NCBI GenBank assembly: GCA_030068145.1
Contig: JAPJBO010000284.1
Span: forward strand, 183,974 to 247,973
Origin: Diplonema papillatum
Lineage: Eukaryota > Euglenozoa > Diplonemea > Diplonemida > Diplonemidae
Direction of reading: 5' to 3'
Length of the DNA: 64,000 nucleotides
Part shown: positions 1-64,000 of the stretch, piece after piece
How positions within the stretch are numbered: the first letter of the stretch is position 1
How the letters are laid out: each line of letters starts with the position of its first letter
The notes under the pieces: generated by a model
The model's input: the letters and a program-made list of their open reading frames with translations, nothing else
What the model was told of the DNA's origin: nothing
The model's database searches: none
Made by a program: the position numbers and the translations under genes

Positions 1-174
1 GCCAACCCAGGGTATTAGCTACGCATTGTTGGGCTGTCAGATTCGGACCGATACAGATCTTCTGCATTCTAACCTCAACTATACAGCCAACACAGTCTAT
101 CGGCAGGGGGTGGGCCGGCTCAGTTCTCTTGTATCTGAGAAAAAACTGCGTATCTCGACCTGGCCGAAAATGTT

Positions 175-410
175 GCGAGAGACTTGCACCAGCCCAAGTA
201 TTATTCTCGTGTTGTATACTTACCACCTGTTTTGTGCATACCCTGAAGCGGGTCAGCTAGGCAGAACGTGGTACTCGTGGTGCATTATCCTCAGATGATT
301 GACTCGTCGGATTCTTCCCGATGTCGGTCTTCCCCTGGCGGCCGTGGAACTTCTACTCTGGGGTGTTGTATGATCCACTTTTTTGACCACACGTGGCACG
401 ACCTCGCCGA
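175..410 (-). pseudogene. Degenerate duplicate of the 3' end of the PPR gene
   Basis: About 155 bases (251-407) match the last coding bases of the neighbouring PPR gene (505-672), and the sequence beyond each matches too (about 178-250 against 421-500), so the pair is a tandem duplication with a period near 250 bp. The copy carries small deletions, for example two bases in the stretch equivalent to the last 20 codons, and cannot be read through. It lies directly downstream of the gene and covers only its C-terminal end. Nothing else was recognised in the first 500 bases. Confidence 0.7.
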
Positions 411-501
411 CACTGGTGCGAGAGACTTGCTGTGAATCAGCCCAAGCATTTTCTCGGTGTTGTACAGATAGATACTTCCTGCAGCGGGGGTGAAGGTTGC
501 A

Positions 502-1743
502 TCAGCTGGTCCTGCGAGGCAGAACGTGGTACTCTTGGTTGGTTATCCTCAGACGATTGAGCGTCGTCGGATTCTTCCCGAGGTCGGTCTTCCCCTGGCG
601 GCCGTGGAACTTGTACTCGGGGATGTTGTACGCTCCGGACTTTTTGACGACGCGCGGCACGACCTCGTCGGCCGTCCGCCCCGCGCTCACGTACGCCGCC
701 CGCACCGCGGCGACCAGCCCTTCGGTCTCGCCCCGGCACATGGTGTCCGACAGGTAGGTCCGGACCTGCTCGACCTTGTCGAGGCGGCGCAGCCGGCCCC
801 ACAGCCGGATCATCTTGGTTAGAACCGGGATGTCGACGATGTCCTGCGCGATGCACGACCTGTACACGGCCTCCGCACGCTGCGCGTGGTCGTCGCCGTC
901 TTCGGTCGACCGTTCCGTGCAGATGTCGAGCAGGTAGTAGTAGACGCGGACGTCGGCGGTGAACCCGTCGTCGTGCATCTTCCGGATGCCTTCGCACAGC
1001 TTCTCGTAGTCACCGGCCCCCTTTAGGGCGCCGATGTACGCTACCCACAGCTCGTAGTCGACCTTTACGCGCGGGTCGGTCCGCGCCCGGCGGAACACTT
1101 TCTCCGCGTTGGCCGCGTCGTCCGGGCCGCCGGTCATGCAGGAGAAGAGGATGGCTGAATATCCGGCGGTGCCCAGCCGCACGCTCCACCGCTTGAACTT
1201 CTCGACGATCTCCATCGCCTCCGCGTGGTTCTTCGCGCACAGCAGCATGATGGACAGCGTCCGCTCGGTCGGGTAGTGGTGATTGTGCAGCATCGTCGCC
1301 AGCACCTTCTCGCAGTTCGCCCGGTCCCGCCGCTTCGCGAAGAGAAGAAGCACCAGCAGGTACGAACGACCGTCCGGCTCCACACCGCTCGCCCTCATCT
1401 CCTTCATGGTCTCCGACGCTTTGTGCACGTCCCCTGCGTGGGCGGCGGCGGTGATGAGGTAGTTGTACAGCGCCACGTTCGGCGTGATCCCGTCCGCGAT
1501 CATGTCGCCCCAGAGCATCTTGCACAGGTGCACGTTCCCGCCGTAGGCGAACGTTTTCAGCGCGACGCCGTAGGCCAGGGGCCCGACGCCGCGGTGCGAC
1601 TGCTTGAGCTTGGCGAAATCCTCGTAAAACGTCGCGAACACCTGCTTCGTCCGCACCGCCGAGCGCAGCGCGCGCTTGCCGGTGTTCGCGAAGTACTCGA
1701 TCAGGATCTTCGCGCACTGCACGTCTCCCTTGGTGTGCAGCAT
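502..1743 (-). CDS. Pentatricopeptide repeat (PPR) protein
   Basis: Open frame of 413 codons ending in TGA at 504-502. Residues from about 55 onward form successive helix-turn-helix units of roughly 35 residues with the PPR pattern: one unit begins near residue 89 with a PNVALYNYLI stretch and ends EMRASGVEPD, and further units run to about residue 330. The C-terminal 60 residues are basic. PPR proteins bind single-stranded RNA and usually act in organelle RNA processing, editing or translation; target and compartment here are unknown. The frame stays open upstream of the chosen ATG (no stop for at least 15 codons), so the true start or a first exon may lie further up, in or beyond the 60-bp tandem repeat. 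No organelle-targeting signal can be judged. A broken copy of its 3' end follows downstream. Confidence 0.8.
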   Translation of the reverse strand: MLHTKGDVQCAKILIEYFANTGKRALRSAVRTKQVFATFYEDFAKLKQSHRGVGPLAYGVALKTFAYGGNVHLCKMLWGDMIADGITPNVALYNYLITAAAHAGDVHKASETMKEMRASGVEPDGRSYLLVLLLFAKRRDRANCEKVLATMLHNHHYPTERTLSIMLLCAKNHAEAMEIVEKFKRWSVRLGTAGYSAILFSCMTGGPDDAANAEKVFRRARTDPRVKVDYELWVAYIGALKGAGDYEKLCEGIRKMHDDGFTADVRVYYYLLDICTERSTEDGDDHAQRAEAVYRSCIAQDIVDIPVLTKMIRLWGRLRRLDKVEQVRTYLSDTMCRGETEGLVAAVRAAYVSAGRTADEVVPRVVKKSGAYNIPEYKFHGRQGKTDLGKNPTTLNRLRITNQEYHVLPRRTS

Positions 1744-1799
1744 GGCCGCTTCGCCGGCGCCGAGTGCCCCCCTCTTAGCGCGCCAGAAGTTGTCGTCGG

Positions 1800-2085
1800 G
1801 ACTGACTCGCCTGACTTTCTAAGATCAACCGGAGGTTGCCGGCGGGGTACCCTATCGGGCTTGACTCGCCCGACTTTGTAAGGTCAACCCGGAAGTTGCC
1901 GGCGGGGTACCCTATCGGGCTTGACTCGCCCGACTTTGTAAGGTCAACCCGGAAGTTGCCGGCGGGGTAAGAAGACCCTGTTGGGTTTGACTCTTGCCCG
2001 ACTTTCTGATGTCAACCTCGGAAGGTGCCGGCGGGAAAGAAGACCCTACCGAGTTTGACTCGCCCGACTTCGGAAGCGTCACTCC
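1800..2085. repeat. 60-bp tandem repeat upstream of the PPR gene
   Basis: About 4.5 units. The units at 1861 and 1921 agree for about 50 bases; flanking units have drifted and vary in length. Each unit contains GACTCGCCCGACTTTGTAAG and TTGCCGGCGGGGTA. It lies 60-340 bp upstream of the annotated PPR start, so it may be promoter, 5' UTR or intron. Confidence 0.85.
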
Positions 2086-3426
2086 ATGACCCCCCCTCGC
2101 CAGATCTCCCCTCCCCGACCACGGGCGCCTCTGTCATCCAGTGTGTTTGCGTGAAAACCGTCCAAGCAGGCAGTGCCATTGCTAGCTAAACTCTAAGCTG
2201 CGAACGGCTTTGTAAGAAGCCAACGAACGAAGGTGCTGCTGGTCCTCAGACCTCACCATGCTTGTGGATATGTACACATCGGGTGGGCATATCCCTGGCA
2301 TCCCAGTACCACGAATATCCACATCACCGCAGGATGTTTGTAGCATACCCATTCTGAAGGCGTTCCTTTGCATGGGTGCTCTGTCAGCGGCCCGAAGTGT
2401 GGACATGCCGAGATGAATGGACACCCCGATCTACCCGGAAACAGCAAGTTGGTACCGCTGCCCCACTGTGAAGTCCAGTTCGGGACTGTTGGAACTCTTA
2501 CGCCCAGCGGCTCCGTCCAGAAACCACCATCACACGGCAATCACCGAAACAAAGAAGGTGTGGCACAAAAGGCAGGGAAAACGCTCGTACTTGCATTTAG
2601 TTTTCTTGGGCGAAGCATTGCAGAAAGAACAGTTGAGTCGCTGCTCTTCACAGTTGAAGGTATTTCTATCAGTTCCGCGGTGCTGGGGGTTCGGACAGCA
2701 AGACTTAGAACCAGGATTGTACGTCAGGGTTCAATGCACTTCAAAGTGGAGAACGGGTTGAGGAAGCGATTTCCCCAAAACTTCAGTCATTCGCATTAGC
2801 TGCCGGGACCCCTGCTTTGGTTCTAGCTATCCTGAGGGAAACTCCGGAGTGAACCAGCTACTAGATAGTTCGATGGGTTGTCGCCACTATACCCAGCTTC
2901 CCTTCTTCGCGAAGGTGCCGCAACTATGACGAAGTGACCTACGATGCTAGGAACCTCTCGTCGAAAGGCGCTTCCCAGCCGGTCCATCTCCCCTCCTGAT
3001 AGACCATTGTGTACTGAGCTAGACAGCTTCAATGGAGCTCCAGAGGATAGGGATGGACCTGATAGATCACGGTGTACGGCGGTACACTTATAGTTCGAGG
3101 TTAGAATGCAGAATATCTATTGCGATGGCCTGCATCAGTCACTACGTGACTACCTCTTCGATCGTACGTGTCATGCTTCAGGCGCTTGAGCTCATTCGAG
3201 TCATCGTCTTCGCGGTCGATTTGCGCCCTTTCCCTTCCTCGTCGGTGTGCATGCTATGACGGTAAACCATCAAAAACAGCGGCAGGCAATTGCATGCGGT
3301 TCCAGGGGAAAGGGGTGGGCCGGCTAGCTTCCACGTTTAATGTACGAAAACGTTGTCAAAAAAGGTCAACCCCCGCGTGAAAACAGAATGAAAAAAAAAC
3401 TGCTTGCTTAGGAGCAACGCGACGCC
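2086..3426. other. Spacer without recognised gene
   Basis: Short open frames on both strands show no known domain. Around 3080-3180 is a diverged repeat (TTAGAATGCAGAA then GCCTGCATCA) that recurs at 17,345-17,520. Confidence 0.5.
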
Positions 3427-4056
3427 TCAGATCTGCAGGGAGAACTTTTTCGGCGGGGCGAGCTGCGAGGTGGATCCCTTCGTAATGAAGTTGATCCCTG
3501 GGTACGTCGCGTTGATCCAGCTGTTGCCGAGGGTCGTGTACATCTTTTGGTCGACGCCGAGGGTGCTGTCCGGGGTGGGGTTGAAGATGGCGACGGCGGT
3601 TTTGAAGCCTTGGATGACCTTGCCGAAGGGGGGGAAGCCCTGGGCGTCGAGGAACGAGTTGTCGGCGAGGTTGATGAACAGCTGCGTGGTCCGCGTGCCG
3701 GGGCCGGCGGACGCGTACGTGACGGTGCCGGCAACGTTGCTCGCGACGACTGGGTCGTCTTTGACGGGCGTCTCCCACTTCTTGTTCTCGGCCGGAGTGC
3801 CGGCGATGCCGAATTGGACGACGAAGGCGGGCGCGTACCTGAAAAATGCCGCTTCGTCGTAAAACCCGTCGTTGACGACCTCGTACAGGTGGTCCGCCCC
3901 CACCGGCGCCCACGACCTGTTCACCGCGATGACGATCGGCTCCATCGCGGTTCCGTTCACGACGACGTCGGTGACCAGCACCACGTTGTACGCCTCGGGC
4001 CCGGCCGCCGCCGCCACCGCGGCGGAAGCCGCCAGCAGGAAGCAGGCGTTCAGCAT
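3427..4056 (-). CDS. Secretory-pathway cyclophilin-type peptidyl-prolyl isomerase
   Basis: 209 codons. The ATG at 4056 was chosen because it begins a signal peptide (hydrophobic Ala/Leu core, residues 1-19); the open frame extends further 5' but through a mobile insertion and low-complexity sequence. The cyclophilin fold is visible from about residue 23: FFRYAPAFVVQFGI at 71-84 replaces the canonical FHRVIPGFMIQGGD, keeping catalytic Arg73 and Gln81; QLFIN at 125-129 and the FGKV loop at 144-147 follow. The cyclosporin-contacting Trp is absent. Three N-glycosylation sequons (NGT, NRS, NAT) fit a lumenal or secreted protein. The family catalyses proline cis-trans isomerisation during folding. 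A pyrimidine-rich stretch and an AG about 30 bases before the ATG could be a trans-splice acceptor. Confidence 0.88.
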   Translation of the reverse strand: MLNACFLLAASAAVAAAAGPEAYNVVLVTDVVVNGTAMEPIVIAVNRSWAPVGADHLYEVVNDGFYDEAAFFRYAPAFVVQFGIAGTPAENKKWETPVKDDPVVASNVAGTVTYASAGPGTRTTQLFINLADNSFLDAQGFPPFGKVIQGFKTAVAIFNPTPDSTLGVDQKMYTTLGNSWINATYPGINFITKGSTSQLAPPKKFSLQI

Positions 4057-4148
4057 GGTAGGATTGGGGGAGGAAGAGGGTGTTCTGGGGGTGTGGGAAC
4101 TCGCGGACCTAAGTTTTGCGTTCTTGTTCTTCGGAATTCTTTTATTTC

Positions 4149-4455
4149 TTCGTGGTGTGGTTGGTACCAGGGAAAGCCTGCTACACGGGAGCCAAGCTTC
4201 ACGTGTTCGGCGGTACTGCAGAGCCACGGGCCTACGGGTCCAGTGGCTACCGATTTTCCAAACTAAAGCATCAAGGCTTGGCGCACCTTGGGGCTTGGCG
4301 CTCGCGCTGAACACAAGCTCGTCGAGACGGTCAGCCGCAGGGCAGAGCTGACGGGGTTGTGGCACTGTGCTGCCTCCGACTCAAGCTTTGCAAGCTGTGG
4401 TTGACCGTCGCGTTCCTGGACCAGGAGCGGCCTTTTTCGTTTTTTCGTGGTGTGG
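4149..4455. mobile_element. SINE-like insertion with 12-bp target duplication
   Basis: TTCGTGGTGTGG occurs at 4149-4160 and again at 4444-4455, flanking 283 bp. The insert ends in a T-rich tail after GGAGCGGCC. An inverted copy lies at 53,250-53,520 inside another element, with a different T-rich tail at the same point. Variable-length target duplication plus a homopolymer-like tail suggests retroposition. It sits about 95 bp upstream of the cyclophilin start codon. Confidence 0.65.
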
Positions 4456-4471
4456 CGGTGATGCTTTTTTT

Positions 4472-4520
4472 GAGTTAAAGTTCGCTTGAGATTCTGGGAT
4501 TTTCAGGGTCCGGGTGACCC
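4472..4520. repeat. Dispersed repeat family B
   Basis: Motif with GAGTTAAAGTTCGCTTGA, a G-rich stretch, then GTCTCCGGGTGACC. Related copies: 6970-7005, 19,566-19,615, 20,430-20,490, 22,460-22,505, 23,895-23,945, 26,805-26,880 and 33,045-33,095. Several continue into a GGTTCTTTTAGAG-like end. Function unknown; probably fragments of one old element. Confidence 0.6.
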
Positions 4521-4559
4521 TTGTTAAATGGAACAGCGTTCTGCGGCTTTGCAGCCACG

Positions 4560-5310
4560 CCGCTTTGTGCTGCGAGTGGCATCTGTGAAGAACTGCCTTT
4601 CTGCTCGTCCGCAGCTGCCGCTCTCAGCCCTGGCAGTGATGCGAACTCCCTCACACTGCGCGCATTGTCCCACGCACATGCCGAGTCAACCACCGTGCAC
4701 GCACTGAACTGCTGGGGAGGAGCCAGCCATCATGGCCTCCTCTACCGCCGGACCTCTTGACAGTCCAATGCCCGTAGCGATTCTACACTCCTTGCGATCA
4801 CCCTAAAAGTCTCGCGGGCATAAGCCCGCATGGCGCTGTCCTGAGGCAAGTTCAGACAGCCTGTCGACCGGTAGCGCGTCGCCCGCCAGTACCCGCACTC
4901 TACACCCTTCTGCTCATTTCGCAGATGCCCTGGTAGTGGCGCGAGCTCCCTCACACTGCGCGCTTTGTCCCACGCACATGCCGAGTCAACCACCGTGCAC
5001 GCACTGAACTGCTGGGGAGGAGCCAGCCATCATGGCCTCCTCTACCGCCGGACCTCTTGACAGTCCAATGCCCGCAGCGATTCTGCACTCCTTGCGATCA
5101 CCGTAAAAGTCTCGCGGGCATAAGCTCAGCCTGTTGACCGGTAGCGCGTCGCCTGCCATGTGCAGATGTACCCGCACTCTACACTCTTCTGCTCAATTCG
5201 CAGATGACGTGCCAACCCTGGCAGTGGCGCGAACTCCCTCGCACTGCGCCAGTTCTCCCACACACATGCTGAGTCCACGGTGCATCCGCTGAACTGCTGG
5301 GGTTTGAGTA
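4560..5310 (-). repeat. 300-bp tandem repeat retaining a common reading frame
   Basis: Units start near 4643, 4943 and 5231 (periods 300 and 288). On the minus strand all three keep one frame with the pattern VDSACxW...RS.RE.A.LPG, and two or three continue EQKxVECGY..ATRYRSTG. There is no start, and a stop or frame break lies between units. It may be tandemly duplicated exons, or a repeat whose frame is open by chance. No family recognised. Confidence 0.5.
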
Positions 5311-7789
5311 AGCCCATCACGCCGCCCGTGTCCACGAACTCCTAGACAGCAAGCACGCTTGTCATTTGGCCGGATGGCTTCCCCACTGGGTTCAGCCATT
5401 CGGTAATACCAATCGTCTTTTTTTGACGCGGGGTGAGTGCCAGATTCTGACTGCGGTTCGGGAGCTTCTCGCCTGGCGGAATGGGGCAGCATTGTAGTGT
5501 TCGCAGTACACGTACTTAAAGGGTAGGTATTTGGGTATGACGAGCTGACGAGCTCCTGTGACGATCACATCACGTCGGTCGAGCCTATACGCTGCCAGGA
5601 CGGCGCTATGGTGACGCGCCGAGCATCTGCACTGCGAAAACAACGCTGCATCTGCTTGTTACAGTAGGATCGTGCCGGGTCCCCCTTCTCGCTAGACGCA
5701 TTGCGCTGCTGAGGGAGAAGGAGACGGGAGCAACCTACGAAAAGAAGTTGGGAGGCAATCAAACGAAGAGAATAGAAAGCAAGAGCGCGGGGGGGAGAGA
5801 CACGAGTGCACGACCTACTTGTTATGAGGTTTCACACGTTACATAAGCATGTGACATAGCATGCGACAAAACAGAACAGGTGTTCGCTTCATTTCAAACC
5901 CCGTAGCATGACATGTGGTCAACATGCCATGCGAAACAACTCGGTATATTCTCAACAAATGGGTCGTGCGGGGGGGGCGGGAGCGAGTCGACGACGGGGC
6001 AATGCAAGAACGTGCTTGAATGTGTTCTGTGCCCAACGCCGTGTCCTGTCTGCACCGTGTTTCGGTCTTTCACACAGCAGGCGCACCATCAATAGCATGG
6101 AACGGGAGGAAGTTCAACGGGAAGGGGGGAAACTCGTATTCGAAGTTCAGGCAGAACACTGCCTTTTCATGCAAATTTGATAATAACGCCAAGTCTTCTT
6201 TTTCGGAGACATGCGCTTCTAGCGATGTTCGTTTCTTTCTGGATGAAAAGAACGCCAGAACAAAAAAAAAAGAAGGGAGTACGCGACTCCGCCTACTGAG
6301 TAAGGAATGGACCCATGAGGGAACTGTTTTTTTCTTCTTTTTCTTCTTCTTCTTCTCTTTTCCTTCTTTTATCACTGCGGTGTTTGCGGGGACACTCGAC
6401 CCGAGATAGACGGGGGAATAGTTGAGTTGCAGCTCTTGACAAAGACAGATGAAGAACATTTCCGGAGTTGGGGCTTGCACTGATAAACGAAGCAACGGAC
6501 GATCAGCATCAACTGACCAAAGGTGATGGAAATGATAAGGCAAAAGTTTCTTGTTCTTCGCGTGTACAGTATAAACCTCTCTGGGGGGGGTTTTCCTGTA
6601 CTAGCACTTTTTTCGTTGGCTTCGTTTTCTCTTTCATGTGCAACCGTTGTTCCGGAAATGTTACAGATGTACTATTAAAAAAAAAATGTGTTTTTATTCT
6701 TCGCTTTTTCTCACGAACGGGGGGTCCTGCTTTTGGCTTTGTAGGTTCTCCCGACTCCCCAATCCATGGTTAGTCAAGAGGTCTAGTCAACTATTCCCTG
6801 CAGCATTAGCATACTTTCAAGAAAAAAAGTGTCGTTTGATTTGTGCTACTGACATTTTTTCTTGTGATTCCGACGATCCCGTGTGTGGGCGTACAGATCG
6901 AACCTCCCCTTCCGACATCGAGTGTCAAACTCGCCCACCCGAAGGCGGCTGATTCCTTTCAGGAAGGAAAGGAATTTTTTAGAGTTAAAAGTTCGCTTGA
7001 AATTCCATTTTTGATGCATGTGTTTTGGACTCACGGGGGCAAGCGGAACTTCACAACTCTCCCTCTCCCATCTGCTTTTTTTTCTCTGAGCTCTGTCGAG
7101 TTCCTCGACCTGTCATTGCTTGGGCAGTGCAGCGCCTCCTTAGAGCCGTGCTAGTTCCCAATAGTACCCGGTACTTTGGCTGAGTATGTCACTTCGCCCG
7201 ACGGGAGACATAGGCCACGACATCGGCCATCCGACGCGAGCTGAACCGCAAACAGCTTCTGTCATACATTGTGCACCTGTTGGGCACAGTTGGGTAGGCT
7301 CGGCGTGCCGACAAGCGCCAACCACCAGTGCCGGCGTATCGCTACGTAACCCGGAAGCCGGAAGGGTCACTCCCTTGTCGTGCACACAGCCGCAGTGCAG
7401 CTCGACGGAAAGACGCGGATGTACGTTTTCTCTGATCGTGTGCTTGTCACGAATAACCAGCAACGCGCACCCACTATGAAGCGCTTTGTCCGCCAGATGC
7501 TGCCAACCACCCCATACGACGCATTTGTCAGACGCTGAACTCATGTTAATGAAGATTAAGCCGGAAGAAGCAAAATAGAAGAACAGAGGAAGGGAAAAAG
7601 TTAGCGGTTCGAAAGCGGTGAAGGGAAAAAACAAGAAGTATGTTGCGCACTCAGCGTAGTAATGGATGTGGGAAGGGCTAGGGGAGTTTTTTAAACGTCA
7701 TGTATTAGGGATTTTCTTGCTGATATCTGAACACGTTAACATAGTAAGTCGCTGACCAAAGTTGGTATCGTCGCTGCGGGTATGCTGTT
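5311..7789. other. Gene-free repeat region
   Basis: No recognisable gene. Contains partial copies of family A (about 5995-6075), family E (about 6140-6205) and family B (6970-7005), T/TTC-rich tracts near 6327-6370, and short A or T runs. Remaining open frames lack domains. Confidence 0.5.
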
Positions 7790-8240
7790 GCTTGGAAGGA
7801 ATGCAAGAACGTGCTCAGAATGGTACGTGCGCGACACCGTGTCGTAGTTAACGGACTCGTCTGCAGACAGAACACCGACGTGAGTTTGGTGTCACAGGCT
7901 GTTCGTATCTCGCTACAACCAGGACCACCTATGCTACGAGAGCAAAGGAAAGTCCGTCTCCTCCGTATCGGCAGCAAGCAGCCAACAAAGTAAACGCACG
8001 GAGGGCGCCCGCCCTACTCGTGACTGCTATTCACTAGAACGCACTGATTTGACTTTTTCCCCTGTGGCCATCCGCGAAGCGAACTTCGCAGAGCAATGTG
8101 GACACGGGGCTGTCATGTCTTCTGAGGAGAGGGGTGCCGTGCAAGAACGTGCTTGAAACGATACGCGCTTCACACTGATTCCTGCCGGCACCGTGTTCCG
8201 GCCCTTTGGGCTAGCGGAAACTGAGTGCCCGCAGACATGA
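7790..8240. repeat. Dispersed repeat family A, long copy
   Basis: Colinear with the best-bounded copy at 38,069-38,544. It shares CCAGGACCACC with GCTACGAGAGCA, then GCAGAGCA.TGTGGACA, then GCAAGAACGTGCTTG and a CACCGTGTTCCGGTCC end. Shorter copies sit at about 5995-6075, 12,265-12,315, 19,400-19,450 and 43,295-43,325; a GACACATAAGGCGG tail recurs near 34,748 and 35,197. Confidence 0.65.
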
Positions 8241-9835
8241 CGGCGACGGGAGTCATTTGGGGAGGAAGAGGGATACGCACGCATGAATGGAGAGGGCTCT
8301 GTTCGGCTGTACTCGGAGAGCGTACGGACACTCTTGGTGCCTTTCGTACGCGTTCTTTCTGTACCTCTCACCGAGACCCACCCCCAGTCCCAACCGCCCA
8401 ACTCTCGGTGGTTGTGATGAGGAGGTGCCGCTGCTTTAGACGACAGCAGCAGCGACGCGCCAACTGCGTCATCGTGTGGTGTGAGAGCATAACTGGCCCG
8501 AGTGCCGACAAAACGGCTGCGATGAGCGGTGCAAGTTTGAGCATCGCAAAGTGGTCGGAAGAGGGTTTGCGGTGGTACTGCAGGCACTTGGCCCAAACGA
8601 GGCCAAGTTTTCGTTGAGAACGCTGACACCAGCGTGAGCGCTCGCAATAAACCAGAACGCGATGGTGGGGCTGTTCTCTCGCGCAGCGAGTGCAAGAGTT
8701 GCCCTAGCACGGTCCCTGCTTGTCGAATTGCTGATGCTGTCTTCGGTGGCTGGAACTGGGTTGAGTATTTGGCAATTTCTTCCTAAAAACGTGCGAATGA
8801 TTCCGAGCTGCACCTCCAACTTTCCTGCTCGCTAGTGACAAGTTTGTGGTTCACAGGGGGTCAGGAAAATAGCCATTGTCAGTGCACTGGGTACTACTGG
8901 TACAGTGGTAGGAGCGGAAGAATACTTTTTCACGTCTCAGTTTTCAATTTTCGGGGGGCGGGGCAGATTGTTTTTCCTTCTGAGAAGATCATTTTTTTCT
9001 CACCTGTGCTTGCAAATACTCGGGGCCGCCAGGTGCTTTTTTCGACGGAGGTCGAAAGGGACGATCCCGCATGGGTGTACAGGTTGGTGGTGTTAGACCG
9101 TTTGTGTTTGCGAGGCTCAGCCTCTGGTGTGTTTTATTTCTGTTTTGTTGAAAGCTTACGCCCAGCACCATACCGGGCAATATGCCCAGGTTTACCTGTC
9201 GGTTGCAGTACGTTTCCTTCTTCTGTATTTGCAACTGGCGGCCTCTCGAGGATTTCGCACCAAGGCAGGTACTTATCCAGAAAAAAGGGGAGTAAACGAA
9301 GAAGTGCCACGGAGATTGTCGCACTTTACGAAACAACACACGAGATCGGGTCTGGAGGCAAGACAAGACGGATCAGAGAAGAGTGCAGAACGCATGCGCA
9401 CGGCAGTGCGGTATGAGAGGGGGGGTGACGCCCGACCGTTCCGCCCTGGTCGTAGGTTTCAAGCCCAGGGAACAAAAACAGAGCGTCGCGCGCTGGAATG
9501 GAAACTACCCGACGCTTTCAAAGTTGTTCTTTTTTTTGTTGTTGTGTTTCCGACGATCCCGTACTGGGACAGTTTGGTGTCTTTCGACTTTCCGACTTTT
9601 TTTTCGTTTTCGGCGGGAAAACTCTCGCTTAGTGTTTGGGCAGCCATCCTGCCGCGGGAGGAATGTCTGAGTTTAGCGTTTGAACACCGCCTATCACACG
9701 TGATTGGTGCCAGCATCAAGTCTTCTTTGAAGGTGTTGTATAGAAAAGAAATGCGAAAGGGGGGACGGTTTGTGTTGTCTCCCGTGGTTACTGGTTATCG
9801 CAAAAAAGTCGCCAACAACCCGGTCGGAGCAAGTT
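8241..9835. other. Gene-free region
   Basis: Open frames here have no recognisable domain. Around 9615-9740 is a diverged family E copy (GTTTGGGCAG, later CATCAAGTCTTCTTTGAAGG). Confidence 0.45.
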
Positions 9836-10041
9836 TTGTTCTTACACCACCGTGTGTTGCTTTCTCACAGGACTTTGACCTGTTGTGTTTGTGTGATTTG
9901 TCGTGTAGGGGTAGACCCGCGTGACCTCACGTCTGTTCAACACGTGATTCGGTAGTTACAGCACTTGGGATCCCTTCTGTTCTTTGTCGGGCAGCATCGT
10001 CGAGCATTTCCTTTCAAGCTGGCGTTTATGTAAAAAAAACT
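9836..10041 (+). repeat. Dispersed repeat family C, single copy
   Basis: About 205 bp closely matching each arm of the palindrome at 19,776-20,343 (same orientation as its right arm). Shared landmarks include GACTTTGACCTGTTGTGTTTG, ACCTCACGT.TGTTCAACACG and CACTTGGGATCCCTTC. Confidence 0.8.
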
Positions 10042-11425
10042 CAGGAAGAAAGGCGTTGCCCGCGAAGCAAGGTCGTATCTGCTCGAAAACGGATGCCCTC
10101 GCCGCCTTCGCTGATCTTTTGTGATCATTTTGCGGAGACGCATCCATCCAACCGGCGACCTCCTCGAGAAATACCTGCGACGCACTCTTCTCCATTTTGC
10201 CACGGTCTCTATGCCCCCATCTCCTGCAGCTGCAAGTTTCGGTGGAGAGACGGCCAGACGGAAGTGCGGGAAAACTAAGACTTTGAGTTAATGCTTGGAC
10301 GATGCTTGATGCAAGTTTTCATCGAAGAAAATGAGAGAGATGGGAAAAAAGAAAAAGCAAATACGCGACTCCGAAAGTAAGGAGCTGGCGGTGTAGAAAA
10401 CTGGAGAGGGGAGCGCGGAAGAGATAAGAACCACGGATTCGGAACCTGGGTCCACTGCAGGTGCGGCGAGTGGATGCGACAACGTTTCCTTCGTAGTCAC
10501 GCTACGAAGTACATCGTTGTGAACGTGGAGCAAGAAGGAAAAGTGGAGTGTGCACGTGTGACTGGCAACGGCTGGATAGACTGCGCCCACTACCGGCGTT
10601 TTGAGGGTGGTGGTGGGAAAAACTTAGCTTATTGTTTAGGCAGAACACTGCCTCTAAGTGCACGTTCTGACTAGCATGAAGTCTTCTTTCAATCGACCTG
10701 GGATTATGTGGGAGGCATTGCAAGGTATTACCTACAAAGACCGTGCGTACAAGAACATTTTCGGACTTGAGTTCCTGCCGTGGCAAACGAGATGATGGCG
10801 ATCAACTGTTAGTGATGGGAATGACAGGGCAAAATATTCTTGTTCTTCGGAAGGAACCCACCCCTCTAGGGGAATGGTTTCTGGAGTAGCACTTGTCGGT
10901 TGGATTCGTTTATCTTTCTCCTGCGCAGCCGAGGTTCCAGAATGCACAGGGTTGCGGCGACGGGCTATGATTGTTCTTGTTGGTTGGCTTGCGGCCCTCT
11001 TTTTTTCATCGTCGCCCGACAGTTCAACGAACTGTTTTCTGCTCGCTGCGAACCTCAAAAATCCCCGAGTCAGAAGACTACCGTAGGTTGGCTCCTTTTA
11101 ACCTTGTTATATTGGTTGACTCACAGCGCTCCTCGAGCAGGCTCAAAGGCTCACGGCCTGAAGTGTCTCAGTCGGAAACCGTGCTGCAGGATAGGGGGTG
11201 AAGGATGTGCGAGCTGGGTGGGTTCGTTCTGAGAGAGAGATCCGGAAAAGGGTTGCTGCCTTTTTCGAGTAAATGAACTACCGGGCGTTCTTCCGGTGAG
11301 AGATACTGCACTGCAGATGGTCACCAGCCCAGGGACAGGCAACCGCAGGGTGCGGCTAGGACCCTCCTCTGGGAAAAGAAGCGATGCTGCCCTCCCTCCC
11401 CAAAGGGGGCGAATCCTGAAACCGG
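10042..11425. other. Gene-free region with family E copy
   Basis: No recognisable gene. About 10,615-10,700 carries family E (TTGTTTAGGCAGAACACTGCC then AGCATGAAGTCTTCTTTC). Other short frames look non-coding. Confidence 0.45.
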
Positions 11426-11765
11426 GCTTGTCGCTGTGTTGGACCGGTTTTGAGGTGTGAGAGTGCCTACCTTGGTCCCCCATGAGTAGGAAGCCGACAT
11501 GTATCCCGTAAACGGCACACATGCCGGACGCCAGGTTTCTCAAAGCGGATCACAGGTCCACCTGCCCCACACGAGGCACGTGCCCAAGTCTCGTGCAGGA
11601 CTACTGTAGCAGTCTCCAAGTTGCCCTTGTTGTCGCTGTGTTTTGTCCTGTGTTTGAGGTGTAAGAGTGCCTACCTTGGTCCCCCATGTGTAGGAAGCCG
11701 ACGGCACTCGTGGCGGACTCGATGCCGTTCTGAAAGCAGGGTCGCAGGCCCACCTGCCCCACTTT
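11426..11765 (-). repeat. Tandem duplication of about 200 bp
   Basis: Two units, about 11,430-11,580 and 11,632-11,762, share TGAGGTGT.AGAGTGCCTACC, TTGGTCCCCCATG.GTAGG and CCACCTGCCCCAC. On the minus strand both encode a stretch ending GFLxMGDQ before a possible GTAGGC donor, so duplicated exons are conceivable. No domain recognised. Confidence 0.6.
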
Positions 11766-13502
11766 TTACCACGCATCGGTAAACCGGTATTTGCATAGCC
11801 CCTTGAATTACTAAAAGTAGCCTTACTTCAACCTTCTTTTGGCTTCTCCCTTTTTATGTCCAAGAGGTCACTGTCGATACCTTCGTCCTTCCACCTTCCA
11901 ATCAGGAGGCCGCTTGCGACGTGCCGCCGAAAAACGAACTGAAGGCTTCGGAAGCGGCGTGCGACAAGACCAATGACTGCGGGAAAAGCAACAAAAAGAG
12001 AGGAACAAGAACTTCATAAAAGCGCGGAAGGGGGGTATCGTTGCAATTGCATCGGACTCCAGGGAAGACAGGGTGGGGGTCGGCAAGAAAATGTTGCGGT
12101 GATCTGTGGGGGTTTAAGTTCGTGTCATTACTTTTTGTTCTTTGCCATTTCGTAGTCGCTATGCTTTTTTTTCTATTCACAGTTGGACGTGCTCTATTCG
12201 CTCTCATGCGCACTTTGGCTAGCCAAGAGAGACTCAAGCGAACTGGCACGCGGGGTAGGGACGAGGGTGCAAGAGCGTGCTTGGAATGGTATGTACTCAA
12301 CACCGTGTCGGAGGGCGAGCGGAAAAGGAGGAGGGGTACCTGTCAGTCAAGACACGGTGGACTAAATGACCGCAAGCCTCAGAAGGTGTGTGGAGGTGAA
12401 AGTTAAGCGTGATTACGGTAACGCAAGTAGAGATACTTGTTCTTCGCGTGGGTAAAAACCTCGTCAGGCAACCGTTTCACCACAGTAAACCTGCACTATG
12501 ATAATACTCAAGAGGCGCCGGCCGGTGCGTAATTCGACGCAGGCTGGAGGGAGAATAGCACAACCTCAAATCAATGTTTGTTCGTTCTGACATTGTTTTG
12601 CGAACTCAAAAGATGCTGGCGGCGTGTTTAGACTGGCCCAACGATCGGGTCCCAAAATATCCTCTCCTCGGCACGTCAACAAACACCGCCTATTCTGGGC
12701 TGCTTCGTGTTTTAAGAAGCCTTTCTTTTTTGTTGAGCGCACGCTTTACGCCCGGCGCTGAACCCAGAGTTACCCGATTTTGCGCGGAGCAGTATATCTC
12801 CCGTTTGTGAATCTTTCTGCGTCATGGGGAGTCACGGCGTGCTGAGGACGGTACCACAGTAGGTGCTTGTGATTGGCAACCGACGGCCTCCTCGAGTAAT
12901 TATTATAAAGTAGGTGGTATTCCTCTACGGACGGACGTATATTTGGAGTGTATTTGTGCCAAAAAAAAAAAAAAAAAAAAAAGGCAAAACCCGAGCACAG
13001 AGTAAAGACACGTCGGAAGTAATCCATGTGAATAAACTTGCTGGGAACCTTTCCCCAAGGAGAGGCAGGTTCCCCCGTGTGGAGTCGTAGAGCTCATAAG
13101 GTCGGCCCACAGTGTCCCCAGAAGGTTTTTCACACACGACGCACTGGTCATGCCATTTAATAGTCACTTACTACTGATCTTACTGGTTATAAATCTTACT
13201 GTCATATGGCTCCTGTCAGCAGTAAGCACTCTTCAGTAGTAATAATATTATGACTAGTCACGTCAAATCAGTAGTAAGCACTTTTCAGTAGTAATATTCT
13301 TATGACTAGTGCACCGTGCGCCCAGCCTCCAGCCCCCTCCGTCCGTAAGGGGTTTAAGTAAAAACAAGACGGGGCGGGGGGACGGGTGGGGACTCGTCCC
13401 CCCTCTAAAACAAACTCAACAACAGAAAAAGGCCAAAACATGGGGGAGTGGGGACGACCGTGCGACTCCTCGCCAGCCGCCCCCGCTCCCCCCCCCCCCC
13501 CC
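11766..13502. other. Gene-free region with homopolymers and short duplication
   Basis: Contains a family A fragment (about 12,265-12,315), an A22 run near 12,961-12,982, a roughly 50-bp duplication (TCAGTAGTAATA and TATGACTAGT at about 13,220-13,260 and 13,275-13,315) and a C run of about 20 at 13,490-13,510. No supported gene. Confidence 0.5.
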
Positions 13503-14822
13503 CCCCCCCTAGGGCTAAGTTGGATGGAAACGCCGTTTCTTTTAGTTTTTTCGAAATATGGAAACGGAAACGGAAACGGAAACGTTTCCGTTTCTTTTAA
13601 AAGAAACGCCGGAAGGTCATGCTGAGGGGTCCTATAGGATACCACTTCGCGGGTCCTTCTGTGTGTCCGTCAGGTGTCCGTTTCCAGCCAAATTTTGACT
13701 TTCCTTTCAGAGGGCGGGATCACCTTCTTCTTTTGATCTACTAGCGGGCACTTCTCTTCCTCCGTCTTCTGGCGGGCTCTCTGACTCTTCAGGGCCCTTC
13801 CTGGGCTGTTCTTCGACTTGGCTCGGCCCCTTCTTGTGTGTCGTCGCGGTCTCGTTTGTGCAGAGCAGTCGCTGATGCTCACCGCTTTCTTTCATCGGCG
13901 ATCTGACACGAGCAAATAGGTAACCACAAGCTAATGATGCAGAATGTCGTCACATGCGGATGCTGAGGTTTTCTGACACCAGATTCCACTCTTCTGTGCC
14001 TACCACTTCGTCCTCTGCTGCTTCCAACCCACGTTCTCATGTTTACTTGTATCGGCAGCCGTGCCGAGTGGGGCTTTTTGAATCTGCCGTCCTCTTCTGC
14101 ATTGTCGGTGGGGTTCTTCCTGCCGTCGCTGTCTATGCTCCGACAACACCGCCCGATGGTGCCCCTTCCGGTGACGGTTGCCACCCGTCGTCATATGCAA
14201 GGTGCACTGTGGCAAGCGATGTTTAGCGCACACGTTACTGCGTGGCCATCGCTTTTCTGGCGGGTTCAACATTGCCCCGGCATACGTGTGCCCTTCTCAC
14301 CTCCTGATGCTGATTGCACTCCCTCTTTGTCTTACGCCGCCGAAAAACCCCGGTCTTGTAGCCTGTGGCGCGGCGGTGCTCCCGCTGTCCTGAACGACCG
14401 TATCTGTATAGCCTATTATTGGAAGCGGATGTGCTTTCCCGATCGTCTTCAGCGCGTTGGCCAACGGCCTCGCATAACAGAGCATCGTCGCCACAACAGC
14501 CATTGGTATAAAGAGCTGCAGACCTCAAAGTCATCACAACCGGATGCGTGTGGTTGCGTCTGCTCCACGCGGTCGCAACTCTTATGCTTCTTTCCTCCCT
14601 CTTTTTCGGAGCCACCTTGTCCATGGTTTCCCACTGGATTGCGGGGTCCGCCGTTCGACACACATTTCCGGTCGGACCTTCAGCCAGTATACTAGTGGCA
14701 TACCAGCCGTTTCTTTTGAAAAGAAACGGCGTTTCCATCCACCGCCAAAAAGAAGGAAACGGAAACGGAAACGGAAACGGAAACGTTTCCAACGTTTCCA
14801 TCCTACATAGCCCTAGGGGGGG
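13503..14822. mobile_element. Inverted-repeat element I with GGAAAC arrays
   Basis: Ends are inverted copies of CCCCCCCTAGGGCTAAGT followed by GGATGGAAACG, matching with two mismatches over 30 bases. Each end carries GGAAAC hexamers (about four at 13,559-13,585, five at 14,756-14,786) and a TTTCTTTT palindrome next to CGCCG. The 1.1-kb interior has open frames on both strands but no recognised transposase. No target duplication can be read because the ends lie in C/G runs. Likely non-autonomous. Confidence 0.65.
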
Positions 14823-16025
14823 TCAAAAGCTGTCAAAATAGGTCATTTTTTTGGGAACCACATAGGGGCTCCTAAGAGGCAATACAATTTGGTAAACCAC
14901 CCCAGAACCGTATAGAAATGCCTAAAACATGCTTTTTGGCTGCTGAAGTGCCCCGAAAAGGCCTTTTTACGAGTGCCCAATTTTTGGACTCAGGGTGGAC
15001 ACCGTTTGGTACCGGTGTTCTTCTTTTTAGGTGACAACCCCAAAAATAGTGACAGCATGAACCGAAGAAGGAAAACAACACTGCCCAAACCTATGTGTTT
15101 TTACTCAAAAGACTTTCCTGAGAGTTGGGGATGGTGGGGCTTCGTAGGAGGCACCGACAAGCGACTCAATGAGGTACGGCTTCGTAACGTGCCGCCCCCT
15201 CGAGTCCTTGACGTCAGCGCCAGCTTTCGTAGTGGCCTGTGTCGTGTAGCGTGCTACCGCAAGCTGCAGATACCCTGCCCTGAGCTGCTATGTCGTGGCA
15301 GTCCTATAAATCCACCGCCGAACCTTTTCGTTCAAGTCCAGTTTTCTATTTTTGTTCAAGCTCAACGTGCGTTGGGGTTAGGTACCAGAGATACACCCCG
15401 GTGACCAGTATTGTCTTCCGTGCGTGTGCAATGCGACCCTTTCGGGTGGTGTACGAAAGGCGAACTTGAATAAACGACACTGTCGCGTGCATCCCTTCAA
15501 CAAAAACGTTGGAATCTGGAAAATCCCACTACGGATGATAGCATCTCATTGTTTTTCTCGGAAAGACATCGAACTTTGTGAATATCGCTCTAGCAGAAGT
15601 TCGGGGAAGAGCTGCTGCCTGCGGTGTCAACAGCACCTCAGCTTGCGCAAGACCCAGAGAACCTTTTGGGACGTTGTTAACCATCCAGACGAGCAACGTT
15701 CATAGCTGCCTTCCTCCTGGGTGTCGTTCGCCCTTTTGTTGCTTCCATTTGTGGCTGCCTGTACGTGATTGTAGTCTCATCTTTGCATGGTATGAACAGT
15801 GAAGCACACACACAGGCTGCTAGCCGGTACCAAACGGTGTCCACCCTAAAACCATCAACTAATACACCCCCCCCTGGGCCATTTTCCATGAAACATTCCC
15901 CAAAAACACGGTTCCGGGCATTTCTGAGGCGGGTTGCATGTTTTTTTAGGCTTAAACTGCCGTTAAGTCTACAGGCTGAAAATGTCACCATTTTGACGCA
16001 AAAAAAGACCTTTTGACCCCCCCTA
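14814..16025. mobile_element. Inverted-repeat element J
   Basis: TAGGGGGGGTCAAAAG starts at 14,814 and its reverse complement ends at 16,025. A second inverted pair lies inside: CAGGGTGGACACCGTTTGGT at 14,991-15,010 and its partner at 15,827-15,847. Its left end overlaps the end of element I in the same G run. No coding region recognised. Confidence 0.55.
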
Positions 16026-17753
16026 CCCCCCCCCTCCCCCCTGACCCTTCTTGAGTTGACTGCTTCGTTTGCCGTTTATTTCTTGTTCGCATCCTTGATC
16101 GGATGACAGAGGGGTGTTCGTTCTTTGTTTGATTCCCGCGACATGCGACAAGACATTCCACGAAAACGATCGGTTTCTTTCTTCTGCCCGGAAAACGCCT
16201 ACCCGAGGATTCCTCAACGGGGAGCCGGGCCGGCTGGACTGATCAGAGGATCAGAGTTGCTTTTACAGAAAGGCAGAGCGACTAAGGTGGTACAACGTGA
16301 GAGGGAGGCCCAACCGACCCTCCAACCCTCTCCCACGTTGCCACGTCGGCTCTGCGGAATTCCGATTGGTCCTGATGAATGGTTTGTTCAAAAGGTTGGT
16401 GTGCGCATTAAAGTGTTGCGACAGGGACTGTCGGCATGGAGGATGCGGGGGGAATTCTTAGTTTAATGTGTAGGCGGGTGGGGCAGGCTGAGCTCAGGGC
16501 ATCCAGGTCTCCCCCACGACCAGGCTAGGACCGTCCGCATGAGAACGCATTGAACGAGAACCCAGCTCGAGTAGAATGCGACGATCCCCAGGGCACATCA
16601 GAATGCATCGGCTCACTTACCGTCTGCATCACAGTCCGTGTAGCTCCTTTTCACGGCTTTCGGCAACTTCGAGACTCGAATGTTCCCCCACGATCGATGA
16701 TCTCGCCTAAAAGTGGTGTTTTCCTCAGAAACACCCTTTTGGCTCGACGCGAGCGCCTCCTACGTGCTTGGCCCCGGATACCTGATTAGCTAGCCCCACC
16801 CCCGCTGGGGGGAAACCTTAGTTTGATGTGGGTAAGGATCCCCCGCAGCCCCTACCTGGGATTCAAGTGGCCCAGCCCCGCTCAGGGGCGAAAGGTTAGA
16901 TCGGAGCGGCCCGCGAGACGATGCTGGAGCCAAGGAAAAACGCGCAGGAGGCAACCTTCAAGGCATACCTCCGGGACCATGGGGGAAACAAGGAGGGGGG
17001 AAGGACTGGCAACAAGAGCGGCGCTGGGAAAAGCAGGCAATGAACCTGAGCACGGTGAAAGTCCAGCCTCAGACTCCAGCTGGGGATTATGGTGCCACGG
17101 ACACAGCGGGTGTGCCACACCTACGAACGCGTGGAATAAATTCGAGCTCGCGCGGATGCTGGACTCCTCCGTGCATGGAACCTCTTTTGCGTTTCCTCCC
17201 CTTTCCATTCTTTTTCAGCGAGGGATGCGGCTCGTTCATCATTTGCTTTGTGACATTCAGACGAGTGTTCGTGAGCTAATTCACCCCCTGCCCGAGCGAA
17301 AGTTGTACGTAATAGAGAAGGGTGTTGTAGAATGGAAACGTTTGGGTTAGAATGCACAGAATCGGTGGCGATAATCTGCATCAGAGCGAGTGCAGTAGAG
17401 CATTGGGGAAGGAATCAAAAAGGCGAGCGTAATCGCCGCGTAAAATTTGGGCTGGAATGCAAAGAATCTGTGGCGATAATCTGCATCTGCTCTCTTTCGT
17501 GATTACCTCTTAGTGCGCACCGCGTAATCGAGCTCAGGTCGTTTTCAGGGTGATGGGTGAACAAGCGCTGCACTCATGTACTGCGCCTCTTGTGCTAAGA
17601 CTCGTCCGAGATGTTGTCACCCAATGTCATCCGCCCCCCCGGGTGTAGTTTAGATCACTTCGTTTTGTGGAGAATGGTTGCGCAACAATGCACGGGCCGG
17701 GCCTCTGTCCCGCGCAGTGTGGTCGTGGTGAACTTCTGGGTTTGCTTACTTAC
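16026..17753. other. Gene-free region
   Basis: Contains family E leads (CTTAGTTTAATGTGTAGG at about 16,456 and a related lead at 16,815) and two diverged copies of the AGAATGCACAGAATC unit followed by GTGGCGATAATCTGCATC (17,348-17,385 and 17,454-17,490). No supported gene. Confidence 0.45.
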
Positions 17754-17881
17754 AAAAAAGACAGGCGCTTCGTTTTGTTTGTGCGTGCCGGTTGATCGGT
17801 TTCCCACTTGTATTTACCCTGTGTGTATTCAGGTAAGGAATTCTGATCAACCACCAAAACACGCTGCCTACGTCTTTTTAG
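17754..17881. mobile_element. Small MITE-like repeat, family D
   Basis: A 128-bp unit from AAAAAAGACAGGCGCTTCG to CACGCTGCCTACGTCTTTTT; its two ends are imperfect inverted repeats of AAAAAGAC plus a GC-rich stretch and GTTTTG. Other copies: 43,887-43,996 (near full length) and 33,286-33,370 (internally deleted, downstream of the Rieske exons). Too short to encode anything. Confidence 0.6.
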
Positions 17882-18059
17882 CCTGCACAATACATTGAAG
17901 GGCAACCCACAAGATTGTTAGTACTAAAAAAGATCATTTAGATCGCGGCGTCAAAGATCGCCATCGTCGCCACTTGTCTGCGGTGCAAAAAAAAATATTT
18001 CGGGGGGAAAAAGATGAAAACGGGGTTCGTCTCCCACCAGCTCTCGATGTTCCGATGTT

Positions 18060-18145
18060 GCGATGCGATCCAGAATTTGGACCCAAGAATTTGGACCCAA
18101 GAATTTGGACCCAAGAATTTGGACCCAAGAATTTGGACCCGGAGC
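18060..18145. repeat. 14-bp minisatellite
   Basis: About five units of AATTTGGACCCAAG. The same GGGTCCAAG core recurs as TTTTGGGTCCAAG arrays at 40,150-40,330 and, sparsely, at 48,715-48,850. The surrounding 18.0-18.5 kb is open on both strands without recognisable domains. Confidence 0.9.
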
Positions 18146-19775
18146 CGAAGAGACAGGTGAACGGCTCGTCCTCCCAGCCCCGCTGGGGGACTTCGTGCCG
18201 ATTTGATGCGGGGGCAACGGAGCAGCCAGCCGTATAATGCGCGAACAGGGGGGTCAGACACAAGAAGAAGCCCCCCCCCTCCCCCTCTCCAGCCTTGCCT
18301 CCCACAGCGCTCTCTCGACAAGCCCGCCACTGTCACGTTTCCACTGCCGGCGCGGCGCATCTGCCCAGAACTACACCCAGGCTCGCGTTTCACGTGGACG
18401 CCGCATCTCCTCCTTCGGGTTTTGCGGGTTTCAGTCGGCGGTCTCCTCGAGCATTTCCTACACTCACGCAGGTGTTGCTGCAAGAAGACATTGGATCCGG
18501 CCGCAAGAGTTGAAGAATAGTCGAAGCTAAACAGTGGTGTGACCTGAGGGGGGTAATCTCAGGGTCGCCCACGTGATGAAGCCGTTAAGCATTGGTAATT
18601 TTTAAGTACACGGGCCACACTCATGGATCAGCATGCTCTGATGCCAGCCGTTAAGCAGCGGCTGCCGGCTTATCTCGTGATACGTCTTATATGTAGTTGG
18701 TTACTATGAATGAAACAACTACATTGTAGAAAGAGTAGCGTTGGCACTGGTATTTTGTATGTCGGGCAGATCAGTCACGCTGGACGTCCAGGGGTGCGAC
18801 ACGTCGAGCAGCTGGAATTCACGCATCCATACCTATCGTGGTATCTAGGCGAGGTTCTTGAAGCCCGTGTGCATGTGCTAGTTTGCCCAGGCTCCTTCAA
18901 AACGAACCCCCGATAAACCCTAAGGCAATGACCAACAACGCGTGGGAAGAGGCGCTTTCGTCGAGGGCTTTGATTCCATTTGCTTGCGAGCAACTAAAGC
19001 AAAGAATAGTTGAGTCGAAGCTGGCAGGTGCGGGAAAAAAAAACGGGTACTTATTTGCGTTTTTTTTAAGGTTGATTCGTTCAAAATGTTTCCGACACCC
19101 TGCCAGGTCGTTTTGCCACTATTCCCTGCGAGCATTTTGCGGGGGGGGATCTGTCAGGAAGGGAAAGCGAAGCTGCAGAGAGAGAGTGAGAGCGAGAGTT
19201 GAGCCACCCCAGTGGCAGTAGTCATGTTTCTGAGGCGGATTATCCCTCGGTTGAAGGCTGGGGACTCGCGCGCAGCGTCGTGCGAAAGACATTTCGACTG
19301 ATGAGAAGGACTCTTTTAAGAACTTTAAGAACGAGGTGGGGGGGGTACTGTGCAGGCAGCACTTTCTGCCTCTCATCTAGCTAGCATCAAACATGGGACG
19401 GGGGGATGGCAAGAACGTGCTTGAAATGGTCATGTGCAACACATGCGACCCATCACCAGGGCGGAATAAGAGTGTTTGGTCGAAGGCTGCTGCTTTCATT
19501 TAAAATGTCTTTTTTGCAAAAAGCCGACAGATCGGTGCCGCGCCTGCTTTCTGAGGGACCGGTTTAATTTTTTTGAGCAAAAATTTCGCTTGAGACTCCG
19601 AGGTTTCCGCAACCTTTTAGAGAACGGATTATCTTCACACACACACACACACACACCGCGTTGCTAAGAGGGAAGATAGAGAGTGTCGGCGTATCTTTTG
19701 TTTGGTGGGTTTCCACTATTTCTTTTGCGGGAGTGGGACGGGGTGAACCGGCGTATCCCGGCCCGGAAATTGAGA
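18146..19775. other. Gene-free region
   Basis: No recognisable protein. Contains a CA11 tract near 19,634, a family A fragment (19,400-19,450), a family E fragment (19,345-19,390) and a family B fragment (19,566-19,615). Confidence 0.45.
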
Positions 19776-20343
19776 TTTTTTTACATAAGCGCCAGCTTGA
19801 AAGGAAATGCTCGACGATGCTGCCCGGCAAAGAACAGAAGGGATCCCAAGTGCTGTAACTACCGAACCACGTGTTGAACGGACGTGAGGTCATGCGGGTC
19901 TACCCCTACACGACAAATCACACAAACACAACAGGTCAAAGTCCTGAGTGAGAAAGCAACACACGGTGGTGTAAGCGAAGAACAAAACAAATTGTGTTTG
20001 TATTGTATTTGCCCCTTACCTCTATATTTCCTCCCTTCCATTCGGAATCGAAGCAGCTACGTCGAGTATTTTTCTTTGTTGGCCCGTTGCCCTGCTCCCA
20101 CTGCAGGGTTGGGTACGGTCGTGGGGGGTTTGTGTTTTGCTTACACACTACCGTGTGTTGGTTTCTCACTCAGGACTTTGACCTGTTGTGTTTGTGTGAT
20201 TTGTCGTGCTGGGGTAGACCCGCGATGACCTCACGTCCGTTCAACACGTGGTTCGGTAGTTGCAGCACTTGGGATCCCTTCGGTTCTTTGTCTGGCAGCT
20301 ATTGTCGAGCACTTCCTTCCAAGCTGGCGCTCACGTAAAAGAA
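19776..20343. repeat. Long palindrome of two family C arms
   Basis: Arms 19,776-19,988 and 20,131-20,343 are inverted copies of about 210 bp with a 142-bp spacer; the only visible differences are scattered substitutions and short indels. A lone third copy lies at 9836-10,041. The arms share GACCTCACGTCCGTTCAAC and CAGGTCAAAGTCCTGAGTGAG on opposite strands. This may be a fold-back element or an inverted duplication. Confidence 0.85.
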
Positions 20344-21125
20344 TACGGCTGGATTTGGCGGCGACGGCCGAGTTGGCCAGAGACGAGCCCACCCGAAGGC
20401 GGTCGCTTCCTTCGGGCCCCGTTTATTTTAGAGCGAAAGTTCGCTTGATACTCCGGGGTTTTAAAGTCTCCGGGTGACCTTCGTCGTTATGGGAAGATAT
20501 CCTTTGTGCTCTGAGTGTCGTAAGAGTGGTGATTACACGAGGTAAGAGGATCGGTTGGTACCTTAGTCGTTGGTCATTGGTGGTTTCGGCCACACTATTT
20601 TTGTGCTTTTTCTTTCTTTTTCTTTTTGGAGGCTCTCTGAGACTCTCTCTATAAGAAATGTGGAAGGGGGTTTTGCCTAGAGGCTGTTCGTGTTATTCTG
20701 CAGATGCTGTGCGCTGTCTTTGTGTCCTACGTTTTCGTTCGTCTTCTTAACCATGGTTAAATGCGCAAATGGTGTCAGCAGAAGCTGGTGAAGCTTCGAC
20801 GGACACGCCGCCCGCAAGCCAGGCTTAATGGAGGAGTTGTTTAACGTCGAGAACGTGCGATTCCTCAAGGAAAACCCTCAGGAACCGAAACGACCAGCCC
20901 ACCACAGAGGACCAAAACAACCGGAAAACTTGCTCTAGATCGGTGTGGGTTGAAAAAACCCGCGAAACGTCCCACCAAAAGCAGTCGGGTACCATACATG
21001 GCGGGAATGCAAAATGAATCGGTCACGTGCTACTGAAAAATGCGAAACGTCGAGACCGTTCCTATCCCCTATGGACCCGTTAAACGAGACCTGGCAGGAG
21101 GGCGGTTTTCTCGCCGACGGGCGGC
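20344..21125. other. Gene-free region
   Basis: Apart from a family B copy at 20,430-20,490, nothing recognisable. It lies downstream of the Pro/Ser/Arg-rich gene and would include its 3' UTR. Confidence 0.45.
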
Positions 21126-21569
21126 TCAGAGGGTGACGGCGGTCGGCTTGCCGACGACGCCGGGGAAGCAGGGCGGACGCGCGAAGACGGGGTTCTTGCG
21201 CAGGGGGCCAACCCGCGGCCCGCCGCCGCCGCCGCCGCCGCGGGTGGAGGTGGGCGAACCTGACGGGGCGACGGACGCGGCGCTGCAGATGTCGGTATCG
21301 CCGAAGTCCGAGGCTGGCAGCCCGCGGGCGGAGCCCCGCGGCACCGGGTACTGCAGCGACCGGCGGCGGGAACTCGCCAGCGACGGAGACTCGCTCGGGC
21401 GGCGGGAGCTCGCGAGCGACGGCGTGTCGCTCGGCGCGCGCGGGCTCAGCACGCGCACCACGTTCGCCGGCACGCTGCCCGAGCGCTGCCGGAACGACGA
21501 CTGCAGGATCGGCGTCACGTCCGGCGCGCTCCCGGCACGCTTCCTCAGGGGCGGGAACTGCCGCGCCAT
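21126..21569 (-). CDS. Pro/Ser/Arg-rich disordered protein, exon or complete gene
   Basis: 147 codons from ATG at 21,569 to TGA at 21,128-21,126. The ATG follows a CACCCACAG acceptor directly, so the exon could be joined by cis- or trans-splicing at its start codon. The protein is rich in Ser, Pro, Arg and Gly, with SPSLASSRR-type repeats near residues 50-70 and a polyglycine run at about 110-117; it looks disordered and has no known domain. A duplicate, split and frameshifted, lies upstream at 22,537-23,241 and also keeps the acceptor AG before ATG. The local GC content is much higher than in the flanks, as in the other host exons. It could be the last exon of a longer gene. Confidence 0.6.
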   Translation of the reverse strand: MARQFPPLRKRAGSAPDVTPILQSSFRQRSGSVPANVVRVLSPRAPSDTPSLASSRRPSESPSLASSRRRSLQYPVPRGSARGLPASDFGDTDICSAASVAPSGSPTSTRGGGGGGGPRVGPLRKNPVFARPPCFPGVVGKPTAVTL

Positions 21570-21604
21570 CTGTGGGTGGGTTTTATTGAGAGCTCCTGTA
21601 ATAA

Positions 21605-21700
21605 AGGGGGGGGGGAATCTTAGTTTAATGTTTAGGCAGAGCACTGCCTCTCATGCATGGTTGATGCTAGCATCAAGTCTTCTTCGAGGAGATGATGTCG
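21605..21700. repeat. Dispersed repeat family E
   Basis: A G run, then AATCTTAGTTTAATGTTTAGG, then GCAGAGCACTGCCTCTCATG, ending GCATCAAGTCTTCTTCGAGG. A near-identical first half is at 33,708-33,767, in the second intron of the Rieske gene. More diverged copies are near 6140, 9620, 10,615, 16,450 and 19,345. Confidence 0.7.
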
Positions 21701-22052
21701 TCTAGGAAAGGGATGCAAAATAGAAAATAGAAAGTTGTAAAGAGGGGAGTGTACGGCTCCCAAAGTGGGGAATGAAACCTTGAGGGACTAGCCCCCTGTG
21801 TTTTTTTTCACGCGGTGTTGTGTGCACCTCGTTCTTCGTCTCATGCTTCGCTCTTGAACGCAGACCATCCAAAGTCAGAGCTCATCAGTGGGTCCTTTGG
21901 ATGGGGATTTTCAGTCCTGTTCCGGTGCGAGCACAACTTGGTTTCATGTGTTTTCCTTCCTTCATTCGTTTTTTTAAAAAAGGGGGGGTTTGGATGGGAT
22001 TGTGGCTCGTAACCAACCGCCACGGGGCACTACTTTCAAGGGTTGAAAGTGT

Positions 22053-22355
22053 TTAAGCTCTCTCCAGGGAAACGATGTAGCCGTTTGTTGTGAACTTGAC
22101 AGCACATTCTTCCCATGAGAGAAGGGACACTTGCTGGTCGTCGTAACACACCCAGTCGTCGTTTTCTCGCAGCACGGTGTGGTAGTGTCCAGCTTGCACT
22201 TTCTCTGTGTGGACGATGAAGCCAGTTACTCTGTGAGTGTCTTCCCCGATCGTGATGGCTGGTTGAATGGGCGTGCGGACTTTTAGCTTGCGGAACTTTT
22301 TAGTATTCGGCAAATCGAATAATAATACAGGTGTTATTATTCGACGACCCCCCCT
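22053..22355 (-). CDS. C-terminal part of a ubiquitin-specific protease (USP)-like protein
   Basis: The frame ends with TAA at 22,055-22,053 and reads back about 100 codons to an in-frame stop at 22,358. It matches the C-terminal catalytic half of USP/UCH deubiquitinases: PVLLFDLPNTKKFRK, then GFIVHT, then AGHYHTVLRENDDWVCYDDQQV, with the catalytic His in GHY and the acidic residue in YDD, ending NGYIVSLER. The Cys-box half is not in the window in recognisable form. A run of seven G at the 5' limit separates it from another open frame (LFDEDHPGDK), so a frameshift, a splice boundary or a sequencing indel is possible there. It is either the last exon of a USP gene or a fragment. Confidence 0.55.
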   Translation of the reverse strand, partial: RGGRRIITPVLLFDLPNTKKFRKLKVRTPIQPAITIGEDTHRVTGFIVHTEKVQAGHYHTVLRENDDWVCYDDQQVSLLSWEECAVKFTTNGYIVSLERA

Positions 22356-22536
22356 TTACCGTTCGCTTGTCTCCGGGATGATCTTCGTCAAACAGGTTCT
22401 TTTAGAGCTAGGGGGATTATGGTGATTGGGAGGTGCTTGTTTTATCGTCTCGCTGGGCCAGGATCCGGGGGTTTAAAGTCTCTGGGTGGCCATCGTCGAA
22501 AGGGTTTTCTTGGGGCCGGTGTATGTATAGTAGTGT

Positions 22537-23241
22537 ATGCACAACGACCCCGCGGCCCGCCGCCGCCGCGGGTGGAGGTGGGCGAGCATGACGGGGCGAC
22601 GGACGCGGCGCTGCAGGTGTCGGTGTCGCCGAAGTCCGAGGCCGGCAGCCCGCGGGCGGAGCCCCGCGGCCACCGGGGTGATCGATTCTCTCGCCTCTTT
22701 TTGTTGGTCGCTTAACCCGAGAAGGAATAATCAAAACGAAGGTCTTAGCGGTTCTCTTTTGAGTTTCGTCCAAGGCCTCGTTGCGCGGGATCAATTGGGA
22801 CTGCCAGGGTCGTACGTACTCCTACGTCAGAGCCACAAGACACCCTACTACACGAAGAAAGTGCAGCTTTCCAGGATAGTTAACCCTGTCCCCGCGTGAA
22901 GCGTTTCAAGGGTCAACCCTTCCTTCAAAAAGAGACGACTGCATCATCCGGGGCATGTGGACATGGTCAACAGGATCGTCAATGTGTCACCACTTCAGAT
23001 CTCTGCATCCGGGTTGCGGAATGTTCACGCATTCCCTAGGTGAAACTCCTAGATCGTAGGAAGACGACCGTCTGCTGTGGGCCCACAGCACGCGAGCGAC
23101 GGCGAGTCGCACGGCGCGCGCAGCGGGCTCAGCACGCGCACCACGTTCGCCGGCACGCTGCCCGAGCGCTGCCGGAACAACGACGGCAGGATCGGCACGC
23201 TTCCGCCAGGGGCGGGAACTGCCGGGCCATCTGCACGTGGG
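22537..23241 (-). pseudogene. Split, frameshifted duplicate of the Pro/Ser/Arg-rich exon
   Basis: The 23,087-23,241 part matches 21,410-21,570, including the acceptor AG and ATG, but has a one-base insertion and a deletion of about 23 bases between short GCC repeats. The 22,537-22,680 part matches 21,205-21,340. The two halves are in the right order but 400 bp of unrelated sequence lies between them. This looks like a duplicated exon broken by an insertion, or a copy with an intron-sized gap. Confidence 0.75.
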
Positions 23242-23501
23242 TGGGTGGTTTTACGTGGGACGAGGATGGGTGCTTTTCGACCCTTCAGTTTGTTTTGTGA
23301 GTTTCAGCTTGGTGCATGTGGTCGGTGGATGGGGAATGGGACGGAAAGCTTTACAGCATTACTGTATCGAGCTACGTTTTTTTGCGGCCGTTCGCCACTA
23401 CCACCACTAACACAACAAGTGACCTGGGGGGAACCTACGGCGGTTAAGTATCCGAGTGTCCGATACCCAACGACTGTGACGCACGTGCACAATGGCGGAC
23501 G

Positions 23502-24937
23502 CTAGCGTCTGTCGAGAGCATGCGTGACACAGCCGTCCTGTAAAGGTGAGATGAGAGGCATCGGTCCATTCTGTCCACTAACACAACAAGTGAATACAAT
23601 CCTCCACACCGGATGGACAATCCCAGCGTCGATGGTCCAGCCCCCCCACGGGGGGTCTTGCGTGAATGAAAAGTTGACATACTCGCTGGGTGAAGGTGTT
23701 GTTCTGTTCTTCCACCTCGCCGTCTGCCAGGTCAGCGGGTCCGATCGAGTCGTTGTTGCTGGAGGCAATCGACCGCAGCGGCGACTTGGCCGTTTCCTTC
23801 GGGAAGTCCTGCGGCCAGTCGTCCTCCTTTGGGGTGAGCTCGCCGACAGGTCGAACGCCCTGTGTGGTATTATGTGGTATGGGTGTGAAAGTTCGGGATC
23901 CGGGGGTTGAAAGTCGCCGGTCGACCATTGTCGAAAAGGTTCCTTTAAGGTACACTAAAACCCCAGGGGATAGGCCTGATGGACCCTGGTGCAGCGTGTT
24001 GCACAACAACAGCAGGCAATTCGACGCAGCTTTTATTCTTCACCATCGACCTCCAGGACTCGGGAAACGAGCGCCCCGCCGGATTTGCCCGCGGGCTCCG
24101 GGCTGGTGCGAGTCCCTTATTAACCACAGAGGAAAGGGGCGTGCGCCTGGCCTTGTCAGTTGACGACTGTTTGCGACGTTCTCGAAGTGCAGCTCGTCCA
24201 CCAGGGCGGTGGTCGTCGCGCTGTACATTCGGACTCTGTCGTCGGAGGCGGAGCAAGCCAGGCGCTCCCATTGCCGGCCGTCCATCGTCCGCGTCGAGAA
24301 TCCGCCACGGGGCTCTGGGAAGGGCACATCCTGTAAGGTGAAACGGTCAGAAACCCCCAGGGGATAGGCCTGATGGACCCTGGTGCAGCGTGCTGCACAA
24401 CAACAGCAGGCAATTCGACGCAGCTTTTATCATATTATCTCATACCGTGCTCCACGGGGACACCGGCGTGTGGCGTGGCGAGCGGTGCGGCGACGTGCGC
24501 GGGTTGGTCTCGTTGAGGGCGGCTTTTTCGCCGCCCTTCGCGCGGTGCGGCGACGTGCGGCCGGTGCCGTTGAACGCGATTTTCTCGTCGGAGCCCGAGA
24601 AGGCCTGGTCGCACGGCACGAGCGGCTTGACCTCGCTGCCGTTGATCATGGGCGCCGAGTGCCGCCTGGCCGGCTCCTCGCCCGCGGGAGGGGAGGCGGC
24701 CTGGGACGCCCTCCGGGCCCACTTGAACTTGCCGCTCTGCGCGCCGCCGAAGCCGCTGGGCGGCGTGACCTGCGAGCCGGCGACGCGGAAGCTGCTTGCC
24801 TTTTTCAGCTGCGCCTCCTCCTCCTCGGCCCGCCGCTTGTCCTCCTCTAGCCGCGTCCGCATCTGCTCCTCCTTCGCGTGGTGCCTACTCAACGCCTTGC
24901 TCTGCGGCGCCGGCTCGTTGCTCGAACAGTTTCCCAT
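23502..24937 (-). CDS. Probable N-myristoylated, Ser/Pro-rich protein, four exons
   Basis: Proposed exons: 24,446-24,937, 24,178-24,330, 23,683-23,859 and 23,502-23,570, all joined in phase 0 and ending in TAG. Exon 1 begins MGNCSS, a classic myristoylation (Gly2) and palmitoylation (Cys4) start; residues 22-47 are a charged coiled coil (EEDKRRAEEEEAQLKK), followed by a tail with TSPHR motifs that could be phosphorylated. Exon 2 has a WD40-like strand pattern (ERLACSASDDRVRMYSATT), but only one blade. Donors are GTATGA (intron 1) and GTATGT (intron 3); acceptors are TTACAG, CACACAG and GGACAG. The exon 2 donor (AAC|GTCGCA) is non-consensus and is the weakest link. It would be a membrane-anchored cytosolic protein of about 295 residues; function unknown. 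Confidence 0.55.
23955..24432. repeat. Direct repeat flanking exon 2 of the myristoylated-protein gene
   Basis: About 75 bp at 23,960-24,035 and 24,358-24,432 are nearly identical (CCCCAGGGGATAGGCCTGAT, then GGTGCAGCGTG, then AACAACAGCAGGCAATTCGA). They lie in the two introns either side of exon 2. Part of exon 2 with its downstream flank recurs at 33,830-33,990, inside intron 2 of the Rieske gene, with about 90 bp missing from its centre. Confidence 0.8.
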
Positions 24938-25035
24938 TTTTTTTTTTTTCGCGACTGGAACACGCGGGGCGGCGCTGTGTCTTCTGCGACTGTCTCTCTC
25001 TCTCTCTCTTTTTCAGCGAAACGTTCGCTCCTCTT

Positions 25036-25285
<250 letters not shown>

Positions 25286-25640
25286 GTTTTTTTCTTTTTT
25301 CTTCTTTTTTTTTTTTAGTTTCCGAACTTTCCCCTTTTTCTCTCTCTTCCCGGTAGCCGGAAAAAAGAGCGGGTGGGGAACGGAACTGGAGCTCGCAAAA
25401 GAGGGGAGGGGGGATGGGTTTCTCTGTTTTTTTCCTCGTCAAGTGGGGGTCCGGTGGGTAACTTAACGATGTGTTTGTTTTTGTGCGGGGGGGGGGGGGA
25501 TCTGTTGTTGGTTGGGTATTTGGTTGGAATCACCCAACATGAAATGTCGGAAGGAGCGGTGAGCTCGACACCGCAAATCATGGCGTGTTCACTTGCGTCC
25601 TGAATCGTGCACAACGCAGAAACGGTCAGGGTGCGTATGT

Positions 25641-25990
25641 ACTCCTCTGCTACGTGGTGCTATGCATCTACGTGCGGTGTGTGGTACTACGTATGCATAC
25701 ATACTACACGGTGTATGGTATATGGTATGTGGTGTACTGCTACTACGTGCTGTGCATCTACATCCTATCCTCTACGTGTAGTACTACGTGGTATGCGGTA
25801 CTCTCCTGCTACGTGGTGCTATGCATCTACGTGCGGTGTGTGGTACTACGTATGCATACATACTACACGGTGTATGGTGGTGTACTGCTACTACGTGCTG
25901 TGCATCTACATCCTGTCCTCTACGTGTAGTACTACGTAGTATGCGGTACTCCTCTGCTACGTGGTGCTATGCATCTACGTGCGGTGTATG
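25641..25990. repeat. Minisatellite with period of about 150-160 bp
   Basis: TACGTGGTGCTATGCATCTA recurs at 25,651, 25,810 and 25,960. Units are made of TAC, TGC, GTA and TATG-rich sequence with many internal ACGT and GCATGC-like palindromes. Non-coding. Confidence 0.85.
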
Positions 25991-27253
25991 TATCCTCTAC
26001 ACGTGATCTCTGCTACAGGATCAGGCACCAGGTGCAACGACGACACCTTGGCCACAAGAGCGAAGTAACGAAGCTCGTTCGAGTGTCTGATGATACCTTT
26101 GTCAATACTGAAGTACACACCATCCAAATAGCGATGGTATACTGCTCTGCACTTCCGCAGGTTGCTTTCGTGTCGATGTTCCGCCGCCCACGGGCGCAGC
26201 ATTTCCTCGCGCCACTTGGCTTTGCACTCATTCTCGCACTGACGATTTCACCCTACTGTTGAAAACTCGATGCGCCTGCAGGTCACTTGCTAAGGATGGG
26301 ATCCAGGGGGTCGAAAAGGGGAAGCAGAAGTAATTACACAACAGCTTCACCAACTGCTGGATAGAGCGGCGCGCGGGACTGAACACTTGGATATGTGTGT
26401 AAATGTGGAGGGTATGAGAAGCGATGAGAGGGGAAACACGAGATAGCGCCCAGGGACCCATCTCTCGAAGGGGAGTTTCCGATCGCCGTGCTACGGTTGC
26501 CGACAATAAGCCGTTTCATTTCGGAGGTGTTCCTGCGGGGACGCGCCCGGGGTGGGGTTGACGGCGCCAAGGTTGGCTTAGAATGATTCGAGCTTTTTCT
26601 CTCCGCGATTGTCTGCTGCGGCACGTCCTGCGCCGTAGCGAATGCAGGGTGGGATTAAGGCATGCAGCGAACAGACGGCAAGTGGGTCGTCAGCTCCCGT
26701 GGCAACGGAAGCGGATGTGATGCTGCGGTGAGATTGGTTAGCGCAAGCCGGCGTGCACAGCCGAAAGCGAAGCCCTTTCTGGGGGGTGTGTTACGAACCC
26801 GGCTTTTTAGAGTTAAAGTTCGCTTGAAATTCCGGGGGTTTAGGGTCTCCGTGTGACCGTTCATGAATGGGTTCTCTTAGAGCAAGAAAGGGCTATGTGG
26901 TTACGGGTAGTATATTTAGTGCACGCTTTCGTTATGGGTTATGGCTAGCCATGTCCGGGACTGTTTGTGACCGACACCAAGTACTTTCCTTCGTGGAGTG
27001 TAGTTTCCTGCGTAGAGTTTTTGTGAACCAAAGCGTCCTCTTCCTGCTCCCTTTCTCGAGAGGGCACAGGAGCATGGCAGTGCCGCTCACTCTCGCTGCA
27101 AAGTTGGAGAAAGCGCGCATAGTGTACACTTTCATCATGAGCCGTGGCTAGCCACATGTTGTTCGCCGAGTTATTCGGGACTCCGTCGAGTCGCAGGCAG
27201 TGCAGCAACCTTGACGCGCTCTTGCGATGGTTGGGACGGTTCGGAAACTGCAG
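25991..27253. other. Region without supported gene
   Basis: A minus-strand frame at about 26,125-26,240 (peptide ECKAKWREEMLRPWAAE) lies between a CAG and a GTATAC and could be an exon, but nothing joins to it. Family B sits at 26,805-26,880. The rest is unremarkable. Confidence 0.4.
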
Positions 27254-27379
27254 CGAAGGCTGGAGGCTGTTTGCAGCTTTTTCGCGGGTCACTCCATCGA
27301 CCGCAGGTAAAACGTTGTCGTGCCACGAGGGGCGGCCCTTGCTGGCTGTTGCTCTTGCACATGTAGCTCGCCAGATCAC
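27254..27379 (-). pseudogene. Decayed copy of the LRR gene 3' end
   Basis: The frame reads NVLPAVDGVTREKAANS, resembling the LRR protein C-terminus (AVLPAIDGVSQETAVDI), and the nucleotide match is about 16 of 21 at CCATCGACCGCAGGTAAAACG. It lies about 300 bp beyond the LRR stop codon. As with the PPR gene, only the gene's extreme 3' end seems duplicated downstream. Confidence 0.4.
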
Positions 27380-27668
27380 CTAGCCCTGTATACACCGATG
27401 ACGACGTCATTACGTAACCTAGCCCGTGAGATATGGCATGCTGATCCATGTGGTCCACGTACTAAAAAAGGTCCCAGTGCTCACGTAGCCCGTGTGCGGT
27501 CGGTCCCGCCGCACTGGTGCCCCCTGCTGCGCGGGCTACCGTGGGCCTGCGGCTGCGGCTGCGGCTGCGGCTGCGTGCGGCTGCTGCCCGGCCTGCATCG
27601 GCGCCAAGAGGCTGGCTGCGGCACAGCGCGGTCAGCCGACCCGGGAGAGTGCGCACAGGGGGAAAAGG

Positions 27669-30338
27669 TCACAGGGGCGCGTGGGCGTCGGTCACTATGT
27701 CCACGGCCGTTTCCTGGGAGACACCATCTATCGCGGGTAGAACGGCGCCTGTGATGCCGTTGCCTCTGACGTCGATGCAGAGCCGCGCCGCAGCCTCACG
27801 GGCCCGCGGCACCCCCACGAAGCACTTCACCAAGTATTTGACGCACGCGTCGGTGATGGTGTTGTCCCGCAGGCACACGTGCCGCAGCCGAGATGCCGCC
27901 GGCAGCTTGCGCAGCGCGTCGAACAAGTCGGCCACCACTCCGACGCCGTCGTCGGCGAACCGAGACAACCCGTCGGCGCTACAGTTGGGCCGCAGCGGGA
28001 GGTAGGTGTCCGTCCAAGCGAATTTCAGGTTGTCCCTGAGGTACAGCTCCTCGATGCTGCAGTGCCGGAGCAGGATCTCGCCCATCCGTTTCATCGCTTC
28101 TTCGTGCATCGAATTGTGGGAGAGGTCCAACACGCAGAGCGCAACTGCCGGATTGTTGATGAGGGAGTCACGTAACGTGAGCGCCATGCCGTCGTCGAAT
28201 TGAGTGTGCCTCAGGTACACGTGCCGGAGCAGTGCTTTCGAGAGGGCGAGGATAACTCGCTCGGCGACCAAGGGCTCGGTCTCGGAAACGTCCAATTCTC
28301 GCAGCGAACACCGTTCTGCCTCAGCTTCGAACCCGCCTTGCAGGGCCTGCTGCAGGCTGTGGCTTCCCTTGTCGCCGATGGCGGCGTTCCCCGTGAGGTC
28401 CAGGCTGCGCAGCGTGTCGTTCGATTCGAGCAGTGCCTTGCTCAGGGACTGCATTTGCGCCGGGCCCAGCTGGCACTTCGCCACCCGAAGCGTTTCGAGA
28501 GATGTGTTGCTCGCTAGGCCGGCGGCGAGCGTATGCACTCCTGTGCAGGGGTAAAAGAGGTGAACGGCAGTCGCGGGTTTCCCCTTTTTCCCCGCCGTAT
28601 TGCATGTCGGAGGCTGCAAGAGCCGTGAGGTCCAGCCTCAGAAGCTGGATTTAAAAATGATGTGCCCGAGTCACACCCGAAAAGCGGGTGTGCTACAACC
28701 AAAACGCGTGTAAATCCACACCCGAAAAGCGGGTGTGACACCCGCTTAGCATCTGGACTCCACCGTGTAGTAGCTCGATCGCCTTCCTTGGCCGCCCAGG
28801 CGCGATCACGGCGAGCCTTTAATACAAGCGGGAACACAACAAAACGAAGCGCGCGCCGTCTGGTCAACTATTCCTTGCGGTATGCAGCATACTTTTCAAC
28901 AACAAGTCATACCCAGTTGCGTTTCGCCGGTGCCGTAGATGAACTCGGGGCAGTCTTCCGGGGAAGGCTCTGAGGGCACGGGCGGCACGGATGCGGTCGG
29001 TTGCTCGTCCTCTTCCGCGTCGAGTTTGAGGTTGCGGCAGGGGCGGACGGACATGGGCAGCGACCGGGAGAGGGAAAGGGTGCGGAGGGTCGAGTTCCGC
29101 TTCAACGCCGCCCCGAAGGCGACGAACGCGCGGGCGGTTAGGCTGCAGCCGTCGAGGAACAGGTGAGCGACGGCGTTCTTCTGGTCCCCCAGCGACCGAG
29201 CCAGCACGACGGCAGCGCCGTCCCCGATCCGATTCCCCGAAAGCGTCAGACTCGTCAGCGACTCGGAACCGTCAAGGGCGGCGACCAACGTCATAACCGA
29301 ATGAGCAGACAAATCGCAGGCCCCTAGATCCAGGGACGTCAGGGACGAGATGGGGATGCACTCCGCAAACGACTTCGTGGCGCCGCGCGTCCAGCCGCAC
29401 TCGCTCTTCAAGCTGTTGTTCAACTCGAGGCTCAGGTGCTCCACCGCCGAAGCCGGCAGCGCGCCGCTGAGCGCCGCGAGCCCGGCGGACGCGATGCCCG
29501 GGTTCTGCGCCAACACCAGCGACTTCAGCCCCCTGTTTTCCCGCAGCCCCGCGCACAGGCTCGCGACAGCTTCGTTGGACAGCTGGTTCTTGGTCAGGTC
29601 GATGTGCGTGATGCCCTTGTTGTACCGCAGCGCTTGGCCGAGCCGTTCTGCACCGGTTTCTCCGATGCAGCAACCGTGGAGATGCAGTGCGGTGAGTGAT
29701 GAGTTGTACCGGAGGGCATCCGGCAGGTGCTCGAAGAACGCGGCTCCCGATATGGTGGAGGAAGGGTCGTGCGTGAGCGACGTGAGAGACGGGTCGTCTT
29801 CAACCAGGCGTTCGACGGTGTCGGCCATTGACGCATCGCAGGACTCGGCGTCGTATTGCTTCGTGCTGGGCTGGTGCTTGTCGACCAAGTGCATGTCGTC
29901 CATGTCGCCCAGCAGCGATTGCGGGGCATTGCATAAGTGCAGCAACACTCGGGGCAGAGACGCGCCGCCGTGGACTGGCGGCGGTTCGAACTCCGTGTGC
30001 TTCGTCAAAGTGGACGCCCAGAGCCGGTACCGCTGGTGCACTTCCCGCGCGTTCGCAGTGAAGGCGAGCAGCGATATTTTGCGCAGCAAGCCATCGTGCT
30101 CGGGGCTGACGTTGGCGACGTAGGCCCACCGCCCGTCTTGCATCGCGCGGCCCAGCGCCTGCACGACGCCGTCGCCGCCTCCTGTGCTCAAGTCAAAGCT
30201 GTCGACCTCCGCCGGGACGCTCTTCGCATGCTCCTCGATGCGCTCCCTCACGACTTCGGTCGCCCGCAACTCCGAGCGGAGAAGTTGCACCGTCGTGTTG
30301 CTGCTCCTTTCGATCAACTCAGCTAGCAGCTGGTCCAT
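27669..30338 (-). CDS. Leucine-rich repeat protein, two exons (765 residues)
   Basis: Exon 1 is 28,913-30,338 (475 codons plus one base); exon 2 is 27,669-28,540. The join is exact: donor G|GTATGA, acceptor TGCACAG|GA, giving a Gly codon across the junction and an unbroken LRR pattern. Residues 1-180 have no recognised fold. From about residue 190 come ribonuclease-inhibitor-type repeats of about 28 residues (LTALHLHGCCIGETGAERLG, then ITHIDLTKNQLSNEAVASL), continuing through exon 2. Such LRR arcs bind proteins; no catalytic domain is present. An acidic linker rich in Glu and Pro (about 440-465) divides the two LRR blocks. The ATG at 30,338 follows TTATAG directly, possibly a splice acceptor. 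The 372-bp intron carries repeated palindromic CACCCGAAAAGCGGGTGTG units. Confidence 0.85.
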
Positions 30339-30503
30339 CTATAACAGCCGGGACTTGGGGGGGCGGGCCCTCCTGTGATCCTGAATGTATGCTACCGGCA
30401 TCGCTCAGTTGCCTTGGCCTTCTTTTTAGAGTGAATGGTTTTTGCGGGAGGTCCAACCACTGGGTTGGCATTGTATGCTGACCTGCTCCGGGTGGAGGTC
30501 GGC

Positions 30504-30548
30504 GTCAACAGCAGGTTGTCACATGTTATGTGACAACTTGCTGTTGAC
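30504..30548. other. Strong hairpin upstream of the LRR gene
   Basis: A 21-base arm (GTCAACAGCAGGTTGTCACA plus T) pairs with its complement across a 3-base loop with one mismatch. It lies about 165 bp upstream of the LRR start codon. Could be a cruciform, a regulatory RNA element or a MITE remnant. Confidence 0.8.
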
Positions 30549-30927
30549 GTGTCAACACCACAGGCGAAACCACAAGCGACTCAAAGTGAACACTTAAGCA
30601 GTGGCTTTCAAAATTTCGAACAAAGATATCCAGCTGAACCATGGCATGAGTGCTTGAGACAAGATGCGCCCACTTGATGATGCAATGAGCCTCCAGGAAC
30701 TCACGCCAGGAACGTCACGTGAAAAAAGCCTCCACAATTTTGCACCTTCTACGTCCTGTTTCCTGAACGCGCAATTTGCTACGTACACACGGTATTAAGT
30801 CGGGGCACAATCCGAGCACAAAATCGCAGCAGTGGGCCACATCAACGAAAGAAATGGCGGCGCTTGGAAATGCTTCTAGTCGTCCGGAATATAGAGAGAA
30901 CAGAATACCCGCAGAACTCTGCAACAC

Positions 30928-31460
<533 letters not shown>

Positions 31461-33285
31461 GCGTGGTCGTACTCCCGTGAAGGAAGGCACCACGTAAAAC
31501 GGGCCATAACACATACACATAAACACACGCACACACTCTCTCTCTCTCTTGAGGTCGAACTGGCGTCAGCGAAGGGCCAGGTGTCCTCCAGCTGCTCTTT
31601 TTTGGTTGGTGTCAAGGTAAAAGCTTCAGTTTTGTGTCGGCGCTGAGTTTGCGTAGTATGTTCCAGTTTGCCTTTGCACACTGCAGAAACACGTGTGACT
31701 TGCTGCACTGGGTGGCTTTGATCCTGTTCCCTGAGAGACGCATTTCGGCTTGAGTTTCAACTTCGCTACGCAACCGTGTACTTTTACACTGGTTCGTGTG
31801 TCGACAAATGAGGGAGGTGGGGGGGAGAGTTGGCGCCGCGCAAGCACTTGTACCCGAGGTGCTTGTAAGCCGAATTTTGAGTGAGTGCGCCCACTCGGTG
31901 CCCGGGGGTGCTAATCTCCCATGCCGGGCATGCTCGCTCAAAACTTAACGCAGAATCCTGGTTCGAAGTAGGCCCCTGAAGCAAGACTGGCGACGCGGGC
32001 GGACTGACTTCAAGGTGTGTTTCGAGTGGTCGATCATATTCCACAGAGAGGGATGAACCGACACCCTTCGTCGATCTGATGAGCGACCACTCGAGCGTGT
32101 CGATTAATCTTGACAGTCAGCATACCCATTGATCGAAGAGCGACGTGCGCCACGTCCACACTCAAACCTACACGAGATGCCAGCGAGAAGGGTTGTGTAT
32201 CAGGAAGGTACGGGCGCTAGCGTCTGGCAAGAGCAAGCATGGCACAGCCGTATCCGAGACAAGAGGTACTGGTTCACTTTGTCACCGCCTACATGCAGGA
32301 CCTGGGTAGCTACGAGGACATAACTATGTTGTGTACCACCGGGGAACTGTGTGGCAACATGCTAGTGCGTTGCTCAGGGTAGTCGAAGGCCACTAGCAAC
32401 AAATTTACTGCGAGTGTACGCTGGTATATACCCGAGTGCATACCAGCAGATACTGCGGACCATCACTTGCATACACGTGTCGGCAGCTGGTGTATGCTAC
32501 GAGAGCCCACCAGTCATACCACATCATGCAGGATGAAATCCGTGGTCCACGTTACAACAACGGAGTTCTGTTCCATCTACAGCCATGTCTTCGGAGCTGG
32601 TGTGGCGTACGTCCTTCCAGCAGTACGGCTGCAAAGATACACCACTGAACTCTGCGCAGGGTAATCAGGAAAGGTGAGTACCTTCCCTGAGACTATGCAT
32701 CACGAGTACTGAGGACCTAACTGACGATACCGGTGGTATGAGCCAACATTGGCTCGCCGGATCTCGTGTATTGAGCGCGTCACCTGGCAGTCGCGTGTAG
32801 AGCAGCGCCTAATCAAGCAAGTCGTCGTCGTCCTCACATCGTTTATCTGCTGCCCCACTTTCGCCTGTTGAACTCGGTCTGCTTGATGCTCGATTGGGCT
32901 GTTCGTGACTCGCAGAAACTTGCGGAGGTGCCTCACCGATGACCTTGTGTATCTGACGGTGGGGTTGTTGACATTAAAAAGCTAAAATAGCGTCACCGAT
33001 AAGAGGCAGTATCGGTACACCACGTTTCTAGCCCTCGTTAGCGCTTTTTGAGGGGTTAAAAGTCTCGTGTTAGAGCCTCCAGTTGACCATCGAGGCTGGG
33101 AGTTCGGCTGTGAGAGGGTTAGCTAGCCGAGGTTGTGACTAATGCGACCGACACTAAGAGTCCAGGGTTCCTCACTCTTTCTGCCGTGATACGTCTCGCT
33201 GGTCAGATCCTGCGACTTTCGCCCGCGGACTGCTGACTGCCCTCTATGAGCTAGCAAGCAGTTCATAACGGCAGGAAAACGCCGC
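31461..33285. other. Region without supported gene
   Basis: No recognisable coding region or RNA gene on either strand. A family B-like stretch is at 33,045-33,095. Confidence 0.45.
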
Positions 33286-33492
33286 CTAAAAAGACAGGCG
33301 CTTCGTTTTGCATGCGCGTGCCGGCTGCCACACATTGTAGAGCAACCCCCGCAAGATATTTAGCTACAAAAAGTGTTGAAACGCCCGCGCCCGCACGGAA
33401 CCCAGATTTACCTGGCTACAACCCTGGGAATAGGCCAAAAAAAACAGGCAACGATGGGACTCTCTGTCTGCGGCAATTGGGGATGTGCATAC

Positions 33493-35028
33493 CCGAGACC
33501 CCGTCTGCGTCAGCAGCTCTTTTTTGAACGCCAATCGATCGCTGAGAACCTTGTTTGCATCGTCGAGCTTCACGTAGACATCATCGTCGACTCGTTTTAT
33601 GGGGTGCACTCGCTGCCGAGTGCCCTCCTTTGGCGGAAAGTGGAGGAAGCAAGGACCGACCCTGTGTCGTGCGAGTTCGTCAAGGGCGGGCTTGGCGCGC
33701 GGGGGGGGAAATCTTACTTTAGTGTTTAGGCAGAGCACTGCCTCTCATGCATGGTTGATGCTGGGGGGGGGAGCCAGGCTGGTTAATGAAAAACAGTGGT
33801 TTGGGGAGCTTCCGGGCTGGTGCGAGCCCCTTATTAACCACAGAGGAAGTGGGTGCTCCTGGCCTTGCCAGTTGACGACTGTTTGCGACGTTCTGAAGTG
33901 CAGCTCGTCCACCAGGGCGGTGGTCGTCGCGTTGTACACTCGGACTCTGTCGTCAGAGGCGGTGTAAGGTGAAACGGTCAGAATCTCCTGGAAAAACTGT
34001 GGGGCAAAACTTTTACGAAGTGCGGATTCTAGGTCATTCCGGCATGCTGTTCGGCTGGTTTTACTTTGCGAGAGCTCGCTGGTTGGCGCTAAAACTGGGA
34101 GACAACGCCTCGACTTTATTTTCAAACCAGCATCCACCGCGGATGACGGACCCGGCAAGTAAGTGGGTGGGGTGGATGGCACGCATACTTATCATCGACG
34201 ACTTCGTAGGTAAAAGATGCCTGCTTTCCGTCCTTGAGGCTCAGCCGGTAGTGGTGAATAGGACACGTCAAGCACGGTACACCATTTACCTCTTCGATGT
34301 CGCCCTTGTACAAGTTGCCACCGGCGTGGTAGCAGATCGTATCCATACAGTACAACTTCTCTCTGTGTGCAGGTGGACCCGTTTCATGGAGAATTTGGAG
34401 GTGGAAAGGGCCAATTTCTGGTGGACGCGCCGTGGTTTGTTTCTATACAGCTTAAGAACAGTTTACTTCGTTTATCACGCTACAAGTTACTGAGGGAACC
34501 TACTTAGTCCAAAACTGGAAACCACCCACCCGGACGGCCCCTAATCGCACCGGTCCGGAAAAGTGGTCAGATGCTCGTTCAGGCTCGAAGAATAGCTGCG
34601 AACCCACCTCCACAGTGCAATTCCTCAAGAAAATCCGTGTTCGCCCGGGCTGGTTGCTTCGTGCTTCCTCTTCGATTTTGATTCGGAAGCTGGTATTTGC
34701 ACGAACGTACTTGGACGAATACGGGCTGCACTATATTTCGGTCCTGGGGACACATAAGGCGGAAAATCATCGCGGAATCTGAGTGCCCGGGGTTTCATGT
34801 GCAGGACCGATCTGGTGGCAACAAGATCATTTTGGTGAGTCTCCTGGACGGATATTTACACCTCGGTAACCCCTGGATGGTTTCGACCATGATCCCCAGC
34901 AAATCAAAAGCATACTTGTACACAACAACTGTTACGATTCGTCCGTTCAGACTGATGTTTAGTCGCCCTAGACGAGATACCCTTAAGTCCTCCATCGTAC
35001 ACACTTTGAGAAAGCCGTCCGAGGCCAT
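33493..35028 (-). CDS. Rieske-type [2Fe-2S] ferredoxin (RFESD-like), at least three exons, 3' end open
   Basis: Exons 34,916-35,028, 34,189-34,362 and 33,493-33,661 join in frame to about 152 residues; donors GTATGC (three times), acceptors CACACAG and GACACAG. The product has the Rieske cluster motif: Cys48-Tyr-His50 and Cys71-Pro-Ile-His74, with 20 residues between the pairs, the spacing I recall for animal RFESD proteins. Before it is a strand-rich start (NGRIVTVVVY); after it GTRQRVHPI and DDVYVKL match the RFESD C-terminal strands. It should bind a 2Fe-2S cluster by two Cys and two His and pass electrons in a soluble oxygenase- or reductase-like role; partner unknown. The third exon ends at another GTATGC, so a short last exon probably follows. 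If that donor is not used, the frame stops at 33,364. Intron 2 carries family E and a copy of another gene's exon. Confidence 0.8.
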
Positions 35029-36382
35029 CGTTCTCGGTCGTGCAAAGTGGCCAGAAGAACGGGCGGGATAGATGGATCTGGTGTTTGTGTAGCGTATCGA
35101 CGCTTGTGTTTTGTGTCCTGTCGGAAGGGGGTGATGTAGAGCTCAAGCAGGTTGACGAAGTGATATTCGTGTAAGAGAAATCCGCACCGCCACGGACACG
35201 TAAGGCGGATCATCATGCGGGCTGGCAGCAGCTCCTTGGTGAGAGATTTTCTACCGGACTCTGTTCAGGCTCCGATCCCTAACTTAACTGTGAGTGTCGC
35301 GCTGTGTGAGCGGTCTTTTTTTAGCTGCTAGCTTTTGTTGGCAACTTGCGTCCTACGGATACGGTACTTCTGACGGCCTGTCCGGATGCCCGGCTGCGTG
35401 TGATTGCGTAAAATACGTCGGCGACTGTGAGTGAAGCCCTGCATTCCGCCCCCAATATTCCGCGCGCCGCAACGAGTGGTCGCTCTCTCCGGCAAGCATG
35501 TGCAACATAAAGTGGTATAGAACGGGCTGAAAAGGGCTCTTGTGTCGTGCAGCCAACCGGAAGGAAGGTGCAAACGCAACGAAATCTATTTGTCTAGGAA
35601 GGATGGGCATCTAATACATCGTAGACACATCGTCGTTGACACAGTGGGAAGGAAGCAACGCGAACAGAGAGCTTGGCTTATCGCCCATCTTCCGCTGTTC
35701 GTATCGGTGCACGCCTGGCTACAGAAAGTCTACCTTACGAGTCATCGCTACTCCTGTCGTTTACCCGCGATTAACCTCATCTCTGTCAGGACACTGGGGT
35801 AGAAGTCACATTCCGTTCCCACTCGCCACCTCTGCGGTGAGGTGAAAAGTTGTGGTGTTCAGCGAACAGTTCCGAGCTAGCACTTCATTGCAGGCACACC
35901 ATGCAAGAAGGAGAAATGAAGCAGCTGCGGGTAGCACCTCTCAAGAAGCGCTTCTCACAGCATATCCAAACTAAGCCTGAACCTAAAACTTCACTGGCAT
36001 CCCGCATGTGTCCTCAGAGCCAGTTCTTTTTTCTGAACTTACGGATCCAGTTTGCGACTTCCCTGTTCTGTCGAACAGAGGCTTGTCGCCTGGAGACCTA
36101 TTGCGGTTAACGGTACGGCCCGACACATCGACACTACACACAGAGAAATGTGAAAACAGGGGTTTTGCCTGGAGGCTTTTCGTGTAATTCTGCAGATGCT
36201 CTGAGCTATTCGTGTCGGTTTAACCACTAGCAAGCTGCAGTTCGAAGAGGCGCATGCCATTCTCCGAAGTCAGAGCTTCACGGGTTTCGTCCACTGGGTG
36301 TGCTTTACGCCTGAGGGCGTTGCCAGATCGTTCGAACGCGGCAAGATCATCGCCAGGTCGTTCAGATATGGAAGATATGGAG
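35029..36382. other. Intergenic region between Rieske and PDZ-like genes
   Basis: No supported gene. Two GACACATAAGGCGG-like repeats (near 34,748 and 35,197) belong to family A tails. A short minus-strand frame at about 35,105-35,165 (FVNLLELYITPFRQD) looks protein-like but is too short to name. Confidence 0.45.
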
Positions 36383-37906
36383 TCACAAGTTTCGCTTTCT
36401 CGTGGTCTTGCAGACACTACGAGCAGTGTTCCGCTCCTCGACGGGCCGTGGAAGAGTGGGCCAAAGGCCACGAGAGGTGCAAGAAACCCGTTCTGAGGAC
36501 GACGACCGAACAGCTGTTCGGAACGTCGGAGACGGTTTGGAAGGAGAAGCCTGCAGGCACGCCGTTCTCCTCCGATGTGCCACCATGTTGAATACATTGT
36601 ACGAGCCTTCTTCCGAGACGGGAACTAAGCCTCCGCCGCACGACAAGCGGCGAGGAAGCTGAAGCTGCTTTTTGCCCTTTGGGCTCGTCTGCAACGCTTG
36701 TTCCCCGACACAACCGCCGCGCTGCCTGCACAGCTTCTTGGGAGACGGAGCCGGCAGCTGGGCAGCCCGCACGGCGAGTGGCTTGCTGTTGGCAATTTGT
36801 TCGAAGAGACACATGCCGTGCTCCATTCGCGAGCAGAAGTCGGGGCTCCGGCAGGAGTGCGGAGAGCGGCTGACGGGTATTGTCCACCGGGCGGGCTTGG
36901 CGCCTGGGGGCGAGACGACGTCTTGAGGAGTCCGGGGCTTGCTGGGAGTTGCGCGGTCTCCGTCGGAGAGATGGGATCTGCTGCGTCGTGAATGCGTTGT
37001 GCTGCGCGCGGTTTGGTACCGTTTTAGCTTCGCGATGGCTGAGGCGGTGCGCTTTTGGGGTGTCGCATACGACGCTGTGGAGTTGCGCCGGGAGCGCTCG
37101 GATGGGGGAGACCGGGTACTACAGAGGAGTCGCGGTTGTGGCGAAGCACTTAGAGACCCGTACCGGTGGCTTGTCCAAGAGCTCGATGCTGAAGAAGAGG
37201 GCATCCGTGAGGTTGGGTTGCTTGACAAGCTGGGGGAACGAGTGGAGATCTGCTTCGCGATTTCGGTTCTCTCAGGGTGATCGAACGGCTCGTAATGTTG
37301 GGAAAACCGAATCTGACCGGGCGACCCAGGTGTGGAGGAAACGGGATTGGCGCAGGAATCGAACAGCGCCCTATCTGCCGCATGGCGGGCGACTGAATTG
37401 ACGTACCGAACGCGCTTCCGCACGCTGCTCAGGAATTGTGAGCGGTCGGGAGCGTCTCGGATGTCGACAGCCATCCGGGACAGGTCTGTGGACAGCTGTG
37501 CGTTTCGGTGGAAGTCCATCGGTAAAAAGTCGCTTGGCCTCGTCAGGACTAATTTGAGGGTCGCTGCTGGTGATGTAGGGAGTGCCAGTCGACCGCAGGA
37601 GGGATCTTTCGTAGACTGGTCGTGTGCCGGAGTCCGAAACTCAGTGAGAATCTCCGTCTTGCCGAGGGTGTGCTCGATGAGGTCCGTGGGTGATCGGATG
37701 TCTGTAGCGTTTATCTTGGACAGGATGGCGCCGATTACGCCTTCTGCAGTTGTCGGGTCAGTCTTCTTCGCAGCGAGGGCTCTTCCAACGGGACCCGTTG
37801 CGTCGATGCTCCTAACGAGCAACCGGCCTGTGATTTCAATGCCGAGGTTTTCGGTGGCTGACTTCACAACCACGAGCCGGAATACGGCATCCCGGTCTTC
37901 TCGCAT
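36383..37906 (-). CDS. PDZ-like domain protein with long Ser/Arg-rich tail
   Basis: 507 codons from the ATG at 37,906. The open frame continues upstream only into transposon sequence, so this ATG, the first in host DNA, was chosen. Residues 8-90 resemble a PDZ fold: a first strand FRLVVVKS, then LGIEITGRLLVRSI, GPVGRAL, a helix and VIGAILSKINATDI.S..DL. The rest is Ser-, Arg- and Pro-rich with SPSLSS and RSRSHLSD-type stretches and looks disordered; a conserved-looking VRYVNSVARHAADRALF segment lies near 180. PDZ domains bind C-terminal peptides of partners; the partner here is unknown. The stop at 36,383 is uncertain, because two other minus frames are open across 36,220-36,890. A 5.27-kb element begins 66 bp upstream. 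Confidence 0.6.
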   Translation of the reverse strand: MREDRDAVFRLVVVKSATENLGIEITGRLLVRSIDATGPVGRALAAKKTDPTTAEGVIGAILSKINATDIRSPTDLIEHTLGKTEILTEFRTPAHDQSTKDPSCGRLALPTSPAATLKLVLTRPSDFLPMDFHRNAQLSTDLSRMAVDIRDAPDRSQFLSSVRKRVRYVNSVARHAADRALFDSCANPVSSTPGSPGQIRFSQHYEPFDHPERTEIAKQISTRSPSLSSNPTSRMPSSSASSSWTSHRYGSLSASPQPRLLCSTRSPPSERSRRNSTASYATPQKRTASAIAKLKRYQTARSTTHSRRSRSHLSDGDRATPSKPRTPQDVVSPPGAKPARWTIPVSRSPHSCRSPDFCSRMEHGMCLFEQIANSKPLAVRAAQLPAPSPKKLCRQRGGCVGEQALQTSPKGKKQLQLPRRLSCGGGLVPVSEEGSYNVFNMVAHRRRTACLQASPSKPSPTFRTAVRSSSSERVSCTSRGLWPTLPRPVEERNTARSVCKTTRKRNL

Positions 37907-38045
37907 CGTCGCTACCGACACCCTTCCTTTCCACCTTCTTGGGGGCGGGGGATACAAGCACGTGCTTATGTGGGGCTGATGCCCATAACGGTAGACAAAT
38001 CTAAGTTTTTGCCCATAACGGTATAGTCGCAAGTTTTTGCCCATA

Positions 38046-39945
38046 TATGGGTCGATTTAAAAAAAGGGCCAGGACCACCCGTGCTACTAGAGCACAGGCG
38101 AATCCGTCACGGGGAGAAGGCCCCTACAACCGTGTCTGAGCAATCAGTTAAAAAACTCACGGCACTCGCCCTGATTGTGACTGCGACTCGCTAGGCAGCA
38201 CTGACTTGTCTTCATTTTACGGTGGCAATCTAAACTCCGCAGAGCACAGTGGACATGGGGTTGCCGTGTGCAGCACCAATGGTTGAAGTACCAAAAGGAA
38301 AAGAGTGCGAGGAAGTAATCCTGCGTGCTGAGGGCAGCAAGTCGCGTTACGCGAAGTACCCTACTGGAATGGGGGGATTGCAAGAACGTGCTTGGAATGG
38401 GTATGTGCTCAACACCGCACTGGTCCCGTCTGCGCCGTGTTTCGGTCCTTTAAGCCACGGACACATAAGGCGGGGTACCCACCCACCCCTCGTTGCCGTC
38501 CGGCTGACAACGATGCCGAGTTTAGGGGCCTTAGCATCAGCACTGGGGGGGGTTCACTTCTTGTCGGTTTTTTTGCTTTCCGTTGATGTTCACTCAGCTC
38601 AGACACAAGGAATCATCCCAGAAAGTTGTTTCAGGAGGTTTTCTGACCATAAACTTGGAGAAGCCATCAACAAAACACGAAAATAGCCCCCAAAATGGTG
38701 AATTCACCCTATTTTCAATCATTTTGGGGCAACAGTGGTGTGGTTGCTGTGCAATGCCTTTTTGTCACCGCTCCACCCCAGAACGCCTTGCAACAACACA
38801 ACCCCCCAGAACACTCTGGAAGAGCACCAGAACACCTTGGAATACCCCCAAACCACCTTGGAAGACTCCAAACTACCTTGAAAGACCCCCAGAACACCTT
38901 GGCAGAACACCTTCAAGGCCCCCAGAGGACATTGGAAAACCCCTGGCGCACGTTGGCAGACCCTCAAAACACCTTGAAAGACTTCTTGAACACCTTGGAA
39001 CCCCCCAGAACACCTTGGAAACTCCCCAGAACACGTTGGAAAGCTCCCAGAATACCCTGCAAGACCACCAGAGCACCTTGGTCGACCCCACCCAACCTTG
39101 GAAGACCTTTAGCACACCTTATAAGAACCCAGAACACCTTGGCAGAACTCCTTGCTAAGCCCCCAGACAGCTTGGAAACCCCGAGAACACCTTGAAACCC
39201 CCCAGAATACCTTAGAACCCCCTCAGAACACCTTGAAAAACCTCCGGAACACCCTCAGAACACCTTGGAAGACCCCCTAAGGACACTTGGAAACCCCCAG
39301 GACACTTTGGAAGACCCCCCGGACACTTTGGAAGACCCCCCGGACACTTTGGAAGACCCCCCGGACACTTTGGAAGACCCCCGGCACACCTTGGACGACC
39401 TTCAGAACACCTCGGAAGGTGTCCTGGGGGTCTTCCAATGTGCTGTGGGGGGGTTTTCAAGGTGCACCAGGGGTTCCAAGGTGTTCAAGAGGTCTTTCAA
39501 GGTGTTTTGAGGGTCTGCCAACGTGCACCAGGGGTTTCTGGGGGGCTTGAAGGTCTTCTGCCAAGGTGTTCTGGGGGTCTTTCAAAGTAGTTTGGGGTCT
39601 TCCAAGGTGGTTTGGGGGTCTTCCAAGGCGTTCTGGGGTTCTTCCAGAGTGTTTTGGGGGGTTTCCAAGGCGTTCGGGGGGTTCTTCCAGTGGAGCAGCT
39701 ACAAAAAGGCATTGCAGCAACCACACCACAGTTGCCCCAAAATGATTGAAAATAGGGTGAATTCACCATTTTTGGGGCTATTTTCATGTTTTGTTGATGG
39801 CTTCTCCAAGTTTATGGTCAGAAAACCTCCTGAAACAACTTTCTGGGATGATTCCTTGTGTCTGAGCTGAGTGAACATCAACGGAAAGCAAAAAAACCGA
39901 CAAGAATTGAAACCCCCCCCCCCCCCTTTTTTAAATCGACCCATA
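38046..39945. mobile_element. Element L: fold-back element with TA target duplication
   Basis: Ends are TATGGGTCGATTTAAAAAA and its inverse. The host site CCCATAACGG, known from neighbouring units, is split with TA duplicated, as for Tc1/mariner-type insertion. Inner arms of about 220 bp (38,545-38,780 and 39,690-39,925) are nearly identical inverted repeats. Between them CCAGAACACCTTGGAAGACC-type units fill about 600 bp in one orientation and then about 250 bp in the other, so the whole can fold on itself. A family A copy (38,069-38,544) has entered the G run of the left arm. Confidence 0.75.
38069..38544. repeat. Family A repeat, best-bounded copy
   Basis: Inferred limits come from the interruption in the left arm of element L: the right arm goes straight from AAAAAA through a G run to the inner repeat, while the left arm has these 476 bp in between. 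Colinear with 7918-8240. No coding capacity recognised. Confidence 0.6.
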
Positions 39946-40016
39946 TAACGGTATGAAGTTCTAAGTTTTTGCCCATAACGGTATGGAAATCCAAGTTTTT
40001 GCCCTAACGGTTCCAC

Positions 40017-40330
40017 ACTTCCTGTGTGGATTCTGGGTTCTTACTTTGGGGTCGAAGTTTTGGGTCCAAGTTCTGGCCAAACTTGTGCCACGACCCAAAC
40101 TTGGACCCACAGTCTTGGGTCCCAGTATTGGGCAAGTTTTGAGTCCAAGTATTGGGTCAGGTTTTGACTCCAAGTTTTGGGTCAAGTTTTGGGTTCAAGT
40201 TTTGGGTCCAAGTTTTGGGTCCAAGTTTTGGGTCCAAGTTTTGGGTCCAAGTGTTTTGGGTCCAAGTTTTGGGTCCAAGTTTTGGGTCCAAGTTTTGGTT
40301 CAAGGTTTGGGTCCAAATTTTGGACCAACT
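40017..40330. repeat. GGGTCCAAG minisatellite
   Basis: About 20 units of TTTTGGGTCCAAG, irregular at the left and regular at 40,185-40,310. The same core is seen at 18,060-18,145 and 48,715-48,850. Confidence 0.9.
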
Positions 40331-40459
40331 TTTCCGCACGTTGGCGCGAAAAGCTCCTTCTTACTTTTCATGCTCGCCTTTAGCTGTTCAATGTGGCAAA
40401 TTCTGTTGTGTTTTCCGCAGTTCAATTCCGCCAACAGGAAATTCCATCCACCCGCTGAT

Positions 40460-42710
40460 CAATTCCCGGGGCTAATTCCCATTCTCGAACACAATTTAAC
40501 TTTTTGCCCATTCTCGAGGGCTAATGCCCATTCTCGAACACAGTTTAACTTTTTGCCCATTCTCGAACACTCGCTAACTTTTTGCCCATTCTCGAACACT
40601 TTTTAACTTTTTGCCCATTCTCGAACAGTCGCCTAACTTTTTGCCCATTCTCGAACATTGAAAATTGCCCAGGGTGGGATTCGAACTCACCACCCGTACA
40701 TCCGAAAAATCCAGCCATTTTTGGGTTCGCCATTTCCGATTCCGATTTCCGTCGGATCCGTTCCTCGAACAAGGTGCCAGCATTTTGGTTGGCTGCTGCG
40801 TCCCGGCTCGGTATCCTGGTTGCGCACTGGGTCATTGACACCGCAGACGACGGGTAAACGGTTTACTAAAGGCATTGTGCACACAGATTCGTGCATAATT
40901 CAGGTATGCGCGAGTGACCAATCCGTTCTACTTGTAAGCGCTTCCTAATTATGTGCCCAAATCTCTTCAGAGCCACTGTTTTACCACGAGTAGTAACCAG
41001 CGACGGGCGCGACGTCACCCCGAATGACCCCAGAGGAGCGGGAGAGACTCAGAGCGGTAGCCGCAGCCAATCAAGATTTGAGTGATACTACTCTTACAGT
41101 AGAAGCTGCAAAGAAATGCGTAGTTTTGTTTTATTCTTTTACTTGTTTGTTGTCGACAACATATTGTGGTTGAGGTGTCATTCAGATGAAGATCTAAAGC
41201 CGCCCACGTCAAATTTTGTTAAGCAGCGGCTGCCAAAACTTGCCGTGACACCTATTTGATGCAAGGTAAAGGAGAAAGTTGGAAGTAATTGGGAAGTTGA
41301 TATTTTGTTGGGACCCTCGTAGCTCGCTGGGTCAGGCGCGCCAGGTAAGTGCTGGGCTAGTTCCTGTCTGGGCTCGGACTGTGAAGTCCTCTTGGGTTTC
41401 CGTCGCAAGTTCTCTCGTGTATGCTTACACCGAACCAGTTTGCGAATGGGTTTCCGGACCTTGTTGTCGCTATACCACAGAAGCGACACTTCGGCACGGT
41501 GGCTTGTGGGTCAGGAAGTTGTGTTTCTGGGATGTTCGCGGGAGGGCTTGCCTGCGAATCTTGCGTTTGTGACGGCGTCTGTCGTGGCAGCTCTGGTGTA
41601 ACAGGTCGAGCTGGTGGCTGTTCCCTTGAGTCCAGTCGAACGGAAGGCTGTTCTGGTGACTCTGGTTGAGCGGCCAGATGTTCTGGTTGTTCTTCTGATG
41701 GTTGGGGGACAACACGCGGGCACGCCTGTTCCTCTGTACTTGTCGCTGAAGCAAAAGAGTTGCGGGGAGGGTCTGCGTTTGGGTTGTGGAATCTTGCGAA
41801 CAGGCTTTCGGAGTACGGTCCCTGTATTGGGATGTAATGCACTTGAGCGATGTAACCTAGCATTACGGGGGTCCCTGACTCACCTACTGTCTGCGTGTGA
41901 AACCTGTTTCTCTCGTCAATGGAAAACAGGTGTATTTTCACGTTTTTGAGCTTTGTGTAGGCCACGAGTGAAAGGTAGTCGCCCCAGGTGTAGTTCTCGC
42001 GGAGTTTTGCAATGTACTGGGAGAGGTCAAGGTCGGGTAGGAAGTGCCAGAGCAGCCAGTCGTCTGAAAATATTCAGGAGCTGGCGGATGTTGACTGGAT
42101 CTTGTCCTCCCTGCCGCAGGTTGGCAGGCTGAGAGAGAGACTGGAATTGCCGGCGAGCCGCCAGGGCGCATGGCAGGAGCCATTTCTCCCGCCCATGTGC
42201 CAAGTGTAACAGCTGCCACTTCAACTCTGAAAAAAAATTGACCCAAAAAATCTGACCAAAAAAATTTGACCGAAAATTATTGTCCCAAATTTTTGGCCCA
42301 AAATGTGAATCACGTTGCAAACTGCTTTTCCTGTAAACAGAAAGCCTGGTGTAGGTCGCTGCGCAATTTGTAAGCAAACTCAGTGAAGTCTGTGCCGGGT
42401 TTTTAAACGGGGTAGCTCGCACGCCACCGTCACGTGTAGAAGAGCTTGAAGCAACCAAGAAACCGAGTGTAGATGCCGCCGAAGAAGCTGCGGCCTGAAG
42501 TTAGCAAGGGCCGTCTTCGAATCACTGTTCTCGCGGTGAAACTTCAGGCAAATGTCTCGGGGAAGTGACATTTTCACCACAAAAACTGGAATGTCCGAGA
42601 ATGAGCAAAAAGTTAAATAGTGTTCGAGATGGGCAAAAAGTTAAAAAGTGTTCGAGAATGGGCACAAACATAAGGAAGTGTACTATAATGGGAATTGTTC
42701 CCAATTCCCG
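40460..42710. mobile_element. Element F: MULE-like element with 9-bp target duplication and OTU remnant
   Basis: CAATTCCCG flanks 40,469-42,701 at both sides. Ends are related inverted repeats: GGGCTAATTCCCATTCTCG on the left and GGAACAATTCCCATTATAG on the right. Subterminal arrays of CCCATTCTCGAACAC with TTAACTTTTTG lie at 40,478-40,660 and, inverted, at 42,590-42,665. The interior holds an OTU-protease-like pseudogene on the minus strand. It is nested in element G. A stretch at about 40,795-40,915 is shared, inverted, with element H (62,955-63,080). Confidence 0.8.
41357..42190 (-). pseudogene. OTU-like cysteine protease with C-terminal zinc finger, frameshifted
   Basis: Two minus frames give one protein. 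The first (42,190 to about 42,060) ends GGQDPVNIRQLLNIF; the second continues DDWLLWHFLPDLDLSQYI, then ENYTWGDYLSLVAYTKLKNV and, near the end of the fold, GYIAQVHYIPI. This is the OTU pattern: an N-terminal helix, W-G-D before the helical segment and the catalytic His in VHY. A frameshift separates the halves near 42,060, and the Cys box expected upstream (D-G-N-C) is not recognisable (AARRQFQSLS), so it is probably inactive. After a Pro/Gln/Ser-rich linker comes a C2HC finger, CRFCG...HERTC. OTU enzymes cleave ubiquitin or similar chains; related proteases are known in some mobile elements. Confidence 0.6.
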
Positions 42711-43252
42711 ATCTCTCTCGATTTTGCGGGATAACACTGGAATTATACAACATGCACGAAAATGAGGTTTCAAACTTTTTGGAGACTCAGCTCGAAGTCG
42801 CTGCTCGGTAGTGCGCGCATGGCCGGGTGATGTTGGGTTACTGGTCGCCCGTCCACATCATCATCAGATCAAGCCGCCGCACGCGCCAACGGGCAGGCAC
42901 GCGCCAACGGGCCAGTGAACCCAGGTCAACCCTCGTATGTTTCGGTGTGGCTGAATCGAACTGGTCAGGCTGGGGTCGAAGGAATTTCTGAATGATTCAA
43001 AATGGGTCAGGCCGTTTTTTGGCGCGGCTCATTTTCTGGTCTCAAAACCGGTTTGGGCAAAAACTTCACAATCGTGTACCGTTATGGGCAAAAACCTAAG
43101 CAGCTATACCGTTATGGGCAAAAACGTGGGCGAGTATACCGTTATGGGCAAAAACGTGAGTATACCGTTATGGGCAAAAACTTGGGCGAGTATACCGTTA
43201 TGGGCAAAAACTTAGATTTGTCTGCCGTTATGGGCATCAGCCCGCTTATGTG

Positions 43253-43886
43253 ACCACTGCGTGGTATGACATGATGTGAATCTTTATCTGCAGCGTGTTT
43301 CGGTCCTTCATGCCGTGGGCACATCGAACGGTATCTGCTCCACACACTTGGTACAGTCTACTTACGTTTTGCTTTTGATTCCGATAAAAAGCCAGACAAC
43401 AATAGACAATGGCAACTTCATTGCTAGCTGCTCGACTTGATGCCCGAGATTCAACCGGAGGCCTTTGAACTCTGCCTTTTGAGTTGTGGGCGCCGCCCGG
43501 TGACCCGAGTTTCGGCAGCTGTTTCAGCAAGAAACGAGAGGGCGAAACGACTTTTGCTTTCGTTCAAAGACCGCGGGGGAGGGCATGTGGCGCGTCTACC
43601 GGCTTTCGTTGGTTCTCACTTTTACATGGGTAACGGGAGGGGGGCATGGAACTAAAAATATTGGCTTAGGCGATACGGCTGCGACTCAGGGCGCGGCGCT
43701 TTACTACTCTCTTCTGTTTTTTAGTGGTGTTCTTTATTGTGTTTTTGTACAGAAACAAGAGAAGAAATACGTAGTTTTGTTGAAAATCACGACTCTTGCC
43801 ACGAGCCTGGGGAGATACAACGGCAGGATGGGTCCGTTTCGCTGAAAGCTTGCTCAGCCGTTCCTCGATTTCCAGCGTTATTTCCG
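43253..43886. other. Region without supported gene
   Basis: Host-like sequence resuming after element G, with a weak family A tail at 43,295-43,325. Open frames have no domains. Confidence 0.4.
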
Positions 43887-43996
43887 TAAAAAGACAGGCG
43901 CTTCGTTTTTGTGCGTCGGTTGATCATTTTTTCACTAGTTTTTACCTCATTCTCAGATGAGGAATTCTACCGGAACGCTGCTCACGTCTTTTTAGC
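43887..43996. mobile_element. Family D MITE-like copy
   Basis: AAAAAGACAGGCGCTTCGTT to CTCACGTCTTTTT; same ends as 17,754-17,881 and about 110 bp long. A long direct repeat begins at once on its right. Confidence 0.6.
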
Positions 43997-44380
43997 ACAA
44001 TGTATTACTCATTCCACGAAAACGTGTCACAGATTTTGCTTCGTGCGATCCGCCCTGTTTAGACCAAAGTTTGAGCAAAATTCGGATATTTTTTTGGGAT
44101 GGAAAGAGCTATCCACGGCGTGTATCGGCACCTTTTTGTAACTCGATATAGCCAAAAATCTGACTCAAGATGACTTTAGACGTTTTTCGGCCGATTTTCG
44201 GGCCCCCAAAAAAACACTCTTCGAAGGAATCGGACCAAGTACCCCCAGAACCGCAAGTGGGTGTGCTACCCGTCAGACCACGGGCGAAAAAAAAACTCTG
44301 TTTTTAGTAAGCAACTACGGAAGACATGCAGGGGGCGAGAACTGCATTTACTCGTACGGGCAAGTCGTTCTTTTGTTCCT
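43997..44380. repeat. Long dispersed repeat, copy 1
   Basis: Matches 45,997-46,390 in the same orientation, from CTCATTCCACGAAAACGTGT through GGGATGGAAAGAGCT and CCCCCAAAAAAACACTCTTC to GACATGCAGGGGGCGAGAAC. A diverged inverted relative is at 47,395-47,760. The CATTCCACGAAAACGTGTCA end also occurs alone at 52,668-52,697 and 60,030-60,057. Confidence 0.8.
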
Positions 44381-44889
44381 TTTGTCAAACTAGGAAAGAA
44401 GAAGGACGGAATCTTCCTGTGCATGGAGCAAAACTCCAACCGTGGCTCAAGCCACCATCGCCAGATAGTCGTTGTTAGTTTAGCTTACCCTTAGGCTGCT
44501 AAACTGTCTGTCGTTTAAGTTTATTAGTCAAACCAGTTTCGATCGTTTAGAGTGGCGGCGACAATTATAAATTCAATCTGTGTCTCGTAGAAGGCACCAC
44601 CAGCGAAAAACTGATGAAACGCAGACTGGGTGGACATGTTATTCCAAAGCACGCACGCCAATCCCTGCCCCGGCAGAACTTGACAGTTGTTGAATAGAAT
44701 TGTCTTGTAATACAATTCTTCGAGACTGGAGGTCCTATGAACATGCAATGTGAATAGCCTCTATTCGAGCCAACCCCACTTTTCTCTACACTAAAAAAGT
44801 GTATTGTTTTTGAACTAGATAATAGCGCGGAGCTGGCTTTTTCTCCCCCTGGGCGGCCCCCCCCCGTGCTGGGCCCCGGGTAAGAGGCC

Positions 44890-45375
44890 AAATTTTACAC
44901 CCGAACTTAGCTTCACCCGGACTTTGTTTCGCCGAACTTAGCTTCACCCGAGCTTTGCTTCGCCCGAACTTTGCTTCACCTAACTTTGCTCACCCGAACT
45001 TAGCTTCGCCCGAACTTTGTTTCGCCCGAACTTTGTTTCGCCCGAACTTAGCTTCACCAGAACTTTGCTTCACCCGAACTTAGCTTCGCCCGAACTTTGC
45101 TTCACCAGAACTTAGCTTCGCCCGAACTTTGCTTCACCCGAACTTAGCTTCGCCGAACTTTGTTTCGCCCGATCTTAGCTTCACCAGAACGTCCGAACTT
45201 TGCTTCACCCAGAACTTAGCTTCGCCCGGACTTTGTTTCGCCCGAACTTAGCTTCGCCCGAACTTTGCTTCGCCCGAACTTTGTTTCGCCCGAACTTAGC
45301 TTCACCCGAACTTTGCTTCACCAGAACTTAGCATTGCCCGAACTTAGCTTCGCCCGAACGTTGCTGTTCCCCGAA
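44890..45375. repeat. 16-17 bp minisatellite (CCCGAACTTAGCTTCG)
   Basis: About 28 units of CCCGAACTTAGCTTCG and CCCGAACTTTGCTTCA variants that alternate A/T and G/A at two positions, over 480 bp. It runs straight into a block shared with element 2. Confidence 0.9.
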
Positions 45376-45800
45376 CTTTAACTGCTGCCTCCAGTCTCGC
45401 CACTGGCCGGCCTTAGCCGAGCGCACGTACTTTCTACAGAAGTCGCCTGTCACGCGGCCAAGACGGAGACAGTCCGGCCAAGCTGCACGAGCCGATTCGT
45501 CCAAGGGCGCCAAAGCGCCACCTACAAACGCTCCGCCGACGAATGCGCCACCTTCCAAAATCACTCTACTTCTCCACTGATTTTGCGCAATCTTCTACGG
45601 CCGGGCCGCAGCAGTAGATCTCGAGATAGTTGGCGACGCCACAGCACTGGGCGTCGCCCTTCGCCACCGCCGACCACTTACGACAAACCACGTCCCTGCC
45701 GGGTCATCACGCAACTTAGTACGCTTGCGCAGTGACTCGTAATAGCCTACAAAGGTTTCACAACGAGTCACTGACAACTTGACAAACGTGACCACCGGTC
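45376..45800. repeat. Block shared with element 2 in opposite orientation
   Basis: Homologous to 52,855-53,255 reversed, including CACAGCACTGGGCGTCGCCC, GCCGATTCGTCCAAGGGCGC and AGTGACTCGTAATAGCC. No conserved reading frame recognised. At 45,855-45,995 it is followed by ACAATTGTATTCCAAG units. Confidence 0.7.
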
Positions 45801-45996
45801 TCCAGTCTACCGGAGTCCAGACCTGTTGTGGAGGGTCCACGATTAGAAACCGTGTGCACAATTGTATTCCAAGGCAACTGCACCAAAACCAAGTGTGTTC
45901 CAACACAATTCTATTCAGCTGGACGGACTCTGAAACCGGCCAAAAAAAAAAGACAATTGTATTCAAAGGACACAATTGTATTCCAAGACAATTGTA

Positions 45997-46390
45997 TTTC
46001 ACTCATTCCACGAAAACGTGTCATAGATTTTGCGTCGTGCGATCCGCCGTGTTTAGGCCAAATTTTGAGCAAAATTCGGAAATTTTTTTTGGGATGGAAA
46101 GAGCTTTCCTCGGCGTGTATCGGCACCTTTTTGGAACTCGATATAGCCAAAAATCTGACCCCCAGATGGCACTTCAGACGTTTTTCGGCCGATTTCCGGG
46201 CCCCCAAAAAAACACTCTTCGGAGGACCAACCCGTAGTACCCCCAGAACCACTGGGTGTGCTACCCGCTTAACATGTCGACGCCCGTAGGCAACGGCTTC
46301 ACTGGGCCGGGTTTTTTCGCCCGTGGTTTTTTTAGACATGCAGGGGGCGAGAACTGCATTTACGCGTACGGGCAAGTCGTTCTCTTAGAG
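45997..46390. repeat. Long dispersed repeat, copy 2
   Basis: Second copy of the repeat at 43,997-44,380, roughly 85-90% alike by eye. Both copies are followed by a GTAGAAGGC.CCACCA stretch and GATG(G)AACGCAGACTGGG, related to the 3' flank of the LINE fragment at 46,680. Confidence 0.75.
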
Positions 46391-46679
46391 TCAAGTAGAA
46401 GGCCCACCAACGAAAAGTTGATGGAACGCAGACTGGGAGGACATGTTGAGGGACTAGAACTTAGGACAGCCAGGGTGTTGTCCAGAACTGAGTCTACAAC
46501 GTAGGGGGAAAAGGAGCATTCAGACAGTACCAAATTGTGACCAATCCATTAACAGATTCCGTTTCGTGTACAAGCGGCGAACTAACAGTAATCCGATCAC
46601 TGAGTAACTTTGTAGGAGAACTAACAGAAATATCCAATCACTGAGTAAGTTTGTAGAAGGATCCACCAATGTAAAGCTG

Positions 46680-47302
46680 ATGGAAGCGCAGTATCAGGAG
46701 AGCGGTCAGGGGATACCTCCCCAGTATGTCCCGCAAGGTCCATTTCTGCCTCGGCCAACGCTCCTTCGTCAGCCGGACTCCGAGTCGCTCTCCCGCGGCC
46801 GCCACTGGCTGGGGAGAGGAGTCCATGGTCCGTCCCCGGCGATGTCAGGACCAGTTGAAGGGGAAGATGGCGGAGTAGGAGGGGGCGAGACCGGTGTCGC
46901 CGCGGTGAAGGCGGACAGGCGCGGAGAGGGCTCTTCGTCGCGTTCGCGACTCTCCATGGATGGAGACCGGGTCCCCTCTGCATCTTTACGCTGTATCGCG
47001 TATTGCGGGATGACGTTGATCCGCTGCAGGTAGCGGAGGGCAACGTCAGGATGCTTGAATAGGAGCTCCCACAAGCGGATCTCAATTGCAGCGGACCTGT
47101 CGAATCTCACCGCATCCCACATCGCCACGCGTGCAGGCCCCGTTTCCGCATGCCTACATGAGATGAATATGTGCGGGAGGAAGCTAGGGACTCGGTAGCC
47201 ACAGAGCGGGCAGGGTCGGAAGTACAGAGCCCTCTCTCCGGCCGGGAGGTTCATGTACCCTGAAAAGTACCGGGTGGCAAAAAGACCGTGGTGCATGGCC
47301 AA
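46680..47302 (-). pseudogene. 5'-truncated Ingi-like LINE, C-terminal fragment
   Basis: Only the last 178 codons and 3' flank remain (46,769-47,302 coding). The fragment matches the C-terminus of the long LINE ORF at 54.7-58.3 kb: RPCPLCG then HIFISC, a C2HC finger, followed by LWELLFKHPDVALRYLQR. The tail is Pro/Ser/Glu-rich. The 5' truncation is typical of incomplete target-primed reverse transcription. Confidence 0.75.
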
Positions 47303-47394
47303 AATTCGCTTTTAGCGCCTGCTCAGTTGGAATTCTTATCGGAAAGTGCGAGATCGTCATTTACTCGTTTCCAGTGTCCCAGGACGGTATTTCT

Positions 47395-47770
47395 GCTCTC
47401 TCAGAGCTTATTTCGCCCGGTTTGCGAAGAACTCAAAATGGTCCAAAATTCTAACTCTGTAGTGAACAAAAAGAATTTCCGCCGTTTTTTTAGCCCACAC
47501 CCACACAGGGGTTTGAGGGTCGGTGGTTCGATTCTGCCGGAAATCGTTTTTTTGGGTTTTTGAAACAGCCCCAAAACCGACCTTTTGTCCATCTGCACGC
47601 CAGATTTTGGTCGCCACGCGAGCTGATTGCTTGCCCATAATCGCCAGGGATAGCTCTTTCCATCCCAAAAAAAATTTCCCAGGTTCCGGAATTTTGACCC
47701 AAAACGGGCTGCTTTTCAGACGGAAAATCAGTGACACTTTTTCGTGGAATGGGTGCTACCAAAGCACTTT
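47395..47770. repeat. Diverged inverted relative of the 43,997/45,997 repeat
   Basis: Shares GATAGCTCTTTCCATCCCAA, TTTTTTTGGG and an end GTGACACTTTTTCGTGGAAT in reverse orientation. More diverged than the other two copies. Confidence 0.55.
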
Positions 47771-47984
47771 CTACACCCACCCTCCAGGGAAAGCAACCCG
47801 CCCTCTTCCAACACACCTCGACCCCTGCGACACAAAAGGAAAACAAGCGCGTGGCGTGCCTTCCGGCACAAAGCGGGCCCAGTAACGCCCCTACCTGCGA
47901 GGACACTTGCGGGTGCCTCATGCAAAAAAAAAAAAAAATCTGGCCTGGAAAATTTGGGGCAGCATGTCAGGAGACGGGCTGGTG

Positions 47985-48110
47985 CCCATTACAGCACGGT
48001 TTTGTTAGATTTGCCCATTACAGCACGGTCTTCCTTAGATTTGCCCATTCGGTGTTTTCGAGTGCCCATTACAGCACGGTTTTCTTAGATTTGCCCATTC
48101 GGTGCCTCAA
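47985..48110. repeat. GCCCATTACAGCACGG repeat cluster
   Basis: Four GCCCATT units, three with ACAGCACGGT and two with TCGGTG, joined by TTAGATTT. At 48,880-48,965 related inverted units GGACTATAATGGCAAAATCT appear. Together they resemble subterminal arrays of another inverted-repeat element, but no matching ends or target duplication were found. Confidence 0.55.
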
Positions 48111-48229
48111 AAAGTGTCACTTGTGGGATTGGCTTTTTTTGAACCCGAAAAAGTGTGTACTCGAACTCACGACCTTCAGACCTTCCTCTGCATTGTGACT
48201 GTGACATCCACACTTGGACGATGGACAAT

Positions 48230-48300
48230 GGGCTGTCACCGGGCATAGCTGTCAGCCACAAAGTAGCCACAACCTTGTGGCTACCTTTGTGGCCAGGTGG
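48230..48300. repeat. Solo end of an element H-type repeat
   Basis: GGGCATAGCTGTCAGCCACA followed by AAGTAGCCACAA and GTGGCTACC, the same as the ends of the element at 61,626-63,293. No partner end nearby. Confidence 0.7.
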
Positions 48301-49424
48301 ACACCTTCAGTCTGTCAGAAGTTCAGATGAGGTTGACGGGTTTTAGGGCCAGCATTTGGGCCAGCTGCTACGCCGTTTCTGGCTGAAATTCTGCTGAACC
48401 ACGTCGCCGGCCAAGACTGAGAAGAAAATGGCAGTTGTTGTCATGGAACATTCATCCGAAATTCCGGGCTAAATCATCCCAATGGCACCTTCGTAGTCGC
48501 CGCACGCTTCGCGTGTTCCGCGCACTTGACGAGCACGCATTCCGAAGCTCTCCACTCACCGCGGCGGTGACCGCCTTGCACGCACTTGCGGCACTGCCGC
48601 AGCGACGATGTAGTGACACACTGCAGGCGCAGCGACGCATTCCGTTCGCATCCCGCATCCACCTGAATGATGAGTGTCCGAATCAGCTACGCGTTTCCAT
48701 TAGTCAGTGTGACTGTCAAGTTTTGGGTCTGGATCCAAGCTTAGGGTTTAGGTTCAAGTTTTGGGTTCTCAATTTGGTTCCCGGTTTTTGCACCATTTGG
48801 GTCCAAGTTTTGGGTCCAAGTGTTGTAGGTTTTGGGTTCAAGTTGCGGCCTGGTTCTGAAGAGGCTATCGGACAGAAATTACGGATGGACTATAATGGAA
48901 AGATCTAAGAATCGTGGACTATAATGGCAAAATCTAAGAATCGTGGACTATAATGGCAAAGTTCCCGTTGGACAGTTCAAGGTGAAAGATGACGTCCGGT
49001 TTCGAGCCCCAAGGGGGAAAAGGAGCGTATGAGCGGATGGCCGTGGGTCGATAATTGTCCGGTTTGAGCGAAAGGTTGGCCTCCGCCGTCCTGGCCTCCC
49101 TCATCCATCTTGTTACGTTGTGTGTGGGCCCGCCTGGCGATCGAATCATCTTTTGACGAAGTCTTGCTGCGGCGTGAGTTGCCATGACTCTCCAGGGGAG
49201 AAGACCAGCTTCTGCCAGGAGTGCGGAATGCTTCGTTGAAGAGGGACAGCCACTACTGGCAGGCGGGAGAAAAGTTATATCCGCAATATTATCCAGTCCA
49301 AAAACAATACGGTTTCATAATTGTTGCAAGAAAAGCCGGGTTGGCTCGAATAGAGGCTATTCACATTGCATGTTCATAGGACCTCCAGTCTCGAAAAATT
49401 CTGGCCCGTAGTTGCTCACTCAAA
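48301..49424. other. Region without supported gene
   Basis: Weak GGGTTCAAG-like repeats at 48,715-48,850, GGACTATAATGG units at 48,880-48,965, and a block at 49,285-49,400 shared, inverted, with 44,735-44,830 (ATAGAGGCTATTCACATTGC). No gene recognised. Confidence 0.45.
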
Positions 49425-49694
49425 AAAAAAGGCCTTTTTTTTTTGGAGCGCGGGACACTGTACTTGCCATGTTGGTACAGCGGGGCTGCCGGTATCCAGT
49501 TGCTTCCGGAGCGGTAGTCCAAAGAAATGCTTCTTCAGCACACTGTGAACGCCTGTCTCACAGCGACACGGGACTGGCCTGCGCGTGACTGCTAACAGGT
49601 CCGACCCGGTAAAAAAACCCGCGATGCAGTGACTCTACCCCCTGCATCAGGGTGGATCCGCTTCGTCCGGTCGCGCCCCACCAGATGCAATGAC

Positions 49695-52071
49695 GATCCT
49701 TGCAGTGTGAGGTTTAGCTACAGTAGCCTTTTGTAGCAGCTATAGCTGCTACAGTTTTTAGCTACTGTAGCTCCTGTAGCTTTTTGTAGCCTTTTGTAGC
49801 CTTTTTTTTGTGCTATCAAAATACGATTCAAACCCATGTGAAACGTCACCCAAACCCGAATTCCGCCTGATTTTCCACTTTTTTTGACGATTGTGGCGTC
49901 TGTCAGTCACTCAGTGTCAGCAGCGTTCACGTTCTTGCTCTGTAGCAGTGTACGGTCTCCTGCACTGGCACAGGCTGCAGTAGGGGAAGGCTCTTGCAAC
50001 TGCAGGCTACAATAGCGAGTCCAACAGTGTGGAGGCTGGCCCCGGGGCGTCGGGGCTGAGCTGGCCCAAGAATGGGTTGTTCTTCGGGTGCGCACTTTGA
50101 AAACAACCAAGGAAATCGGCCGCCCCTGTCAGTCAGTCGTGCGGTCTGGGGGCTGGCCGGTGCCGGGGCTCTTTTTTCTCCGACGCTGAGAATGGGCTAC
50201 TACAACAGGGGGGCAGTTTCTACTGTTTCAACGTTTCAACAGTAGATCCATTCCCAGTGCCGCCGCGGGGCTCTCACGGAATCGTGTGAGCGGCCTGCAG
50301 ATGCAGGTACTGGGTGGTCGTTCGGTAAGGTCACACTCGTCTGCCGAAACCCTTGTAGGCTTCAAATTGAAGTTCAATGGCCGGCAGCTCGAAGAAAGTC
50401 TCCGTTCCCAGCTGTGTCATCACCTGTTCAAGACTGCTGGATCTGGCGGAAACGCCGACTGAACCCGGAGGCCTTGCCGATCCTTACCGCACCCCCAGAC
50501 TCTGCAGACGTCGCCGCCACCGCGCTACGAACGCGTGGCTGTCACTCCGCTGTGCTTGTTCCGCGGCACTGCTGCCGGCAGCCACACTCTCATCATCCCA
50601 GTTTCCACAAACCGAGAGAGCTCATCCAAATTATGATCAAGGAAGCAATACGAGACGTGTCACGAAACTTTAGCCTGCAACGCAGCACACGTTGAGCGTT
50701 GGTCGGGTCGTAGGGTGCACGCACGCCCGACCCTACTGTAGACTTCTTGGGAAATCGTGATGACTCCGCTAACGGCCTTCGACAAAGCTTCGTGGTGGTT
50801 GGTGATTTGCAACTTGGGTCGCAAGTTACAGTTGGCAGCCCGGGGCCGGGTCTGGGACGTACCGATTCGTAGCCGGATGATGCATCTCTGCTGGGAGTGC
50901 GGCTCAGCAGTGAACTTGAAATGCAGGCGCTGCGCAGCGCAATAGTAGTGGCTTGGATGCGTGACTCGTCCTCATCGGACTGCAGCCTGTGATACAGGCT
51001 TTCAACAGCCACCAGTATCAGCAGGCCGTGTAGCCAACACGGCATGCGTCACAGTCGACAAGAGGCTCAGTCACTCACCCGGCTACCGCGATGCTCGCCG
51101 AGAAGCGTCAGACTCTGAATCAAGACCGAACTGATGCTGATGCAGAATGTCGGGCAAAAAGCTACTCTTGGTGAAAGACTCCAGGTGCAGCCACGGTCCG
51201 GCTGTCTTACTGTCCTGCCCGTACTGTAGAGGGCCAGTGCACAAAGCTAAGGATACGCACGTGTTTTTGTATTGGTTTTGGTCCAAGTTTGGAAGTCCCT
51301 GCCGGGGCTCAACCTCGCGCGGACCACGTTTTGTCGCAGATCGCTCACTACTTTAATGCTTTAGTGGCCGGACTGCGTTTTTGATTCGTGCTGAGCGGCG
51401 TGCTCTTGCCGGGAGTCCCGCCTGCCCGTCGAAAGCGCGCGCCAGGTCGAAGACGAGCAGCATGTGAATCGGCCTTTTTTCCGGTTGATTGCCTCTCCAT
51501 ACCCGGAAGCCTACGGACTGAGGAGTCAGTCCATCGATGGAGGAACGTGGGGCGGTCTTTGATAATGGTCTCCACTATCTTCCAAATGGCAGGTGAGTGC
51601 GTTCTTCTTGTGGCGAATCCCCAGGAGGCCCTGAGGGGCTTTTGGGGGCCCCCGTCCGACGGGGAGTGACTGGTCTAAAACGGTGGCTTCGAGTGTTCTT
51701 CGCTCTGCGGTTGGGGTCCTGATTGGCTTCGCTTCATGGAACCGTCGTGACTCTGGCGCCCCAGGCTTCCCTGCTGCATCACCCTCGCCGCCTGCGTGGT
51801 TGCAGCCTCACCGACCCTCACTGAGGCTCGGTAGGCTGCAGTGCAGGGCCCGGCAGTGAGGCCTCAGTGCACAGGGCAAAGCAGGTGCCAGGAAACACGC
51901 CAAAATATGCCCAGAAAACTTCGAAGCTGAAGAAATTGGGGCAAAAAGTATCCTGAATGGGCTGGGTACCCCCCCAAAAAAAAAGAGCTACAAAAGGCTA
52001 CAAAAGGCTACAAAAAGCTACGCTGTAGCTAGCTATAGCTTTTTGTAGCTAAACCTCACACTGATCCTTGC
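49695..52071. mobile_element. Element 1: 2.36-kb inverted-repeat element, 9-bp target duplication
   Basis: GATCCTTGC flanks 49,704-52,062. Ends are perfect inverted repeats of AGTGTGAGGTTTAGCTACA. Subterminal sequence at both ends is made of GTAGC and TTTTTGTAGC units (49,715-49,805 and 51,985-52,050), many of them palindromic. The 2.1-kb interior has small open frames, one with CWECG...CRRC (50,757-50,945), but no recognised transposase. The empty site can be checked against the intact LINE copy at 58,970-58,990. Confidence 0.85.
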
Positions 52072-53851
52072 CACGGGCCAATTCCCATTCCAGCACCTTT
52101 TTGAACTTTTTGCCCATTCCAGCACTCTCGCAAACTTTTTGCCCATTCCAGCACCGTTTCCAAACTTTTTGCCCATTCCAGCACTATCGCAAACTTTTTG
52201 CCCATTCCAGCACCTTTTCCAAACTTTTTGCCCATTCCAGCATCTTTTCCAAGCTTTTTGCCCATTCCAGTACTATCTCCAAACTTTTTGCCCATTCCAG
52301 CACTATTTCCAAACTTTTTGCCCATTCCAGCACTATTTTCGAACTTTTTGCCCATTCCAGCACTTTATCCAAACTTTTTGCCCACTCCAGGCTGGAGCAG
52401 ATCCAGCACTCGCAGTGACTCGTTTTGCCCATCATTGTGTGCCTATCACAGTACGTACATTCTGAAGTCGTTGCCGTCATGAATCCATGCCTTACTGGGT
52501 CACAGTGAGCGCACCGGACAGTCAGTCCGTTGCGGTGCGACTGATACACGGGTTTTCCTGCGGTAGCAGCATCTAGTTTTACCGCAGCACAAGCAGCCTC
52601 CGTACAAGAAAACTCTGATCCCTCTTCTACTGTCATGGGATCGACTCTTTCCCCCAGAAATTGTTCCAAATCTGTGACACTTTTCGTGGAATGAGTGATA
52701 AATAGCTAAAAAGAGCTACATGTAGCTGGCCAAATAGCTAGCTAAGTCTCGCACTGTCTTTTCGGCATTTTTGCCCCCCTACCCCAGGGTTTTCACCAAA
52801 AAAAACTTTTCGAAATCTCAGCCATTCTGAGCCATCGAGTGGCTGTCCCCCACACTGCGTGACACGTTTGTCAAGCTGTCAGTGACTGTTGTGAAACCTT
52901 TGTAGGCTATTACGAGCCACTGCGCAAGCGTACTAAGTAGCGTGATGAACCCGGTTTTGTCATCAGTGGTCGGCGGGTCGCGAAGGGCGACGCCCAGTGC
53001 TGTGGCGTCGCCATCTACTGCTGCGGCCTGCCGGTCGTAGAAGATTCCGCAAAATCAGTGGAGAAGTAGACTCCTACTGTAGAGTGATTTTGGAACGACC
53101 CGTAGTGTAGGTGGCGCACGTCGGCGGAGCGTTTGTAGGTGGCGCTTTGGTGGGCGCCCTTGGACGAAATCGGCTCGTGCAGCTTGGCTACGTGTTGTCC
53201 GGACTGTCTCCGTCTTGGCCGCATGACAAGGCGACTTCTGTAGAAGAAAGAAGAGAAGAAAAAGGCCGCTCCTGGTCCAGGAACGTGACGGTCAACCACA
53301 GCTTGCAAAGCTTGAGTCGGAGGCAGCACAGTGCCACAACCCCGTCCGCTCTGCCCTGCGGCTGACCGTCTCGACGAGCTTGCGTTCAGCCGCGAATCAG
53401 CGCGAGCGCCAAGAGGTGCGCCAAGCCTTGATGCTTTAGTCTGGGAAATCGGGAGCCACTTGACCCGTAGGCCCGTGGCTGCAGTACCGCCGAACACGTG
53501 AAGCTTGGCTCCCGTGTATTTAGCCCCCCCCTGCAGATGGTAAAACCCGAAGGTATGGAAATTGCAGTGTTGATTTTGCCATAATATTGGTAAAGGGTGG
53601 TAATACTAATAGTGCTTGAATGGGCAAAAAGTTTGGAAATAGTGCTGGAATGGGCAAAAAGTTTGGAAATAGTGCTGGAATGGGCAAAAAGTTTGGGCAG
53701 AGTGCTGGAATGGGCAAAAAGTTTGGGCAGAGTGCTGGAATGGGCAAAAAGTTTGCGATAGTGCTGGAATGGGCAAAAAGTTTGGAAATAGTGCTGGAAT
53801 GGGCAAAAAGTTTGAAAATGGTGCTGGAATGGTAATTGGCCCCCTTGCCAC
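52066..53851. mobile_element. Element 2: 1.77-kb MULE-like element, 9-bp target duplication
   Basis: CCTTGCCAC flanks 52,075-53,842. Ends match over 22 bases with one mismatch (GGGCCAATTCCCATTCC on the left). Subterminal arrays of CCCATTCCAGCAC with AAACTTTTTG lie at 52,080-52,390 (11 units) and, inverted, at 53,610-53,835 (8 units). The interior holds a block shared with 45,376-45,800, a copy of the SINE-like sequence from 4161-4443, and a solo end resembling element 1 (52,690-52,757). No transposase. Confidence 0.85.
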
Positions 53852-54528
53852 CCCTCGGGCTACAGAAAAGCTCAAGCGGTGGAAGAGGTCCTGGCAGGCG
53901 GCCGAAACGGTCCGGTCTTCACGGAGGGCGTTGGCGCGGGCAATGTGCCGCAGCTCCGTGATTGCTCCTGGGCACCAGGCCCCGAACGTGTCTACAACTA
54001 GCGGCACCGCCTTCCATTCCCGCGGGTCTGGCTCATTGGCGATGATTGCGTTGTAGACACGCTCCTTGACGGCTACAGCGTACGCGGCTGCTGCGCCCCC
54101 TGGCTCTGCCGCCGCCCGGGCTGCGTAGTGCGGCTGCGAGAGTTGTAGGGGGTACGTGACAGCGACGTCAAGTAGGACGGTGGTGCCATCCCGGACGTAG
54201 CTGATGTCCGGGCGCTTGCGCCGCGCGTTAGCGAACACGGCTCGCTCGATGGAAGGACCGAGCAGTCCTCGTCGAGCGAAGTCGGCGACGATGTCGCGCA
54301 GCGCGTTGTGAAGGCGCGTTCGGCGGCCGCTGCCGAAACACGTCTGGGCGTGCGATCCGTTGACGTCGGTCGCACCGTGTCCGCAAAGGCGGCACTCCCC
54401 CGGCGCGGCCGCAATTGGAAGCCCCAACCGAAGCCGGACTGCCACCGCCAGCTCGGCCGGAGACAACCACATTGCACGCCGAAGCGTGCTTGCCGGAGCC
54501 GCTTTGGATCCGGATTTTTTTTTTTTGG

Positions 54529-54657
54529 CTTTTTTTTTTTTTTTTTTCAGGCCACCAGGGCACCTTGCTCCACTCCTTTGAGGTCCCCTTGATGGGGATG
54601 GTTGGGAAACCATACTAGGTATGGAAGCCATCCTTTCGCGGACCAGTTTCCGCTCGG
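54529..54657 (-). mobile_element. SINE-like copy with LINE 3' tail
   Basis: Read on the minus strand it starts with a hairpin head (GCGGAAACTGGTCCGC), continues GGCTTCCATACCTAGTATGG, and ends GGTGCCCTGGTGGCCTG plus an A-rich tail (54,528-54,547). The body and tail match the 3' UTR of the LINE at 58,620-58,710; the head does not. A sister copy is at 63,492-63,617. Confidence 0.6.
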
Positions 54658-54672
54658 CTATTGAACTAGGGC

Positions 54673-57600
54673 TTGCATCTGGGAGTTCATCCCCAAACGC
54701 CTGGAGAAGTTTGGCGGGCAGACTGGGAAGAGATGATGCTTCGGTTGGATGAGGAGAGCGCGACCCTTCTCGCCAAAAGACCGGCCACCAACACCCAGTT
54801 CGCCAAACGCATTGCCTCCTGCTTCCGCCGTGCCATCCATGATTTTGTCCCGAAGTACACCCAGGGCCGTGCGTACAAGGCGTGGTGGACCCCTGAGCTC
54901 ACCACCCTCGAACGTGAAAAAGCCGCCGCTTTCGCGGAGCTGCAGGCGGAGCCCGACTCCTCGGACAAGATCTGTGCACACCTCGAGAAGATATGCGAGT
55001 TCAAGGAGGCCGCCACGCAGGCCAAAACCTGCTACTGGGACAGGATAGCGGGCCGCATTAACAGGTGCACTGGCATTGCCCTCCTTTTCCGCCAGGTCCG
55101 CATGCTGGACGGTAGGCGCAACCACCTTTCTATCCCTCCGCTGCGGAACGGCGAAGGTTTCTGCGTCGAAGCCGAAGTCAAAGCCGAAATCCTCGGACGG
55201 CATCTCGAGTCCGTCTGTGGGGGCGCAAACACTGATCCCCCCCGCCGATGGGCTCCGAAAAATCGCCCGTCCGATGACGACGTTGGCTGTGGGCGTATAA
55301 CCGAGGACGAGCTTGATCGTGCTCTCAAGGATCTCGACCCGAAGACATCCCTGGACCCCGACGGCATCTGCACCGAGTTCCTGTCCAGGCTGGATGGAGG
55401 CGCCAAGCAGCTGATCCTCGAGCTCCTGAACATCTCTTGGGGTGAAGGGTTTGTCCCGGACACCTGGCGTGATGCCCACGTCATACCTGTCGCGAAGCCA
55501 GGCAGAGACCACTCCCTCCCTGAGGGTTACCGCCCTATCTCTCTGACGAGCGTTACCTCCAAGCTGATGGAAGTGATCGTCAAGAACCGGCTGGTTTTCC
55601 TGACGGAGAACGAGGAAGTCACCCAGGTCCTACCTTTCTGCACTCGGCAGGGCGGCTTCCGTAAGCAGCGAGGTACTGAGGAGCAGCTTTACTCCGTCAT
55701 GACCACGATCGACTGCGCGGTACCTACCCGGCGACGCGTCTGCCTCCTCTCGTTCGACCTGGCCAACGCCTTTGACACCGTCGACCACGCCCTCCTACTC
55801 GACGCTATGCAGAGTAAGGGAGTCCCCCCTAAGTTTCTCGTGTGGCTTGAGTCCTTCTTGAGGAACAGAAGGGCGGCTTTCAAGGTCGATGGGGCCACCG
55901 GAAGCAAGTTCCACCTGAAGCACGGCGTGCCCCAGGGTACCGTCCTCGGGCCGATACTCTTCTTGTATCACATCGACGGCCTCGGCACCTCACTGGAAGC
56001 TCTCAACAAGCGAATTGTTGAAGAGACCCAAGGGGGTTCCTGGATCACGTTCTCACTCTTCGCCGACGATGACGGCGTCGTAGTCTCTTCCCCAAGCCGC
56101 GCCCCACTTGAGAAGTACACCCAAATGGTTGTGGACGTGGTCGAGGACTGGACGATCGAAGCCAAAATGCACCTGTCAAAGCTGAAGACGGAAGCAGTCT
56201 TGTTTCGGGATCCTGGTGCCCCCGAACCTGTACCTCTGAGGACGAGATTCAACGCCACAGCCGTCGACGTCACGGTGCCCGCCGATTACGCCACGACGCT
56301 GAAGTCGAGATCGGCCTGGAAGTTCCTGGAGCCGGAGAAGGACTCGCCCTGGCACCAGCACCACGGCAAAATCATCATCTCGCTTGAAGTCGTGGAAGGC
56401 GGCCGCATGGTTACCATACGCGTCGCCGATGGGCTGCGCTGGGTAGGCAAGACCAAACTTCTTGGCCTGACCATCGACTCGGAACTCACGTTCCACCACC
56501 ACATGCAGCGTGTAGTCGACAACTTCTCTCTGAAGATGAACTTCCTGCGGCACCTTTCCGGGAAATCGTTCGGTTGCAACACGTGCACGCTGCGCACTCT
56601 GTACCTGACGTACGTCCTACCGACATACACGTACGCCCTGTCGGTCTACGGCCCGTACCTCCTTCGTTCCACATCTCCCCTGGTGGCAACACTTGAGCGG
56701 CTGCACAACCGTGCCCTTATTCTCCTCCTCGGATGCAGGAAGAACACCTCCGAATTCTCAGCGCAACAAGAATCCGGGATCTTGCCGCTCCGTGCGATAG
56801 CAAGGCTCCGTATCGCCGCTTTGCGAGAGAGAATGCGGCGCCGCGGCACGCTCTGGCGAAAGGAGCTCGCCATGCACTCGACGATGAGGCGAGACTACGT
56901 TGACTTGTGCGAAAAGGCCGATACGGACGGGTGCAAGCGCGAGGAATTTGTTTTCAACCCGTTTGCCCCCTGGACGCCCAGCCCTAGGGTGTCTATAGTC
57001 GCCACCCTGCCAGGGAAGAAGGGCGACTCGCCTGCGGCCAAGAAGCGTATCGTCGTAGCCCGGCTGAATGAGCTTGACCCGACGGACTGCTCAGCCTGGG
57101 TGGACGGCTCGGTGCTCAAAGGTGAACCGCCGCCCCAGCCGCCGCCCTCGATAGCCGACAATTGGGACGAACGTCATCTCCCGTGGCTGAAGCGCTACAA
57201 CGATAAGACGACATGGGGCGGGGCCGGACTGTACTTCGTGTTCGAGCCGTCTATCACCGACAGCCTGCGCAACGTCGCTGGTATGAAGCTCACCGCCGCC
57301 GGGGATCGGCGCACGACAACCCGGTCGTTCCCGGTCGGGAAATACGCGCACAGCTACCGCGCGGAGCAGGTAGCCCTGTACTCGGCCCTGGTGTTCTACA
57401 GTCAGCATCTCGCGCCGACGACTCGCCCGCTCCACATCCTCATCCTGAGCGACTCCCAATCGTTTCTCAAAACGTTGAGTGCCGGCCCGCATGCCCAAGT
57501 CGAGCCTCTCGCCATAGAGTGCTGGAAGATCCTGTCGGATCTGGAAGCAAGGGGTTATCTAGCCACCTTGCAGTTCGTCTACGGGCACTGCGGGCTTGAA

Positions 57601-58284
57601 GGCAACGACGTGGCGGACAACCTCGCAAAAACTGCGGCCCTCGCACACCGTCAGGCTGCGGAAGACTCTTCCGCGATTCACCCTGAGCCCTACCCGCTGA
57701 CCGTCGCTGATGCAATCTGCCGCTATCGACGGTACCTACGACTGGATAGCAGCGAATTAGGTGCCAAGGGTGCGTTCGAGCGTGCAGACGAGCACGGGAA
57801 CATCTCGCCGTTCGCCCGTATTGTTCACGGGCGGCCGATACCTCGACGCCGTCACCTCACGGCGCGGGCGGAGCGAGAGATTCGCCAGCTGAGGACCGGA
57901 CACCACCGCCTGATCATGACGCTTTATTCTGCGTCGTACGTATCCCTCGGTTCGGATGAGCGGCGGTGGCACTTCCTTCCGTGCCCGATCTGCGGGGCTC
58001 GCTCGCCCAGCCCCCTGCTGCACTTATTCGTGCACTGCCGAGCCTTCGTTACAGCTCCCCTCAGGACCACGCTGCGGCTTGAGGTAACAAGGCGGATAAA
58101 GAAGGACCCAGGCGGACCCATCGACTCCCTCTGGTACTTCTTATTCGTCCACCCCGAGCTCGCCCTTTTTTACTTACAGAGAGCTGGCGCCCTTCCACCC
58201 TTCCAAGTCCTTGTGGCGTCCAGCCCTGACGATACCCCGGACACGACCGAAGAACACGAGTACGGGCTTGTGCCCATACTGTAG
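54673..58284 (+). CDS. Ingi/I-like LINE polyprotein: RT, RNase H, zinc finger (5' truncated)
   Basis: An uninterrupted 1203-codon frame. The first ~10 codons come from a 27-bp adapter, not from the LINE, whose homology begins near 54,705. The reverse transcriptase core spans about residues 265-520: catalytic Asp362 in FDLANAFD, GVPQGTVLGP at 418-427 and FADD at 463-466. An RNase HI domain follows at about 800-990 with all four acidic residues (Asp811, Glu898, Asp927, Asp979). A C2HC finger (CPIC...HLFVHC) lies at 1104-1122. The apurinic endonuclease expected upstream in this clade is absent, so the copy is truncated, yet both enzymatic centres look intact, implying recent insertion. Related 5'-truncated copies: 46,680, 60,555 and 63,705. 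Confidence 0.9.
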   Translation: MHLGVHPQTPGEVWRADWEEMMLRLDEESATLLAKRPATNTQFAKRIASCFRRAIHDFVPKYTQGRAYKAWWTPELTTLEREKAAAFAELQAEPDSSDKICAHLEKICEFKEAATQAKTCYWDRIAGRINRCTGIALLFRQVRMLDGRRNHLSIPPLRNGEGFCVEAEVKAEILGRHLESVCGGANTDPPRRWAPKNRPSDDDVGCGRITEDELDRALKDLDPKTSLDPDGICTEFLSRLDGGAKQLILELLNISWGEGFVPDTWRDAHVIPVAKPGRDHSLPEGYRPISLTSVTSKLMEVIVKNRLVFLTENEEVTQVLPFCTRQGGFRKQRGTEEQLYSVMTTIDCAVPTRRRVCLLSFDLANAFDTVDHALLLDAMQSKGVPPKFLVWLESFLRNRRAAFKVDGATGSKFHLKHGVPQGTVLGPILFLYHIDGLGTSLEALNKRIVEETQGGSWITFSLFADDDGVVVSSPSRAPLEKYTQMVVDVVEDWTIEAKMHLSKLKTEAVLFRDPGAPEPVPLRTRFNATAVDVTVPADYATTLKSRSAWKFLEPEKDSPWHQHHGKIIISLEVVEGGRMVTIRVADGLRWVGKTKLLGLTIDSELTFHHHMQRVVDNFSLKMNFLRHLSGKSFGCNTCTLRTLYLTYVLPTYTYALSVYGPYLLRSTSPLVATLERLHNRALILLLGCRKNTSEFSAQQESGILPLRAIARLRIAALRERMRRRGTLWRKELAMHSTMRRDYVDLCEKADTDGCKREEFVFNPFAPWTPSPRVSIVATLPGKKGDSPAAKKRIVVARLNELDPTDCSAWVDGSVLKGEPPPQPPPSIADNWDERHLPWLKRYNDKTTWGGAGLYFVFEPSITDSLRNVAGMKLTAAGDRRTTTRSFPVGKYAHSYRAEQVALYSALVFYSQHLAPTTRPLHILILSDSQSFLKTLSAGPHAQVEPLAIECWKILSDLEARGYLATLQFVYGHCGLEGNDVADNLAKTAALAHRQAAEDSSAIHPEPYPLTVADAICRYRRYLRLDSSELGAKGAFERADEHGNISPFARIVHGRPIPRRRHLTARAEREIRQLRTGHHRLIMTLYSASYVSLGSDERRWHFLPCPICGARSPSPLLHLFVHCRAFVTAPLRTTLRLEVTRRIKKDPGGPIDSLWYFLFVHPELALFYLQRAGALPPFQVLVASSPDDTPDTTEEHEYGLVPIL

Positions 58285-58709
58285 AGGCAAACCCGCGTGC
58301 TCTCCCGCTAACGGCGGTCGCAGTGTTCGCGGAACGCGGTACGCCGACGGCGCGACGCATGCTCGAAGCTGCGCCGCTGGAGATCCGCGTCCCGCTCCGC
58401 GCACACACAAGTTGGTTGGAGTTGGCTGTGCATTCGTCTCCTTTTTTTTTGTTCTTTTGTATGCGTTGGCAAACCGCAGCCCCACATCAGGACAACAGTG
58501 AGTGCAGAACAAACTGTCACAACCACGCAGCCGCCAGCAGGGAGGCACCACACAGAACCCGGCTGAGTGACAGGAAGGGGAGAAGAAGGGTAAACCGCGG
58601 CACGGTACTGCATACTTGGCTTCCATACTTGATTGTATGGTCTCCCAACCATCCCCATCAGGGGACCTCAGAGGAGTGGAGTAAGGTGCCCTGGTGGCCC
58701 GAACTAAAA
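58285..58709 (+). other. LINE 3' UTR with stem-loops and poly(A)
   Basis: The 3' UTR ends CCCTGGTGGCCCGAACTA then A10. Its last ~95 bases can form CCATAC/GTATGG and CCCC/GGGG stems (CCATACTTGATTGTATGG; CATCCCCATCAGGGGACC). The same structured tail is found in SINE-like copies at 54,529 and 63,492, suggesting the LINE reverse transcriptase recognises it. Confidence 0.6.
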
Positions 58710-58718
58710 AAAAAAGCC

Positions 58719-59128
58719 ATTTTTTTTTTTTGGAGCGCGGGACACTGTACTTGCCATGTTGGTACAGCGGGGCTGCCGGTATCCGGTTGCTTCCGGAGCG
58801 GTAGTCCAAAGAAATGCTTCTTCAGCACACAGTGAACGCCAGTCTCACTGCGACCTGGGCTGGCCTGCATCTGAGTGCAGGTCCGACCAGGTAAAAAAAC
58901 CCGCGATGCAGTGATTCTTCCCCCTGCATCAGGGTGGATTCGCTTCGTCCGGTCGCGCCCCACCAGATGCAATTACGATCCTCGCCACCCCTTGGGCTAT
59001 AGAAAAGCTCAAGCGGTGGAAGAGGTCCTGGCAGGCGGCCGAAGCGGTCCGGTCTTCACGGAGGGCGTTCGCGCGGGCGATGTGCCGCAGCTCCGTGATT
59101 GCTCCTGGGCACCAGGCCCCGAACATTT
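58719..59128 (-). pseudogene. Restriction-like-endonuclease LINE, second 3' fragment
   Basis: About 400 bp matching the 3' end of the split LINE at 49,425-54,528 without insertions. On the minus strand it encodes FGAWCPGAITELRHIARANA and continues to the natural stop at 58,929 (ARPDEANPP). 5' truncated at a T/A run (59,114-59,128). It lies tail-to-tail with the poly(A) of the preceding LINE. Confidence 0.75.
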
Positions 59129-59206
59129 TTTTTTTTTTTTGCAAGAGGCACCACATTCTTTTGGCGGCTCCGGAGAGCCGCGTTCCAGTTTTCGGGCAGG
59201 CTTTAC

Positions 59207-59763
59207 GGCCGTGACTTGGCCATGAATGAATGAAAAACAAGCACCGTCCATCCGCTGCTCAGAAGAGCCGCGTCTGGAACAGGTCAGGCGTTACTAGCCT
59301 ATTTGCGCCAAGAGACACGCGCACGAGTGACAGGTCCACAGGTTAGGGGTTAGGAGGGTGTGGGGGGGGGGGGGCGGTTGATAAAATTGTGACGAAAAAG
59401 AGTTTCGTTGGCTTGGCTTGTCCTCGCTGGCCAATTTCCCCTGACACTTCCTAACATACCGCTCTCCAGGGGAATTGCCCCCTTGACCAGGTCAGCTTCT
59501 GGAATTGTTCGTTCACTCGTCTAACCCAGTCTCCCAACTGACTGCTGATTTTCCAGTCGGCCCGGTCCCGTTCATTCGCCTCCGTATGGCTGGTTGTCAG
59601 TTCTGACACAAAAAAAATGAATGAATGAATGAAAAACAAGCACCGTTCCTTCAGCCGCTCAGAAGAGCAGCATCCGGAACGGTCAGGCGTTACTAGCCCG
59701 TTTGCGCCAAGAGACACGCGCACGAGTGACAGGTCCACAGGTTAGGGGATAGGAAGGGGGGGG
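59207..59763. repeat. Direct repeat pair of about 145 bp
   Basis: 59,221-59,362 and 59,619-59,763 share TGAATGAATGAAAAACAAGC, GGTCAGGCGTTACTAGCC and GACAGGTCCACAGGTTAGGG, each followed by a G run. The 256-bp spacer contains no gene. An (A/G)AAA-rich tract follows at 59,780-59,830. Confidence 0.85.
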
Positions 59764-59830
59764 TCGACGAGGGAAATAAGAAAGAAGACGGAAATAAGTA
59801 AAGAAATAAAGAAAGAAAGAAAGAAGTGTT

Positions 59831-60554
59831 TCGCTAGCGTGGCATGTCCCCGAGGACCGTTGTGCGCCTGGGCTGCGTTTGTGCCGTCGGCCTCTCGGCC
59901 GGGCCTTTTGCCCCCACGGTGACGGTAACGTCGCTCGGGTTCGCCTGCGCTACGACTTGCCGGTGCAGCCCGAAAACCGGATTTGCTCAATATTTGACCT
60001 GTACATGTCGGATATGAGGAAGCAAAAATCTGTGACACGTTTTCGTGGAATGAGTGTTATGTGCCGCGCTGTTTGCGGTCGAGCTTCCCCGTTGTGTGGC
60101 GGGTACGGTTGTCGATCGTTGCCGTGGCGTTGGTGATTGCGTTCCGTTGGTCGGGAGCCAGCGACTTGCAGTCCTGCATCCAGTGATGCTCCACCGAGAC
60201 GCTCCGGCTGGTACAGAATAGTTGGTTGTTTGGGTGGCCTGGGCGGCGTTTGACCAAGGGCAGCTTTGGTAAGCACCGACAACTCCCCTTTGGGGCCTTC
60301 CAGCCGGGTTCCGTGTGGTGCTTTCCTGTTGCTTCCCAGTTAGCAGCTGTGCGGGCGTGTCGGCCTGCGCTGTTGCGCGAGACGGTTGCCCTTTTTTCCC
60401 TCCGGCCTCTGTGCCTGGCGCAGCCGGGGCTGTTCCTTGGGCTATACCACTACTGTGGTATTGCCAACGTTTGCCAATATGAAGGCGGTCACACGTTTCA
60501 ACTTGTAATTGAAGGGGCGGGAGGGAAAGAGAGTCCGTTGTATGCGAGGCTTTC
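59831..60554. other. Region without confirmed gene
   Basis: Contains a solo CACGTTTTCGTGGAATGAGT end (60,030-60,057). Just to its right a minus-strand frame of about 65 codons (60,057-60,257) looks protein-like (SVEHHWMQDCKSLAPDQRNA) but no family was recognised; it may belong to the element of that end. Confidence 0.4.
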
Positions 60555-61042
60555 ATCTGGGAGTTCATCCCCAAACGCCAACATGGCACACCCCGGACAT
60601 GCGCGCGCTCAGCACAGCCGAGCGCGCCCGAACCTTCCGCCCGTGCCCGATCTGCGGGTCGCTCACGACCAGCCCTGTGCTCCACCTGTTCAAGGCGTGC
60701 GCAGACGACGCGACCGCGCCCTTCAGGCTCGCGATGCGCAACCAGGTGGAACACCGCAACAAGGGCGGGTTCCCGAACGCGGCCGACGAACTGTGGTGCA
60801 CCTTGTTCGAGTACCCCGAACTCGCGCTTGCATACCTGCAGCGTGCGGGAGTACTCCCGCACTACACCATCCTCGCATCCTCAGCGTCCGAGCCCGAGCT
60901 CCAGTCGACTCAAAGCGTGCTGGACGCCGCCTCAGACATCTCGTCACAGGCGGAAGACATGTCGGACGAGCAGACAGTTGAATCGCAGCAACCGGAAGGC
61001 GATCTGGTTATGGTGGCCGAAGCGGACGACTGGCGGCTCTAG
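60555..61042 (+). pseudogene. 5'-truncated Ingi-like LINE, C-terminal fragment
   Basis: After the same 27-bp adapter seen before the long LINE (GTTCATCCCCAAACGCC at its end), the frame enters LINE sequence and reads RPCPICG...VLHLFKAC, LWCTLFEYPELALAYLQRAG and an acidic C-terminus ending at 61,042. The RT and RNase H parts are missing. Homologous to residues 1085-1203 of the long copy but clearly diverged. Confidence 0.8.
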
Positions 61043-61618
61043 AAGCTTCTACTCTGGCTGACTTTTACTCCTTTCCCTCCTTCCCAACACCCTACCAAGG
61101 CCCCGCACAGCCCCGTGATAGAGTCACGGAGTGAGCCGCTTATCGAAGTAACAACCCCACACCGACGGACGAGAACCCGGAACGCCAGACCGGTGACCGG
61201 CAACCACAAACACAGCCGCCAGCCAGGGCGACAACAGAGAACCGGTTGTTACTTCGAGCTGAAGGAATGCCCACTCCTCACCAAACGACTAACAACTGTG
61301 TCGGAAACAAGGCCGGGGAGGCTGGTGAGAACCACTGTCACCAAACAACCAAACAGTTTTCTTTTGCCGCGGCGGCACCACGGATTCGTCACCCGGCCGT
61401 ACAGGCCCCGATGGGGAGAAGCCGCGCAGGTGCTGGCGGCAACCTAGAAAAGCCCACCCGCAGCGACGCGAACGTAGTGGGAGGAAAGGCACCCCGAGCA
61501 ATCGGAAGGAGCCACCCACAAGCACCCACAGACACGCAACCACCTACATAAGTACGCCGAAGTTCAAGAACTTGAAGACATGCAATGATGGAACCTCCGC
61601 TCAACTGAACCTAGTGGG
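61043..61618. other. LINE 3' flank and spacer
   Basis: Includes the probable 3' UTR of the preceding LINE fragment (to about 61,240); the rest shows no gene or repeat I could place. Confidence 0.4.
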
Positions 61619-63300
61619 CGCAGGGCATAGCTGTCAGCCACAAGGTAGCCACTAGTGGCTAATTGGGAGCCACAAAGTAGCCACAAACCTTGTGGCTACC
61701 TTTGTGGCTAATTATGCAAAATTTTGATACCCAGGAAAACCACGTGAAACTAGTTTTTTCGGCCAGAAAATGCATCTAAAACACAATTTCTGATGATTTT
61801 GACAGGTTTTTGGGCCCGAATTTGGGTAAGCTGCTTCGCCCTGGCCTCGTATCCTCAGCCGCGAGTCAGCGACAACGTTGGCAACTCTATCAGTAACTTC
61901 GTACAACACTGCGAGTAATTCAAGGCTTGAAAAGTTCAGAAAACAACAACAAGCTGCTGCATCTTGCCAACACGGTCGCAGCACCAATGCTAATGCCATA
62001 GTTCTGGTACATTTTGAGTCAGAGAGTGCACCGGAGGAAGACGAACCCGTCGAAAGCGATGTTGATATTTCAGACCGCAGAGTCAGTACGAAGCTGCCAA
62101 TGCTTCTGTTGCCAAGTTTTGGAGCAGGCAAGGAATCAATTTAGTTCAAAGGGTCGATTGTCCGCAAACCCGTTTCAGTTGCGGGGTGCATAGTCTCCAA
62201 CTTTTCCTGCTAAAGGACCCAAACCACGCCGGTGACAGCCGTACTAGTAACGACGATGCACTGATATTCTAAGTACCCAAGGTTAAACAGGACAGCAACG
62301 ACCCAGCAAACGGAGCATTTCACAATTACGACAACTCTTCTACTCGGTACCCCGTCACCAGCGAGTTTGCTTGCTTGCTTGCAAAGTGCACAGAGCTCGC
62401 AACTTCACACGGCAGCAGGCATAGTTACTATGATAGTACAGCAGGAGCACACTGACAGTGTGACTGACTCCCTGTAACAGCTGTCACTGAGTGGCACTGT
62501 TACACTTGTTGCAATCAGCGTCCGAAAGAGTTCAAGGAGGAGCCAAAGATCCGAGAAAAGTAGCGGGGGCAATCTCTCACACGTCTTGGAAATTCCTCGC
62601 AGGCTCCTGTAGCACAGGCCCAGCCAAGGCACAAGGGAAAGTTGAAAGTGACTGACTTGCGACAATACCAGTCCAGCAGGGCAGCACGGGCCGCAGGCCC
62701 GCGGCAGGGAGCTCAAGCTCAGTCACCATCCGCCAGCTCCTGACTATTATCAGACGGCTGCCACGTTTTCTTTGCAGCTTTCTGGCAGCATTCAAATCTG
62801 TTTGGCTGCGGCGGTACTTGCCGCTCTCTCCCACTCCTCCTCTGGGGTCATTCAAGAGGCTCGGAGAGCGCCGGTCGCTGGTTGAGAGGCCCTCTCAGAG
62901 GGTTTCAGGACAGAAATGGTAAGCGCTTTGCAAGTAGAATGGGTCTGTCACTCTCGCCAACCTGAATTATGCATGATTCTGTGTGCATAATGCCTACTAC
63001 TACTTTAGTAGCAGTAGCGGTTTAGTAAACCGTTTACCAATGGTACCCCAGGGTGCGCAACCAGGATGCCGAGCCCAGGGTGTAGCAACTAACCCGTATT
63101 CTGGCCCAAAACCCTGTCAAAATCGTCAGAAAACGTGTTTCAGATGCATTTTCTGGCCGAAAAAGTTAGTTCCACGCGGTTTTCCGTGATACCAAAATTT
63201 TGCATAATTAGCCACAAAGGTAGCCACAAGGTTTGTGGCTACTTTGTGGCTAAATGGGGCCACAATGTGGCAACCTTGTGGCTGACAGCTATGCGCAGGG
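61619..63300. mobile_element. Element H: 1.67-kb inverted-repeat element
   Basis: CGCAGGG at 61,619-61,625 and 63,294-63,300 flanks 61,626-63,293. Ends are perfect inverted repeats of CATAGCTGTCAGCCACAAGG, followed on both sides by GTAGCCACAA/TTGTGGCTAC palindromic units and then an inverted 110-bp stretch (61,720-61,825 against 63,095-63,200; TTTTCTGGCC, CAGATGCAT). Only a 7-bp target duplication is readable. The interior (62.0-62.95 kb) has no recognised protein. Confidence 0.75.
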
Positions 63301-63491
63301 AAGCCACCGAGCGAAAAACGTACAATCAAGCAACCACTCTTTTCTTTCTGCTTTCACCCAAACCGGCAAACAAGCGGCCCAGTACAGCCGGCCTAACCTC
63401 GAAGCCGGCTCACAGAGCGGCTGTTCTTTTCTTAGAATCGCGGTCCGTTGGGCCGGTGGAAAGGAAGGTGCCTGATGGAAAAAAAAAAAAA

Positions 63492-63617
63492 TTTTTTTTT
63501 AGTTCGGGCCACCAGGGCACCTTACTCCACTCCTCTGAGGTCCCCTGATGGGGATGGTTGGGAGACCATACAATCAAGTATGGAAGCCATCCTTTACTGC
63601 GGAGCAATTTCCGCTAG
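63492..63617 (-). mobile_element. SINE-like copy with LINE 3' tail
   Basis: Same structure as 54,529-54,657: hairpin head GCGGAAATTGCTCCGC, GGCTTCCATACTTGATTGTA body, tail ending GGCCCGAACTA and an A run (63,492-63,502). The head loop differs while the GCGGA/TCCGC stem is kept. Confidence 0.6.
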
Positions 63618-63704
63618 CAGTACAAGTACTGTCTTCAATTTGTTTCCAAAAAAGAAAGGATAGAAGGAAAAGGTGCCTCATCTAATTGCCTCATCCACTT
63701 TCAA

Positions 63705-64000
63705 CTTGAGAAGTACACGCAGGAGGTTGTGGATGTGGTCGAGGAGTGGACGTTCAAAGCCAAGATGCACCTGTCTAAACTGAAGACAGAGGGCGTCCTC
63801 TTCCGGGATCCGGGTGCCCCTGAGCCCTATCCTGTCACGACGAGATTCAACGCCACAGCGGTCGATGTTCTGGTCCCTGACGACTACGTGATAGCGTTGA
63901 AGTCGAGGTCGACCTGGAAGTTCCTGGAACCGGACGAGCACTCACCCTGGCACCAACACCACGGCAAGCTGATCGTCTCAGTCGACGAGAAAAATGGCGG
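63705..64000 (+). pseudogene. Ingi-like LINE fragment, running off the window
   Basis: Begins abruptly in codon 479 of the long LINE ORF (LEKYTQEVVDVVEEW) and stays open to the window end (FLEPDEHSPWHQHHGKLIVS). About 80% identical in protein. It is 5' truncated just after the RT catalytic FADD; whether the remainder is intact lies beyond the window. Confidence 0.85.

Follow-up and report, generated by a model that had tools for sequence, protein, structure and literature searches.

The stretch of Diplonema papillatum DNA analysed here (the window; 64,000 nucleotides, contig JAPJBO010000284.1, positions 183,974 to 247,973) contains several separate tandem arrays whose units share a core and differ in the suffix that follows it. 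Are these arrays a modular code of a constant half and interchangeable suffixes, as the first-pass annotation had proposed, or did the suffixes diverge together with the elements that carry them? The common core itself is borne out: TTTTTGCCCAT is present in 30 exact copies in the window versus 0.07 expected from shuffled sequence, and in 5,165 copies genome-wide (271 Mb, 2,910 contigs) versus 167 for a reversed-pattern control. In 2,556 of the 5,165 genomic copies the core is followed by TMYMGNAC (control, 0). The other 2,609 lack an exact TMYMGNAC, and some of them are G-type, short-unit or mutated units. An Rfam scan of the window gave no match.

Element G (37973–43243) has the terminus GGGCTGATGCCCATAACGG at both ends, the suffix AACGGTATA and an exact 9-bp target duplication, GCTTATGTG (37964–37972 and 43244–43252); its right array, of about six units, occupies 43047–43243 on the minus strand. 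G holds nested elements, one of which is element F (40469–42701), whose left end (end A) is GGGCTAATTCCCATTCTCGAACAC, whose right end (end B) is GGAACAATTCCCATTATAGTACAC and whose exact 9-bp duplication is CAATTCCCG (40460–40468 and 42702–42710). Element 2 (52075–53842) ends in GGGCCAATTCCCATTCCAGCACC on the left and GGGCCAATTACCATTCCAGCACC on the right and is flanked by its own exact 9-bp duplication, CCTTGCCAC (52066–52074 and 53843–53851). Two earlier observations thus stand: the arrays of G, F and 2 lie inside both inverted termini in mirror orientation, and the terminal repeat begins with the array unit, the terminus being a unit variant in all three. The fourth array, W (47976–48110, plus strand), does have a terminus, GGGCTGGTGCCCATTACAGCACGG, but is not evidently a complete element, since no partner end was found in the window, where the nine bases outside the terminus recur nowhere else; a second copy of the W end is present at locus L046. 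No partner end was found in the window for a short array of the related unit TTTTGCCATTATAGTCCACG (48886–48966, minus strand) either. Another element, read by eye, is nested in the left array of G (about 38046–39945) and has TATGGGTCGATTT inverted ends and a TA duplication; it contains two opposed, foldback-like arrays of about 20–21 bp at 38803–39689.

The array units are 21–30 bp long and lie just inside the element ends, one half being near-constant and the other family-dependent. Each unit runs from CCCAT through a family suffix and a loose spacer to TTTTTG (or TTTGTG). CCCAT/CCCAC sites close to the ends of 14 elements give 226 steps of up to 60 bp, and 203 of these steps measure 29, 30 or 21 bp; no helical phasing is claimed from the 29/30- and 21-bp lengths. 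The terminus is an outermost unit variant in which the T-rich half is swapped for a GGGCYRATK-like start. The suffixes are TCTCGAAC in F, TATAGAAC in T (a further family), TCCAGCAC in 2, TACAGCAC in W and AACGGTAT in G. Those of F, T, 2 and W fit one consensus, T-M-Y-M-G-N-A-C, and go back to a single 8-base sequence from which they diverged; the G suffix does not fit. The original set of four distinct suffixes is corrected in that those of F, 2 and the 47.98-kb array share one consensus and only AACGGTATA of G stands apart. The "constant" half varies too, with TTTGTG or GATTTG in place of TTTTTG. By hand count, the 100 core+TMYMGNAC sites listed comprise 62 TCTCGAAC, 28 TCCAGCAC, 9 TATAGAAC and one TCTAGAAC.

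How pure the arrays are was assessed on 238 units lying close to the ends of 14 elements, using suffix classes defined after the arrays had been viewed. G elements have 26 G units and 4 others; F elements, 59 F units, 30 short f units, 3 of end-B type and 2 others; family 2 elements, 41 units of type 2 and 6 others. T elements have 47 T units, 8 short t units, 5 of end-B type, 2 others, 2 ties and 3 F-type labels. The two TCTAGAACT units of T elements were labelled 2 because their class tied, and all three F-type labels are from L036, two from a nested F element and one from a variant unit, TATAGGATA, labelled Fb as its nearest match. Inside F and T elements, minority suffixes occupy fixed places in the array. 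Given this positional fixity and the divergence of the F, T, 2 and W suffixes from one sequence, the suffixes are not freely interchangeable. What survives of the modular code is a near-constant half joined to a family-specific half; suffixes are indeed mixed within single F and T elements, but at fixed positions rather than freely, an outcome close to the condition under which the original proposal was to be given up.

Terminus and suffix are linked. The terminal motif GGGCYRATKCCCAT has 521 genomic matches (control, 3). The native pairs, GGGCCAATT terminus with TCCAGCACC and GGGCTGATG terminus with AACGG, have 79 and 53 genomic matches, respectively, and neither of the two swaps searched genome-wide, GGGCCAATTCCCATT then MTMG and GGGCTRATKCCCAT then TCCAG, gave a single match. 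Among 100 GGGCYRATKCCCAT termini listed and compared by hand, all 18 GGGCCAATT termini recur in the TCCAGCACC list and 13 of 14 GGGCTGATG termini recur in the AACGG list; the exception, at L035, has no array within the 300 bp displayed. The expected correspondence between suffix class and inverted-repeat family thus holds in the combinations tested, except that F and T have the terminus GGGCTAATT in common.

Complete elements were sought in the window and 23 loci, some of them overlapping, by scoring flanking duplications of 9 bp only. Exact duplications flank 16 of 672 candidate end pairs, corresponding to 15 distinct complete elements (one was counted twice): 3 G, 3 F, 4 of family 2 and 5 T. 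Near-misses comprise no pair with one mismatch and two pairs with two, and when one flank was shifted by 4 bases as a control, no pair had two or fewer mismatches. The loci were picked for the terminal motif or the core, and the genomic share of arrays lying away from ends is not derivable from them. Short family-2 copies measure 1.5–2.1 kb, and a long end pair on C62, considered as one element, is in fact two short copies of element 2. A T element is inserted in an F unit at L050, and an F element in a T unit at L036; in both cases the flanks read as an intact unit once one copy of the duplication is dropped.

An ORF at L046 starts just inside a T end-A array, itself interrupted by an insertion, reads inward and is truncated. 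It matches the MULE profile (PF10551) with E=0.016 over profile positions 2–52, below the Pfam cut-off. Copies of this ORF at C1683, C2300, C472 and C45 are 92–97% identical to it and overlap PF10551 matches of 48.8 bits (cut-off 27.6) from a genome search with 150 scored matches among 245 candidates. In the genome search with the T ORF itself (129 matches among 420 candidates, 131 scored), further groups were found at 64–65, 52, 50, 48, 45 and 41–44% identity; the 64% group includes C56, C203 and C489, and the 50% group C153, C420, C793, C1323 and C688. MULE transposases have a WRKY-GCM1-type zinc finger in their N-terminus. The L046 ORF shows a C...C...HxC pattern, which profile searches did not confirm; its one NCBIfam match is weak, below the cut-off and to an unrelated family.

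F and 2 carry related remnants. In the window, F retains a MULE-type transposase N-terminus (42473–42568, plus strand) that stops at a stop codon, and the remnant is also kept in seven other copies (L031, L033, L036, L041, two in L043, one of which is also in L042, and L047), in all of which the match starts at the methionine of the T ORF. The F remnant and T share 51% identity over 43 positions, and the window and L033 remnants are 71% identical over 42. Element 2 has a different, related MULE-type N-terminus (52526–52636, minus strand). When an HMM built from T and F only was searched against the fetched DNA in six frames, apart from the mutually overlapping L002–L030, element 2 came next, with 10 hits (E from 4.4e-5 to 2.3e-4) spread over 7 distinct copies, and E then jumped to 0.12 at the following hit. 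The F and 2 remnants are short (34–50 residues), and no intact transposase of its own was present in any F, 2 or G element read. Suffix class and terminus class go together, as does the transposase N-terminus in F, T and 2; the correspondence between suffix class and transposase lineage thus extends to three families with different related MULE N-termini, but not to G, for which no transposase was found. Across 126 of the 150 listed PF10551 matches (24 short-frame ones being set aside) and 200 terminus positions, there is no general co-location of the two. A 933-aa MULE-like frame on C1323 lies 1.5 kb from a family-2 terminus, a distance that is ambiguous as a link because it is within the size range of short family-2 copies.

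On the strength of the truncated MULE-like ORF inside a T array and the related N-terminal remnants in F and 2, we regard T, F and 2 as probable Mutator-like, Foldback-style elements. Their anatomy is in line with this assignment: the exact 9-bp duplications of the 15 distinct elements fall within the 8–11 bp range of MULEs, and long terminal inverted repeats made of tandem units are the hallmark of Foldback elements. CACTA elements, with CACTA termini and a 3-bp duplication, do not match the GGGC... termini and 9-bp duplications found here. Galileo and the P superfamily have an 8-bp target duplication; the duplications here are of 9 bp, and no THAP domain is present among the ORFs scanned, a subset of all ORFs. 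G fits the same element anatomy, its transposase not having been found.

From these sequence patterns we consider that the arrays are probably the subterminal repeats of radiating MULE/Foldback-style families and putative transposase-binding iterons, the variable half tracking the transposase lineage. The elements would represent a radiation of Mutator-like, Foldback-style DNA transposons, the copies here appearing to be mostly internally deleted and non-autonomous. The units may serve as iterons for a DNA-binding region at the transposase N-terminus, with the constant bases as putative contacts common to the whole lineage and the variable bases at unit positions 7, 8, 9 and 11 as putative contacts altered as the lineage split. 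The families would then derive from divergence of one ancestral array and its transposase, not from shuffling of suffixes, and the units would be homogenised within each array. Such families bear on how a transposase and its many sites at both ends change specificity together: collinear arrays of sister families a few positions apart, with matching transposase paralogues, offer a natural and directly testable series.

A rather doubtful alternative is that the suffix differences have no recognition meaning, the arrays being kept uniform through unequal exchange and gene conversion, with the agreement of suffix, terminus and transposase due to common descent, which alone predicts an identical terminus–suffix table. 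Array copy number does vary: among deviating end-B copies, one unit is missing in L034, L036 and L043, the window copy is shortened and the L031 array is expanded to more than 70 units, so exchange between units happens. A comparison of F with T speaks against this alternative. At end B the units are ordered b-F-F-F-f-F-F in L033, L041 and L047, and c-T-T-T-t-T-T in L045, L050 (two elements) and L054, with equal unit lengths of 30, 29, 29, 29, 21 and 29. The special units correspond, b and c both having TATAG and f and t both being short units with TCTCG. In typical arrays 152 of 184 bases are identical, and of the 32 differences those at unit positions 7 and 9 recur in every one of the five ordinary units but are absent from both special units. 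When 32 differences were placed at random, at least one such column arose in 284 of 200,000 trials, versus the two observed, in a test designed after viewing the arrays. Units 1 and 5 keep their shared sequence and the neighbouring core columns are unchanged; homogenisation sparing fixed positions could still yield the pattern. At end A, collinearity between F and T is lost past the third unit.

These fixed odd units also qualify the suffix originally assigned to F, which holds for ordinary units; the right end is mixed, its outermost unit being TATAGTACAC and not TCTCGAACAC. Five of seven F end-B outermost units are exactly TATAGTACAC (window, L031, L033, L041, L047), and the other two are one-base variants, GATAG (L036) and TCTAG (L043). 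The persistence of the end-B outermost and the short 21-bp units suggests that their positions have another role or escaped homogenisation. Returning to the iteron reading, we tentatively raise the possibility that F arose from a T-like ancestor by an A.A to C.C switch in the ordinary units at both ends, together with the transposase; TCTCG may have spread from the short fifth unit, with the end-B outermost and short units left as fixed sentinels. On that view the array would be an address able to evolve, which shields sister families from mobilising one another. The intermediate TCTAG is present in four of eight T end-A termini.

It is unlikely that G represents an independent lineage, of another superfamily with 9-bp duplications, which converged on or captured the CCCAT core. 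Such an origin would account for a suffix, AACGGTATA, outside the consensus, for the lack of a MULE remnant in the window, L044 and L055 copies, and for the long ORFs in two G elements being those of other nested transposons; against it, G shares the terminal formula, the TTTTTG-CCCAT core, the period and the 9-bp duplication. Least probable is that a host protein, as a transcription or silencing factor, binds the constant half, with regulatory arrays and a transposase that recognises the terminus only: the core is common to all families and T arrays adjoin the start of the transposase reading frame, but a unit variant makes up the terminus itself, non-autonomous copies retain arrays at both ends and repeats of the Galileo type are bound by the transposase (PMC3688188).

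The idea that no constant-plus-variable family had been described is not supported: comparable designs, with a conserved terminus and divergent subterminal repeats, are published for soybean CACTA elements (PMC2613891) and Galileo (PMC3688188). Soybean Tgm and Tgmt have a conserved terminal repeat and subterminal repeats that differ between families of one genome, and a parallel change of the binding protein was proposed; unlike the elements here, they have CACTA termini, a 3-bp duplication, a separate DNA-binding protein and a stem-loop arrangement (PMC2613891). Galileo families share about 40 bp of conserved terminus and have family-specific, internally repetitive TIRs, whose repeated sites are bound by the transposase THAP domain with little cross-binding between families; Galileo differs in belonging to the P superfamily, with another DNA-binding domain and much longer units (PMC3688188). 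Comparable MULEs are known as well. Tm1 of root-knot nematodes, a Mutator/Foldback family with asymmetric ends, resembles our elements in its 9-bp duplications, MULE-like transposase, MITE-like deletion copies and composite TIRs of tandem ~14-bp units, with motifs differing between ends and units better conserved at one end. Its units differ in sequence and length and, in the sections available, are of one type with species variants, without sister families having a common core and varied suffixes (PMC3169594). Muta1 and other Aedes aegypti MULEs have a MULE transposase, 8–9 bp duplications, many non-autonomous copies and subterminal tandem repeats (9–15 bp in 10 of 12 long-TIR families), but the units are shorter and the text available describes no constant-plus-variable half-unit across families (PMC5225508). 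MULE subterminal repeats, asymmetric Mutator/Foldback ends and conserved termini with diverged subterminal repeats are already known from these sources; no description of sister MULE families in which one half-unit is constant and the other variable came up in searches of open-licence papers.

Several other mobile elements and repeats were seen. A 1,577-aa ORF in a complete G element (L055, 217–5384, and L056–L059; C678, C48 and C188) was considered as the G transposase and rejected, its body recurring in other arrays, on C48 and C188. Since the body lies in different arrays and the units run in the same direction on both its sides on C48 and C188, it looks like a nested transposon. It has apparent inverted ends GGGTAGGCGG.../...CCGTCTACCC, with TAA or TTA at the junctions read, and in the three places read it sits within tandem arrays, those of a different element type each time. 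It may target such arrays by preference. The ORF has no Pfam or PDB match; by eye it shows D-D-E-like motifs, as in hypothetical animal proteins. The second ORF in the G element on C336, also rejected as the G transposase, belongs to another transposon. Part of this 796-aa ORF, which has no Pfam match, lies at L060 1216–1899, and 103 full-length genomic matches at 100% identity mark it as a very young mobile family. The OTU ORF in F (41360–42046, minus strand) is a passenger and no part of a transposase, being the 3' piece of a retroelement ORF (GIY-YIG, reverse transcriptase-like, OTU). ORFs of the same type, of 1,544–1,547 aa, lie at L051 1998–6629 and L052 1763–6403, both on the minus strand, and comprise GIY-YIG, a reverse transcriptase-like YMDD region identified by eye and a C-terminal OTU protease domain (Pfam detects OTU and GIY-YIG in the L051 ORF); they look like a Penelope-like element with permuted domains. 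On C279 (221583–226728), a stretch matching residues 140–194 of the MULE ORF query is tandemly repeated some 30 times or more in a 1,743-aa open frame. The window also contains a 1,204-aa open frame that matches reverse transcriptase and, weakly, RNase H (54670–58284, plus strand) and dinucleotide runs of GT (124 copies, 25037–25284) and AC (about 120 copies, 30924–31162). ORFs at L039 include a weak CCCH finger (Pfam) and, by eye, a tyrosine-recombinase look, and dynein-like, LRR, PPR and WD40 proteins are among the scanned ORFs. A 16-bp tandem array, CCCGAACTTTGCTTCG, is present in about 30 copies at 44900–45379 of the window and, judged by translation, a similar one lies in the L044 G element. 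A 13-bp repeat, TTTGGGTCCAAGT, and its relatives occur inside several elements, at 40111–40323 and 48796–48825 of the window and in L034 and L036.
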